From: Coprinellus micaceus
Lineage: Eukaryota; Basidiomycota; Agaricomycetes; Agaricales; Psathyrellaceae
Assembly (NCBI GenBank): GCA_951394405.1
Contig: OX596336.1
Location: 1,302,001-1,366,000, forward strand
Reading direction: 5' to 3'
Length of the DNA stretch: 64,000 nt
Positions 1 to 64,000 of this stretch are shown here, in pieces. Position 1 is the first letter of the stretch; each line of letters starts with the position of its first letter. Below the pieces are notes generated by a model. It was not told where the DNA came from. It made no database searches and saw nothing but the letters and a program-made list of their open reading frames with translations. A program made the translations under genes and the position numbers.

Positions 1-1847
1 CACCCCCGCCTACCGACGGCATTACGGTATCACTTTCGCCGTCGTGGTCCTAGGCTACCTGCTCTACACGTTAGTGGAGAAAGCCGTCAATGCCCCGGAA
101 AACTTCTACGAAACCCTGGGTGTGGGGCCTGGAGTGGATGAAGGGGGTCTGAAGTTGGCGTTCAGGCAGTTCGCGAAGAGGTATCATCCGGATAGGGTGG
201 GGAAGGGGGGCGAGGAGAAGTTCATGGAGGTGAGGAAGTTGGTGGAGGCGTTGAAGAATCCGACGGTTCGGTTTGCGTATGATAGGTGCGTGCTCTCCCT
301 TGGCTTTGGCTCGCCACTGGTCACCTTTACTCACTTGTGGTGGTGGTACCTTGTAGGTTTGGACCTGACGTCCTGAAGTGGAAGGGACAATGCACGACGA
401 CGGGAGAGTACTTGTGGCATGGCCTCATACAGTCTTCGGGATACCATATCGCAAGCCTTGCGTTTCTCCTCTTCTGGTCCGTCATCGGCCGTTCAACCCC
501 CTTCACTTTCGTATGTCTCCAATCCTACCACTCCCTAACTAAAATCTAACATTCACCCCCGGAACAGTGGAGATACATCCTCTACTTCGCCCTCCTCACC
601 CTCGAACTTCGGCTCATCCTCTCACCCTCCCCCTCCCCTTCAGGCCGGCACATAACCCTCCTCCACCGCCTCTTCCCGAACAGGGTTGTATACCAGCACA
701 TTCTTTTCCTGCACCAAGTCTTCATGTTCCTCAACGTCGCGCTTATGCGCGTGACCCCGCATTTGATTGAACGGGACGACTTGGACGATCCGAGGATGGA
801 GGCGGCGTTGGTGGAGCGGACGATGGCCTTGGTTAATTTGGCTGATAGAGAGAGTGCGTCTTGCTCTTAACAATCCCAGCTGAAGACCGCGCTGACATTA
901 AGCCTTGCATAGCTTCGAAGATGGTCCACACAGAACTTCAATCCATATCCCACCCCGCCGGCGAAGCACCACTCACCCACCCCGGAGTGGGCTTCGCATC
1001 CACACCACACCACCCCTCCTTCGCCCGCCCCGAGCCTGTAAGCCCTGACACAGCAACTACCCTCCTCAACGAACTTGCACTGGAAGTCGAGGCGCTCATC
1101 ATTGAGAACAACCTCAAGCAGAACGCTGGGCCGTTAAAGACGGTGTGGGAGGCAGCTGTGAAGAGGATGTGGGGGAGGAGGGTGGATGAAGCGGAAGAAC
1201 GTGAGCGTGAGGCTAGGGAGAAAGAATACGGACAGCAGGAGCAGGCACAAGCGCAGCAAGGCAAAGAGGAGTATGAGAGGGCGAAAGAGGTGGATAGAGA
1301 GAGGACGCCTACGCCGACGTCCCCGGTCCCGCTACCGGCTTTGAACCCTTTGACACCTGCACCGTCCCTCTCGAATGTGGTGAACGGGGTGGCGATCAAG
1401 CAGGAAGAGGTGGACTTGCCGCCTTTCCTACCTCTCCCTAAATCCCCTAGCCCCGGCCTCATCCTCCCGTCCACACCAACACACCCACCCAAGACGCCTC
1501 CAAATCCCCAGCATCTTCACCACTCTCGCTCCCCCTTCCGGTCATCCCGCTTCAACTCCACAACCACACCATTCTCCACCCCTCTCCCCGCCTACTCACC
1601 CACAACGACAATTAGTAGTCCTGGTGTAACGGTTACCCCAAGGTCGAAGCTCAAATCCGTTCCGCGGACCCCCGGGGAGCTTCCGAGTCCTAGACCGTCC
1701 CCGTCGCCGCCTCCGTCTCCTTTCCCCCGGAGAGGCACAGGAGGGGGAGGGGTGGTGGGAGGGTACTTTGCGAAGGGGACGGCGTATGAGGAGGAGGAGA
1801 TGGAGGGGAGTGTGGAGAGGATTAGGGCGCGGAGTTTGAGTTGTTGA
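1..1847 (+). CDS. J-domain (DnaJ-like) membrane protein, 5' partial
   Basis: The gene enters from the left edge; the frame is open from base 2. Exons are about 1-285, 357-510, 568-853 and 913-1847, and all junctions keep frame. A hydrophobic segment comes first (VVVLGYLLYTLV), then a J-domain containing the HPD motif (RYHPDR), which in this family stimulates an Hsp70 ATPase. Exon 2 and exon 3 carry further hydrophobic stretches (ASLAFLLFWSV; YILYFALLTLELRLIL), so the protein looks membrane-anchored, plausibly in the ER or mitochondrial membrane. The last exon is a long Pro/Ser/Thr-rich, low-complexity tail. An AATAAA at 1946-1951 is a candidate polyadenylation signal. The J-domain call is firm; the specific subfamily is not recognised. 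Confidence 0.85.
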
Positions 1848-1945
1848 GCTCTTTTCCTTTCGCTTGTCTTGTCTCGTGTGCTTCGACCAGACTCTAACAA
1901 GTGCGTTTCCATAACTTATTTTCTATATGCCGGAGGGAGTCGTTC

Positions 1946-1951
1946 AATAAA
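1946..1951 (+). terminator. Candidate polyadenylation signal of the J-domain gene
   Basis: AATAAA lies 99 nt after the stop codon at 1847. This is a single consensus hexamer and fungal signals are loose, so it is only suggestive. Confidence 0.35.
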
Positions 1952-2250
1952 TAGATTCGAATAATCTATCAGCTACCTATTACTGTTGGCATAGCCGCTG
2001 TTCGTGGTTATCATCGAGCATATGAAGTGCGCGCCTCTGGATGAAGGTAGGTAGCCCGGGTGAATGAAGGATGCGTGTGTGGTATTGGGTTTGGCGGGGT
2101 GATATCATAGTAGACTACACTACACTCTATGTACTACATACTTCATGCCAATGCGCCCTGCCGGAGCATCATTACAAACAAACAGGTTTCCAATGCTCTC
2201 AGTGCGTGTATGGAGGTAGGTGGGTTGGAGGGTGTGATTAAATGGAAAGG

Positions 2251-3415
2251 TTAGGCGGGGAGCTCGAATTTCTCGCCTTGGAGGACCCTGGGCACGCGGT
2301 TAGACAGGGAAGTGACGAGGAGAGGGGGAGAAAGTGCGTACTTGGTGAAGTAGACATAGAAGAAGTCGAGGTACAGGCCGGTTTGGACGATGCCGGCGAC
2401 TACGGCGATGGGGTCTACGACGCCTTCGCTGAAGTACCTGTGGGGAGAGGGGGGTGAGTATGGGTTGGGTAAAGAAAGGGGTATGGGAGGGGTGGTGGGC
2501 CAGGATTAGCGCGTTACGCAACGCGCCTTTCAACCCGTTCATTCGCTGCTCCTACCCACACCCTCCCGACCAAGCCGTACCACGCACCTGTAAATCCAAT
2601 TCGGAATATAAAACGCCCTATACACGCCCAACGCGGCCAGATAATGCGTCGTAATCGTCTCTGCCTCGCCTGTGCGCTGGAGCATGAAGAGCTGGGGGAG
2701 GATGGCGACGCTCTCGAGGAAGATGCTGAAGCTCCAGAGGATTTCGGAGAAGGAGAATTGGTAGTTGAAGATGAGGCCGAGGATGATGGAGGGGGCGACG
2801 AGGTATTCGACTTTGAAAGTGTCGATTGAGGGGTCGTGGGTTGGTCTGAGTGGGGGTTGGGTGTTGGGGTGTGTGGTGAGTTGGGTGTGTGGAATGGGAA
2901 AGGAGGGTGGAGGAGTATGGATGTGAGTAGTGATGACGACACGAGAGGTGGAGGAACGCTGCGTACCGGTACTTGAACTTCATCAGGTAGAGGATATAGC
3001 CCGAGCTCGCGATGAAGAAGACCTTCATGAGGGAGTTGTACGCCGAGACATAGCGGAAGAAGAGGTCAAGGTAGCGGGTTAGGAATACGGCGAAATACAC
3101 GGCCTGCGTCTTGAACGAGAGACCTGGATGGAGCGGAACTCATTAGCACTTGGTCTAGTGTGATATCACTCTCGGCAATCGAGGAATCGCGTTCCATGAG
3201 TTACCCCGGTACCTGAGAGTGTGTGGAATGGGGGAAGACGAACCTCGACATGACCTTGTTGTGGATATTTTGTGGACGAGGATGAATATAGACGCCAGAT
3301 GCGAGAGGTCACCTGTGTTTCCAATGCAACAGAGATAGCAAGGAGAAGTATTAAGCAATCTGTATTGAGCGGTACAGAGCGAGTGTAACGCACCGATTAA
3401 CCTGAACAAGTTCAT
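2251..3415 (-). CDS. ERD2: ER lumen protein-retaining receptor (HDEL/KDEL receptor)
   Basis: This seven-helix Golgi membrane receptor retrieves escaped ER chaperones to the ER in COPI vesicles. The start at 3415 gives [20 protein letters not shown], which matches the family N-terminus. Later exons give [63 protein letters not shown], an [15 protein letters not shown] segment and the classic C-terminus [11 protein letters not shown] before TAA at 2251-2253. There are about six exons; the first holds only seven full codons plus one base. The arginine and aspartate residues typical of the ligand-binding cavity are present. It is transcribed away from the membrane protein that starts at 5569. Confidence 0.95.
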
Positions 3416-5568
3416 CTCGACGAGAGGGCGCCTGGATCGTTGCGGAGAAATTGAAGAGCCCTTTCTGACGTTCCACAGTCGACGTGTTCGACCGTTCCTC
3501 CTGCCTCTGACTAATGGGTTCCCACGAAGCTGATCCTGATGGCGCGAAGGCGCAGTGCCCGACGCGTCTCTTCCTCCCTTCCACGACCATGGCCAAGATC
3601 TCTGCGACGTGTTGGTAGACGGGTGGATTCTCTGGGAGGCTTGGAGGTGAGCATCTCAATTCATTTCCATTCCTCGCCACGATGCCTTAGTAAAAGGGTC
3701 GACCCACACCTTCGCCTCTTAAAACCACCCATTTCTCACTTCTCCACCCCATCGGCCATCCACAACCCGCATAAAATGTTCACTCCCCTTGCTCTGCGCC
3801 AAGATCCCCCGCAGCGCATGTAAAGGCTGGACAGACATATCCCCGCCGACTCTTTATTCATCGCGCTTCGGCGTGTATGTATGACTGCTCGGCCACGAGA
3901 TCCACGGTCGGACAGTAAAGGCAGAGTCGTACACCCCCTCTTTATGCCGTCGAACGCCGAGCCCGCTTTGACAGAGCCTCACTCGCAGCGGGTGGTCTTC
4001 TAGATGTGGTTCATTATCTTTGTTTTCACGGCAGATTATCCAGGTAGCGGGATGGCCTTTGTGCTGTTCTTTGCTACGCGTACTTAAAGCACCCAAGCGA
4101 GAGACCGATGCTTGGGTGTGTGGTAGTGCGCATACAACGCAGGGTCGTGGACTTGAGCGCCGATGGCTAGGGGTCTGTGTGGATTGGGATTGGTTTTTGG
4201 TGTTTGGTTGTTGGGATATGAGATCATATGCGAAGTCCGCCTTTGCGGCTCTGAGCCTTTCCTTTTATCCCCTCTTCGCTGCGTTAGAGACGCGTTACTG
4301 ACCATCCTTTTGGTCTTAGGCAATGTCATAAGATACCGAGCGCGAAGGGATAGGACCAAGGCGGGTCATTGCGTTGGTTTGGGCGTTGAAGCCGCCGGGT
4401 CGCGCAGCGCGTGTGGTAGACGTGGTTGCTGTAGTGAGTCTGTATACACGTATTTCCAAATCTTACTTGTGTGTTTCTTCATACCAAGAGCGCTTTCGCT
4501 GCTGAGTGAAAGTCGAGTCGTTCACTGCACCCGAAGAATGCCATGGATGACATCAGTCGCGGGCCTCGATTGTTGTCGTCGGTGCCATGGTTATCACCGC
4601 GCGTCGTTACCGTCGTCGCCGGAATGCTCGACATACCCGCCCTCAAGCGTTCTCAATCGAATACCGCAAGATGGCGGGCCTGCTTGAAATAGAACGTCGA
4701 GCAATTGAATTGACGGGAGCGGCGCTCAACAAGCGACGATCATTGTGCCTATTCTCGTTCCGCCACCGCACATCCAGGAACTTCCAAGCAATTCCAGGCA
4801 ACCTCGGGAAGCGAGGGGCAACGCCCGCCCTCAACAGACAGGAGCTCCACAACGCCGCGCCCGGTGTTGCAACCAACAACCAGGCCCGTTTCCCACAAAA
4901 CCAGTTCCAACGGAAATTTCAAATCACATTTTATTTCACTCGGCCACGCGTTACCCTACCGAACGCGAGCTGAAAGGGTAGCTTTCCTTTCCTTCTTGTT
5001 GTTCTCGTTACATCATCATCGTCGCTTCTCTTTTCCCTTCTCCCTCCTCCCTCCCTTCACTTAATCAACCCCTTCCGCTCGTTCTTCCTTACCCTTCTCC
5101 CTCTTCTCTTCCTCCCGTTATCTCCTTCCCGAGGACCCCTTTTGCAATCCATACGGCGCAAGACGGATCCAAAAGGACACGGCCTGCCTCCTCGGGAATA
5201 CCTTGTCGAACGAAGCTTGATAGGAGATACCATAGAGCAAGACCAAGAGCAAGAGGTTATTACTTCGGATTGCTTGCTGGCAGGGCCTGCAGTAATTCCC
5301 TCGCCTCGCATTCCGTCACGCGCATCTTCCAGCCACCGACTCTCGACGGCTTTCGGCGACGATTGAGTGGGTTAAGCTCAAGCTTCTGCTTGTTGCCCCC
5401 TTTATCCTGCTCCTTTTGTACCTTCTCCTTTAATCCGTAATTGGGGTTTCCAGACTGGCTAAGTATACACACATTCATACTTAATATATATTCATCGTGG
5501 ATTCCCTTCACCCTTACGTGTCCCCCCTTCCCCTCCCCTGTTGAGCACTACGCTGCTAGGCCGGTAAC
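3416..5568. other. Long intergenic region between divergent genes, no gene seen
   Basis: About 2.15 kb separates the ERD2 start from the next start at 5569. Reading frames here are short and have no recognisable domain. The last 600 bases are pyrimidine-rich on the + strand (for example around 4981-5115), as expected for a fungal promoter and 5' leader of the 5569 gene. I see no repeat or RNA gene. Confidence 0.5.
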
Positions 5569-7216
5569 ATGGCCGCCTTCCACTCGTTTAGAACTATCGC
5601 ACTCGTTTATATCGTCGTTCATTTTTTGTCTGCGTTCGTGCACCCCGTGTGTGCGGCGCCTTTCATCCCCTCCGCCTCCTCCCCAGGCCCCCTCTCCCTC
5701 AGTACCCCCTCGTCACCGGACCTCCCCCTCCTCCCCAACGACGCACCTCCACCGCCATCACTACAACAGCATTCACTCCAGCGCCAACCCAACCCAGCCC
5801 CATCCTCGCATTCGAACCCCCTCGCCAAACGCGAGAAATTCACACTCCAAACCCTCCCCAGCGGCGAGCTCGTCGCGTTCAGCGACACCACCCTCCAAGT
5901 CATACCCCAAGGCCCCGCGTCCGACGGAGCGGGTAAGGATTTCGACGCCCCAGCGATCCTATGGATGGGGTACTGCTTTGCAATTGGAGTGCCGATGGCA
6001 CTCGGGGGTATGAGGTTGGGCAGGGTCGCGGCTGGGGTGGGGGTTGGTGCGACGGCGGGGATGTTGGGTGCGTATTGCGTTTCGCGGTTATAGGAGATGT
6101 TTTATGCTAACGATACGGCGCGTTATTCTTGTCTGTGAATGCAGCCTGGGCCTCACTTATAAACTCCCTCGGCCCAGACGGCTTAGCCGACCTCGTCATC
6201 CTGCTCGTCGTATTCGGGTTCTTCCTGGCAGGCTTCGTGTTGGGCCTCTTCAGGTGGGGTATGTACGCCGGTCAGGTTCTCATTGGTATCACTGGGGGTC
6301 TCTCCATCGGAATTAGGATTATCCTCTTCAAGGAGGGCCTGTTGATCTCGGATATGGCGTTCTATGCGGCGAATTGGGTCGTTATTGCGGTGCTTGGGGT
6401 CATGGGTGGTGTGAGCGTGGTTGTGAAGAGGTGGCAGAAGTGGGGTGTGGTGAGCACTTTTTAAACACTGTTTGGGCTGTAATATTGGGAATGGGAAACT
6501 GACGAAAGTGTAGGCGGGAGGATGTGCGTCGATTGGGACGTTCCTCATCTTCCTCGGAGTCGACTTGGCGATTAACCGCCAGTCGGGTATGAGCAGGGGC
6601 TTACGGTTCTTGTTTGACCGTAACTCAAACCATATCGTCGTACGTCCCCCCTCTTCCACCGTCATAGCAGCGACATGCAAGTTTAATTGACGTCTATTAC
6701 CCGACTCTCCCTCAATCACGACAGGACATAATCACGACAGGCTACAACCCCCCAATCTCCACCCAGATTCTCCTTGGCGCCTCCCTAGGGACGACGCTCC
6801 TCCTCGCCTGGGCCCAACACCACTTCTTCCGCGCCCACCCCTTCCTGCCCAACCGCCCCGAACCCAAGTATACGGACCCGACGATGGGACGGTATACCGC
6901 CGAGCCCGAGTCGATATACATGGAGAACTCGACGGCGGATCTCATTGCTGCCCAGGTTGCGCCTTCCACCTCTCAGCAGACAATGGGCCAGGGATCGAGA
7001 GCCCATCGCACTGCGGAGAGCCTCGGTCGTATGAGGAGTTCGGTTATGGGGTGGTTGGGTATGAGTGGTAATACCCATAGTGATGGGAATGAGGGAGTGG
7101 GGAGGTCCCAGGGAGCGGCGGTTGTGTACCAGGGTCATGCGATGAGGAGCGTGGAGGGGAGGACGGGACATGGGAATGTTTTGGGGAAGATTAGGCCGCT
7201 CAGGAAGGTTAGTTAG
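5569..7216 (+). CDS. TM7S3/TM198-like (DUF4203) multi-pass membrane protein
   Basis: Exons 5569-6067, 6145-6449, 6514-6639 and 6725-7216 join in frame to 473 aa. The chain begins with a signal peptide (IALVYIVVHFLSAFVHPVCA), then a Pro/Ser-rich lumenal stretch, then about seven hydrophobic helices with many glycines (PAILWMGYCFAIGVPMALGG; DLVILLVVFGFFLAGFVLGL; YAGQVLIGITGGLSIGIRI; AANWVVIAVLGVMGGVSVVV; ILLGASLGTTLLLAWA). This arrangement matches the TM7S3/TM198 (DUF4203) family, whose molecular role is poorly defined. The C-terminus is a hydrophilic cytosolic tail ending RPLRKVS. Intron 1 splits Gly-Ala just after the glycine-rich helix. The fold call is good; the function is unknown. Confidence 0.82.
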
Positions 7217-7784
7217 CGCGTTTTGGACTCGGGCTCGTGGCCTTTGCGTAGATAAATAGATATCACGAGATCGATGGATTATCTATCCCCCATCTAGATT
7301 TGAGGGGCTGAGGAGCAAGGGAAAATTGGACCTGTGGCATGCGTGAAATCCCCGGCCACGCAGCATCAAGATCCACTAGCAAGCGAAGAAGACAGCAGGA
7401 TAGCTTCCCATTCGTCATTTTCGTCAAATTTTTCACCAAGACCTGAGCATACTAGCAGAGGACCGAATTGGTGAAACCCGGGGGGCTCACTGAAGCTATC
7501 AGCTCACACGAGGTACTACACCTCCAAAAGCAAGCTTTGTGCGCAAGCTAACATCAAGGGAAGTACGCCTCAAGACCCAGAGCGATAAATTACTCTCAGC
7601 ATTAGGAAATTAGGCGCCCATGTCCTGGGTCCGAACTTGAAGTCACCTGTACTGGAACCATAGGTGCATGTTTCTGGTGTACATAGTAGTAAACGATGTG
7701 TCAATAGCATAAGGGCAATGCCGCTGTACAATAGATATGTTCTCAGAGGGGCTCGACCCCACCAAGGATATGCGAACCGTCCCT
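7217..7784. other. Short convergent 3' region, nothing seen
   Basis: This holds the 3' ends of two convergent genes. I see no open frame of note and no repeat; a GATAAATAG stretch near 7250 could serve 3'-end formation. Confidence 0.4.
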
Positions 7785-10256
7785 TCACCTCCTCACTGCC
7801 AGTATCCCTTTCATCTCCGAAATATTCCCCAACGACCCTGGCCTCGATGCAGGTCCCTTCCCCTTCCCATCGGTCACCGAATTCCTCCTACTCCCAGTAC
7901 CCCCACCCCCACTCCCACTCCCCGAACCACCTTGCTGGTCCGACGACCACTTAATCGAACTCGATCTTGACGGCGTCTGCGGAGTCCTCCCTCCCGACGG
8001 CAGTCCCACCGTTGTCGAAGTCCACATCGCCGAGTTTATCCCCAAACTCGAGCCGGCGCTTGACTGACTAGCGCTAGCTCCGTTCAACTTCTCGACCATC
8101 TCATCGCCAGAGGCGGCGGTGTACTCGACGATCGATGCGTGCGTGTTGGCGGACAAAGTTGTCCGAATTGACGCAAGTTCTCTGCTGCACAGCAGGATCC
8201 TCGCCTCCTTGGGGAGTTTAGGTAAGGCTTCCTCAAGAACTGGGAGGAGTTCATCGAGTTGAGCAGGTGTACATTGGTCGATGTCGTCAAGGATGACGAC
8301 CACAGGCTCTGGCCGGCGGAAGACAGCATGAACTTCCTCGCCGTCCTTCGAGCTGTCTACCTTTTTCTTTGTGTTTGGGATAGCCTGCAAGGGGCCCACA
8401 ACGAGCTTATCGAATACCTCCCCGAAACTCCGCTGGTCGAGGTCGCCGGCATTCTTCGCAGCACTGGCAACAGGTACCGCGAGACCGTCAACGTACGCAG
8501 CGAGCTGGAAGGCGATAGTCCGAGCCATACACGCCAAGCTAGGCGGCTCGTCGTTCGAGTCAGCGGAGTGGTTGTTAAATGTGAAGTACACTGTCGGTAC
8601 ACCCACTCGTCCAAAGGCGTCGATGAGTGAGGTAGTCAACTGAGTCTTGCCACAGCCAGCTGGGCCAGTGATCCAAAGAAGACGTTTAAGCTCTGCAAAA
8701 GAGGAGAGGAGTGCCCAAGATGAAACATCCTGCACGGTGGCAAGGGAGTGTCTCGTCGAGAGAGATAGAGGAAGCTTTGTGGGCTCCGTTTCTAGAGATG
8801 GTTGTAGGTCGTTGCGGAGCGTAGGCCGAGAATCTACATGTATCCGCAGTCTTGAGACAAACACGCCGTTGCGTAGAGGACAGATGCGTACCATTCAGTA
8901 TCTTCCGCAAGGCCGCCCTCTCCTGGAAGACGAGGTTCCGCGAGCCAAGTGGGCTTCCACTCGTCTGTGGGTACTCATCAAATCGCGCCTTGGCTGACCG
9001 GAGCTCCTTGACGACTTGAAGTTCATTCACTGCACGGAACAGTTAGTGGGGCTGCAATTGAGTTAATGTCAAAGGGTGGGCGCTTACTCAGAGCAGGCTT
9101 CCTCAGGCATCTCTCAAGGAACCTGGCGGAACTGGAGATCTCGAGGCAGACTTTACCGTAGAGTTGTATGCTCAAGTCCGCGGAAAGATCGGTGGTTACA
9201 AAGCGGATCTGAGATAGGGCAGCCCTGTATGAGGAGAGCAAGTCGGTGACGAGCCGCGAATCTTCCTTGAAGTCGGCATCGAAGAGCTAAGGGCACTGTG
9301 AGTTAGGCAGGGGTGCCAGTGGACCGAAGAACCGAGGGGCCTTACGGGTGTGATTGAGGCAAGTAAACCAGAAGCCATGTCGATGAAAGTCTTCGAGCTC
9401 TGTTAAGAAACCTGATGAGTAGATGACTGATAACCCTTCCGGGGATTGCTTACAGTTGAACCCGGAATGTCGGCGCTTAGCATCCTCAATTCTTTGTCAA
9501 GCTTTAGAAGCTCAGCCCCGCGGTCTTTTCGCTGCTTGGCCTTCCAGTCGCTTTCGACCTGAGCGTGAAATTCGCGCCTCTCCTTGTCGGACATGTAGTC
9601 GAACAGGGCCAGAACGAGAGAGGCCTCATTTGAGGGATCTCCGCGTAAGCTTAGCGGCACAGCAAAAGCTATACAATATACGCTTAGAATGAAGTTAATC
9701 GGCCACCCAAACAGTTGGCTTACTTGGAGCTGTTCCATCGCCGTTCTGCGCGGCAGCTTCATCTCGCAGCCGCAACAGCTCACTGACGGTGTAGGCCTTT
9801 GACAACGCGAGCTTCGCGGGCCGCAGAAAAGGCGCAGTGGAATCGAGCACGACAAACGTGAGCTTGGTATCAAGGGTCACCCCCTTCAAACTGAGGGAAT
9901 TATGTTTGATCAGCGTAGCCCAACGAGGCGAGGATGGGCCGCTCACCGTTCGGTGTTCTCAAACCATTGGGGATCCTTGGCTTTCTGATATGCAGTCGCC
10001 AAGGACTTGGCTTTCTTGCCGTCCCTAGTCGCGTAGCATGCGTAGGCGGCCGCATTTGGTACCCCGCCGTTCTTTCGACGAAGATTGGAACACTGGTGGA
10101 CTGTACGAAGGTGGTTATCGATCCGCCAAGGTTAGAGGGGAAGAGGGCTTACATTTGAACTGAATGCCGCCTCCAATTCTAAAGAGGGCTCAACTGTCAG
10201 CCACTCACGACATGCTTGAAGACACAAGGAACTCACTCTGAGTGAGGAAGGCCCAT
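7785..10256 (-). CDS. Compact NACHT-type STAND NTPase with C2-like N-terminus
   Basis: Signal-transduction P-loop ATPases of this class work in fungi in non-self recognition or programmed cell death. The proposed start at 10256 gives MGLPHSELEAAFSSN, followed by in-frame exons: one with AAAYACYATRDGKKAKSLA and DPQWFENTE, reminiscent of a C2 domain; LKGVTLDTKLTFVVLDSTAP; a helical region (YMSDKERREFHAQVESDWKA); KTFIDMASGLLASITP; then the ATPase. The Walker A is GPAGCGKTQ and the Walker B is VVVILDDIDQC, followed by ARILLCSRELASI. The chain then becomes Ser/Gly-rich and ends without a winged helix or sensor repeats. A TATA-like GTATATATAC lies near 10334-10344, about 80 nt before the start. The first two small exons are the least certain part. 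Confidence 0.72.
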
Positions 10257-10920
10257 GGTGGGGGAAGGTTGAGAAGGGAGTGTAGCGTGTGGATGGTGGA
10301 ATTGAAGAAGAAAGGTTGTGTTCGGAATGTGTGGTATATATACTTCCGAGACTTGAGTTCACAGCTTTTGGCGCCTATCACACCCGCTGGAGCCAAGAAA
10401 AGCCAGATTAGTGTGGCCCTAGCCCTAGCCTCCAGGCATGACCCTTGCGGCAGAATGAGCACTGGCCTCAACAACCGTCGCCATCATTCAAGACCATACA
10501 CACGCATTGTGGCAGGCAAAAGGGTTCTTGTGGGTGAAAAGTGACCATTTCGCCACCATTGTGAGTCTCCTGTTCATTTCTACTGCACAGGTTCACGGCA
10601 TCTGCAATACCTCCTGAATGGGGAGCCGAAATTCGATAAAACGAGGCAGCATCGTGACGGGGAAGAGCAAGAGTTGATCCGGGGATGAAATATAACGGAG
10701 ACTTCGATGGGGGACCCGGGACCCAGCGGGAGACCTTGAGCGGTACCTTTCACGTGATCATGGTGCTTCGTGTCATCGCATTTGGCGGCTCCTGAGCGTC
10801 TTGACGCCCAAATCACTTTCTCTTCCCTCCACACGACCCGGCTTTCGCTTCTACCTCCTGGGATCAGGAAGACATACCGGCTGGCCCTATTCGTCTTATA
10901 GGACACAGGACACAGACATT
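10257..10920. other. Divergent promoter region between NACHT and lectin genes
   Basis: About 660 bp lie between two divergent starts. It holds a TATA-like element on the minus strand near 10340 and no gene. Confidence 0.4.
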
Positions 10921-12575
10921 ATGTTGTCAAGAGCCTGGACGTTGCTTTCAATATGCCTGGTCCTGGCACAGACGTTCTTCGGCGTTGTGCAGGCCACCGA
11001 TGACAAGACGAGATTCGGGAATAACACCATTGAGAGGGTGAGTACTCGGAAGTCCATACGGCAGGACCCGTGAGTTCGAGAACAACCTTCATCGAAACCG
11101 CGTCGGAGCAATGGAACATTCGCATTCGTCCTTATCAACGCCAGACAGCTAATATGCCCTTATCCACAGACTGTGCAACTGAGGACACACTCAGTATACC
11201 CCCCATATATTGACCAAGATCTCCAGAACAGGTCCGTATGCTTCCTGGCAGATCTAGTCGCGTGCCTAACAGTGGACATGTAGATGGTGGGACTTTGGCG
11301 CCGACTCCTACATTGCAAGTTCCATTAGCTTCCTCGAAATGTTGAGTGAATGCTCACAGACGGCGTATAGAACACAAACAAGCACATTCGCCTCACTCAA
11401 AACAAGGCCCACCAGATGGTTCGTTCCATTGCACCGTCCTCCAAAATGCCGTAGCGTCTAACAGCCCTCGATTCAGGGCTGGCTATGGTCGCGTCTTGCT
11501 CTCACCGCTTCCAATTATGTCATCGAGGTTGAATTCAAAGTGCGTCGAGCGTCAGCGGCTTCCCCCCAGAACCTAATCACAGACTTATCTAGGTGTCCGG
11601 CGATCCAACACATCTTTACGGAGACGGAATGGCAATGTGGTTAACGACTGAACGAACGCAACCTGGTCCCATATTCGGTAACAAAGGTACGTCTACAGCG
11701 TGCCGTTCGCGTGGAGCGGCACATTAACGCAAATGAAATCCCCCAGACTACTTTAATGGCCTTGGAATCATGCTTGACACCTACGCCAACGAACGCCATA
11801 CCTACGGTTTCCCTCGTATCGTTGGAGTGCTTCTGGACGGCAAGACTCAATACGACTGGGGCAACGACGGCGACTCTCAAGCCCTTGGCGGATGCTCAGT
11901 ACGCTTCTATGTGAACTCGTGGTGTTTTGTCACTGACTCCGTGCTCCAGGTCAACTTCCGCAGGACAAACGTCGCGACGAAGCTTAAGCTAACTTACCTC
12001 AAGGGCTCCTTCCTCGACGTCAAGGTCCAGTACAAGGCCTGTTAGTATCCTCTTGTCCACTCAATCCGATATATCGACTTACCATGTTCGCTCAGGGGAT
12101 GACTGGACCGACTGCTTCTCGGTACCCAACATTACCCTCCCTGCAAACCCCTTTGTCGGCTTCACAGCCCTGACTGGCGACGTGTCCGACGCACACGAGT
12201 ACGTTCCGTCCCCATCTCTGTCCCTTTTCTCCCATCACTAACCACCGCTCCTTTCCCTGCAGCATCATCTCCGTAACATCCTACTCCGCCATCCTCTCTC
12301 CACCCGAAGCACCCCGCAACACGATCAAGAAGAACAAAATCTGGCAACGCAATCCCTACCCCGTCGACGGCTCCAGCCAGGGCACGACATGGCTCGCCCT
12401 CCTCTTCAAGCTCGCATTGTTCGGCGGTGTGTGCGCGGGAGGCTGGTATGGGCACAAGGAGTACCAGAGAAGGCAAAGGTATGGCGGAGGCGGATTCGGC
12501 AACTTTGGTGGGGGAGCATATGGTCTGGGTGGACCGGGGAGTGCAGGGCTCTACGCGAATGCGAAGAGGTTCTGA
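10921..12575 (+). CDS. L-type (legume-like) lectin, VIP36/ERGIC-53 family cargo receptor
   Basis: This type I membrane lectin cycles between ER and Golgi and carries glycoproteins. The start at 10921 gives a signal peptide (LLSICLVLAQTFFGVVQA). The lectin fold follows: NTIERTVQLRTHSVYPPYID, NRWWDFGADSYI, HIRLTQNKAHQMGWLWSRL, GDPTHLYGDGMAMWLTTER, GLGIMLDTYANERHTYGFPR and FVGFTALTGDVSDAHD. The carbohydrate-site aspartates (GDGMAMW, LDTYAN) are present. A transmembrane helix (WLALLFKLALFGGVCAGGW) and a short Gly-rich cytosolic tail ending KRF close the protein. There are about nine exons. The intron after codon Ile of DSYI starts with GC (11315) and gives the only in-frame join seen. An AATAAA sits at 12810-12815. 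Confidence 0.92.
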
Positions 12576-13504
12576 GTACGCTTCTCCGTGTATGTACGGT
12601 AGCTTGTACGCGCTGTAATGGTATTGTGGTAGGACTAGACGATTTATTGCTTGATAACCGACTTGCGCACAAGCCTACCGATGAGATCTGTCTTACCCGT
12701 CATAGAAGGGACGTTGGCCAGGTAAGAGACAAGAAACGTTGATATGGACACACGGGGTAGTGGAAGAGGTACTAGTATCTACTTGCAGGATATGGTTGGG
12801 CCGATGAAGAATAAAGCTACACTACTAAGATTGCGAAGTGACTATCTACTAATATGACAAATGATCTACCTACGGTAACGAGACAAGATGACGGACGACA
12901 AATGAATGAAGAGAAAAGGCAGGAGAAGGGATGTGCACCTCATTAAGCGTCCAGTATATGGTCCCCGAGACCAACAAACGCGGGCGGGCGCATCCAAAGC
13001 CGAAGGAATAAGTAACAAGATAAACGGGGAACACAAGTGCCCATGCGACGAAACATAAAAACCAAGAGCAAAAGGTAAATGGGGTGGTGCTGCGAATGTG
13101 AATAACTACACTACTAAAACATGGCAAACATACGAGGGACAACATAGCGAACGAGCGTTGCGGACGGTGTTTGAAACATAACTACACTACGGGGGCTAAA
13201 CGAGTGGTTGCAAAATCCAAATGCAAGAGAGTAGACCGCATAACGATGCTACATGGTATGGATTTGAAGAAGGGATGGTGAGGTTAGCCACCGGCGAAGA
13301 AAGGGGAGAAAACATAGAAACGGCATAGTTATTTCGGTTATAGTTGTGGAAGGAAAGAAATCAGGACGAGACGAGACGTTAAGAGAGGCTTCGAGAAACA
13401 AGGCTGATCGTAAAGAGTGTCTGGATTCGTTATGATACAGAGGGGGTGTTGGCAAGACAAGAGAATGAAAATTGAAAGAAGCCAGGCAGCGAACAACGCA
13501 GCAT
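12576..13504. other. Convergent 3' intergenic region, no gene seen
   Basis: About 930 bp between the lectin and transportin stop codons. It is purine-rich on the + strand and has no supportable reading frame. A candidate AATAAA for the lectin gene is at 12810-12815. Confidence 0.4.
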
Positions 13505-16500
13505 TTAGACACCGTATCGCTGCTGGAGACGCTCCTGGATGGCAGGTGGGAACATCGCGACTTGCGCAGCCCATCCCTGTGGGTCGTGGCTCTTGAATCC
13601 TTGAAGGAGGGTCTGGAACATCTGGTTGAGTTCCGGGGAAGGGTGGTTCCATCGGACGATAGAATTGCAGAACCACAACAAGCTCTGAACGTCCCGATCA
13701 GTATCGATTCAAGAACATTACAATTACAATGGCAACTCACCTTCGCAATGCCGGAAGGATTGGTCTGCACGAGGGTGCACAAACCGCGGAAAGCCGAGTC
13801 CTTCTCCTCGTTGTCGCGAATCTCGTACAATGCTTGGCACCATGCTTGAGCAAACTCCCCGAGGTGGGGTGCGACATGATTGGGATGCATCAGGCCAATA
13901 CGACCAATGGACACTGCGGCGTTCTCGTGAAGACTTCGGGGCGCCTTGGGGTGCAGGAGGATAGGAATCAACCGAGAGATCAGAGGGTTGACCCATTGCT
14001 GGAATTCAGGATCGTCTGATGGAAAGTGAAATTGTCAATCATCAGAACCACCGTTCGAATAGATGAATGTGGGAACCCACCTCTTCCAAACCGGAGAGCA
14101 ACTTCTCCGACACTCCAAGCGGCATTGTTCGACGCGCTCACGAACTCGAACTTAGGCTCGGGGTCGAGCTGAAGAACCAACTCGTTCATGATGCCGGGCA
14201 TGGCAGGGCGCAACGCGGAGAAGCAGTTGACTGCCATATCGCCAACCAAGGCGTATGCAGATTGCCTCACTGGGGCCTGAGGGTGCTTGAGACAAACCGT
14301 CAAGAGCTGCAGAAGGTGAGGGCTGCTGCTGTTGATGAAGGAATCCATGTTGGGCCCGAGACCTTGAGTGAGGCCCGAGAGCAGGTCCAGGGCAACGACA
14401 AGGAAAGACTTGTCAGGCTCCTCAAGATCGGGGTTTTGCTGGTATTGCTGATACTGCAGCAAGGAAGTGTGAATGATGTTGCAGCATCGCTCAAACACGG
14501 GGCCAGCGTACGGCAGGAAAGCAGGACCCATTGCGATCGTGACAGACGCCAAACACTAAGATCGAGTATCAGCATGAATAGGTCCTGGGTACGAGAAGGG
14601 AAATAACGTACCTCGAGCAATGGAATCAGATCTTCGTCATCATCCGCGAGCTTCGACCAGCGCTTCGTGAGCGGGGGCATCAGAATATCAACATAGAGAG
14701 GGTTCTGAAGTGCCCGGCCCACTGCGTCGGCAAGAGTACCAACAGCGTCGTACAAGATTAGCATGTTCTTGTGCTGGTACTTGTCAAACGCGAACACAAG
14801 GTTCCGCAGCACAGGTTCAAGGAAGGGAGATAGCTCAGGACCTGCGTCCTCTTCCAGGGTGGCAAAAGCGCTGCACCCTGCTTCCTGGACCCTCTTGTTG
14901 TTATCGAGGACCATGCGAAGGAGCTGAAAGAGGCGAAATTATTAACTATGTGTTTGATCATCGCCTAAAGCCCCGACTCACGCCTTCCATAGTCGGGATG
15001 AAATAGTTATTCTTGTGCTCTTCGGAGATCGGCTGGGTACACCAGCTGGCGTATCGTCCGAGAGTCCAGCATGTGATCGACCGAACAAGGGGCTGAGTGA
15101 AAACGTCAATGAACGGGTAGCGCCCAAATGGAATGAAGCTAAACGCACCTTCGAGTCATTAAGTGTATTGATCAGATATGGAATAAGCGTTGGAAGATGG
15201 GGTTCAATGGCCTCAATGCAACCTTTCATCCGCGATCAGTTCGCAGTACGTTCAATATACGGCAAATCCGTACCTTCTGCCATCGCGCCAAGGGCGAGAA
15301 TACCACTTTCCCTCTGCAACCAGTCGCTGCTCCAGAGCTTCTCCTTCAAAGGCCCGAGTAAGTGGTCGAGGAGCTGGCCACTGAACCGAACTGCAAGCAC
15401 GTCCAACGCCGCGGCAGCGCATTTGCGCAGGTTCCATTCGGTGGACATTTCATCGGCAAAGTCATCATCGTCATAATCGTAATCATCTTCCTCGTCCGAA
15501 TCAGCGAGCTCCTCGCCGTACGCCCCGATTCGAGGTTTCGATTCGGTGGGTGCTTCCTCCGTTGCCCCATCTCGGTCGAAGGAGTGGCTCTTGCCACCAC
15601 CGTAGTGGCGAGGTTTGATGTCGGTCTCCTTGTCGGGGACAGCGGCGTCCTCCACATCACCCTCCAGCCACAACAGATCGTCCTCGCCATAAACCATACA
15701 GTCCAACAGAACGGGTGCCACTTTCTCCAGGAGTGGAGAAAGGAATGGTGCGAGTTCGGGATCTTCGGCGAATGTGAGCCAGAACTCGCAGGCCTCGAGC
15801 GCAACATTCTCGTTCTTGTCCTTGGTCGAATAGAGCATGTACTCCGCGACATTGGCCATCTCGGGCATGAGCTTGTCGGGCCTAGCTGCCAGCAGCAGAA
15901 CGAGGGCCTGGCAAACGTGGCGACGGACGGAGGGGTCTTCATCGGAGGCGCGTTTGAAGAGACATGCGATGAAGGTGTCGATGTGAACGAAGAGGGATTG
16001 GCAGTTGATAGGGACGAAGTAGGAAAGGCAGGCGACCGCGTGCGAGCGAATTTTCGAGGACGGATGTTCAGAGAGTTGGAGGAACTTGGGGATCATGTAG
16101 TCCAAAGGACGGGTCCCGCCGATTTCAATGTCCAACTTTCGAGGGTAGTCCTCGCAGGCCTTCTCCAAGGCATTGAAAGCGGCCTAAAGGAAAGGGACAT
16201 ATTGGTGTCAGCGAAAGGGTACACAATCGAGAATACGACAAAAAGGTGAAAGCCCAAGGTCGTGGGCGCCAAACACCGTGGCGCACGTCGTAAAACGAGG
16301 CCAGAACAAATGGCAGGTTCCGCCCCACGGATGAGACGCGTCCTTGGGGAAAGCAAATACGGCAAACGCTCACCTCCTGGCGATCCACATCGGGGCTATC
16401 CAGCGTGTTGACCAGATGCTGCAGGCATTCTGGCCAGTTCCTCGGCTCTAGCGTTCCCAAAAACGTGACGATGTCCTGACTGGCCGCGTTGCGAATCATG

Positions 16501-16886
16501 ATTGACGAGTCCGTGAAGGCTTGGAGGATAGCGTTCTTCACATAATGCGAAACGGGTTGAGGAGCCGATATGATGAATCTTGCGTTGTTCTTGAGCAGGA
16601 ATCCAGCGATCGTGCGTATGCGCTCTTCCTCAGTATCCATCGAACTGAGGATGTAAGCCAGGTAGGCGATGTACTCGGGGGAGCGCGTAAATTGGTTGAG
16701 TTTCTGTCATGGCGCGATGGGCGAAGGTCAGTACACGGGTCGCTGAATTGGTACTGCGAATCAGTGGCATACTTGGGTGATACTGCGCTGGGCCGCTACG
16801 TTGGTCGATGTCGATTCGTGGATGGTCACCAGGATCTCGGTCAACGCCTCTGGATTGGGCTGCCATGGTTGTGATTGAGGTTCCAT
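13505..16886 (-). CDS. KAP104: Transportin (karyopherin beta-2) nuclear import receptor
   Basis: Kap104/transportin imports PY-NLS cargos such as hnRNP proteins in a Ran-dependent way. The start at 16886 gives [19 protein letters not shown]. The chain is a series of HEAT helices with family hallmarks: [123 protein letters not shown] and [16 protein letters not shown]. The long acidic loop ([15 protein letters not shown], near 15440-15500) matches the loop that couples Ran-GTP binding to cargo release. The end is ERLQQRYGV, with TAA at 13505-13507. About ten exons, all joins in frame. Confidence 0.93.
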
Positions 16887-17571
16887 GTTGGTTGCTGGTC
16901 GTCGTTGTCGACGGTGAGCAGGGGGCGGTGGTGGTTGTGGGGAAGGGGGTGGACAGAGAACAGAGCAGACCTCAATATCATCTCTCGCCCTTTGTGTATT
17001 CTTGTTGATCTCATTTGTCACCCTTCTCGTGTCACAACCAAGCCAGTTCTGGATCCCCCTTCACAATCCATTATTTACACCATATCTCATGTCCTTTCTG
17101 TGATCGCCGAATCGATACTACAAAGTGTATAGAAATTTGTTCAACCCATCCCGAGAAAGGAGCGACTGAAAGGGAATCACCGCGCCTCACCAGATCAAAT
17201 GAAATCCAATTCCCCGTGGCTGCGGCTACATGAAAAACGTGGATCAGACGAATCCACGTCCAGCACAGGCCTCACCTTTAGCGTACCTCGAGGCGCCCTC
17301 ACAGGGGAGACGGCCTTCCGGCTCACAACTTTCCGACTTCTTCGAGGTCAGAAAACAGCATTCTCATCAAAAAAAGCGGCGTTTGCTTGGACTTTTCTAT
17401 ATTCATTCTCATCCCGAGAACCTACTAATGGCCATTCAACGACCCAGTAGGAATTCTCGGAAGAATTACAACTGGCGAATAGCAATGCAGTGAACGGAGA
17501 TGATCAGTTCCTCCAGTTTCTTCCAGAATGAGTGGCTCGAGCCCGAGTGTTCTGTGCAATCAGGCCGAGCT
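16887..17571. other. Intergenic, transportin promoter side
   Basis: About 685 bp between the transportin start and the stop of the FSH1-family gene. Only short frames without recognisable domains; nothing further seen. Confidence 0.4.
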
Positions 17572-18984
17572 CTACGGGACTGTGGGCGTTTCGCTCCTCG
17601 ATCCTGCGACAGAGTTTACAGCAGAGATGGACGGAGATGTACCTGCGTCCGCGGAACCGGGTGAGGTGTGCTGCCCTCCAGGATTCTTGAGGTAGGCGGC
17701 CAGGAATTTACGCCATGGCCCTTTCGACGGGACGAAGTGACCTATGGAGGAAAATCAAACGGAATTTAGCTCGTTCGATGTATAGCAAAGCGGTGCACGG
17801 ATGAAAACAGGGTACTTGGCAGGTTTGACCATATGCGTCAAGCCTTGGGCGCTAATCAACGATGCGGCAACGGACTCGGATCCGAAAATGCAGAGACGGG
17901 AAGATGAAACCACTCACCTCCAGGATGCTCCTCCACCCGGAGATTATTTGCGACCTCACCCAACGATCTCCTTCTCGTTTCAGCTACGACCACGTCCGTT
18001 TGCCCAACTACATGGACAGTAGGGGTATCGTAGCCCCCTTCCCACAGCGCGTCACACCATGAGTCAAGGAGCTTAAACCCTGCCACAGCAAGGCAGAATT
18101 GACTACAGGTATAGAGCATCAGTTTCGGACCGAATGCTGGGTTAGGGCAGAGAATTTGGATGACGTACAAGGGAGGGTGCACAGGCTCTCCATCTACGAG
18201 GAATTCCGGATGTGTGTGGGGCTTCTCGAGCTACGAAACGCGAGGTAAGCCAAAAGAGTTGCTTCTGCGATCTAGGGAAGAACATACCAGAGCCGAGAGG
18301 ACAGCTGCAAACGCTGCGCCCTGACTTACGGATCCAACATCAGCTACGAATGTGTAAACCGACAAACCACAGCTTCACCTGAATCCGAAGACACCCTATG
18401 ACGCAACGGAGGGTATTCAATATATGCCTCGCATGAAGAGAAGCAACATCGGAACTTACGTCGAATCTATTTTGCTGCAGCACCTCCCTCAATGACGATA
18501 TCCCTTCCTCAATGCCCACAGCCCTCGTCCTTTCTGGATTCGGCTTCCACCATGCCCTAGGCGTCAACGTAGGATCTTGCTCCGCGTTATCAACCGGAGC
18601 AGGTTCGGCCTGCACTCCAACATCTTCCGCCTTTTCCTGATTCCAGACGAAATCGACTGGTTTGAGGATATGCGGCGCCTCAGCGAACACTGCCAGACCC
18701 AGGAGTTAGTCCAAGTATATTCAGACCAATTCGAGGGATGCTGTTGTGCGCACCGAACTCGACGTTCTTCCCGCACTCTTTCCTTAAGGCGCCTATCTGG
18801 ACAGCGCTGTCAGATAAGAGTACTGCCTCGAAGAGATCCGTCATGGGATAAGCATACTCTCTTGTTGAAGATAGAGCCGTTCTGAGCGTACCTGCATGTC
18901 CGAAGCCGGCGCAACGGTGAATCTGAAGTAAAGCTAGGCGGGAGACATGGCTTACCCGTGTAGCACAAGTACTTTGGTTGGCAT
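17572..18984 (-). CDS. FSH1-family serine hydrolase (alpha/beta hydrolase)
   Basis: This resembles yeast Fsh1-3, small alpha/beta-fold serine hydrolases with unsettled substrates. The start at 18984 gives MPTKVLVLHG, then YAQNGSIFNKR, RIGALRKECGKNVEF, FAEAPHILKPVDF, DPTLTPRAWWKPNPERT and SSLREVLQQNRFD. The nucleophile elbow G-V-F-G-F-S-Q-G is rebuilt only by a 17-nt micro-exon (18379-18395) joined to the exon ending at 18324. The rest reads AAFAAVLSAL, LVDGEPVHPP, FCLAVAGFKLLDSW, VHVVGQTDVVVAE (catalytic Asp) and GHFVPSKGPWRKF (catalytic His). A short Ser/Thr-rich extension ends at TAG 17572-17574. The Ser-Asp-His triad is complete, so the enzyme is probably active. Confidence 0.88.
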
Positions 18985-19723
18985 CTTGAATACAGCACCA
19001 GGAGTAGCAAATACCGTCCGTTGTAGCAGCTTGGCCTCTGAAAGTCTAGTCCCTTCTATCAAGGATGTGCACTGGTAGGACTTGTCTATGTGCAGGTGCC
19101 AAACTGCACTGCAGGGGCGCTATGTGGTCGAGAACAGAAGGATTGATTCCTCCAAAATGAGCCGGCGCAGTGCCTTCGGCAAACGACTTGATCGCCGTCG
19201 CCGATGTCCTGAGCACGACGCTCAGAGAGCAACAAGTCTCAAGTCTTCAGTATGGAATCTCATCTAGTCTACATCCAGTGGCGTGCTCGTATTACAGATA
19301 TCGAGAAGGTAGGCTGGGGCTGATGGGACGACTCCCCGCGCAGCGATCGCGGCCGCTTCTTGAGTGGGAGGGGCCCACGGCTTTGTTTAACCCCACCTCA
19401 GACGCCCAGCAACCTGTAGCAGTTGGGTCGAGAAAGTTTGAATGTAATGGTAAATGCAGCAAGAATATAGATTACAATGAATGGAGTGATGACCCTCGCC
19501 TACACGAGAGGTCTGCGTACGACAGCTAAGGCCGCGACGCGAGGTAATCCAGTGCACCTCCAGGAGCCGAAAAAAGAGTGTCCCAGCGATGCCAGAAACT
19601 ATCGTACATTAGTGTCCTATCCCACCCCCAATGGGTTCGGCCTTGACTAGTCGAGATCGACCGGACGAAGCCCCACCTCCTCCCCAACCCCCGGTGCATA
19701 CATGTTCGATGGAACTCCGCCGA
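18985..19723. other. Intergenic between FSH1-family gene and SFC1
   Basis: About 740 bp. No domain-bearing frame, repeat or RNA gene recognised; it should hold the hydrolase promoter and the SFC1 3' end. Confidence 0.4.
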
Positions 19724-21018
19724 TTACTCTGAGTGCAGGTCATCGTGGACGGAAGGCTTGATCTTCTCGATCGCGGTGCTTACGCGCTCGTACACAGCGA
19801 AGACGATAGCCTGGCCAGGGGCCACACGGAGGACACGGGGCGTGATACCCTTGTAGAAGGATGCTACGCCTTCCGTTCTCCACATGTCGCCGGCGATAGC
19901 GAGGATTCTCTGCAGAGAAGACTGGCCAGGAACAGCGGTGGCTTTTTGGAGACCTAAATATTTCGAAGAGAACAGTCAGAATGATGGACAAGATTGGATG
20001 TGGAAGTCGAAAGGGATGCCACGGAGAGCCGGAGAAACGAGGAGGAAGTCGGGACTAACGTGTCTTGATGGTGTCAATGGGGGCGTTGGAGAAGGGACCC
20101 ATGGCACCAGAGATGAGGCCAATCATCATATGCTGATACGATGGGAGTTCGACGAGGTCAGGCTGGATTCTGTGCGCGAGCTTCTTGATTTCCTGGTACG
20201 CAGTGAAATTGGCGCCTGATTATCGCGATAGCCTTTAGCGCCGTGATGGGAATGTGAATAACATATTTCATGACGTACCTTGGTTGGTTGCCTGTCGGAG
20301 AGCGGTCAAAGAGACACCACGGTAGAGTGTGGAGAAGCCCTCCTCCCGAACGATGGTATAGACGGCGTGGGCAGCGTTACGGTATCTTGGCACTTCAAGG
20401 GGATCAGCGAGCGAGTGCTGCTGGGCTTGCAGACGAATCTTCACGACCTCCATAGGCGTAACGACAGCTACAGCCTCCGTAACCCCAGCGCCCAGACCAG
20501 CTAGAGAAAGGGGGATATGAGACACGACCCACCCAAGGTGAGAATTTAGTGACGCACCGATGAAGATACCCCCGACGCTAGTCTTACCAGTCTCCTCGTC
20601 CGCCAACAGCCCTTTGTATGCCTCGAAACTTGCGAACCGAATCGCCATCTTCGGTACAATACCGGAGAGAACAGCCCCAAGACCCTTGTATAGTGCGAGG
20701 GGCGTCTCCCTCTTCATGATGTAGGCACCGGTCGCGAGAAATCCCCTTGCCTTCGTCTGTACAGAAGCTGCATGAGCGGAGAGATCGGGTAGGCATGGCG
20801 TTCGAACCTACACCGGTAGCCCTCCCTGACCTCGACAGTTGCATGCGAACCTTGATGGTATCGAGAGGCTGGCATGCTAGCTAGAGGCGACGACCTCAGT
20901 ATTCCATAGCACAAATCCTAGAGGTAATGTTGCTTACCGCTTCGCAAGCGCCTGCGGTACCACCAGCGATGATATGGGTCGAGAAGGGCACTTTCTTCTT
21001 TTCGCCACCGCGAGACAT
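19724..21018 (-). CDS. SFC1: Mitochondrial succinate/fumarate carrier
   Basis: This mitochondrial carrier exchanges cytosolic succinate for matrix fumarate and links the glyoxylate cycle to gluconeogenesis. The start at 21018 gives MSRGGEKKKVPFSTHIIAGG. Three carrier repeats can be seen, each with a P-x-D/E-x-x-K/R signature: CQPLDTIKVRMQ, VTPMEVVKIRLQAQ and NAPIDTIKT. The segment PSYQHMMIGLISGAMGPFSN is characteristic of Sfc1 rather than of other di- or tricarboxylate carriers. Other family segments are GLGAVLSGIVPKMAIRFASF and GFSTLYRGVSLTALRQATNQ. It ends HDDLHSE, with TAA at 19724-19726. There are about seven short exons, and the joins I checked hold frame. Confidence 0.92.
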
Positions 21019-23263
21019 GATGAAAGGAGAGTTAGGGTGAAGAGAAAGGGGGAGACAGATCCGGAATGCGGGGAGACAAGGGGTAGGAAGGGGGACAAAT
21101 GTTGAAGCCCGTTAAAGAATGGGAATTGCGTTATGAAGGCATCCGTCCGCAACCGGGGACGACCTCCACCAGATCCGTCAAAATCTTCGGGCTGATTTCT
21201 GGAGCTTCGGAAATAGTGACGACGGCCAAGCGTGAGGGGCCAAATATTGAGCTCGAAGCCGTCCTCAGGGCATCTGGAGTAAGGATATCGCATTGGCAGT
21301 ATCATGTGAATGTTGGTTCTCCACCATCAGGAACGTATCCGGGGCACGGGCCAGCGGTTCCCCTTCGACTTTCCGGGGTAGCGCACCGACCAACCATACG
21401 CTTCGGTGAATCTTGAAGTACTTGAATGCATCTGATTCCGAGCCGAAGATGGACGGGTTTCCGCTTTCTTCGAGGGTCCCCGCAGGTGTTCGGCGCTAAA
21501 ATTATGGGGTAGCCGTGGATGAAGGTTGGGGAATGTGGGGTGGCCTAAAATGCTCTACCGACGCCAGGACCGCTGAGAACCAGTGAGAATTCTGGTGTCT
21601 ATCGGGGAAAAGCTGGTCAGGTGCGTAGACGTTGCTGAAAGAACTTCGTTGTGGGTGTGGTTAAGAAGGTCGAGACTGTGCAGGACTGTGCCCAGTCTCT
21701 GCCGCACTGATCACAATCAAGCTCACGTGAGGCGAGGCGCTGACTAAGCAACGGCGAAAGCGCTTTGGGCGCTTCGTGGGTTCCGATGATTGTCTCAAGA
21801 TTGTCTGCCTTCCTGGAATCTCAAATCACGTCCTAACGTTCCATCGTGTTGACATTTTCGCGGGCCATCTTAAAATTGCGAACCACAGCATTCTAACCTG
21901 CAGCACATTCCTTCCAAGGCTGATTTTTTCACGGGTGATTTAGGTCCAGCCATATCTGAAGTGAGGGTATGTAGTGCGTGCATGGCCCAGAGGCATGAAT
22001 AGAAGCAATGATACACTTCTATAACGCGCTCTGTGCTCGGAATCGACCGTTCCCTCGTTGCTACAGCCCTTGGTCTGGGTTTTGCATCAGTTTTTGGACT
22101 AGCATAGATTCCCCATGGTATTTACGTTGTCAACACCATATGGCAGGCATAGGTCACAGAAGTGCAACAAGAATATCATTCTTCAGACTGGGTCAAAGTG
22201 CAAGAATATGATCCCAAGTCCTGGGAGCCTACATGGCTCCCTTTCAGCTCGCTTTCGCTGTTGTCTTTCTGCTCCAAGAGCGTGAGTTTGATTCTGGCCA
22301 TAGCGGACCACACTATGACGTACCGTTTGGCGTAGTCTTTGGACCCGGAGGAAATTGCTCTAGCAGTGAGACTTTGAAGGGGGAATATGAGTGCTGGCAC
22401 GGCCAGAGAGCCAGTTCGACACGTCCCGCTGCATGTCCTTGAAGGATTTGTGCTCTCGAAGGCGCGGTGTCACAAAATCACGCGGAACCTCGGTTACCTC
22501 CAATGTCCGACTTGAACAGTCTTGCAAGTTGTCGATGTAACTCGCTCAACCGTGCCGTTTGCCTGAACAGAGGGCTCTGTTCGTGGTGGAGGGTTTGCGG
22601 ACCATGATGGTGGTGGTTGGAAAAGGTCAGGGATGCCGACCGCCACATCCCCAGAGACGTCTCATATTAGTCATGGTCGGGTGTAGATCGGCTTGGCAGG
22701 AGATAACGACCTTCTTCTCGTCTCCTATTGGTCGCTCCCGCCGTGCCTCGTGGTTCCGAAGTGCAAAAGGGGGGTCTCTGAGAACTCAAAATTCTGCGTG
22801 AAATTATCCAAAAGGCGCTCTAAAGGCAGCACCGCACTTGGTGGGAGAGGGAGAAAGGGCCATATGGGGGGCCCGAAAACCTTTGAACGGGCCAGGAACA
22901 TGATTCAGGGCCTGAAAATCCAAGACAGTTCCACCTGTGTAGGGGTAATCTCGATTACGCCTGAACCCCATGGAAATTTTTGGAACAATTCAAATACTCC
23001 AATATAGACTGGTTGCCCCTGGCCACAACCCAAGGTCCTTTCTTTCCTCCCATCCCTTTCCCTCCCTTGCAGGTGCCTTCTCGGTCCTTTGTCAAGCAAT
23101 CCTTTGTGTCTCCTACCCACTCTCTTTTAGTGAAAGGACACAAAGAAATTGTTTCTCCCCATTTTCATCACCTGGAGGATTGGAAAGACCCTCGGGTGTC
23201 CTTGCATCCCTTTATATATCTCTTGAACAAGAGGCAGATTTCAGCGCCCCCAAGGTGAGCGCA
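21019..23263. other. 2.2-kb intergenic region upstream of the homeodomain array
   Basis: This lies between two divergent starts. Frames are short and carry no recognised domain. The last 300 bases are T- and C-rich and end in the TATA element of the first homeodomain gene. No repeat or transposon was recognised. Confidence 0.4.
23211..23220 (+). promoter_or_regulatory. TATA-like element of homeodomain gene A
   Basis: TTTATATATC lies 53 nt before the start codon at 23264. Similar TATA elements precede the other three genes of the array. Confidence 0.5.
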
Positions 23264-24535
23264 ATGGCCACTGCAGACACTGGCATGCAACAGCAAGAGC
23301 GCGGGAATTGGCGTGATATGCCGTCAGCGTCAGCCGCGACGTCGAGCGCCACTCCTTCCGCAACCACCACCACGCCAACCACGTTACCCCAGCCCAGTCG
23401 AAATGACGCGCCGAAACGCCTCACCAAAGAAGGCACGGCGATTCTGGAAGGTATCGTAATACTTTGGCCTCACCAGTTCAAGACATAATGTCTTATCTTT
23501 GCTAGATTTTATGCTAGAACATGGGGTCGACTACACCCTCACTACAAGTGAAGCAAAGCGGCTTTGTCAGAAGATCAAGGTACGCGAGGACTATGTGCAC
23601 ATATTTCCGTGGAATAGATCTGAATGGGCTCCGTCCAGGAACACACAGCGTACGAGGCGATAACCCCAGAGAAAGTCAGGCAATGGTTTTATCGACGACG
23701 AAGGGAAATCAAGGAGAAGCAGGCCAAAGAGAAACATGCCTCGGCACTTTCTCAACCCCAGCTCAGTTCTTCATCAAGCCAACCCAAACTGCCAAGTATT
23801 AGCGCCACGGGCGCTTCAGTAAGCCAGGCGTTCGGCAACTTTGGGCAATGGCTTGCCCCGAAATTAACGCAGGCCCAGATCGAGACACTTGAAGCCATGA
23901 GGAGCACTACGGCCGACGGACGCATTGATGACCATCTCGTTCGGTCGTTGGCGCAAAGCTGGGACCTTCCAAAAAGCGTCGTGGATAACTACTTGCGCGA
24001 GCATCCGCCGGCGCGCGTCCGCGAGCCCCTGACGCCTGTGTCCCCGACGTTTCCTTATCGGCCTTCCGGAGCGGGAGGAGCGCCGGGTAAGGTTGACCAT
24101 CGTCTGCCAACGCCTGCGGAGACTGCTACCTCGCCGTCAATGTCACATGCGGGAGATGCCTTCCCGCCCTTCGATGAGCCGTCTCACACCGACATTCTGC
24201 CGCCAAAAGAATCTCGCTCGTTGCCCCCACCTCTAGGTATCCCTCGCCAGGAAGTTTCAGATGACATGGTGCGTGGTTTTCTCCTCTCGTGTGTGGCACG
24301 TGTTTGCTCATATTGTTGCGTCGCTCTGTAGGATGTTGACCCGAGTCCACCCTCCACTTCCCCACCTGCTGATGCCTCACCGACGAACGTACTCTTCAGA
24401 GCAATTGTACAGGGTATACGAGGAGTCGTCGACGAGCCGCCCTGTCAGCCAGTCAGACCAACGAACGCGGTCGAGTTTCAAGCGCTCTGGTCGCCGATGC
24501 CTTGTCTCTCCGAGGCCTTGGCGAAGATTCCTTGA
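23264..24535 (+). CDS. Homeodomain-like protein A (first of four paralogs)
   Basis: Exons 23264-23450, 23506-23579, 23639-24268 and 24332-24535 join in frame to 364 aa. After a Ser/Thr/Pro-rich start, a homeodomain spans residues about 50-115: KRLTKEGTAILEDFMLEHG, then TTSEAKRLCQKIK, then ITPEKVRQWFYRRRREIKEK. The helix-3 motif is W-F-Y-R-R-R, so position 51, nearly always Asn in homeodomains, is Arg. A second homeodomain-like stretch lies at about 163-215 (LTQAQIETLEAMRS, SLAQSWDLPKSVVDNYLREH), followed by a Pro-rich region and a tail containing NAVEFQALWS. Predicted role: nuclear DNA-binding regulator. An alternative is a highly diverged mating-type homeodomain factor, but no mip flank gene is present here. 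Confidence 0.8.
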
Positions 24536-25564
24536 CCACCTTCTGCGCCTCTTCTGCTCTACTTTCCCTCCTCCCCTTGTTTTCGACGCACCCACATTCT
24601 CCCTTCCCATCGCCTGGACCATTCATACCCATTATCGCATATTTCTTCGTTTTCGCTACTGAGCATTATTGCCCCGTTGTACACGCACTCGTCTTCTACC
24701 CCGCACGCCGCATTCATCGTATACCATGCACAACGAACCCTATTCCTCATGTTTAATCCGCATTTCATTAAATTATCGCGCAGCAAGCCGTTATCGCTCT
24801 TCTTTCCTCCGCCGTGAATTTTTACTGTATCTTGTAATCGTAATTCTCTTTGACGGTAGTGTTGCAGCACCCCTTCGCCGTCCATTTGTATGGTGTTTCG
24901 TTTCGTCCACTTGTCCCACCGATTTTAGTGCCATTCTCTTATTTACGTCTACATGCCCTCCCACTCCACTCCCGATTCCTCTTTACTAAAAGCCATGTGG
25001 TTCCAAGACTCTTCACAGCCGCGTCCACAGCATTGACGACCCCAAAGTGAGTCCTCGTTGTCAGTCTCATAGAGTCATGTTTAAATGGACAGTGGCGAGG
25101 TATGTTCATCTATTAATCGGCGCAGTACTAGCGGGACTGACCCCGAAAGTGTAGAAGGATCACCGCGATAGGCAACTCTGACTAGTCTCACGGGGGTTCC
25201 TAGGCCTCATGCCCTCGCCTTGCCCTTCCTTATGTCTGCCGATTGTGCTTGAGGAGGGCGAGAGGCTTCGGCGACTTCCAGGGAAGCTAAGAACAGGAAA
25301 AACCCACCGTCGTTCTGGTGTGCCTTCGGACTAGCTTCTGGTGCTCGAGTGTCGATGACAGGACGACGGCTAAGCCTGTCAAATTTTTATAGCTACCATT
25401 GGCTCATATAAAGAGGGGTCCAGAGGAACACCCTATCCACCGCCACATACCCTTCACTCAAATAGCACTTCACAGCAGCTGGCGACCCAAGTGCGTAACT
25501 CGTCCCTTCCTCTTTGTTCGTTCGACGCTGATCGCTTCCCCCCGAACAGGCATTGCCTTAGCAT
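24536..25564. other. Intergenic between homeodomain genes A and B
   Basis: A pyrimidine-rich 3' region (24540-25000) is followed by the promoter of gene B. No separate gene seen. Confidence 0.4.
25406..25413 (+). promoter_or_regulatory. TATA element, CCAAT box and leader intron of gene B
   Basis: ATATAAAG at 25406-25413 is preceded by CCATTGG (25397-25402 region), an inverted CCAAT box. No ATG occurs between the TATA and 25565. A GTGCGT at 25491 and a CAG ending at 25549 suggest an intron in the 5' leader. Confidence 0.5.
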
Positions 25565-27892
25565 ATGGAACTAGTGGCGACAGCCTTAGGCGCTGCAATA
25601 CTAACTAATGGCGGCGCCTATCACCCTCTAATGACACCTCTAAATCCCAACGGCACTGTTCGCCATCGACTCCCAGAGACGGGGGCCACGATACTCAGAC
25701 GTACGACGATTACCGTAGCAATGACTCAGCTAACTAGCCGATTAGAATTCGCCGTTCGACATCGTCGACCACCTACGTCACAAGAAACGCATGAGCTCGT
25801 TTGCAGATCAAGGTCGGGCGATATTCTGTATGCCCGAACGTGGCCGTATCTGACACTCTGATTCCCTGCACAGCGCGAGATTGGCTACGACACCAGTTTT
25901 AATGCTGTAAAAGTATGGTTCTACCGAAGACGCGACGACCTGGATTTGAAAACGGCAGTTGACCTGCGGGGTTGGTCGTCACGCCGGAACCCACCCAAGC
26001 CACCCCCCAAGAGATCATCTGCGCCAAAGATAATGCCTGGACGCATTGCCGTCTCGTCGCGTCGGACTCCTGTGCGTCTTAACCAGGCCTCGAGACAGAC
26101 CCCCAGCCTTGCGGATCAGCCATTAAACAACAGTAGTCCCCAAGTCCTCAGTACCATTCCTGCGAAACGAAAGATGGGTGGATGTGGCCGACCGTTTCCC
26201 GCCGAAGGCGCCACTATCCTGAGGAGTACGTTCTGATCGGAGCACGGGTGGCACCACTCAGGTTGCTAACACCCTCGACTTCAGGGTTCGGAATCAAATA
26301 CGGGCGTTATCCATCGGGAAAGGAGGCAGATGTAATGGTGGCTCAAGTTCGGGTGAGTGGACTCTATACAAACCTAGGCATCACCTGACATGACGCACCA
26401 ACAGGATAAGACTGGGTACAACACGACTGTCGGAACAGTCAAGTACTGGTTTTACAAACATCGGGCTGCCCTAAATTTGAAGACGTTCATGGACTTCACG
26501 AGGGCAATGCGCTTCCGAGGCATCACCCCGCTCCCAACCCAGATGTCTCAGGGCACAATAACTATATCGTCCTCGAATCCAGCACGCATTTTGAATTATT
26601 TGAACTCTGGGGGCCAAAGCACATCCCCTCGCCACGGTCGTATCCGACGACAAGCACCGACTACCTCGCCCGTGAGACCGAACATTGGCGGGAACAGGCG
26701 ACCATACCCAAAGGAAACCATTGCAATTTTCGAGGGTAAGCTCATGGGGAGACGGTCGTTGACTACGCCGTGGAGCCTAACCGAATCTCACCTTCAGAGT
26801 TTGCCGTCGATTACGGCCGTTATCCGTCCTCTGTTGAGGCAAGTGACCTCGTTGAACGGGCAAGGGTGGGTGATCCTATTCAGCTCGGGGCTCAAGCATC
26901 GGCTCACAATGCCATTCAAAACAGGAAGACACCGGATACCGAACGACGGTCAAATCAGTCAAGTTCTGGTTCTACAAACATCGAATCAAGTTCAACTTGA
27001 AGACCCTGGCGGACTCCAGTAGGGCACTTCGCTTCTCAGGAGCCACCGACATCCAGATCGAGGAACTCGATCGGAGGGAGATCCCCAACAACAGTATCAC
27101 AACCGACGTCCATCCCCCATGTCCTACCACCTTGAAAGAGCCCTCTCTGATTATCTCAACCCCAGCTTCAGTCCGCTCCCATCCCCATCTACCTACCTCG
27201 ACCATTCTGCCTGCACCTCCTCTCTCCCAGGCTCAGATGGAAGTTCTGAGGGCCCTCCAAGCATCCAGCATCCAGCAAGTCAACGATTCGGTGTTGTCCA
27301 CATGCGCACAAAGCTGGGCTGTGGATAAACGTTTGATTACAGAATGGTTGAGGGAGAATCAGTCCGCATACAGGCCTCCGACGCCAACTTCCCCGCCAGC
27401 GTTCACCCCGATTTCGTTCTCAATACCCCTCAGGCCCAATGAAGTCGTCGTCCACGGAGCCGTCCCCCAGTGTGCCATTTTTCTTACTAATACGTCGGCC
27501 CAATCCTCGTCCCAAGTGGCACGAGGTATTGAGGGAACCGACGAGGATGATCTGACAGACACGATGCTTTTCGACCAATTCGTACACGGGTGGTCTGCGG
27601 AGCCCCCAGAGATAGAGATGACGGATGTCGTGAGCACGTTCCCTAAGCGGGAGACTCCTGCGTGAAATCGTCTGACTTTGATACGACCTAGGAAACGCCA
27701 GCAGGCACTCAACTTCCTCCAATGAAAGAGCCAGCGATGGACCCTTTCATGAAGGGACTCGTTGAGGCTCTCCGAGAGGCAATCGAACCACCTCCTTCAC
27801 CACCCGCGAAACCAGCAAATGCCAAAGAGTTCCAAGTTTCCTGGCCCGCTATCACCTCGATAGACGTTCTGCATAGAACACAAGCCCCTTGA
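25565..27892 (+). CDS. Homeodomain-like protein B with three homeodomain modules, first module damaged
   Basis: Proposed exons are 25565-25700, 25746-25813, 25874-26225, 26285-26352, 26405-26735, 26798-26865, 26925-27629 and 27692-27892. Three homeodomain modules follow one another, with helix 3 at about 25916 (W-F-Y-R-R-R), 26447 (W-F-Y-K-H-R) and 26967 (W-F-Y-K-H-R). Modules 2 and 3 are intact: FGIKYGRYPSGKEADVMVAQ and FAVDYGRYPSSVEASDLVER. In module 1, exon 2 should end after AGG at 25813, as in all paralogs, but the next bases are TCGGGC, so no GT donor exists there; the GT one base earlier breaks frame. Either module 1 is dead or translation starts later, for example at ATG 26033, giving 521 aa with two modules. 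The second conserved module (LSQAQMEVLRALQASS, QSWAVDKRLITEWLREN) and the tail NAKEFQVSWP follow. Confidence 0.72.
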
Positions 27893-28470
27893 CCAAGTTG
27901 ACTTTCGAGTCCGAACCCTGTTCATAGATAGCCATGCTCTCCTTGTCGGTTCCCCAATGTCATCTGATCTACCCCTGTCGGTAAGCGATATGAAGCTAAT
28001 CGAATGGTGGAATGGTGGAGGTATGTATGAATAACCGGCGAGACTCACACCCTATTTCCGAACGCGCTTAGCCTCGTGCCTTCTTCTACCCTCCTTTACG
28101 TTTCCCGCAGCCAATCTGAGGACGACCCCGGCTTTCAACGACTTCCATTGGTTCTTGAATCAGGAAGGCCCTCCCGTCCTTGTGGTGTCGGTCGGATAAG
28201 CTTTGCTATTCAGATTCGGGAGTCGCTGACAAAATGTCAGCCAGTGGGCCAGAACCCTGCTAAGTCACATATAAGGAGACGGATCTCAAAATCGCCCGAC
28301 TTAGCTGAAGATACCCCTCCACAGTCACCAGTGCGTCCAATCATACCTCCCCTACCAGTGTTTCATGAGCCCTGATTACCTCTTTTTCGTTGCAAGCATA
28401 TCTTCACATCGCCCGCCCTGGAGGTTAGGCGTCCTAGCGCTTACTCGCCTCCATCCCTCCGGATTCTACG
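27893..28470. other. Intergenic between homeodomain genes B and C, with a TATA-like element
   Basis: About 580 bp. An ATATAAGG lies near 28269-28276, roughly 200 nt before the gene C start. No other feature seen. Confidence 0.4.
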
Positions 28471-30011
28471 ATGCAACAACGGCTTCCAGATAGCGGTGCG
28501 GCCATTCTGAAACGTAAATACAGTCACTGGCGGCGCGCCTCAATTGGCTGACCATTATGCCAGAGTTTGCCGATACGTACCATCGCGTACCAACATCGCA
28601 GGAAACGCGTGAGCTAGCTACGCAGATCACAGTAAGCTCCGCAATCTTTTCAATCAGATGAGGTCAGTCCTAATTTTTTTGTGTAGCAGGATACTGCGTA
28701 CGAAGTCACGTACAAGTCCGTCAAGAAGTGGTTCTATCGAAGGCGGGATAGCTTGAACTTGGAAGTCGCCGGGATACAGGGGAGGAAACTGAGTCATAGA
28801 ATGTCTGCTTCAGGTTCAAAAGGAGGGCGGGTGTTGCAGAAGATGGCACGAATACAGTCGGGAGACATCGTTGTGTCACCTCATGAGGCTAACAAGACAA
28901 TAGGTAATGGAGGTGGCCGGGGGATTCCCGCTGAGGGCATTGCCGTTCTCAAGAGTAAGCCAATTCGCGGTCAGGAACCTCGGTACTTAATGACCACCTA
29001 ACCCGCACAAAAAATTAGAGTTCGCCACCGATTATGGTCATTACCCAACCGCCGCTGAAAAGAAAGAGCTTGTAGAGCAGGTTTGGGTGAGTACTTCTTG
29101 TCGATGGCCTGAATAAGTTATTCAAGGTAGATGCCTCTTAACAGACGAAGTCCGGATTCCAGACGACTGTTGAGACTCTGAAACGGTGGTTCTCCGACCA
29201 TCGGGACGAATTCAGCTTGAAGACCGTGGTTGATTCCCGGAGAGAGTTGCTCTTGAAAGGCACCACCTCCGCTCAGTCCAAGCAGGCTTCGAGAAACCCC
29301 AAGAAGGGCAGGCTGACCATCAGACTTCCCCCTCGACCACTCTCATCCCCACAGCACAAGCTGCACACTATCTCGATTGTCTCCTCTGCCGAGCCTTCGA
29401 CGTCCAAACTCCAGGACCACCCATTGTCGTCCGCTCACATCAAGGAAGCGCTTCAAATGCGCAGTGGCCAATTTCCCGAAGAGTGTGTTATAACTGCATG
29501 CGCTGAAAGCCGGGCCGTCAATAAGCACCTGATCGAAGATTGGTTACAAGGCGACCAGTCCGACTACGCACCTCCCGCACCGACCTCGCCTTGTAAATCC
29601 ACTCCAATTTCATTCCTGACCCCTCCTATCGATAGGACAGCCCATGGACAAGCCCACCTCGCGATGCCTCGCCAGTCCCATAGTGCGACACTGTCCGACC
29701 AGCCTACTCTCGGACGTGTGCCAGACGATACGGAAATGGAAGCTATGGTAAGTATGGTTCCAGTAGGCAAGAGGTTATCCACTGACTCGGGCTCTCAGGG
29801 AACGTCCGCACAACTGGCCGGAGATGCCATGGTTACTTCGCTCACGGACTCGGCGCCAGCAACAGACCTCTTTGTTAGTGCGCTCGCCGAGGCTGTTCGA
29901 AAGTCTATCAGCAGCCCTCCTATCTCGAACGTGAAACCGATGGAATGCACGGAGTTTAAGGCTTTGTGGCCCTCGTTCACACATCTAGCAGGAGCCTTGG
30001 GCGCTATGTGA
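28471..30011 (+). CDS. Homeodomain-like protein C with two homeodomain modules
   Basis: Exons 28471-28513, 28564-28631, 28690-28954, 29019-29086, 29145-29747 and 29799-30011 join in frame to 419 aa. Module 1 begins almost at the start codon (MQQRLPDSGAAILK, FADTYHRVPTSQETRELATQ) with helix 3 W-F-Y-R-R-R at 28729. Module 2 (FATDYGHYPTAAEKKELVEQ) has W-F-S-D-H-R at 29187, so position 51 is Asp, an unusual acidic replacement. The second conserved module follows (LSSAHIKEALQMRS, NKHLIEDWLQGDQS), then a Pro-rich YAPPAPTSP, and the tail ends MECTEFKALWPSFTHLAGAL. Both module middle exons are 68 nt. Probably nuclear; the DNA-binding mode is uncertain. Confidence 0.8.
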
Positions 30012-30474
30012 ATTTCTTGTTGATAGCTGTGTGCCTCCAACCTATGGATCCCGATTCCCGGAAGTGCTGCACCCCTCAATTCTAGTTTCGATTAGTTGCT
30101 TGTCTAGATTGGCTCGGTGATGTGGTGGCAGGGCCCAGTCCCAGGTGTCGCCTTGCTCTAAAACACTGGACTCCATAGACTTGGAGGCTTCCTGCCTCAC
30201 AACACAGTGCAGTAGAGCAGCAAGGGTGGCATCTTGAAGTAAGTGCCTCTGCTCCAACTGAGAGCATCAAGGGGGAGGAGAAAGTGGAAGGGTGCTGGAG
30301 AGTTGCTGGAGAGAGGCCTATCAGGTTCGCGTCGGGAGCGGTAGCGCCATCACAATATTTCCTTTTCTCCTCGTCCAAATTTGGACCAGTTGAGGAAGCG
30401 AAATGAAAAACGATGGTGTTGAGAATCGAGGAGCACAATCCAGTTGACATGTCCAAGATCCCATACATGTCAAA

Positions 30475-30775
30475 GGGCCTATTCCAAATGTCCGGGAAGC
30501 TAGGTGTACGCCTATGCCTACAGCCAAAATTCATCCAATTCCAGGTCCCATAGGCGGTCCGCATCGCCTAGGTGCACGCCTTGTGTACGCCTAGCCACAA
30601 ATGGCCTATTCAGAATGTCTGGCTACCTAGGTGCAGACCTAGAATTGGGCAGGGAAATTGTGGCTAGGTGTACACCTAGGCGATGCAGACCGCCTATGGG
30701 ACCTGGAATTTGATGAATTTTGGCTGTAGGCATAGGCATACACCTACTGGCTTCCTGGACATTCCGAATAGCCCC
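30475..30775. repeat. Large near-palindromic inverted repeat (foldback or MITE-like element)
   Basis: The left arm (30475-30600) and right arm (30658-30775) are reverse complements over about 120 nt with only a few mismatches and two small gaps. The arms begin and end GGGCCTATTCC...GGAATAGCCCC. The 57-nt loop carries a third, partial copy of the arm terminus (30603-30632, GGCCTATTCAGAATGTCTGG). The motif CTAGGTGTACRCCTAG recurs in both arms. I see no convincing target-site duplication and no coding capacity. A non-autonomous foldback element is the best guess; a hairpin small-RNA precursor is the alternative. Confidence 0.8.
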
Positions 30776-31420
30776 AAATCCTTTTACCGTCTAGCCTTGA
30801 CTCAGGGTCGGTGTTAATCCAATCTTTACCAGGCCCTGACTCAGAGCCTAGTACCTACATTCAATATATTCTCTGTGAATCATATTCAGGTGTGACAGCT
30901 GGTCCCCAGAACCCCAAATTCCAATACCGTGCTTCAAGTGCCAGTGGGGATAGATTACAGATCCGAGGAGATACATGCATGGTACTTTTTTGACCTTACG
31001 GCGCAAGCCTACAACAAAAGGGCAGCCCAAATTTACTGAATATTGATTGACTGATGGGAGATTGCCAGCTTTTGCCCTCTTTAACTTTCATTTCAGCTTT
31101 TCCAGAAAGCACGGGGTCTGCACAGCGAGACCTCATGTTCAACGGTCAAGTTCTCTTACATCCTTAGAGCCTGAGTTAAAGGCCTGCGATAGAATCGGGT
31201 ATGGTGCGGCAGGCTTGATGTCCCATAAATGGAAGGCCGATGCCACTCCAAGTCCCAATTAGCTCCCACTGGCGGTGCTGTGTCTGTGCAGAAGGCCTCT
31301 CGGAGTCCTATGAAAGAAGATTATACTGCCCCAAAGGTTCCCGTCCTGTCACAGCCCGTGTCGAACTGGCTTTCGTTCCTCACAACGGTGATTTGAGGAG
31401 TCGAGGTTGGATATCTACTG

Positions 31421-31430
31421 AATATAAAAG
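31421..31430 (+). promoter_or_regulatory. TATA element of homeodomain gene D
   Basis: AATATAAAAG lies about 130 nt before the start codon at 31553. Confidence 0.5.
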
Positions 31431-31552
31431 TTCAAAGGCACTATCCGTCGGACCTATGTGGTTCCATTCCTCCCAGCTTCTCTTGGCTATTAATTGCAAG
31501 CTAACGTCCCGCTCGTCACGTTTCATTCCACCCTCGATTTGCTCTTTGATCA

Positions 31553-32512
31553 ATGAATGAGGCTATAGGCGCCCGTCTGACTGCGGTCATTGATCAGGGC
31601 CCCTACGCCAACCCCGTCGTGCTGGTCCAACCCAAGAGTCTCTCGAAAACGGGGAAAATTAAGAGGCCCCGGCTTCCCAAACAAGCAGTCACTATTCTGA
31701 AAGGTACGTTGGCCAACCGTGGCAAATGTCGACCATGTTTCACTAAATTGATTCCTGCTGCCGTCTTAGAATTTGCCTCTACACACGGCCGGCGCCCAAC
31801 TTCGCAAGAAGCTCAGGCCCTTCTTGAGGAAGTCAAGGCGAGTGCTGGTTACCTTGGCCAACCGCGATAAATCTTACTCATTTGTACAGGGCATGACTGG
31901 GCACCAAACCAAACACGAGAACGTGATGGATTGGTTCTACCGAAACCGCGACCCACTAGGGCTGAAGGGCGATCCCAGCAAGGCCATGCAATATCGATTC
32001 AGGGTTAGCAAGAGGAGTGCATGTTCTGAGAGACCCTCCCTTGCCGGGCTTAGTACCCCCTTTCAGCTTGTTGAAGAGCGCGAGAATATTGAAGAATCGA
32101 CTCCAAGCAATCCCATATATTGGGAACATCGCCCTCTCGTCGTGAATGACAGAGTGAGTAGATTCAGCAGGAGTCTCATGCCTCAGGCCCTCTGACTGCA
32201 GCATATCCACAGGGGGCGGACATTGCACTAGTTGAGCCACCACTCGAGGAGCAGTTTCTGGACCCCGACTTCAACCTTGGAGCTTCCCTCAATGCTCTAC
32301 GAGGACCCGTCAACACCACTCCTGCCTCAACACCAGAAATGACATTTGGTGAAGAATTCGGAAGCCTATGGTCCGCACCGTCGCTAGATGGTTGGAATGG
32401 CCGTTTGGAGACTGAGAGTGTGCTCAACGGTTCTGCTCCGTTCACCCATTTCTGTTATCTTCACTGTGGATGCCTTCAAGTCAGTGACGCTGGACTCACC
32501 CATATATCATGA
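31553..32512 (+). CDS. Homeodomain-like protein D, short paralog with one module
   Basis: Exons 31553-31703, 31770-31837, 31890-32153 and 32213-32512 give 260 aa. The homeodomain reads RPRLPKQAVTILK, FASTHGRRPTSQEAQALLEE, then HENVMDWFYRNRDPLGLK, with helix 3 at 31932; position 51 is Arg. The middle exon is again 68 nt, but the following intron starts GCGAGT at 31838 and is therefore a GC-AG intron. The second homeodomain-like module of A, B and C is missing; the chain passes quickly to an acidic tail with GEEFGSLWSAPS, matching the shared tail motif. It ends 114 bp from the SWR1 stop codon, in convergent orientation. It may be a shortened regulator able to compete with the larger paralogs; this is inference. 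Confidence 0.75.
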
Positions 32513-32625
32513 GCCTGTGTGTACAAATAGCGCAGTAGCTCCTATATACGGAACATGATAGGAACATTCAGGACTGACGTGACCAAGTCCACATCCCCCT
32601 CGGAGGATGCGGTTCGGTCGTCGAA

Positions 32626-35600
32626 TTATATCCGCCAGTCCCGAAAGAAGTCCCAATCTCGCTCCACAAACATGACCATATAGTCAACGGTTGACCCACC
32701 CTCTTCCTCGTTCTCCCCGTCACCTTCCCCAGCACCATTTGGACCCGCCTCGATGTCTTGGTCCCCGACGCCAGCACCGTCCGCCCCGAAATCGTTTTCG
32801 TCCACGCCCTCCAAGCCAAATGCTTCCTCTTGGGCAAGAGCCGCAGCCCGCGCGTCTTCTGCCTCATCTAATTCTCCCAGTGCCTTGGTCAACGCTCCTT
32901 CGTTATCGAACAATGAGCCCCAATCGAACTCTCCTTTCTGGATGACAATGTCGTCCAAGGAGCGCTTCTGATTGGCCTTACGGAGCATTACCTCTTCTAC
33001 CGTGTATTGGGAAACAAACCGATAGATGTGGACGTCTCGGATTTGACCAATACGGTGGGCACTATGGAAAGGGGTTGAAATACGTTAGCGTGCCGTGCGC
33101 AGAGTGTTGTTACGATTTGCTAACCGGTCTTCGCACTGCCTATCCATCTGGGGGTTGAAGTCGCTGTCATAGAAGACAACAGTGTCGGCCCCTGTCAGAC
33201 TGGACAGTTTGTGTCAACGAACGTGACATTAGGATGGAGCAAGAGAGCAGGTACGCACTTGATTCCGACACCTCCAGATCTGGACGAGGATATAAAACAG
33301 AATACTCTTGGGTCGGCGTTGAACCGCTCCGTAATATACTGCCTATCCTCGATCTTCGTCGCGCCGTCCAGCCTAAGGTAGAGATATCCATGAAAGTTGA
33401 GGAAGATCTCCAATATGTCCAGGATCCTCGTCATCTGAGTGAAGATGAGCACCCGATGTCCGCCTTCCTTCTTCTCGCGTAAAAGTTCGGTGAGCCTATG
33501 GAGTTTACCACAGTCGTATTGGAGGAGCGAGGTGTCAGGGAAGGCGATTTGGAGCTTGACAGTAGAGCGATGGAGAACTTGGTCGAAATCGTGGGGGAGA
33601 TGAGGTAGCGCCTCAGCGGAGGAACATTCGGGAAAGACCAAATGGGGCATATCCAGAGCAACCACAGGTGGTGTGACGAAGGCGAAACGGTCAATGAACT
33701 CAGCCATGTTGGCAGCCCGGTCCTCGTAGGACTTGACTGCTGCATGGACAGGGATACATACGTCCAGGTGCCGTGTTGCACGCACGTTCACCTTTGAAAG
33801 CGGGAGAATCGGCGAATAGAGGTAGGAAAACATCGAGACCAGTTCCAACGAGATCGTGGGCTCCGTGTCCTTGTTACAGCGCAGACGATTGAGATAGGCG
33901 ATGTGAGACCAACGAGCGATTGCATCGCTACGCTCCTGGTACTCCCTCCAGCGCCGGAAGCCCGCAATGGTGCATGTATCCTTGGGGGGCGGGTCCTCGA
34001 GGACAGCGTTGAGATTGGGTAACTTGGTGGTGGCATCCAAGGCGTTGACTGCCTGCCACGCATAGTGAGAAGCGCCGACACGTTTCCAAATGTTGAGGTT
34101 GATAACGTCAAGGTTGACATATTCATCTTGCTTTTCCAGCCACCGTTTGCGAATGAAGAGCTCTTCGATCTCGAAATGCGCCACAGCCGACCGCCGCATA
34201 GCGAACGATGTCACGATTGGTCGAACTTCGAACAGATCGGGGTGGTTACAGACCTTGCGCAGCTGCATAAGAATATTGGCGATCTTCTGGTACACTCCTG
34301 ATTCTAGGTCCTCCTTCGTTTGGGCGCGGGACATGAATTCGTCGTAAAGAAACCGTTGACGCTTGGATAGAGGGCAGAGAAGGAGATGATCGTACTTGCT
34401 AGGCAGCTCCTTCTCCACGTCACGTTTGAGCCGGCGGAGGAGGTAAGGCCGAAGAACCGTGTGTAGCTTGGACACGAGTTGCATCGTCTCCTCGGTGTAT
34501 GCCTGGCCCATCTCAATGGCTCTTTCCAGAGGGTCTGGAGAGAAAAGGTTAACCGACCGTACTACGACAACAACCGAAACCGCACACGCACTAGAAAACC
34601 AGTCACCGAATTCCTTGAGATCAGCAAAGTCCGACCCGCTCATAATGAACTGGAGCAAAGCCCACAGCTCTGTCAAGTTGTTCTGCAACGGCGTCCCCGT
34701 CAAGAGCAGCCGGCGAAACGAGCGAAACATCAACAAGATACTCCAGCGTTGAGACTTGAAGTTCTTGATCATATGGGCCTCGTCAAGGATCATGTAGTAC
34801 CAATTCTTCCTCTTGAAGGCTTTCTGGTCCCTGCTGGCCAGCGCGTATGACGTGATGCAGACATTAAAGCTGAACTTGTTCATCCAGCCTTTGCGGAGTT
34901 CCTTGCGGCGAGTCGTTCCTCCATGGTAGGCCAGCACCTTAAAGCCAGGCAGGAACTTCTTGAATTCCATCTCCCAATTCAGGATGACGCTAGTGGGAAC
35001 GATCTGTGGGTCTTCATTGAGGTATGCACAGGCAGAGGCAGTCGGACAACTTACGATCAAATGAGGACCCCATATCCCGCGATCGCAGGCTAGGTGCGCG
35101 AGGAGAGCAATGGTCTGAATAGTTTTGCTGAAAGGGGGAAAACCTTAGCTCGGGGTTGCGTGTGCAAACATGAGAAACATACCCGAGGCCCATCTCGTCC
35201 GCCAAGATACCGTTCAGGTTGTTTGTATGAAGGTTCGCAAGCCATTCCAACCCAGATTGCTGATAAGGCCGCAGGGTCCCTCGTAGAAGTAGGGGCGCCT
35301 TCACATCGGAGGATGGATCCCACTCGACCGGGGCCACGGCGTAAGGCCGTAAGTACGCGGGTATAGACGACGATTCACCGACTTCCTCCTCCTCCACCGC
35401 TCCCATGTCGTCCTCTAGAGGGAGATTAATCTGTGGCTCTCCTGGAGCACCAACTATCAGAGGAGCCTCGTTTACAGCCCCATCAGGGGTCGCGTCAATA
35501 CCCTGAGGTTCTGCTAGGCTTGTATCTTGTGGAGGTGGCCGAGGGTCGGCAGCCTCAGGAACGTCGACTGGCTCATGGCCCAGTGAAGGCGGAGTAGGTG

Positions 35601-38096
35601 GAGTAGGGAGCTGCTTTTGCCGTATCACCGGACTCGGACTCGGCGACCACCCACTCGAAGAAGTATAGTCCACCAACCTCGGTTTCAACGGCGAACTCCT
35701 CATCGGGTATACCGGGGAGGTTTCGGGGTCCGGGATCAGGAGAAGATCCAACTCGGCAAGGGAGCCAGAGCTTGCGAACTCGTAAGGGTCCCCAAGTGCA
35801 GATGAAGTTAACGTGGGTGTTCGAGGAGTTTCGAGAGGTGAAAGTCCCGTGTCGAGTAGTGGGGGATCTGAATCTGGAGGTGGCGCAGGTTCCAGAGGTT
35901 CGTCCATGATTAAGAAGTCCATCCCCATCTCGTCTTCACTCTCTTCCTCCACTTCGGCAAAGTCAGAATGCTCAACTGGGGTGTCGTCGACGTCCGTCTG
36001 TCCACCCGAGTCTTCGGAGCCAACGCTGCCTTCGTCGTCAGAGTCCTCACCCCAGGTAGCCAAGCGCTCCGACATACTGCTCGCGCCACTTGAGGGATCC
36101 CTTCGGCGTAAGTGAGCCTTCTGCGAGGATAGAAGTTGGTCAGACTGGCTGAGGAGCGACTCCAAATGCTCTTGACCCCTCCTCCGCTCCTCCTCCTCCT
36201 CTTTCAGGCGTTCTTGTTCCCGGATATGCTATTGAAATTAAAGGATTACTAAATGCGCCTTTAATCCAGCCTCGGAAATGTGGACTCACATGAACAGCTC
36301 TCTTCCACTCACTAACCACGGTCTTAATCGTAGCTTTCGCCAAAGCCCTCAACCTCTTCTCCTCTTGCGCCCTCATCTTCTCCCTCTTCACCGCCTGCAC
36401 CTCCCAATACACCTTAATCTCCTCAGCAACCCCTACAGCAACCTCTCTCCCATTCCACAGCGATTTCTCCTCCGTTCTGAGTTTATAATGCTCCGCAACG
36501 GTGTCGATGACGTGGTCCCAATGGTCTCTCGTTTCGCGCTTCGGAGGTTCGTAGAGTGGTGGTAGCTCCTCACTGTCGAGTTTCGTCCCGAATAACAAGT
36601 CTGTTCCAGGAATGAACCTCCCCTCTCTCCGGAACTCCGCCTCGCGTTCGCGCGTCGCAGCCTCCTTGCTCAGAAACCTCGAACGGTCGGGTGGGGCGTA
36701 ACTGGAGAGCAGGCCGGTAAGGGAATGGTTATGTTGGGCAGGGTCGGGGCGTTGCCACGGACTCGAGTAGCTAGGCATAGGTTTGCGGACGACGAGCTTG
36801 ATGCGTTTTATGCCATGGGTAGGGGATTCAGGGGATTCAGGGCGGTCGGTCTAAGAGAAGGGAGAGGGAAAGGGAAAGGAATAAGAAACGAGGAGTGTGA
36901 ACGAGGAATATCACTACATACTGTGCCATTGCCCACAATCCCTTGGGGTCTGGATGTGATGCGCTCGTTGTTTGTAAGGCGCAGCCTCAGCGTCCTCGGG
37001 GAGGAAGTCTGTTCGCGACCCTGCGCCTCGAGGGAGGCCGGTGCTTGAATACTAGCCGAGCTCGTTGTATCGCGTCTAGCCTGCTGCCTGCTGCTTTTCT
37101 CAACGGCAGGAAGGTCTGGTGGGGGGCCTGGCTCGACTAGGTTGTCACGTCTTCGTTTGACTCCGTTCGTTCGGGGGGCCACTAAGATTGAGTTGCCTAG
37201 GCGTTCTTCCTCGGGAGATGAGCCTATTCGAAGGGATAGGGTTCGACTGGGTCGGTTCCTCGGTGGTGCGGTGTGGGATTTGGGTGGTTCCATAATGTTG
37301 CCATCGTCGGTCGGTGCAGCATTCGCCTTCTTGCCTGGTTTCTTTGGACTTCGCCAGCCCACCGCGCTCTGTTCCTTCATCACAACGGTAGCTTCCTTCT
37401 CCTTGCCTTTACCCTTCCCCATAGCCATCGCACTGACTGAACGGGGTTCCCATACTTCCGTTGTGGGCTTCCTCTTGATAGGCTTTGGAGGTGCAGATAG
37501 GGTACTCGGGCCAGGAGCATTGAACTCGATCATCGATTTGAGCTCATTAGCGGCGCGTCGCGTCCGACGCGATGTTCCTGCTGGAGGCTCGGCGCCACGA
37601 AGGAGGTCATAGACTGACTTGTACTGTCATGTTGGAGTCGGTTAGGGATCGACGCGTCATATTAGGGTAAAGGGAGCAGGAACGCACGTCTCGGAAAACT
37701 TGGCTTTCGTCTGTCTTTGCGGCTGCTGGGTTGTACCCGAGCATGCTTTTCCAGTTTTCCATGTGGAACTTTTCGCGAATCTTTTCAAAGAACAGACGTT
37801 AGGAGATTGGATGCCAAAGCCAAAGTGGGGCGCACCAAATCGTCGTGTTTATTGAAAATCTGGTCCAGCTGCGTCTGCTTCTGCCTCAACAGTCTCCCCC
37901 GCTCCTCTAGTACCGTCTCCTCCGTCACTTCCATACCCTTGCTCGCGTTCTCTCCACCTCGAATAACACTCGTAGAAGGCGCACCCGCTTCGGATCGGCT
38001 GCTTTTGGTGCGAGTGACCCTTCGCGTGCTCATCGTCGTGCTCAGCGAACTTGTGGGTAATGACTGCTGGAGCTCATTGTCCTCCGCCGGGACCAT
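32626..38096 (-). CDS. SWR1: SWR1-type chromatin remodelling ATPase
   Basis: Swr1 is the catalytic subunit that exchanges H2A for H2A.Z in nucleosomes. The N-terminal part has [19 protein letters not shown] and [19 protein letters not shown], typical of SWR1. An HSA domain follows ([20 protein letters not shown] ... [14 protein letters not shown], about 36300-36560), then an acidic linker. The Snf2 ATPase comprises [42 protein letters not shown] and [15 protein letters not shown]. The segments [29 protein letters not shown] and [20 protein letters not shown] distinguish SWR1 from INO80 and ISWI. A long insertion separates the two lobes; lobe 2 has [27 protein letters not shown] and AHRIGQ. 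About 12 exons. The start at 38096 is provisional, since upstream in-frame stops are close but a 5' exon is possible. Confidence 0.92.
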
Positions 38097-38450
38097 ACGG
38101 ATGGGAGAAGGGTCTTCGAAGGACTACGTCTCCAGACCCTACCACGTTGTCGGTCTCTCGTTGCTCGCGAGTACGTTTTAGCGCAGATTACCGTCGCGGC
38201 CGGTGTCGCGCCTGGTCACCGATATCGAGCTCGATGAATTCTGGACGGCACGCTGCGATTCTTACACCGAACGAACGGCGAAATGCGGGAGAGATGGGGG
38301 TTGGAGGTAGGTGGGGTGTTTGTGGGCGAGGAAATGGGCAGCAGTTGAGGAGCGTCATGGCGGGTTGATACCTTTGTTTGGCTCCTACAAATACGGGCGA
38401 TCACTGGGCACAGATTTCGGCGCTTGTTCCTGTCCCTCATCCTCATTTCC
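38097..38450. promoter_or_regulatory. Shared promoter region between SWR1 and a SET-domain gene
   Basis: The two genes are divergent with about 355 bp between their proposed starts. No clear TATA is seen. Part of this could hold a 5' exon of SWR1. Confidence 0.4.
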
Positions 38451-40335
38451 ATGAACCCGGGAAACAAAATCGACAGACTACTGGAATGGTGCGATGAAAG
38501 TGGAATATTAGTCGACGGGAGGGTAAGCATTCGAGCGGATGAGCATGGCGGTATCGCTGTCTTCAGTGAAGAAGAGGGTATACCTGCCGGCGAGACAAGT
38601 ATGTGCGATTCGAAGCTAAATTAAGTGGAAGGGCTAACCAGTATTGTAGTTGTGACGATATCCAAGGCCTCTGTTCTATCCACCAGGTCGTGTGTTCTTT
38701 CCGAGTTTATCACCCCAGCTTTGGCGGGTCCTGAGGCACAGCTCGCCCTATCGACCGCCCTCTACACTGAAACGTGAGCTTTCTTCGCATTAGTGTGCCC
38801 AGTATGAGATTATTAACTCACCCCAGGGTATAATAAGCCTTCTTGACCGTCGATCTAGGTGGTTTGGGTACATACAGAGCTTGCCTGAAGCCATTGACTT
38901 ACCCCTCTGCTGGAAGGACTGGATCGAAGGGATTGGTTGTCCTTCGCACTTTACTCCTGAAGATCTGAAGGATGCGGAGGAGGCCCTTGGATGGTTGAGA
39001 GGCACAGAAGCGGAGAAGGTCTTGCTTCGTGCTGACGTTCAATCCGGGGTCACCTTTGTGCGTGTCGCGGTCGTCATCCTCGCCGTAGATCGAGCGCTCA
39101 ACCTCTGATAGGACCGCCTACGTTCGTACTTTGAGAACGTAGTGTTCCCCCTTGTGGATGCGCACATACCTATCTACGAAGCAAGGCTTGACGGATTTAT
39201 CCGAGCCTACTGCCTCGTATCGTCGAGAGCATTCCTAGTCGACGCTTTCCATGGGCTCGCAATGGTCCCCATTGCCGATGCGTACGACCATCGCCACAGT
39301 TATATTCCCCACAATATAACATACCGCCTCTTTCTAGATTTAACCACACCCAAGAAAACCACGTCCACCTCGAGAGCGACTACAGTGTTTGCTCAGAATG
39401 CGGTTCCCTCGACGAATGTTCTCATGATCAAGAAGGAGAGGACAATGCAGAACTCGTGGTACCTACCACTCCCGTGCATGTGCACGACTGCTATGAGATG
39501 GTCACGAGTGCCGCGGTCCCTCCGTCCAGCGAAATCTACAACACTTACGGCGAGACGCTGTCCAATGCTGAGCTTCTGTGCCAGTACGGATTTGTGCTCG
39601 AAGCGAACGACAACGATACTCTGACCTGGACCATGGACGAGGTCCTGGACGTCGCTCTCGTAACGTCTGTACCTCTTCGGACCGCAATCGCCCAACAGTC
39701 CGCGGACTGCTTGAAGGAACCCGACTTCGACGATACCCGGTGTCTGATCAGGAATCCCGACCCGAAGGAACACAGAAAGTATATCATCAACGCAGATGGG
39801 CAGACGAGCATTCAGCTCTGGGTCCTCCTTCTCTCCGTCTCCGCGCAGAAAGCAACGATGGACCTTAGGCCAATGCTACCGTCGCTCTACAATATCCAAA
39901 CCGCGCTGGAGAACCAATGCGGGGGCTCCGACTCCGACCCCGACTTGGACGATACGACTGCACACGATGGTGACGACGACTATTCTGTACTGGGTGCCTT
40001 GGTGCGTAGTATTGGGGATGGTTGCCTCGGTATCCTGAAAAGTACCTACCAGCTCTTGGTGGAGCTGTGCCAGGCAAGGAAGGCTACTATTGGCAAGGGT
40101 GACCAGGGAGATGACGACTTGTGGGATGTTCTGGAGGTATGCACATTTTTTTTCGATTTGGATAGCATGGACGTGCGCTGATTTTGGCTTGTAGGCCTTC
40201 GGCACCAGCCAGTGGCGTACGAGGTCGGCCTTGTTGCTGGCCGTGAATGAGAAACTGATTATAAGTAGCTGTGAAGCCACCTGGAAGGATCTGCTGGGTG
40301 TGCTTGAGCATAGTCGGGCAAGCTCAAGAAACTAA
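38451..40335 (+). CDS. SET-domain protein lysine methyltransferase (SETD6/Rkm-like)
   Basis: The start at 38451 gives MNPGNKIDRLLEWCDESGIL. The SET fold reads VSIRADEHGGIAVFSEEEGI, then IVTISKASVLSTRSCVLSEF, an inserted helical region (WFGYIQSLPEAIDLPLCW), SYFENVVFPLVDAHIPIYEA, RAFLVDAFHGLAMVPIADAF NHTQENH, and the cofactor-binding motif EIYNTYGETLSNAELLCQYG. This split-SET arrangement with a following Rubisco-LSMT-like substrate-binding region matches the SETD3/SETD6 and yeast Rkm families, which methylate ribosomal or other proteins rather than histone tails. There are about six exons; the last join gives LWDVLEAFGTSQW and the chain ends RASSRN. The specific substrate cannot be told from sequence alone. 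Confidence 0.83.
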
Positions 40336-40931
40336 GGCCCATCCACTATCCTCGATTCCACTTTTATAGACACGTAAACTCTAACTGGATTCAGGAGAAT
40401 CGCGCCGCCGTTCGGCTTCGCCTCGATGCAGAGGTCGGTCTTCACAAAGAGAATAAGAAATTTCTGATTGTACGTCGGTCTTAGAGAGGAGCGTGGCAGA
40501 GGTGTGAAGTCCAGCCCGGGTCTCCAGCTCGGACATTTCGATGGGAAAAACATTTGAGCGCTGCAGAGGATCGTCGAGAATCTTCACGTCTTGGAGACGT
40601 GGGTTTCCATGGGTAAGTAGGTAGCCTTGTTCCAAGGATAGAGAGGGCATTGTACTCTCGGTGTGATGATGGTGAAGTTAAACCGGCCTGTTTGGTACCG
40701 TGAGCGCGTGCAAGCAAAACGATCAGATTTCGATTGTTCGGACAATGGCGCCTGCCTTTCAACTCTAAGCAACCTTCCTTTTTATCCTCTCCCCAGCCGA
40801 CGATTCCTTGGTTGCTGCTTCTTCCTTCTCGCACTCTCACTCTCCTCGGTGGTGTCTGGACACTCATCGTCCCCCCTCCCTCTACATCTACCTACCTTTA
40901 CTCCACCTCCCTTTGTGGCTCATTTCATTTC
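40336..40931. promoter_or_regulatory. Leader and promoter region of the PKA gene
   Basis: About 600 bp. The last 200 bases are strongly pyrimidine-rich on the + strand, typical of fungal leaders. No gene supported. Confidence 0.4.
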
Positions 40932-42428
40932 ATGATTAAACGCATGGCCAGCAAGATCACAGCGCACATTAGCGGGGGAGGGCATCACTACCAACCACCA
41001 CCGCCCCAACACCACCAGCCTGGCAAGACGGTGGGGCTACCCCCGCCCTCCCCAGCGGCTTCGGCGCACTCGTATTCGGATTCGTCGTCCACCAGGATTA
41101 ACCCGGGGGTCCCGGTCTACGAGCACAGGGAGTCGATATCGACTCAAAGGACGTCAGCGAGTATGGATACGGACTCGTCCCAGTCGGTAATAGTTACGAG
41201 GGACCCGAACGCCCCGGCGCAGGCTCGGTATCCAGGACGCAAGACTCAGAGGCCAAAGGGGACGTACCGGTTGACCGACTTTATCATTCAGAGGACGTTG
41301 GGGACGGGGAGTTTTGGGCGGGTGCACCTTGGTACGCCGATTGATCACAGTCTAAAGTATAAAGGGACATATACACTAACGAGCATTGGGTTCACAGCGC
41401 GAAGTAAACATAACCTTCGGTTCTACGCTATCAAGGTGCTGAACAAGGAGCGGATCGTGAAGCTGAAGCAGGTCGAGCACACGAACAATGAGATGATGAT
41501 GCTCGAGTCGGTGCAGCACCCATTTATTATCAACCTATGGGGGTCCTTCCAGGACTCAGGGAACTTGTACATGGTCATGGACTTTGTACCTGGTGGGGAG
41601 CTATTCACATTGCTGCGAAGATCGAACGTGAGTAGCGATCCCTTTGCCGGAGAAACCCGTGTATCTGACGGCTCTCCAGCGCTTCCCAGATCCAGTAGCC
41701 AAGTTCTACTCAGCCGAGGTTGCCTTGGCGCTCAATTACCTGCACGGGCTGGACATCGTCTACCGCGACCTCAAACCTGAAAACATCCTCCTCAATACCG
41801 ACGGCCACGTCAAGATCGCAGACTTTGGCTTTGCGAAATCATGCGAAACGACGACGTGGACGCTGTGCGGGACGCCCGACTATCTAGCGCCCGAGATTGT
41901 TAGTCAGCAACGATACAACAAGTCCGTCGACTGGTACGCGTTGGGAGTCTTGATCTACGAAATGCTCTCAGGACTCCCGCCATACCACCAGCAAGTGCCC
42001 CACCACATCGAGCTGTACGAGAAGATCATGCAGGGGCCGAGGTATATCAGGTGGCCGACAGCGTTCCATGAGAACGCAACGGACCTCATTCTCAAGCTCA
42101 TGGAGAGCGACCCATCGAGGCGGTACGGTAACCTGCAACATGGGGCTGGGGATGTGTTTGCGCATCCCTGGTTTAGGGAGGTGGATTGGGATAAGTTGGG
42201 AAGGAGGGAGATTATGGCGCCCTATTTGCCGAGGATAAATGGGGAGGGCGATGCTAGCGCGTACGTGCCTTTTCCTTCCTCTCCGATTATTCCGCTGACC
42301 GGCTTTGTTTCAGTTTCGATAACTACCCTGAGGATAACGTCGCCGCGACGTACGGATTGGCAGCCCCGGATATGTTTGGGACCGTGTTCCCTGCCTTCGA
42401 GTATACCTCGCCCACCATCATGTCATGA
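40932..42428 (+). CDS. cAMP-dependent protein kinase catalytic subunit (PKA)
   Basis: This Ser/Thr kinase acts downstream of cAMP and its regulatory subunit in nutrient sensing, growth and mating. The start at 40932 ([10 protein letters not shown]) has a second in-frame ATG at 40944. A Pro/His/Ser-rich N-terminal extension of about 110 residues precedes the kinase. Motifs: glycine loop [24 protein letters not shown] (ATP lysine), [28 protein letters not shown] (catalytic Asp), ADFGFAK, activation loop [15 protein letters not shown] with the phosphorylated threonine, and [15 protein letters not shown]. The AGC C-tail ends [13 protein letters not shown]; the hydrophobic FxxF motif normally at the end is extended by several residues. 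Four exons with introns at about 41332, 41630 and 42260, all in frame. Confidence 0.95.
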
Positions 42429-42912
42429 TGCTCATGATTTTACGACACATACCCAATATTTCTTGGAAGACATTTGCTCAACATCTCAAACGCAGAGGCA
42501 TACCCCCTGCTACTTACCCACACACCGGAAACGACCCGCTGTCTCGTGTATGATAGGAACGCTAACGCCGGGCGCTTGGACGCCCTAGGACTTTTTTCGA
42601 TGTTGTTGTATCTATTCTATCTATCTGTACTACATAGATGCTAACGCCCTTTCGAATTTCGCTTGTTGTACACCTGAAATGCGTTGCTTTTGAACACTCT
42701 CGTGCCAGTTGTTTCGCACAACCAAACGGACCACACCTGGACTGGTGCCAGTGGAGGTCCAAGGAGATAGGGGCTCTAGCTTTGGCTCACTTTGGCCACC
42801 GACCCGGCGACCCTGATTCCAAACAAGGCGTACAAACAAAGCAGGCCGAGCAGCGTTGGGGCCGGCCAGGGTCGCGTACTTCCTCGAACCTCCATCCCCT
42901 CCTCGAAGTACC
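42429..42912. other. Intergenic between PKA and COX14-like genes
   Basis: About 480 bp with the PKA 3' end and the next promoter. Nothing else seen. Confidence 0.35.
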
Positions 42913-43351
42913 ATGGCTGGCCGTCTGGGGATCCTCGATTACATGCACAGAGCGGTGGTGTACACATGCGTTGGCGTCTCTGTCTGGGGTATTGGCATGG
43001 GAGTCGCAGTGCACCGGGATACGCTTCGGAGAGGCAGAGGTATGTGGTACAGACATTCTCATCCCAATACGGACTCTGAATACGGAATGGATGGTCTGTG
43101 ACTTGTTACTTGCATTTAGAGGTGTGTAGATGTTCTATACGAGTCGGTTCTGAGAATTAATCAGGTTCGGTAGATCCTCGCACAGCGCGAAGCCCTTGGT
43201 CTTTCTCTCGAACCTCCACCAGTCAAAATCGTGAGTCCATGGCATGGAAGTCACGTCAATGATCCACCTAACACGCTTGTCTGGCGTACAGGAGGAACAA
43301 AAAGAGCAACAGCTTGCGGAGCTTGCACAGGCCGCGCTTCCAAGCCGATGA
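42913..43351 (+). CDS. COX14-like cytochrome c oxidase assembly factor
   Basis: Small single-helix mitochondrial inner-membrane proteins of this family regulate Cox1 synthesis and assembly of complex IV. The start at 42913 gives MAGRLGILDYMHRAVVYTCV, then GVSVWGIGMGVAVHRDTLRR, which has the family layout: an N-terminal HR, one transmembrane helix, and a DTLRRGR segment. The last exons read ILAQREALGLSLEPPPVKI and EEQKEQQLAELAQAALPSR. The join between exon 1 (ending GGCAGAG) and the exon starting ATCCTC does not hold frame with any normal GT-AG intron; two bases are missing. An AG flanked by splice-like sites at about 43125 could be a 2-nt micro-exon giving G-R-E-I-L. Family assignment is moderately sure. 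Confidence 0.62.
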
Positions 43352-43813
43352 CTATAACAGCATCGCTCCGCTTGACCCAACTATACCTTCAAATCCACAC
43401 GCGCCACCTTTCAAGTTATCACACCTTTTCCTAATAGACGGAGGGTCTCGAACAACGCTCAGTTCAATAGGGAGTCTATATGTCGTAATCTAAGCATTAA
43501 TGCGAGGCTTTTTGGCTTCTACTGTTACAGGATGTGGGGATGTGTGCGGCAAGAGTAGGGAATGGTGCAGGGGACCGCAAACGTGAGTGGTGAGTTGTTT
43601 CGTTACATGGCTCATTAGGGGAAACGATACTGAGACGCATGGGTATCTAGATGGGGCGAAGCTGGGGTGTGGGTATCCGTCAAAACATATGCAAGAAACG
43701 GGCCGCAGAGCAAAACAATAGACGTGATGTGCAAAAACGAAGCAAGGATAGGCTCATCTCGGGGCGGCCACCCGCGGAGACGCGGATGGGGCGAGACATG
43801 AACGAGCAAGGGC
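43352..43813. other. Convergent 3' region, nothing seen
   Basis: About 460 bp between the COX14-like stop and the acetyltransferase stop. No gene or repeat recognised. Confidence 0.35.
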
Positions 43814-44980
43814 TTACCACTGGCCCATTTGGACCCGGCGCCTGTCGAAACCGATCTCAACCCAGCGGTCGACACCTTCGACGGGTCCTTTGCCTTTGTC
43901 GAGTCCAAGGAAGCCAACCCTGGCGTACACCTTAGCCGCTGGGTTGCCGTTCCCTACAAACAACGCGATCTTCTCCTTGGGCTCTGTGGAGTACAGAAGA
44001 CTGGAAGTAAAGATCATCAGTATTCATGTTCGCAATGGAATCATGGCCAGCAATGACTCACTTTTTGCAGACCCGGCGCACAAGTCGCTCAGCACACCCC
44101 CGTTTCCTCCAGTTGGGAGGGGTGTAGACCTTCGTGATGGTGGCGACTTTGTCGCAGTTCCTCGTGAATGCGACTATCGACGCGATTTCCGTGGGGCCAT
44201 TGCCGATGCGAACCCGATGGACCCAAACCTGCTGGTTGGCGACCAGTTTGTGCCCCTCTTCCTGACCTTGTCTTGCGGTCAAGACGAACGGTTCCTGCAA
44301 ATATGTGTGAGTACACAATCATTTCGTCGTAGAAGCAAGATCGCACTCACTGACTCTGCAGCAAACATCTCGCACAGCCTTCCGACCTCGGGAATGTCCT
44401 CCCAAGTTGCGGGGCAGAGCTCGTATTGGATCCCAGGAATAACACTGTCCTGCCGAAACTGGGTGATGTCCATCCTTGAACAAAAGGAAATCGTCGAGTC
44501 GTAGTACGGGCTGGTGTAGAACTCGATCCCAGTCCTTCTGGTCCATGCCACGGAGAACGCGGCAGACACAAGGTCCACAGCGAAGACGGAGAAAATCCTG
44601 CCTCGAGGGATACGAGCAAGGTCGATCTCTTCCGCTACGACCTCCATCGCATATTCCACGTCCTCCTTGACAAGCGAGGAACGAGGAGCTACGGTGAATA
44701 TGAAGAGAGGGTAATCTCCCATCATCCCCTTCGTCAGGGAGGCGACGTATAGGACCTTTGAGCGTGCAGGAGAGTCGTAGCACACAATCCAAATGTTCTC
44801 GGGGTTTGGAATGCCGGTTCTCTGCTCCTCAGCACGAGCCTTGAGGTACGTGGGGAGGATGAGGTTAGCCTTGACAGGGTCCGCCTGCAAGGCACCGAGC
44901 GCCTTCGGTGACAAACTCCTGGCTGATCTGACGGTCTCGCACAAGGGAGAAGGGGTTTCGATGTTGATAGCAGTAGGCAT
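43814..44980 (-). CDS. GNAT-family N-acetyltransferase
   Basis: The start at 44980 gives MPTAINIETPSPLCETVRSA. The N-terminal half (KANLILPTYLKARAEEQRTG, NIWIVCYDSPARSKVLYVAS) is a region typical of fungal GNAT-like proteins of unknown substrate. The C-terminal half is a GNAT acetyl-CoA fold: IASIVAFTRNCDKVATITKV, then TPPNWRKRGCAERLVRRV, in which R-x-x-G-x-A corresponds to the pyrophosphate-binding loop, then IALFVGNGNPAAKVYARVGF, the classic helix before the last strands. Three exons joined in frame; the last is short and ends RVQMGQW with TAA at 43814-43816. A TATA box is about 80 nt upstream. The substrate is unknown. Confidence 0.82.
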
Positions 44981-45057
44981 GGTGGAGATGGGTTGGGTTG
45001 CTTGGAAGTGAAGGTCGTAGTGGGTTGGAGAAGTAAAGAAAGACGACGATTAGCCTG

Positions 45058-45067
45058 CTTTATATAC
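45058..45067 (-). promoter_or_regulatory. TATA box of the GNAT gene
   Basis: On the minus strand the sequence reads GTATATAAAG, about 80 nt before the start codon at 44980, a usual spacing for a TATA element plus short leader. Confidence 0.55.
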
Positions 45068-47759
45068 CAAATGCTCGCATGCTGTTGAATCGACCCACAG
45101 CTCAATGCAAGCAAGCTACAACTCCATTTCTAGTCACGGTTCGGTATGCTCTACATCTATGACTCGGGAGCGGCCACGTTCTTTGCACCTACGAGCAGTA
45201 AAACCCAGAAATTCGGGCATTCGCCGGGGATAGATTACTTGTAGCGCCCCTTTGATTCCGTTCCCAAAACGATTAGACCTTTCCTAATCAACACCGAGCG
45301 GCGATCTCATAATCACATCTCTTCACAGCAGAAATAAGTATACACCCAAGACCTCCCAACCGACCATGTTGGTACGAGTCGTCTGAGGTTGAAAATCAAC
45401 ACGGTAGCACGATCGTGCAGCGTTGTTCACGGGCACGACCTCCAGGCTGGGGTGCTGGGCGCCTATTATATTAATAATCCGGATATTGCGCAGTGCATGT
45501 CAAAATTTTCATGGCTGTTGAGCGGGGGGCACCACGACCGCCGAATGGGAATGGACGTGATCTGCCTGATGGGAGAGCCATGGCAAGGTTTCGATGAGAC
45601 CACCAACGCACACACCATGAAGCTCTAACGGTGAGCCTGATCTTTGCACGACGACGGAATCCGTTTGGACCAAAAAAATTAATTTGAAGACGGTCGACAC
45701 GGGGGGTGCAGGCGAACTAGCTCGTCGGCACTGCGTGATCTCGTGTCGCCATCATGTGCCGTAAGGACTACCCTCTTTGCCTTGTTTTTTCGAGTGATTC
45801 ACCCATGTCAAAATGTGACACCTGTTTGACGCCGACATCAGCCACAGGCCAATTGACTTTCTCTCGTCAATTGGGCTTAGTGTTTCTCGTTAGCAGACGA
45901 CGGCCTACGAAGGACAGTCACGGTGGACAGCGGGTAAGGGCATGGGACTACTTCGCAACGTAAAGATTCCTCGACAAGCACAACGGGGATATCGAGATAC
46001 ATGTTCTGCGTACCTGGACTTCGGATCGCCGATTCTTTTAAACTAGATTTCCCCTTGTAAGGTGGGGTTGGAGTGGGTCGAATTGTTGACGGAAGGGGCG
46101 GGCTGCGAGTCAACGCAATTGTCCTCTGCCCAAAGTTCCGGAAATTCTAGAAACCTAACGCAACATCTCCATTTCAATTCCAAGGTGACATCCCAAACCC
46201 CGCTAGACGAGAGTAGGGGCCCTGGCTGCGAAACGCCACGACAAAGCCGTTCGCCAGGCTCCCCCAACTATCCGCGGTTTCTAGAAGGTCATTTGAGCTT
46301 CGCCTTGTCTCATATTACCCGAGCTGCGAACATGACTCGACCATCGATGCCCACCTCCGTACGCGTAGGAGGTTCACCATCGGTATGTCTAGTCCCTGAC
46401 TCAGAGCCCGGTTCGCATCCAACTTGAACCCGAGTCAAGACCAAAAATATTTTTACGCGTTTTGGGTTGCTCGCAGGCAGAGGTAGGGAGCCCGTAGCAA
46501 GCGAGCAATTTGCTCGACCTTGTGTGTGCAAGATACCCGGGATCAAGGGCGTGTATCCCGTGGGCGCTAGAATGCTTCACGGTTACGTTGATACCCGAAG
46601 CGAGCTTGAGTATATCACTGATATAGATTGGATTCCCATAACGGCCCTCCGGGAGGAAGGGAAACCCGAGGGATATTGACACTAGTACTACGAGGGGTAT
46701 GAGAAGTACAAAATTATGCGGACAATATCTCGACCTTCGTGAGTGGACGCAGCCTTAGCGCGTTCATCAATTCATACTTTGCGCCAACCTAGGACCATGC
46801 TACAAAAGGCACTGCGCACTGCCATACGGCACGATATGTTTGCGCGCGGTATCCTCCACCTTTAATTACCTTCCCTCGGTAAGTCGGAGGAGCAATCGGG
46901 AAGTAAACACGCCCAGATTAGCGCCCATCTAGCCATATGGGTGAACGGGCGCTTAAGTCGGGGCGACGATTTTACAGCAAGCGGTGTGGCCACATTCTTC
47001 CTGTACAGCTGGAATTTTACACCCTCTGGCTGTGTAATTAACTACCTATTATTTGAACACCTTGCAGCATGGCAACCGTATGGTACTTGGTGGCTGCAAC
47101 CGGTGGCGCGGGCAGCCACGTCGGGATTAGTATTTCCTAGCGTGGGGCAGTGTTCGTCTAAATGGAATCAAATCATCGCTGACCACAGGCCCCGTCCCTG
47201 CCAATCCCCTCCAATCCCCGAACCGCATTCGCCGCCCCAAATAAAAGAGTAAGGACAAAAGAAGCGTTAAGATCCATGTCAGGTCGTCCTTCGGAAGGCC
47301 GAGGTAATGGAAAGTTAACTGCATACAGATAGAAGCAGTCTTACCCTCTGAAAATAAGCATATACTCTCCGAGACCACCGTCTGTGTGTATTCAAAGCAT
47401 TCCGGGGTAAGCGTAGGCTCGTGGCCATCCGTTACCTGTGCAACGGAGTAGGGTTTACCCCCGTTCACGATATAGGCTGGTCGCGAGTTGAGGGTAAGAG
47501 GATGAGTCAAAGAAGACATCGGAACTCTTTTTGGAGTCTAATAGAGTCAGTGGCCAAGAAACAGTCCAGGTCCCAACGGCGTAGCCCGTGCTACGGTCTT
47601 GATTTCAGGCGGCCCATGGTTCTAGCTCGGAATGTAACGCAACCACGAGTAGCTTATTTTCAGGGCTATCGGGTCGACGCCGCTGGTTCCGACTAAAGTT
47701 AGTGGGTTCTCGAGCACACCCAGCCTTCGCTGCGAGCACGTCTACTTGTTGACGTAGAT
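45068..47759. other. Gene-poor stretch, no supported gene
   Basis: About 2.7 kb with only short frames on both strands and no recognisable domain. No transposase, terminal repeat or tandem array was recognised. With the kinase relics beside it, this looks like accessory or decayed sequence. Confidence 0.45.
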
Positions 47760-48400
47760 CTAAATCGCACCGTAGTTGCTGCGATCTTGTATGATTGGAG
47801 ATAGCGACCGCATATCGAGTGGCTCGCCCAACCCTGCATCGTACCACCTCATTCCGATCGAATCAAATGTTACTATAGGCCAACCGAACGCCATATAGGT
47901 AGCCATCTTTAGACTCCGGTTCTGGGAAGTTCGTCTTTCTTCAGCGACGACCTTGAAATGTAGTAATCGTAGTCCACGAGACATCCTTCAACACTGTTTT
48001 TGGCGAGTCGCTGGTATCGAATCTTGCTCGGGCTTACGTCCCCATGGAGGGCGTTGCACTTCTCCTTGAGGGCAAAAGAGCCTTTAAGCAAGCTAAACAT
48101 CAGTCGAGCTGACCCGCTCCGGCCAGGTTTCGTGATCTTGCCTTGTAAAGCGTGCTTCATGACTTCCATAAACTCCAACGCCGACTTGAAGCTCGTAAGC
48201 GGGTGTAGAACATACGGTCGTGACGAATCTGTACGTCCCCTGTATCAGAAACGGCATGTAGAAGGTACCTGAAACTTACCTCTGTTCATGGTTCCGTCGA
48301 GAGAAGAGTAAGTGGCTAACCAAGTAAAGTTTGGAATCAAGCGCGGGCTTGCTTTGGATCACTCGCACGCCCTGCTCGTGCCACTCCTCGAGGCTGGCCC
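47760..48400 (-). pseudogene. FunK1-type fungal protein kinase relic
   Basis: Conceptual translation on the minus strand gives SSRPYVLHPLTSFKSALEFM, EVMKHALQGKITKPG, then CNALHGDVSPSKIRYQR and GCLVDYDYYISR, which fit the catalytic loop (H-x-D) and the metal-binding D of fungal-type FunK1 kinases. DELPRTGV then meets a stop, while MATYMAFGWPIVTF, the segment expected to follow the R-T-G motif, lies in another frame. Upstream, LEEWHEQGVRVIQSKP and YLVSHLL may be further remnants. No start, glycine loop or complete C-lobe can be assembled, so this is scored as a pseudogene. Undetected introns could soften this verdict. Confidence 0.5.
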
Positions 48401-48545
48401 AATGTGTAGGCGAGAGAAAGGAGAAAGACTATGCAAAGCTCAATGTAATTAAACAAGACCGACACGTCCAATATATCGAATAAAGGGCCGGAAAGAGAAG
48501 GTCGGGTCGGACAATCCTCACGTTGCGTCCAACCGATCATCGCCC

Positions 48546-48685
48546 CTATTCCAAGACGCGTCTACGCGTCACCTCGTAGTCGATCATCTCGCCCTGGCCT
48601 CCGCGACGCCATGCTCGAAAGGACATGGTCTTGGTATTGACATCCCCGTGTACGGCGCCGACCTTGCCTCCGAGAAGCCAGATTG
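48546..48685 (-). pseudogene. Second FunK1-like kinase fragment
   Basis: A possible exon after an acceptor at 48686 reads AIWLLGGKVGAVHGDVNTKT, then MSFRAWRRGGQGEMIDYEVT and RRRVLE before a stop. The H-G-D-V and following D-Y lie 25 residues apart, against 26 in the neighbouring relic, so both seem to be copies of the same catalytic loop. No further kinase motif is found on either side. It may be a duplicated exon of the neighbour or part of one badly decayed gene. Confidence 0.4.
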
Positions 48686-49142
48686 CTGTTTGAGAAAAAA
48701 TAGGGAAGTTAGATGTGAGGAACTTGAGGAGAGGAGCGGCGAGTCCTTGATGAGCTCGTCATGCAGCAGAGTTATTGAGTGAATGACATCAATAGCTCGG
48801 TCTTCTCTCTTCAGACTGCGAGTCCATCTACGGCGGACGGTTAGGAGGGAGGATATCGTTGATGGGGGTAGGGAGTTAAGAAGGTCGTTTATGCATTGTA
48901 GATAGGCGCTGGTAGGTCCAGTAAGCTATTATTAATAGATTCGATTCCAAGCGAAATTTCAGTTGAAGTGCGTGTAGGTGATGGGACCAGACAAATAAAT
49001 AATTGAATAAGTAAAGGTGGCAGGTGGTGTTACAATGAGTGTTCAGCCTGGACAACGAAAGCGATGCGTTAAGGTTCCAAAGTAGATCGGAGTGTAGGAA
49101 AGTGTTCGGTGGAATGTAGTTCGGGAACAGTCAGCGAAACGA
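48686..49142. other. Intergenic, nothing further seen
   Basis: About 450 bp between the kinase fragment and the carboxylesterase stop. No feature recognised. Confidence 0.35.
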
Positions 49143-51033
49143 TTAGGGAATTGCACTGGCGATAGTATTGAGCTGAGTGAGCACCGAGAACAGCTCTGTG
49201 GTGTGTGAGCAGGTCGCATCCAGGAGGGAAGGCGATCCGAGGGTCACGCCGTCGGGGTTCTGGACATTGCCGAGCTGCACCAGAGTATCGGAGGAAGGGT
49301 TGTAGGCGGGCCATCCGACGGTCGTCAAACCAGTCGCTGGGTTCCTAGCAAACTTGGACCACGCGTTCTTCACATAGAGCGAGAGCGAGATCTCGGGGAC
49401 CGTAGGTGCAGGAGAAGTTTGCACGGATGCGAAGGTTCCAAAGATGATGGGAATGTCGGAGCCGTGGAACGCGCGTAAGTCCTGGCGAGTCGTAATCCCA
49501 GGGAAAACAGCTACAAAAATGAGTAAATTAATGTCAGTGGTCGGGGAGAGACGGGACGGTAGTTCAAGCTCAACTCACCCTGGTATTGGTATCGCCATGT
49601 CGCAACACCGTTGTTGAACCGGTCAGCTGAGGCACCGGATGCACCACAGGTGCCACCGAGCTGACTGAGGATGTCTGCACGAGCGGTGGTGATGAAGGGA
49701 GGCGCGTTCCCTCGGGCCGCAAGTTCGCCTCCGACAATAAGGGCGTCTCCCTCATGCTGCACGGTTCCCACAACGGTCGGAACCTTGAGGAAGTTGCCCG
49801 TCGTCATGCGAGTGGCCCAATCAGAGTGGATGATGATGTCTAGGACGGGGTCAGTGTGCGTTATGTGCGAGAATGCGGGGGATGTCGTACTGTCTGTCAC
49901 TAGCTTGAAGAAAATGATACCGGCGTCCTTCGCGGCCTGGATCAGGCTCGCAGCGGTCTTGCTCTTCATACATGTGAGTTGCGCAGCGTTAGCAGCTATG
50001 ACCGCGTTAGTGCACAGTTGAAAGCTGTGTAGCGGAGGCTCTCACTGTTTCCGCATCCAACAGCAGTCGCGACAGTTCCCCAAGGAGCCGAGTCGAGGGT
50101 AGGAGATCCAAGGTCACCCAAGCTGCTGATGCTGTATTGAAAAGGGAGATAAGCCGCTGAGGACATAACCAGGAGCTAGATGATGTACCTTCCGGACTGC
50201 AGGATGATACCTACGTGATTCGTAGATTGATTAGTATCATACGTGGAGTAGGTGTTAACGAGAAGGACGTACCCTTAACGGTCGTATCGGTGGGGTATGC
50301 CTGAGCCCAAATGTCAGCCGATGTGCCTCCAGCACTCTGACCCCAGATGGTAATACGGTTGGGGTCTCCTCCGAAGGCGGCGATGTTGTTCTTGACCCAG
50401 TTGATGGCAGCCTTCTGGTCGAGCAAACCGAAGTTCTGTGAAGCTGTGGAGGAGACGAGTTGTGGAGCGTTGGGTTGACCAAAGATGTTCAAGCGGTAGT
50501 TGAAGGTCACGACAATCAGATCGTCGCTGTCCCGTACGAAGTTGCGTCCATCATACACCTTGAGGTCGGTCTGGTAGCGAGGGCTCAGCATCAGCCTGAA
50601 GGACTAGTAGAACGGCGAAACGTACCGCTCCGAACTGGAATCCTCCTCCATAGATCCAAATCAATACGGCCGTGTTCTGGGGCCGGGCAGTCGAAGGCGC
50701 CCAAATGTTGAGGGTCAAGCAGTCTTCCCCCTCGGTAAGAGCTTCGTCCTGGTGGGCGAATTGCAGGTAGTAGTCCGTCGTCAACGTAGTGAGTTGGTAG
50801 CAGCTCTTGCCGTAGGCCGTCGTGGTCAGCGTCGAGGTTCGAGCCGGAGGCGTAAACGGCGTCTCCCACCTCCCCGCGGTTGCGAACGGGATCCCCAACC
50901 ACTGTCGGACGCGAGGCAAGACTAGAGATCCAGCGACCTTCCCTTGGGCCGTCGTAACGGTCAGGCCCTGTCCAGCAGCGGTGGTGGCGAAGAGAGAGCT
51001 GAGGAAAGCCAACACAAGCGTGGATGTGTACAT
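49143..51033 (-). CDS. Secreted type-B carboxylesterase/lipase
   Basis: This alpha/beta-hydrolase hydrolyses carboxylic esters outside the cell. The start at 51033 gives a signal peptide ([20 protein letters not shown]). Family segments follow: [47 protein letters not shown] (oxyanion hole), [54 protein letters not shown] (nucleophile Ser), [11 protein letters not shown] (acidic residue) and [14 protein letters not shown] (catalytic His). The chain ends LNTIASAIP, with TAA at 49143-49145. About seven exons. The triad is complete. A minus-strand ATAAATA at 51101-51110 could be its TATA element. Confidence 0.88.
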
Positions 51034-53161
51034 CGTTGCCTGCGTCAACTGGTACCGCCGATGGGGAGAGGATGGGGTGTGTTGAGCGCTGATTGGGGGC
51101 GGGTATTTATGTGATCAGAACCCATTCGAGGAACCATCTGCGAAATACCAAAAAATCTGAGCTCATTGAGGGGATCGGCTCGCGTGGTCCACAAGGGGAA
51201 AAGAACTGAAAGCGCCATTGCCTGTTTCATGGTAGAATCCTATAAGCGGTTAATCCACGGATACTCCAGAACCCTCCACAGGACTGGTACGCTCTGATGC
51301 AAGCGGAATGGCACCAGTGCCTGACAAGATTGGGCAGATTACGGGTAGCATTCGCCACACGGGACGATGATGCTCGTCTTGGTGCGTTGAATCGACATAT
51401 CTAGGTTGTGTCAATTCCATGAGAGAGTTTGTCCTGAACGGAGGCCGGAAATCGGACTTTCAGTATACGGTGGGCGTCCGTTAGGCCTTTAGGTGTCGAT
51501 CTCGTAAGAGAAGCTCACGCGGTGGACATGTTCTCTTCGCAGAACAAGATGTAGACGGAAGTTTTGGTTGCCCCGCGATTCCGAGCGCCGTGCGTGCGCG
51601 GAACAGAGCGATCGACGCACGTGAGGGGCCACATGGGGAGGGTACTGGCAGGTTGGCACTCTGGGCGTCTAATTTCTTTCCAAGGCGACCTGGTTTCCCT
51701 ACGGATCCCTGTCAAGGTGCACAGACAGCTCTTCCTATCGGAAGGTAGCCGAATCGGTGAAGGTCACGTTGGCGTCAGTGCTCTGAAGTCGGAGATGATC
51801 AACGTACCCGCCAAGAGACACCATGCGTTACGTTGGTAGGCGCGCGCAGCTGCCGATATGATGGCGGGCTCCCACAACAGATGGTCCCTATCAACGGCTG
51901 ACTATAGACGAGATGCCTCTTGCTCCTCTGGCATTTGGATTCGGCGGCCATCGTCGCTGTGCTTGCTGTATCATTGAAAGCTATCCTCTACATCCTCTTG
52001 GGGGCTACCTAGTTTCTCCGAAATTGTGGACATCGGGAATTGTGGTGCGGCCATTTAGATCGTGCTCTTGTTCTTGAACCAATCAATTAACGACACTATC
52101 GAGTTCTATTGCAGGGTGTGCCTTTCTTCCACAGTTCGCGAAGCGCTCGTCCTTCCTTTCCCGGGTAGTACGGATCGATGAATTGCCAGGTCCTGTGAAT
52201 TTATTCAATTGTCCGTACGCACGGAAGGGCCACTCGTACCCGGAATTCCGGTGGAACAGCCATTCGCATGCTCAAGGGGCGCACCTGAAGGAGTAGTCGG
52301 GCTGGAATACGGTTCCTGTGGTATGTCAGGACCCACAGCCCCAGAGCTTTGGTATGAGGAAAGCAACTTCGCTCATTTGTTGCCTCCAACCTGGCCTTCA
52401 CTGGCGCTTCTAATCAGAAGCCTTCTCGTCGTACGTACATGCACCCCAACTTTTGTCACGACAGATGTATGGATGCCTTGCGACCGTCAGAAGCGACGAA
52501 GTCAAGGTGAGCACTTCCTTGGTGAAAGGCGCGATGGCTTGGGCGCTATTCTGTGTGTAGGGCTAGACCCACCTAGACGGTAGTCTTTCTCTTCCGTTCC
52601 TTGAATACTTCAGGTACATTAACCATTCCATACTCTCTAGTATCCAGCCACAGGAACCCGTGCTTACCGCTGGCTTTTCCAGGCCATCGGCACGATCCTC
52701 TTTGACGTTCATCAAGCTTGATCAAGGGGAAATAGGCCTTTGCTTGCGGTCGGAGTTTTTGTGCCGCCTTAAGGTGTAAATGAGGTGTGTCGGGTACAGT
52801 CGCCTTGCTGTAGAGGTTGAGTCTCAATTGAATGAAGTTGGCCATGGGTCTTCAAATGATGTCGTGCCTTTCACAGTATTCCGGTGTGGGACGGGCTTGG
52901 TTGGTGCACTCCTCTCCTGGGCTTTCAGCTGGTGGCATTGGCAAGACCCGAAAGGTACGGGCCTAGCCCCTCCTTTCTCCATGGTGTCTTGAACGACGCC
53001 ATTGGCCACCTTTCGCAAGTCGTTATGGCATTGAAGAGCCAGAAGCGAAGTCGGGAGTCAATGAAGCGAGTCTCTCTTCTTTGTCCTGGGAATGGTCTTA
53101 AGCAAGGAAGTGGGCGCCGAGACTCCAGAGCTGGGGCCAACCCGAAAGTCCAAGGAGTAAG
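51034..53161. other. 2.1-kb intergenic stretch, no clear gene
   Basis: Frames are short. A 90-codon minus-strand frame at 52573-52845 (starting MANFIQLRLNLYSKATVPDT) is the most protein-like one but has no recognised domain and no supporting context. No repeat seen. Confidence 0.4.
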
Positions 53162-53824
53162 ATGGCGAACATTGGCAAGGTGTGTGTGTGATGCTATTTT
53201 TCTTCTCCAATTCACCCACGGTCCCGCCAGTACCGGTTCGTTCCTGCAGGGAACGTTGAATGGAGACTATTTCCCAGCCGAGTGAGAAAGGGACAAGATA
53301 AATTGAAAGACCCCGACGATGAGTACACCCTGACGGCCAACGGCGAGATATCGCCCTCCAGAGATGACTTCCTGCCCCCACCGGTATCAGAGGTCGATCA
53401 TCGGGATGCGTGGTGGTTTGAAGACGGTGCAGAGGTAAAGACAAGCCACGCTGTGAAGTCGAGGACTCTAGACTGATCGACCTTTGCGTAGACCCTGAGC
53501 CAGGCGGTTATCGAAGCAGATCCACAGGGCGATACGCGGCCTCCGACGCCGACGTCGCCAGCATCCGAGTTTGCCGCATTGCCTAATTATGAGCTTGTTG
53601 TCGCGAGGATACGAAGAATGAAGGAGCGAGGTCTACAATGGGTGAACAAGAGGAGCAGTGAACCCGGCGCAGTCCATGCCGCGTCATCCTCCAGACCGCC
53701 TCCCGTTAGCCGCCCGATGCCCCTTCGACGTCGGTGCAAGGTGTACAGCAGTATGGGGGAGAGGGATAGAGATCCGGGTTACAGTAGTTACAGGGCTGGA
53801 GTGTCGCTGGCTCTCATTGTATGA
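53162..53824 (+). CDS. Hypothetical 184-residue protein
   Basis: I do not recognise this protein. Three exons (53162-53179, 53231-53434, 53492-53824) join in frame across two canonical GT-AG introns, and an in-frame stop lies upstream, so the start at 53162 is well placed. The first exon holds only six codons (MANIGK). The chain continues YRFVPAGNVEWRLFPSRVRK, DPDDEYTLTANGEISPSRDD, DHRDAWWFEDGAE and a Pro/Thr stretch (TRPPTPTSPASEF), then a basic helical segment (ELVVARIRRMKERGLQWVNK) and a basic, Ser-rich end. No signal peptide or membrane helix. Support rests on the intron joins and the protein-like composition. Confidence 0.5.
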
Positions 53825-54150
53825 GAGAAAGAGGTGGTATCAATGATCTTGTGACCTTCGAGTCTTTATGGGCCGAAACGTGCCCCGATTTTGACCTGGT
53901 GGACCGAACATGTGTTGAGATTCTTTTGCTCTCTGCTTCTACCTTCTCTTTCATCTCCCCATCCCCCATTCTCCCTCCTTGTCCTGCGTGCTGGTCGTGA
54001 AGAAACGCGCCAAGGTTGTGGCAGCTGGCCCCCATCTTGGTCGTCGCTTCTCTTCGTAAGAATATCCCACTTTCTGTATTTAATCCGGCCAGCCCCAGGT
54101 TTACGGTGACGAGTCACAGATACGACCAGCGCACCTTCTTCCTCTCGTCG

Positions 54151-56115
54151 ATGAGCGTTCGGTGGGGCACTAAATGGGATCCAGAGCCGAGGAGTCATGA
54201 CTTGGAGGACGCCGAGGAGGGATGGACGCTGGTCAACAGGAAGGAGTGGTGGCAAACACCTCTCGGCACTGCATCTTGGACTTCCGATGGTGACAGCGCC
54301 AAAGGTCGAATCGCCCCACCCTTGTTCTATCGCCTCTCAGTCTCAGAGCCCGCCACGAGCCCACCATTCAAGTCGGAAGATCTCTCCCTGAACCCGGACC
54401 ACTTGGCGTGCAAGTTAGCGGAAGATGCTCTCGCTTCTTACGAACGAGATGTTGGCTTTGGCTTCTCTGCCTACCCGGACATCGACCGCAGTACCTGCAG
54501 GATGGCTTTCCCCTTCGAACCGTCCAGCAATTCGAAGGAGCAAGCGAGGCGGATGGTTAGGCTGGTTGCGTTGAAGCGGTGGATCCAGTTGGTGAAGGAG
54601 GAACAAGAGGAGTGCCCACCGCCCTTGGATAACGAGGACTCTCTGTCTAGCTCATTGACGGACTCGACATGTACGAAAGCCCGCTCTCCAGTCCCCATAA
54701 ACCGCTCACTGTCGTCCCTAGACTCGGAGAACTCTGGGGATTTCTTCGCCATGCCAGCAACACCAGTCTCCAAAGCTTCTTATGCCAACGTGCTGTTGAA
54801 GAACGTCTCACCCAGCAGCAGTGTGACCGACGAATCGCCCATAGCCACGCCCTCCAAGCAGCTCAGCCCCTTTGCCTCTTCCTTTGTTCCCAGCAGCGCA
54901 GAAGCCACGGGTCTCTCCAGCTTTACGTTTCCGACGCTGAACCCACCTAACAAGTCAACTACCAGGCTTACCACGGTGAAGATCAAGAAAGACGAACAAG
55001 GCTTCTTCACTGATGTGCAGCTCGCTGAAGACGTCGGGCCCAAGTCCCCGCTCCCCTCATTCCTTCAACAGCCCAGTCCCCGTCGCCGCACTCGGACATC
55101 GAAGACGCGGGAAATGGTCGACCGCCTCCGGGCGGATAACTTGACCGCGAAGTGCATCAGCCTCAGCCCCAGTCCCGACGCTCATTGTGACCTGAGGCCG
55201 AGTATCCAACCGAGGCTCACCGTCTCAGAAGATGGGGGAGATCGCGATCGCGAATCCAATCTTTCGACACCTTCGCAAGATGATGAGGACGAGGGATGGA
55301 TGTGCGTCGGCATCAAAGCACCTGAGCCTTCACCCTCACCTTCACCGTCAAAGGCAAAGCGTGCTCGCGATATGCTACTTGCGTTGACTCGCAGGATGAC
55401 GACGGAGTCCGCGTCGTCCGAGCCGTCTTCCACCAAAGACGATTCTCCTGCCCATGCGATCAAGAGGCCGGCGTCCACCAACTACGCGGCTCCTAACAAC
55501 GACGGATGGATTGAAGGCCTCCCTCCCTCCGAGTCTCCCAAGCCCATCCCGCCACGGTCTTCATCCACCAAGCCAGTGCCTTCAAACTCCACTACGAAAC
55601 CCCCTCCCCCTCCAAGGAAGAAGCAACACTACTCCACCAAGTCCTCATCAACCGCGAGCTCCAACGTTCCTTCTCTCCTCCCCAGCCCAACCCACGCCTC
55701 CTTCCCCACCGGACCTTCGCCTTACATGGGACCCGTTCCTATGTTAAGTCCTCCACCAGCGCAGTTTGCGTTCAACGTCGCCCCTACCCCACCTGTACCC
55801 ATACCTGCCATCCCCTTCTTCTTTGGTCCCGTAGCCCCAGTCCCCCCGCCTCCAATGGGGTATCCACTTCCAATGCATTCCCATCCCCATTCTCTGCCGC
55901 AGGTGGGGCCCTATTCGCCGCCAGCTGTTGCTTTCATGCCGCCGGGTCCCTTCATCCCGGTACCGATGCATCCCATGTCGGGCTATGCCGCTGTCGTCGC
56001 AGGAGCAGGGCCTAATCTACCTATACCAGGGAAGATGGGTGGGATGTATCATGGCCCAGGGGTGTGGAACCAAGGACAGAAGAATCAGCCATGGTCGACT
56101 TTTGGCAAGGCGTGA
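54151..56115 (+). CDS. Large Ser/Pro-rich hypothetical protein, single exon
   Basis: One exon of 654 codons from ATG 54151 (MSVRWGTKWDPEPRSHDLED). The N-terminal 160 residues look folded: EEGWTLVNRKEWWQTPLGTA, HLACKLAEDALASYERDVGF and a helix ARRMVRLVALKRWIQLVKEE. The middle is Ser/Thr/Pro-rich, with several short acidic motifs of the type DEGWMCVG and DDGWIEGL that recall the first EEGWTLV. The last 130 residues are rich in Pro, Met and Gly (VPMLSPPPAQFAFNV, FFFGPVAPVPPPPMGYPLPM). Disordered, low-complexity ends like these are common in RNA-binding or signalling scaffolds, but I assign no function. A long 3' region of about 670 bp follows. Confidence 0.7.
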   Translation: MSVRWGTKWDPEPRSHDLEDAEEGWTLVNRKEWWQTPLGTASWTSDGDSAKGRIAPPLFYRLSVSEPATSPPFKSEDLSLNPDHLACKLAEDALASYERDVGFGFSAYPDIDRSTCRMAFPFEPSSNSKEQARRMVRLVALKRWIQLVKEEQEECPPPLDNEDSLSSSLTDSTCTKARSPVPINRSLSSLDSENSGDFFAMPATPVSKASYANVLLKNVSPSSSVTDESPIATPSKQLSPFASSFVPSSAEATGLSSFTFPTLNPPNKSTTRLTTVKIKKDEQGFFTDVQLAEDVGPKSPLPSFLQQPSPRRRTRTSKTREMVDRLRADNLTAKCISLSPSPDAHCDLRPSIQPRLTVSEDGGDRDRESNLSTPSQDDEDEGWMCVGIKAPEPSPSPSPSKAKRARDMLLALTRRMTTESASSEPSSTKDDSPAHAIKRPASTNYAAPNNDGWIEGLPPSESPKPIPPRSSSTKPVPSNSTTKPPPPPRKKQHYSTKSSSTASSNVPSLLPSPTHASFPTGPSPYMGPVPMLSPPPAQFAFNVAPTPPVPIPAIPFFFGPVAPVPPPPMGYPLPMHSHPHSLPQVGPYSPPAVAFMPPGPFIPVPMHPMSGYAAVVAGAGPNLPIPGKMGGMYHGPGVWNQGQKNQPWSTFGKA

Positions 56116-56790
56116 ACTCCGCTTCGCGCGTCATGTATAGGGCTTTTGGCCCTCCCTCATAGGATCCCTTCGCGTGGCCCTGTTCATATTTATGCAATCT
56201 CCGTACCTGCATGCCTTCTCCTCTCTCTGTGATGACATGTATATGCCTTTCCATCCATTCACGTTTTCTCCCTTCCTTCTGTGACTTATTTTTTGTGCAT
56301 CAAATGGACTTCCGTCTCCTCTTGTTATTCCCCTTCTCGTTCTCTATTTCTTGGTCTGTGACTTCTATTGACGACTAGTTGTATCAATGCCCCATCGCAT
56401 CCTTCGTTTATTCTTTATTCTGGCTGCGCGTTGAATTCGTTTCCGCCATGTTCTCCCTCTCATCAGTCTTCTTATTTTGTCCTTTATGTCACCGGTGTCT
56501 CTGTTCCTCCTCTGTTCCTCCCTGTCTTGTCATATTTTCGTTCCGTCCCATCTCACATAACACCACAACACTGCATTACATTCACCTCTGTCATCCTCAT
56601 CGACATCGTCCTTTGTTTTCCTTGTACGCCGTAAATACGCAAGTAGGTAGTTTGTAGTGTAGATAAGTAGTTACATAGTCTGTCTCTCTTTCCTCTCTCT
56701 ATCGAACAATGCCGTTTATCGTTTTTGTCTTTTCTTCCTTGTCCCCTCTCGCCCCCCCGCTCGCGACTCGCCCGCTGTTCGGGCGATGGA
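56116..56790. other. Pyrimidine-rich convergent 3' region
   Basis: About 675 bp, T- and C-rich on the + strand throughout, between two convergent stops. Open frames here reflect composition. No gene supported. Confidence 0.4.
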
Positions 56791-57585
56791 TCATGGCATC
56801 GCTCGTGGATGCGCGAAAGCTCGAATGGGGGATCCGTCTACACCCTCAATCTTCAACGGAATCATGTTCACACTCCAATGTCCACTTGGGTCGGCTTTGA
56901 GAAGTCGATCGAGCCTGGTAAGGTTCTCAGCGATGAGTCTATCCGCTCCAAGCAGGATCTCGTGGAACGCATATCCATCCACGCCTCCCTCGTCGTTGTA
57001 TGGCGTCTCGTCCGGGTTGGGTGTATCGGATCCAAATAACTTTATCTTTGACGACACAGAGGCGAGGCGCTGGGATATTGAGGAGGAAAAGTAAGGGTGA
57101 GAGAAAAAGGTTGTGGGGTCGAACGATTCGGTGGAAGAGGAAGAAGGGTAACGAGATATCGACCATCCTGTATGCACAAGGAGCATTGAATAGTCGCCAC
57201 TGTCAACGCATCCACTTAGGCTCGCACTGGTCTTCTCCCTGGCCGACGCGCCCCAAGCCTGTTCGAGATCGTCCCACTCAAGCTTCCTCCTGTCCTCCAC
57301 CTCCATCGTCCCGCCTCGCGTTAGATCGACAACCAGCGCCCGTCCGCACAGCTCCTCCAGCGCAATCTGATCTATCGTCCTTCCTCCTTCGATGAAATGA
57401 GCTGGGGCGTCGATGTGCGTTCCAGTATGCGTTCCGAGGCGCAGGCCATGCACGGTGTATCCATCCTTCTCGATTGTCGCGTGTGAGGTGATATGTAGTG
57501 GTGGGTCTCCCGGATAGATCGTACAGGGCGTTATTCGTAATGAGAGCGGGAGCGTGAGATCGATTATTTGACTCTTGGATGTCAT
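56791..57585 (-). CDS. Cyclase-family (kynurenine formamidase-like) metal hydrolase, copy 1
   Basis: An intronless frame of 264 aa. The cyclase (PF04199-type) fold includes bacterial kynurenine formamidases and isatin hydrolases. The metal-binding motif is seen as LGTHTGTHIDAPAHFIEGGR (H-x-G-T-H-x-D-x-x-x-H). Other family segments are IIDLTLPLSLRITPCTIYPG, ALVVDLTRGG, SMLLVHTGW and KIKLFGSDTPNPDETPY, with H-E-I-L-L nearby. It is about 75% similar by eye to the divergent copy starting at 57942. The C-terminus is IEGVDGSPIRAFAHPRAMP. Cytosolic, since no signal peptide is visible. The substrate is unknown; tryptophan catabolism is one possibility. Confidence 0.85.
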   Translation of the reverse strand: MTSKSQIIDLTLPLSLRITPCTIYPGDPPLHITSHATIEKDGYTVHGLRLGTHTGTHIDAPAHFIEGGRTIDQIALEELCGRALVVDLTRGGTMEVEDRRKLEWDDLEQAWGASAREKTSASLSGCVDSGDYSMLLVHTGWSISRYPSSSSTESFDPTTFFSHPYFSSSISQRLASVSSKIKLFGSDTPNPDETPYNDEGGVDGYAFHEILLGADRLIAENLTRLDRLLKADPSGHWSVNMIPLKIEGVDGSPIRAFAHPRAMP

Positions 57586-57941
57586 TTCAAGTGTTCGAGG
57601 TCGTCGTCCAGAGCCAAGCAGGATTCCACGCGATCGAAGCGCTGTTCGATGACATCAGCGGAAGCTAAATGGGAAGGCGAGCCCCTATTATGAATTGAAC
57701 CTACTGGAAGAGAAGGGAGTGGGTAGTAGTAGGCAACTTTTAAGTATCCAGGTTATGTGAGTAGGTCATAGAAGCCAACGTCGGCGAAAACGGAGGAACA
57801 TCGGCGCCGCCTTGCCTTCCCAATTCAACGCACAAGGTGATCCATCAGATAAAGCCTTGCTCACAGCAACAAGAAACGGAACTGCGACTTATTCTCGACG
57901 ACCGCCTCTGCCTTTTCGTACCGAACGACGCAACAAACTCA
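57586..57941. promoter_or_regulatory. Bidirectional promoter region between the two cyclase genes
   Basis: The 356 bp between the two divergent starts must carry both promoters. No clear TATA seen. Confidence 0.4.
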
Positions 57942-58724
57942 ATGACGTCCAGTTCCCATATACTCGACCTTACGCTTCCCCTCTCCATGCGCACAACGCC
58001 CTCCACCGTCTACCCTGGGCACCCCTCGGTCGATATTGCCTCACACGCAACCGTCGCAAAGGACGGGTACACCGTGCACAGTGTGCACTTTGGGACACAC
58101 GCAGGGACCCACATAGATGCCCCGTCTCACTTCGTGGAGGGTGGACGCCCAATAGATCAAATTGGGTTAGAGGAGCTTCGTGGACGGGCGCTAATCGTTG
58201 ATCTGACGCGAGGTGGGACGGTGGGGGTGAAGGACAGGCAAAAGTTCGAATGGGAAGACCTAGAGGCGGCTTGGGAGTCCTCTCATCCAGGCGATAGTCT
58301 CAGTAACCACGTCAACAGCGGGATATACTCGATGCTTCTTATCCATACCGGATGGTCTTTATCTCGGTTCCCCTCCCCCTCTTCCACCAACTTCGACCCC
58401 GCGACCTTCTTCGCTCACCCATACTTCTCCGTATCCATCGCCCAGCGACTCGTATCTTCATCTTCAAAGATAAAGCTATTCGGAATGGACATCCCTAATC
58501 CTGACGAAACGCCATACGGCGGCATAGGAGGCGAGGAGGGATACATATTTCATAAAGTTCTGCTTGGTGGTGATGGGCTCATCGCTGAGAACCTCACAGG
58601 GCTGGACCAGCTTCTCAAGGCCGATCCTGGTGGAGAGTGGGTTGTCAATCTGATTCCGCTGAAAATCGAGGGTGTAGATGGGTCACCTATCCGAGCTTTC
58701 GCGTATCGACGAGAGACTTCGTAA
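57942..58724 (+). CDS. Cyclase-family metal hydrolase, copy 2
   Basis: An intronless frame of 260 aa, MTSSSHILDLTLPLSMRTTP onward, using the ATG at 57942 because homology to copy 1 begins exactly there. The metal motif is FGTHAGTHIDAPSHFVEGGR. Further matches to copy 1 are LIVDLTRGGTVGVKDRQKFE, SMLLIHTGWSLSRFPSPSS, KIKLFGMDIPNPDETPYGG and LIPLKIEGVDGSPIRAFAYR. All metal ligands are kept, so both copies should be active. The two copies lie head to head, which implies an inverted duplication followed by divergence. Confidence 0.85.
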   Translation: MTSSSHILDLTLPLSMRTTPSTVYPGHPSVDIASHATVAKDGYTVHSVHFGTHAGTHIDAPSHFVEGGRPIDQIGLEELRGRALIVDLTRGGTVGVKDRQKFEWEDLEAAWESSHPGDSLSNHVNSGIYSMLLIHTGWSLSRFPSPSSTNFDPATFFAHPYFSVSIAQRLVSSSSKIKLFGMDIPNPDETPYGGIGGEEGYIFHKVLLGGDGLIAENLTGLDQLLKADPGGEWVVNLIPLKIEGVDGSPIRAFAYRRETS

Positions 58725-59365
58725 TGAGTGCGTAGCCGCCAAGGAGACTAACTAGATCGATATATTCACAGACATATGTAGTGTCACACGGAATAATTCA
58801 CAATGGCATTCTCTTGTGAGCCCTTTCCTATCTATAGCGAGGGGATCCAATCCAGTTGAGTTTCGAGGTGTGCTAGCATCCAGCGAAGCCCCTATCACGG
58901 GCGCTTATTCGCCCTCTGCGCGGAGAAAACGATCATTGGGGGCCCGAACAGAAACGTATTACTATCCGTCGGCCTCAGCGACCCGATTGACTCACCCGAG
59001 GGTACCTCACAGCCAATTAATGCCCTCGCCGACGGGCCACTACCCACGAGTCCCAGGGCATATCGTCGTCGTCGTCGTCGCCACGGCTAGACTCGTCTTC
59101 TGGGGAGATTCCCTGGGAATACCGAGTTGACCACAGATACGGTCAATATGCGCGCTGTCTTCGAATACAAGGAAGTTTTCAGCGAACCGCAGGCGCCATC
59201 TGGGAGGAAGCTCCGAGTAAACTTGTTGACAGACTGGAGCAACCCAGCGTGGTCCTCATCGCAGGTGCCCCAAGATGGCGGATAAGCCATCCACGCCAAA
59301 AGGCCTGTGTTTTGCCGCTGTTTGGGGTTGAAATGGGGCCCGAGTACCCCATGATTCTGAGTCGT
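58725..59365. other. Intergenic with short trinucleotide tract
   Basis: About 640 bp. A GTC repeat of about six units sits at 59063-59082 (ATCGTCGTCGTCGTCGTCGC). Otherwise nothing seen. Confidence 0.4.
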
Positions 59366-61494
59366 TCACTCCCAATAACTCTCGAAGGAGGGTAGGCGCG
59401 CCTGGAACTTTCCAGCCATAGGCCTTGCAGGAATAGAGGATGTGACTCCGCCAATGCTTGCACTCTGGTGTGCAGTCGGATTGGTCAAGTTGGAGGCCGT
59501 TCTCGGAGTTGATTGTGCGAAACTACGTAGCAGTCGACTGTTAGCTGACCTTTCCAACAATAAATGAGTATCTGAGGCCTCTGTCCCTCACCTTTTCGTG
59601 GAAATAGTCAAAGAACAGGTTGACCCAGTATACCCAAGGATCGTGCGGAGAGGCGTCAGCGTTTGGGAAGGAGGTTTGAAAGTTCAAGGTGGTGATGTGC
59701 ATCGTCCATAGTCCTTGGGAGAGTGGGTCGCCTTTCGATACCCAACTAATGTATTGAGACAGAGGGACCTTCTCTCTGAATGTTCCAAGGAAATTCGCTA
59801 ATTCCGTCCCGGAGAGAGGGATAAAGGGTGTACGTGCTGGAGAAAACGCGTCAAGCACAAATTATTCAAGCAAAGAATTATGAGTCTCACCTTCGAATAC
59901 GCGTGCGATGCACGGCATGTAAAGATCTCGACTTGAGTTCAAAAATGCGCGATGGAAGCCCTCGCCACACCGGCTTGGGTCTTCCAGAAATTCGATCAGT
60001 GACTTGTGATACAGCTCAAAGGTAGATGATTGAGAGTTCTGGTGTTCAGGGGGCGATATCCGCATCAACGAGCCGAGGTTCTCAAAGATATGACTCTCCT
60101 GGCCTGGGTATCTTTGAAAAAGCTGTCGGAAGAAGAGGGATGGGAAACCAGATGCATGGGAGGCAAACCCCGGGAACGGGATCCGCACCTGCTGGTCGTC
60201 GTGCATGATGGCGATCCACTGGATTGCGAGAATGGGTTCGGGACTTGTTGAGAGGATATGGGTGTAGAGAGAATCCAACGCCGCGAAGGGATTGATTGGG
60301 GCATCTTGGTATCGTAGGGTCGTGACAAAATTGAACCTCAACTGGAGGGAGATACTTTCCGTCCGGAGGAAACGCACGACCGTCGCGGCGTAAATGAACT
60401 GGCCTGAAGCTGCATTCATCAGCCAGACAATGCTGTCCTTAGTAGGCCATGACGCTGGGAGGTTGTATCGACGACGAATGTCGGCAAAGCTTGACTCCAG
60501 GAAAAGGTGGATATCGGCATCGGGGAGGTACTTGTTGTTGAGGAAAAGCTGTTTGGTGAACCCACGTCCCTGAGTTGAGAAAAAGTTTTGAATGACGCGT
60601 TCAGGGCGGCTAGCGATGAGAATACGGAAGGGGAAATCCGGGTCCGTGGCAGCCTGTCGCAGGACTGAGAGGACCTCGACTTGGTCCCGATCATTCGCTT
60701 GACGAACGCTTTGCGTATCAAACTCCCGGTGGAGCTCTGCAGAGATCTCGTCCACGCCGTCGATGATGATGACTGGAGGGGACGGGGGAGGCTCGCATAG
60801 CCCCACAATGCTGGGGAATGCTCTGTGAAAGATCGCCCTCAATGACCAAGTACCGTCACCTCCGCCAGACTTTCTGGTCTCTCGCAACGGCTTCAGCACC
60901 AGGCCTTCCATCTGGCTGCCTAACCGCCTATTGAATAGACCAACATCGTCTTTCACTCCTGCTAAGATCCTGTCTCGGAGTGATTCATGTCCCGGGAGTT
61001 GAGCCAACTGGTGTGCGAGGGTAGCCACTAGACATTGCTTCGAGCTTATATTCGTTTCCATAGAGGATGACGAGAAGAAAAAGGCCGCAGCCAGGAGGCC
61101 CTTCGCCTTGCATATCTCCGCGATAGTCCCTGCGATGGCTGTCTTTCCCGAGCCCGCTGGGCCCGTGAGCCACATTATCTTGCTTGGCTGGTCGTCCCTG
61201 TCGCCTTTCGTGATCCAGCTCATGATGTCTTCCTGGACGGCCTTCCTTGTCTCTGGGTGGCATTTGGAAGCGTCGCACCGCTCAGCAGAGTCGTGGATAG
61301 CCCCAGGTGCTGACCGTAGGTATAGGGCCACAATAAGAGTACATATCAGTAGCATGCCATACTGTAATTGGGAAGGGAAAATCCTCACTCTCGCCAGGGG
61401 TGCGCGACGAGCCACTCCCATCATAAACCTGCGTGCTGGCATCTATGTTGAGTTGGTTCACGCTGAAGTGGTGGGCATTCTCGAGGATAGACAT
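59366..61494 (-). CDS. NACHT-type STAND NTPase
   Basis: The proposed start at 61494 gives MSILENAHHFSVNQLNIDAS. A phase-1 intron (donor GTGAGG near 61392) joins this to APGAIHDSAERCDASKCHPE, the standard entry of agaricomycete NACHT proteins. Then come VQEDIMSWIT, Walker A WLTGPAGSGKTAIAGTIAE, AAFFFSSSSMETN, Walker B PPVIIIDGVDEISAE, and FRILIASRPERVIQNFF. The region after the ATPase holds HLFLESSFADIRRRYNLP, SGQFIYAATVVRFLRT and ELYHKSLIEFLEDPSRC, typical of this family. Two more exons end SFESYWE at 59366-59368. No WD, ankyrin or TPR repeats follow. These proteins are linked to heterokaryon incompatibility and defence. The hydrophobic run at about 61320-61360 is read as intron. Confidence 0.83.
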
Positions 61495-61743
61495 TGGCTT
61501 CGTCTTCAGCACAGGCGGCTTTGTGCTGGTACGGTGATGATTGGGGTTCAAGTTCAAGGGGCACCCGCAAGCGGATTCGCACAGCATATACATGAACGTG
61601 TGAACTTGCCATTGAGCCCCTATCATGGGCGCTTACTGGGACACTCCAGCGGGAAGATGACATTTGAAGCGCGAATCATACAGAAATTCGAGTAGCGAAG
61701 ACGATTTCTAGGTTACTCGCGAGGTACCCCCTCAAAGATGGTC
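61495..61743. other. Short intergenic region
   Basis: About 250 bp between the NACHT start and the carrier stop; nothing further seen. Confidence 0.35.
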
Positions 61744-63159
61744 CTATGCCTCCCCAGCCCTCAGCCTCGCCAAGTATGCACTCACCACCGCCTGCTCAAT
61801 CCTCCCTTTCACAAGGAACGTCACACCCTGATTGAAGAAACCCTTCAAGATCTGCATTTGCCAACCCTGATAAAGCCCCTCCACACCCTCCGTCTTGCCT
61901 TCGTCCTTCGTTCTTCTGCTGCTCCTTGCTCTTCTGTAGCTCGGTCGGGCAGAAAGAGCCGGTTTCTCGCCTGATGCCGACGGGTCAGGGGATGGCGCCG
62001 CGGACGCTGCGTCGGCAGAGTGAGGATCGAAAGAACTGAGATAAGCCTCTCGCAGCACGCTAACGAGCGTCGCACGCGACTGAGGCGCCGAAGACTGCAA
62101 GCGCTTCTTCGCCAAAATCAATGGGTACAGAATCGAACTCCCAATGCTATTCGCGATCGCTCCAACGAAGAACGCCTGCGCAGGGGTCAAGTTCGAATTC
62201 TTGTTTCCGGGGTTTCTTCGCTGACGCGAGTACACGATAACTTTGCGGAAGAACTGGAACACTGCGAGCGTGATGGAGGGGTTGATTGAGAGGAGGGCGG
62301 AGGTAGTGCAGCCCTTCCAGAAGCCTTTGAGTCCTTGTTCTGTGTAAATGAGACGTGCGACGTCGAGAATGCCCATGTCTTCTTTCTTCTTCCCGAAGTC
62401 GGTTGGTTGGACTCCTGCGGGTAGCCCTGCGCTCTCTAGAGGAGGAGGATTGGAAGCGGCGGCTGGGCTTAGGCTGCCGTCGGAGCTTTCTTCACTGGTA
62501 CTTGGGGTTAGGCTACCGCTTGAGGACGTTTCTGTGTCCTCTGCGTCTGCACGCTCGGCCTGGAGTCGGAGGGTGATGATATTAAGGGGGGTAGAGACAG
62601 CACGGGATGCCACACCGGCAACGAAGCCGAGAAGAATATCTTCCCAGATGGTGGGTTTGTGTGCTTTGGATTTAGATGTCGATGTCGGTGGGACATTCAA
62701 TAGGCGCCGGAGGAAGGGGAGAGTTATCGACTCGCTTAGACCGTTGGTGGATAGCGAGCGAAGAAACGAGTAGAAATAGAAGTAGAAGAAACTGCAATAT
62801 TTGTCAGGTAGCCGATTTTAGTGTCCAAGGTAATGAACGCACTTTGAAATAATCGTCGCGTATAGATCACTCTGCAGTCCATCATACAGCGCTGCCCATC
62901 CCATCCCATCCTTCTCTTCATCTTCGTAGTCCTGGTTTCCCTTCCTCTCCTTAAACCACTTTTTACTCTTACTTCCATAGACAATATACAGCAGCAATTT
63001 CAACCCTCCCTTTGCGCCCCCTCTTCGCTTAGCCTTGGTACTGGAGTCGAGTTGCAGGCGAGTAGTGATAAGGTCGAGAGGGTACGTGAGCGTACTGGCG
63101 CTTGCGGAGCCCACGGCACCTGAGAGTGCTTGGATGAGCGGTGGAAGTGTGGATGTCAT
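61744..63159 (-). CDS. Mitochondrial-carrier-family protein, peroxisomal adenine nucleotide carrier-like (ANT1/PMP47)
   Basis: The start at 63159 gives MTSTLPPLIQALSGAVGSAS, then TLTYPLDLITTRLQLDS, the first carrier signature. One intron (near 62795-62850) joins to FFYFYFYSFLRSLS. Signature 2 is AVSTPLNIITLRLQAERADA and signature 3 SSILYPLILAKKRLQSS. The PMP47/Ant1 group carries ATP into peroxisomes for fatty-acid activation; the YDGLQSDL and GFWKGCTTSALLSINPSITL segments fit that group. Long Ser/Pro-rich insertions occur between signatures 2 and 3 and after the third, longer than usual. It is divergent from a 3-hydroxyacyl-CoA dehydrogenase gene, a plausible functional neighbour in fatty-acid use. 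Confidence 0.82.
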
Positions 63160-63458
63160 TGAGGCCTTCGCGTTCGAGAACGTCGAGGGGGACGAGGAGC
63201 GCCGATGGCGATGGAACGGGAGAAAGGACAGTCAAAGCCGGGTCCGATGAGAGGTTGATGACATCATTAACCCCGGACCAGCGCTAAATCGGAATCCGGG
63301 GACCCTGAATTCACGTGTGAAGGCTCCGCTGATCCTTGCTCCGGGTCCGTGCGCGTTGTCCACTGCAGCGTGCTCGCTGTTCCCTTATAGCGACGGCGAC
63401 GACGACAACCCCGCGTCTATTTCTGCCAACGCTCTCCCCCTGAAGCCAACCCCACGCA
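63160..63458. promoter_or_regulatory. Divergent promoter region between the carrier and dehydrogenase genes
   Basis: About 300 bp between the two starts. No clear TATA. Pairing of two fatty-acid-related genes suggests possible co-regulation; this is inference. Confidence 0.35.
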
Positions 63459-64000
63459 ATGGCAGCCAACCTCGTCCCCCACGGCATCCGCCGTCTCGGT
63501 GTCCTTGGTGCAGGCCAGATGGGCATGGGCATCGCCCTCGTCTCCGCACTACGCGCCAAGGTCCCCGTTCTTCTGTACGACCGCTCTCCTGAACAGGTCA
63601 CCAAGGGTTTCTCTCTTGTGGACAAGCTCCTCCTCAAAGACGTGAACAAGGGTCGCATCACTTCGGAGGAGGCGAAGGAGGCTCGGGACCGCATCGAGGT
63701 CGTCGGCCAGGAGAAAGCCTTGCAAGGAATGCGGGACGCAGATATGGTTGTGGAGGCTGTTTCAGAGAACTTGGGCCTCAAGCAGAAGATCTTTGCTGAG
63801 CTGGGACGCGTGTGTAGCAACAAGGCAATTTTGGCGACCAATACGAGCAGCATCAGTATCACGAAGATTGCGAGCAGTGTCATTCCAGAGGGTGTCGCTG
63901 CTAGCAGTGAAGCGGGGAAGAAAGCGGCAGAGCGCGTCGTGGGGTTGCACTTCTTCAACCCCGTACCCGTAATGGCGAGTGTACGCTAGCTGGTTTCCCG
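63459..64000 (+). CDS. 3-hydroxyacyl-CoA (3-hydroxybutyryl-CoA) dehydrogenase, 3' partial
   Basis: The enzyme oxidises 3-hydroxyacyl-CoA with NAD. The start at 63459 gives MAANLVPHGIRRLGVLGAGQ. The Rossmann loop GAGQMGMGIA is followed by VPVLLYDRSPEQVTKG, DADMVVEAVSENLGLKQKIF, ILATNTSSISITKIAS and VVGLHFFNPVPVMAS, where the HFFNP motif includes the catalytic histidine. Between TKIAS and VVGLHFF there is a longer loop than usual (AASSEAGKKAAERV). A donor GTACGC at 63981 begins the first intron, and the gene runs off the right edge. Confidence 0.9.

Follow-up and report, generated by a model that had tools for sequence, protein, structure and literature searches.

A tandem array of four genes predicted to encode divergent homeodomain-fold proteins in a Coprinellus genome

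Few DNA-binding domains are as constrained as the homeodomain, and its main base-contacting residue, Asn51, is close to invariant. What, then, is encoded by four neighboring genes whose repeated homeodomain-like modules all lack this residue? We addressed this question in a window of 64 kb (the whole stretch of DNA analyzed, C3:1302001-1366000), for which a preliminary description had proposed a tandem array of homeodomain-like genes. No description of the family was found in the open-access literature, searched by titles and abstract openings.

The array consists of four consecutive genes, all on the plus strand, spanning positions 23264 to 32512 in our hand-spliced models (Table 1), as had been proposed. 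Sister modules guided the splicing, so agreement among the gene models is partly built in. Frames were open across all 18 modelled introns. All but one of the 14 module introns occupied one of two common positions, a phase 1 site following helix 1 and a phase 0 site following helix 2; the last intron was in phase 0 in every gene, each final exon being entered in that phase. The odd one out is the second intron in module a of gene 2. A donor positioned as in the sister modules causes a frameshift there, and 12 GT/GC-AG choices leave the frame open; for the model, a weak GTTTGC donor was chosen and the sisters' acceptor was kept. The intron positions described as common thus hold everywhere else.

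Six-frame searches of the window, using profiles built from the array's own modules, second helical units (U2), and tails, recovered seven helix-3 exons (E ≤ 6.1e-16; next match, E 2.8), three second units (next match, E 1.4), and four tails (next match, E 0.51), and nothing else of these three kinds in the 64 kb. The spliced models and the seven helix-3 exons bear out the reported module counts of 1, 3, 2, and 1. The proposed order of modules, U2, and tail is common to genes 1 to 3 only, since gene 4 has no second unit in its model or in the profile search. All four genes end in the tail previously described as EFxxLW-type: an amphipathic helix and a short linker, followed by E-F-x-x-[LS]-W. 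The same motif ends three database relatives introduced below (P0001, P0003, and P0004); in the predicted model of P0001, the tail has low confidence. Its F-x-x-x-W spacing is like that of the p53 activation domain motif. As an observation, then, the array was partly confirmed.

Table 1. Coordinates of the array genes, their units, and an intergenic repeat (positions in the window)
Feature	Position	Strand	Remarks
Gene 1	23264..24535	+	364 aa, 4 exons (spliced model); 1 homeodomain module, second unit (U2), tail
Gene 1 homeodomain module	23411..23722	+	WFYRRR
Gene 1 second unit (U2)	23855..24010	+	Spacing homeodomain-like
Gene 1 tail exon	24332..24535	+	EFQALW
Gene 2	25565..27892	+	637 aa, 8 exons in model used; 3 homeodomain modules, U2, tail
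Gene 2 module a	25661..25963	+	WFYRRR; second intron with 12 frame-keeping choices
Gene 2 module b	26186..26494	+	WFYKHR
Gene 2 module c	26696..27014	+	WFYKHR
Gene 2 second unit (U2)	27213..27371	+	
Gene 2 tail exon	27692..27892	+	EFQVSW
Gene 3	28471..30011	+	420 aa, 6 exons; 2 homeodomain modules, U2, tail
Gene 3 module a	28471..28776	+	WFYRRR
Gene 3 module b	28915..29234	+	WFSDHR; helix 3 neutral
Gene 3 second unit (U2)	29415..29567	+	
Gene 3 tail exon	29799..30011	+	EFKALW
Palindromic MITE-like repeat	30501..30746		81-nt arms, 94% complementary; between genes 3 and 4, outside genes
Gene 4	31553..32512	+	260 aa, 4 exons, one GC-AG intron; 1 homeodomain module and tail, without U2
Gene 4 homeodomain module	31664..31979	+	WFYRNR; helix 3 neutral
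Gene 4 tail exon	32213..32512	+	EFGSLW

That the modules are homeodomain-like was supported by profile matches and by predicted fold. A PDB profile search with the modules returned homeodomains in 28 of 36 rows (best E 0.001), the best matches being TALE homeodomains (TGIF, PBX/EXD, and MEIS). The similarity of the module profile to homeodomains was reached by none of 100 shuffles; when single modules were compared with 250 real segments, the score of gene 3 module a was reached by none and that of gene 1 by three. The predicted model of P0002, a relative of gene 3, superposes on homeodomains at about 1 Å and shows their three-helix fold, with a pLDDT of 87 to 94 over residues 11 to 60 for its counterpart of gene 3 module a, and the top Foldseek match was the DUX4 double homeodomain. 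Plain Foldseek with the model of P0001, a relative of gene 1, gave no match. Comparison with a viral structure library brought no clear match: the best, to a sigma factor, had E 0.005, probability 0.51, and TM about 0.1, and two viral homeobox proteins stood in lower rows at E 0.2 and 1.9. Judged by profile and predicted fold, the array modules are homeodomains.

By stricter measures the modules fall short in three respects: they score below the Pfam cut-off, lack Asn51, and do not have the three-residue loop extension of TALE domains. None reached the PF00046 gathering cut-off of 22.9 (best, 18.8 bits, gene 3), and PF00046 matched three of nine in a module-by-module scan at E ≤ 10 (best E 0.002). 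Genome-wide there were 18 PF00046 matches, none inside the window. Because Pfam at its cut-off misses the array proteins, similar families in other mushroom genomes may be under-counted. Every one of the seven modules retains Trp48, Phe49, and Arg53, but none has Asn51; position 51 is Arg in four modules, Lys in two, and Asp in one. Except in gene 2 module a as modelled, about 6 extra residues lie between helices 2 and 3, and helix 2 has 15 residues in both modules with predicted structures, compared with about 10 in a classical homeodomain. In alignments with canonical sequences, the loop between helices 1 and 2 has two extra residues in six modules and four in gene 1. Helix 3 is strongly basic (+4 to +6) in gene 1, gene 2 b, gene 2 c, and gene 3 a, weakly basic (+2) in gene 2 a, and neutral in gene 3 b and gene 4, which suggests a division of labor between modules.

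The evidence on U2 is mixed. Its profile scored 28.8 against typical homeodomains, above the maximum of 12.8 among 100 shuffles; against a TALE profile, it scored 14.5, with 3 of 100 shuffles as high, and against the array's own modules 10.2, with 19 of 100 as high, a resemblance not beyond that of shuffles. Among 250 real segments, none scored as high as the U2 of gene 1, six as high as that of gene 2, and nine as high as that of gene 3 or of C. micaceus. The U2 sequence retrieved no homeodomain and nothing usable in Pfam and PDB, and the three U2 are neutral or acidic where helix 3 would be. These mixed results support reading U2 as a degenerate homeodomain without a basic recognition helix.

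Relatives were sought among 5.8 billion proteins with gene 1, gene 3, and the profile as the only queries. Because the search needs shared five-residue words and scores about 8000 candidates per run, it may miss distant relatives. Gene 1 retrieved a single match at E ≤ 0.001, C. micaceus P0001. Gene 3 retrieved two at E ≤ 10, namely C. micaceus P0002 and P0003, an ENA fragment. The profile retrieved three matches: both C. micaceus proteins and another ENA fragment, P0004. The sole named relatives found, for genes 1 and 3, are from C. micaceus and carry the UniRef name "Homeobox domain-containing"; they mark the source of the array as an inkcap-like agaric, probably another Coprinellus. Gene 1 and P0001, which as annotated begins inside helix 1 of the module, are identical at 222 of 284 aligned residues, nearly evenly over domains and linkers (75 to 85%). 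Gene 3 and P0002 are identical at 208 of 345, and the most conserved gene 3 domain (85%) is the one with a strongly basic helix 3. P0002 agrees with the gene 3 model from the start through both modules and U2, its annotation stopping before the tail. P0004 differs from gene 3 at one of 167 coding residues, with one more difference in an intron that its frame reads through, and therefore probably represents another strain. For both P0001 and P0002, the longest contig listed is 2,068,854 bp, so the two are probably linked, like genes 1 and 3 here.

The genome searched for paralogues comprises 50.3 Mb in 17 contigs. The queries were limited to exons of genes 1, 2, and 3, and none found a convincing copy outside the array (best single-exon matches outside the window: E 0.86 for gene 1, 0.10 for gene 2, with two internal stops, and 1.0 for gene 3). 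For other fungal genomes, such as those of Coprinopsis and Psathyrella, coverage was through the protein database alone. At this sensitivity the family appears narrow, which supports the earlier suggestion that it is lineage specific.

The same suggestion invoked growth by gene and module duplication, and this is the simplest reading of the common introns. In a module tree, each gene 3 module groups with its own counterpart from C. micaceus (ultrafast bootstrap 93 and 94, slightly below the tool's mark of 95), so that the gene 3 duplication is probably older than the split. None of the six inner branches reached the support mark and four were drawn open; the order of duplications was not recovered. 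The interpretation offered in the preliminary description is thus supported in part. pN was below pS in all 21 module pairs (dS saturated in seven), indicating that the modules diverged under purifying selection, a test of old divergence that cannot show present constraint. Asn51 has been lost in seven copies, yet the modules diverged under purifying selection and multiplied, which makes the array a natural experiment on how a recognition code changes.

Several observations concern the surroundings and other homeodomain frames of this genome. The array is flanked by frames for a HEAT-repeat protein, a mitochondrial carrier, an SNF2-family ATPase, and a protein kinase, and two NACHT-type NTPase (NLR-like) frames lie on the minus strand on either side of the array (window 7788-8894 and 59865-61442). 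Six further sites in the genome partly match the palindromic repeat. Tandem homeodomain frames occur on the minus strand of C13 (L038:3200-6083, C13:153700-156583); one is a single open frame running from a signal-peptide-like start (MRLFTSLALISTLFVSSTLLALGAPLPIS) into a homeodomain that scores 25.9 bits, above the Pfam cut-off, and two neighbors carry LVKRS just before the homeodomain (36.6 bits, over the cut-off, and 16 bits, under it). These are possibly secreted homeodomain proteins. A homeodomain frame lies in stretches of at least 3.15 kb that are 99.97 to 100% identical on C5, C8, and C12 (L003, L004, and L005), and a second pair on C7 (L002 and L006) is 97% identical; such copies may be homeodomain genes on mobile or recently copied segments.

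What might the array proteins do? We consider it somewhat better than an even bet that they form a lineage-restricted family of divergent homeodomain proteins acting as nuclear transcription regulators with changed recognition, a role that we infer from predicted fold and anatomy. The four strongly basic modules (gene 1, gene 2 b, gene 2 c, and gene 3 a) would contact DNA through helix 3, and Arg or Lys at position 51 would give them a preference other than the usual TAAT core. In multi-module proteins, a single site could be read by two or more modules; the neutral U2 would pair proteins, and the tail, with its amphipathic helix and a short FxxxW motif like that of the p53 activation domain, would recruit the transcription machinery. 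Gene 4, with its neutral helix 3 and no U2, may be a decoy or a decaying copy. More tentatively, and with appreciably less confidence than in the regulator reading as a whole, we propose array-type readers of the Coprinellus lineage, three of the four proteins having two to four units derived from homeodomains. In these readers Asn51 would have given way to Arg or Lys, the recognition code would have been rebuilt, and one unit in each of those three proteins would now be a non-DNA-binding pairing domain. Counted against a regulatory role are the missing Asn51, the neutral helix 3 of gene 3 b and gene 4, the neutral or acidic U2, the lack of any module at the Pfam cut-off or PF00046 genome match in the window, the low-confidence tail that is absent from P0002 as annotated, and the near-even identity of gene 1 to its C. 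micaceus relative in domains and linkers.

The main rival, which we judge unlikely though weightier than the others, is that these homeodomain-fold proteins no longer bind DNA alone and function through contacts with proteins, either partnering other homeodomain proteins or competing with them. The loss of Asn51 from every module is consistent with this, as is the want of a basic helix 3 in gene 3 b, gene 4, and the three U2. An analogy comes from the multi-homeodomain ZHX proteins: in ZHX2 HD2, according to PMC2893186, an altered fold disrupts the DNA site, yet a homodimer forms. Against this stand the strongly basic helix 3 with Arg53 in four of seven modules and the location of such a helix in the most conserved domain of gene 3. 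DNA binding decides between protein contact and the regulator reading.

It is improbable that the array is a relic of duplicated regulator copies now decaying. The lost frame-keeping donor of gene 2 module a, the GC-AG intron and missing U2 of gene 4, the repeat inserted between genes 3 and 4, and a pN/pS result that reflects old divergence would fit decay, but the 18 modelled introns with open frames, the low pN in every module pair, and the existence of C. micaceus relatives of genes 1 and 3 speak against it.

A second compatibility system, with self/non-self recognition like that of mating-type homeodomain genes, is less probable still. The array genes are clustered and their profiles are nearest TALE domains, but they stand in tandem and not in divergent pairs, and gene 3 and P0004 are nearly identical, unlike mating alleles, which are highly polymorphic (a single comparison). 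Homeodomain-fold proteins set mating type in fungi and Dictyostelium (PMC5580921), and agaric mating-type loci have HD1-HD2 pairs beside a mip1-type M3 peptidase gene (PMC8305134). In this genome, that locus is at C2:3289569-3299930, with two HD1-HD2 pairs (C2:3289569-3296239) adjoining an M3 peptidase (mip1-like) gene (C2:3298413, with a single TAA interrupting the unspliced match). The helix of each HD1 at this locus reads WFLD, with Asp at position 51. The array as the mating-type (MAT-A HD) locus itself was rejected: it lies on C3, where no M3 peptidase match was found, and all its genes are on one strand.

That the modules belong to some other helix-turn-helix family (of the HNH-associated repeat, Myb, or transposase type) and only resemble homeodomains is scarcely credible: PF18780 HNH_repeat matched gene 3 at E 0.001 versus 0.0015 for Homeodomain (both under the cut-off), and the Mos1 transposase was among three chains compared with the P0001 model, but HNH_repeat, already disfavored as weak and inconsistent across modules, matched two of nine (best 0.074), fewer than PF00046, and the close fit of the P0002 model and a helix 3 with WF and an Arg four places after the Phe point to homeodomains.

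How does the array compare with known systems? Like the animal proteins DUX4 and ZHX1-3, two of its proteins have at least two homeodomains; HOMEZ and ATBF1 are further animal examples. The array differs in being fungal, in having lost Asn51 from every module, and in having been found in a single lineage, and nothing suggests common descent of the arrangement. The homeodomains of HMBOX1/HOT1 and WUS differ in keeping a canonical recognition residue. Within this genome, an apparent plus-strand gene on C2 (L039:3496-5000, C2:3933496-3935000) has three canonical homeodomains (WFQNKR, WFQNQR, and WFRNLR) with a helix 3 unrelated to that of the array, and no EFxxLW tail was seen in its listed unspliced plus-strand frames. 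Like gene 2 of the array, it carries three homeodomains, so multi-homeodomain genes are probably not unique to the array in this genome, although the C2 helices are canonical WFQN/WFRN. The likeness to TALE domains (TGIF, PBX/EXD, MEIS, and basidiomycete HD1) lies in the best PDB profile matches and in a helix 1-2 loop longer than canonical; a profile of the genome's own TALE domains did no better than typical homeodomains (27.8 versus 28.3). The array differs from TALE domains in a loop extension of two residues (four in gene 1) instead of three and in the extra residues between helices 2 and 3 (not in gene 2 a as modelled), and from TALE and HD1 proteins in having several modules in two proteins and tandem, not divergent, genes. 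The recognition motif is poorly conserved in both the array and HD1 (for HD1, PMC8305134); the array lacks Asn51, and the two HD1 sequences of this genome have Asp in its place. Dictyostelium MatA and MatB, which set mating type, offer a parallel in a divergent homeodomain-like fold recognized through structure, but they are 107-residue proteins with a single such domain (PMC5580921).
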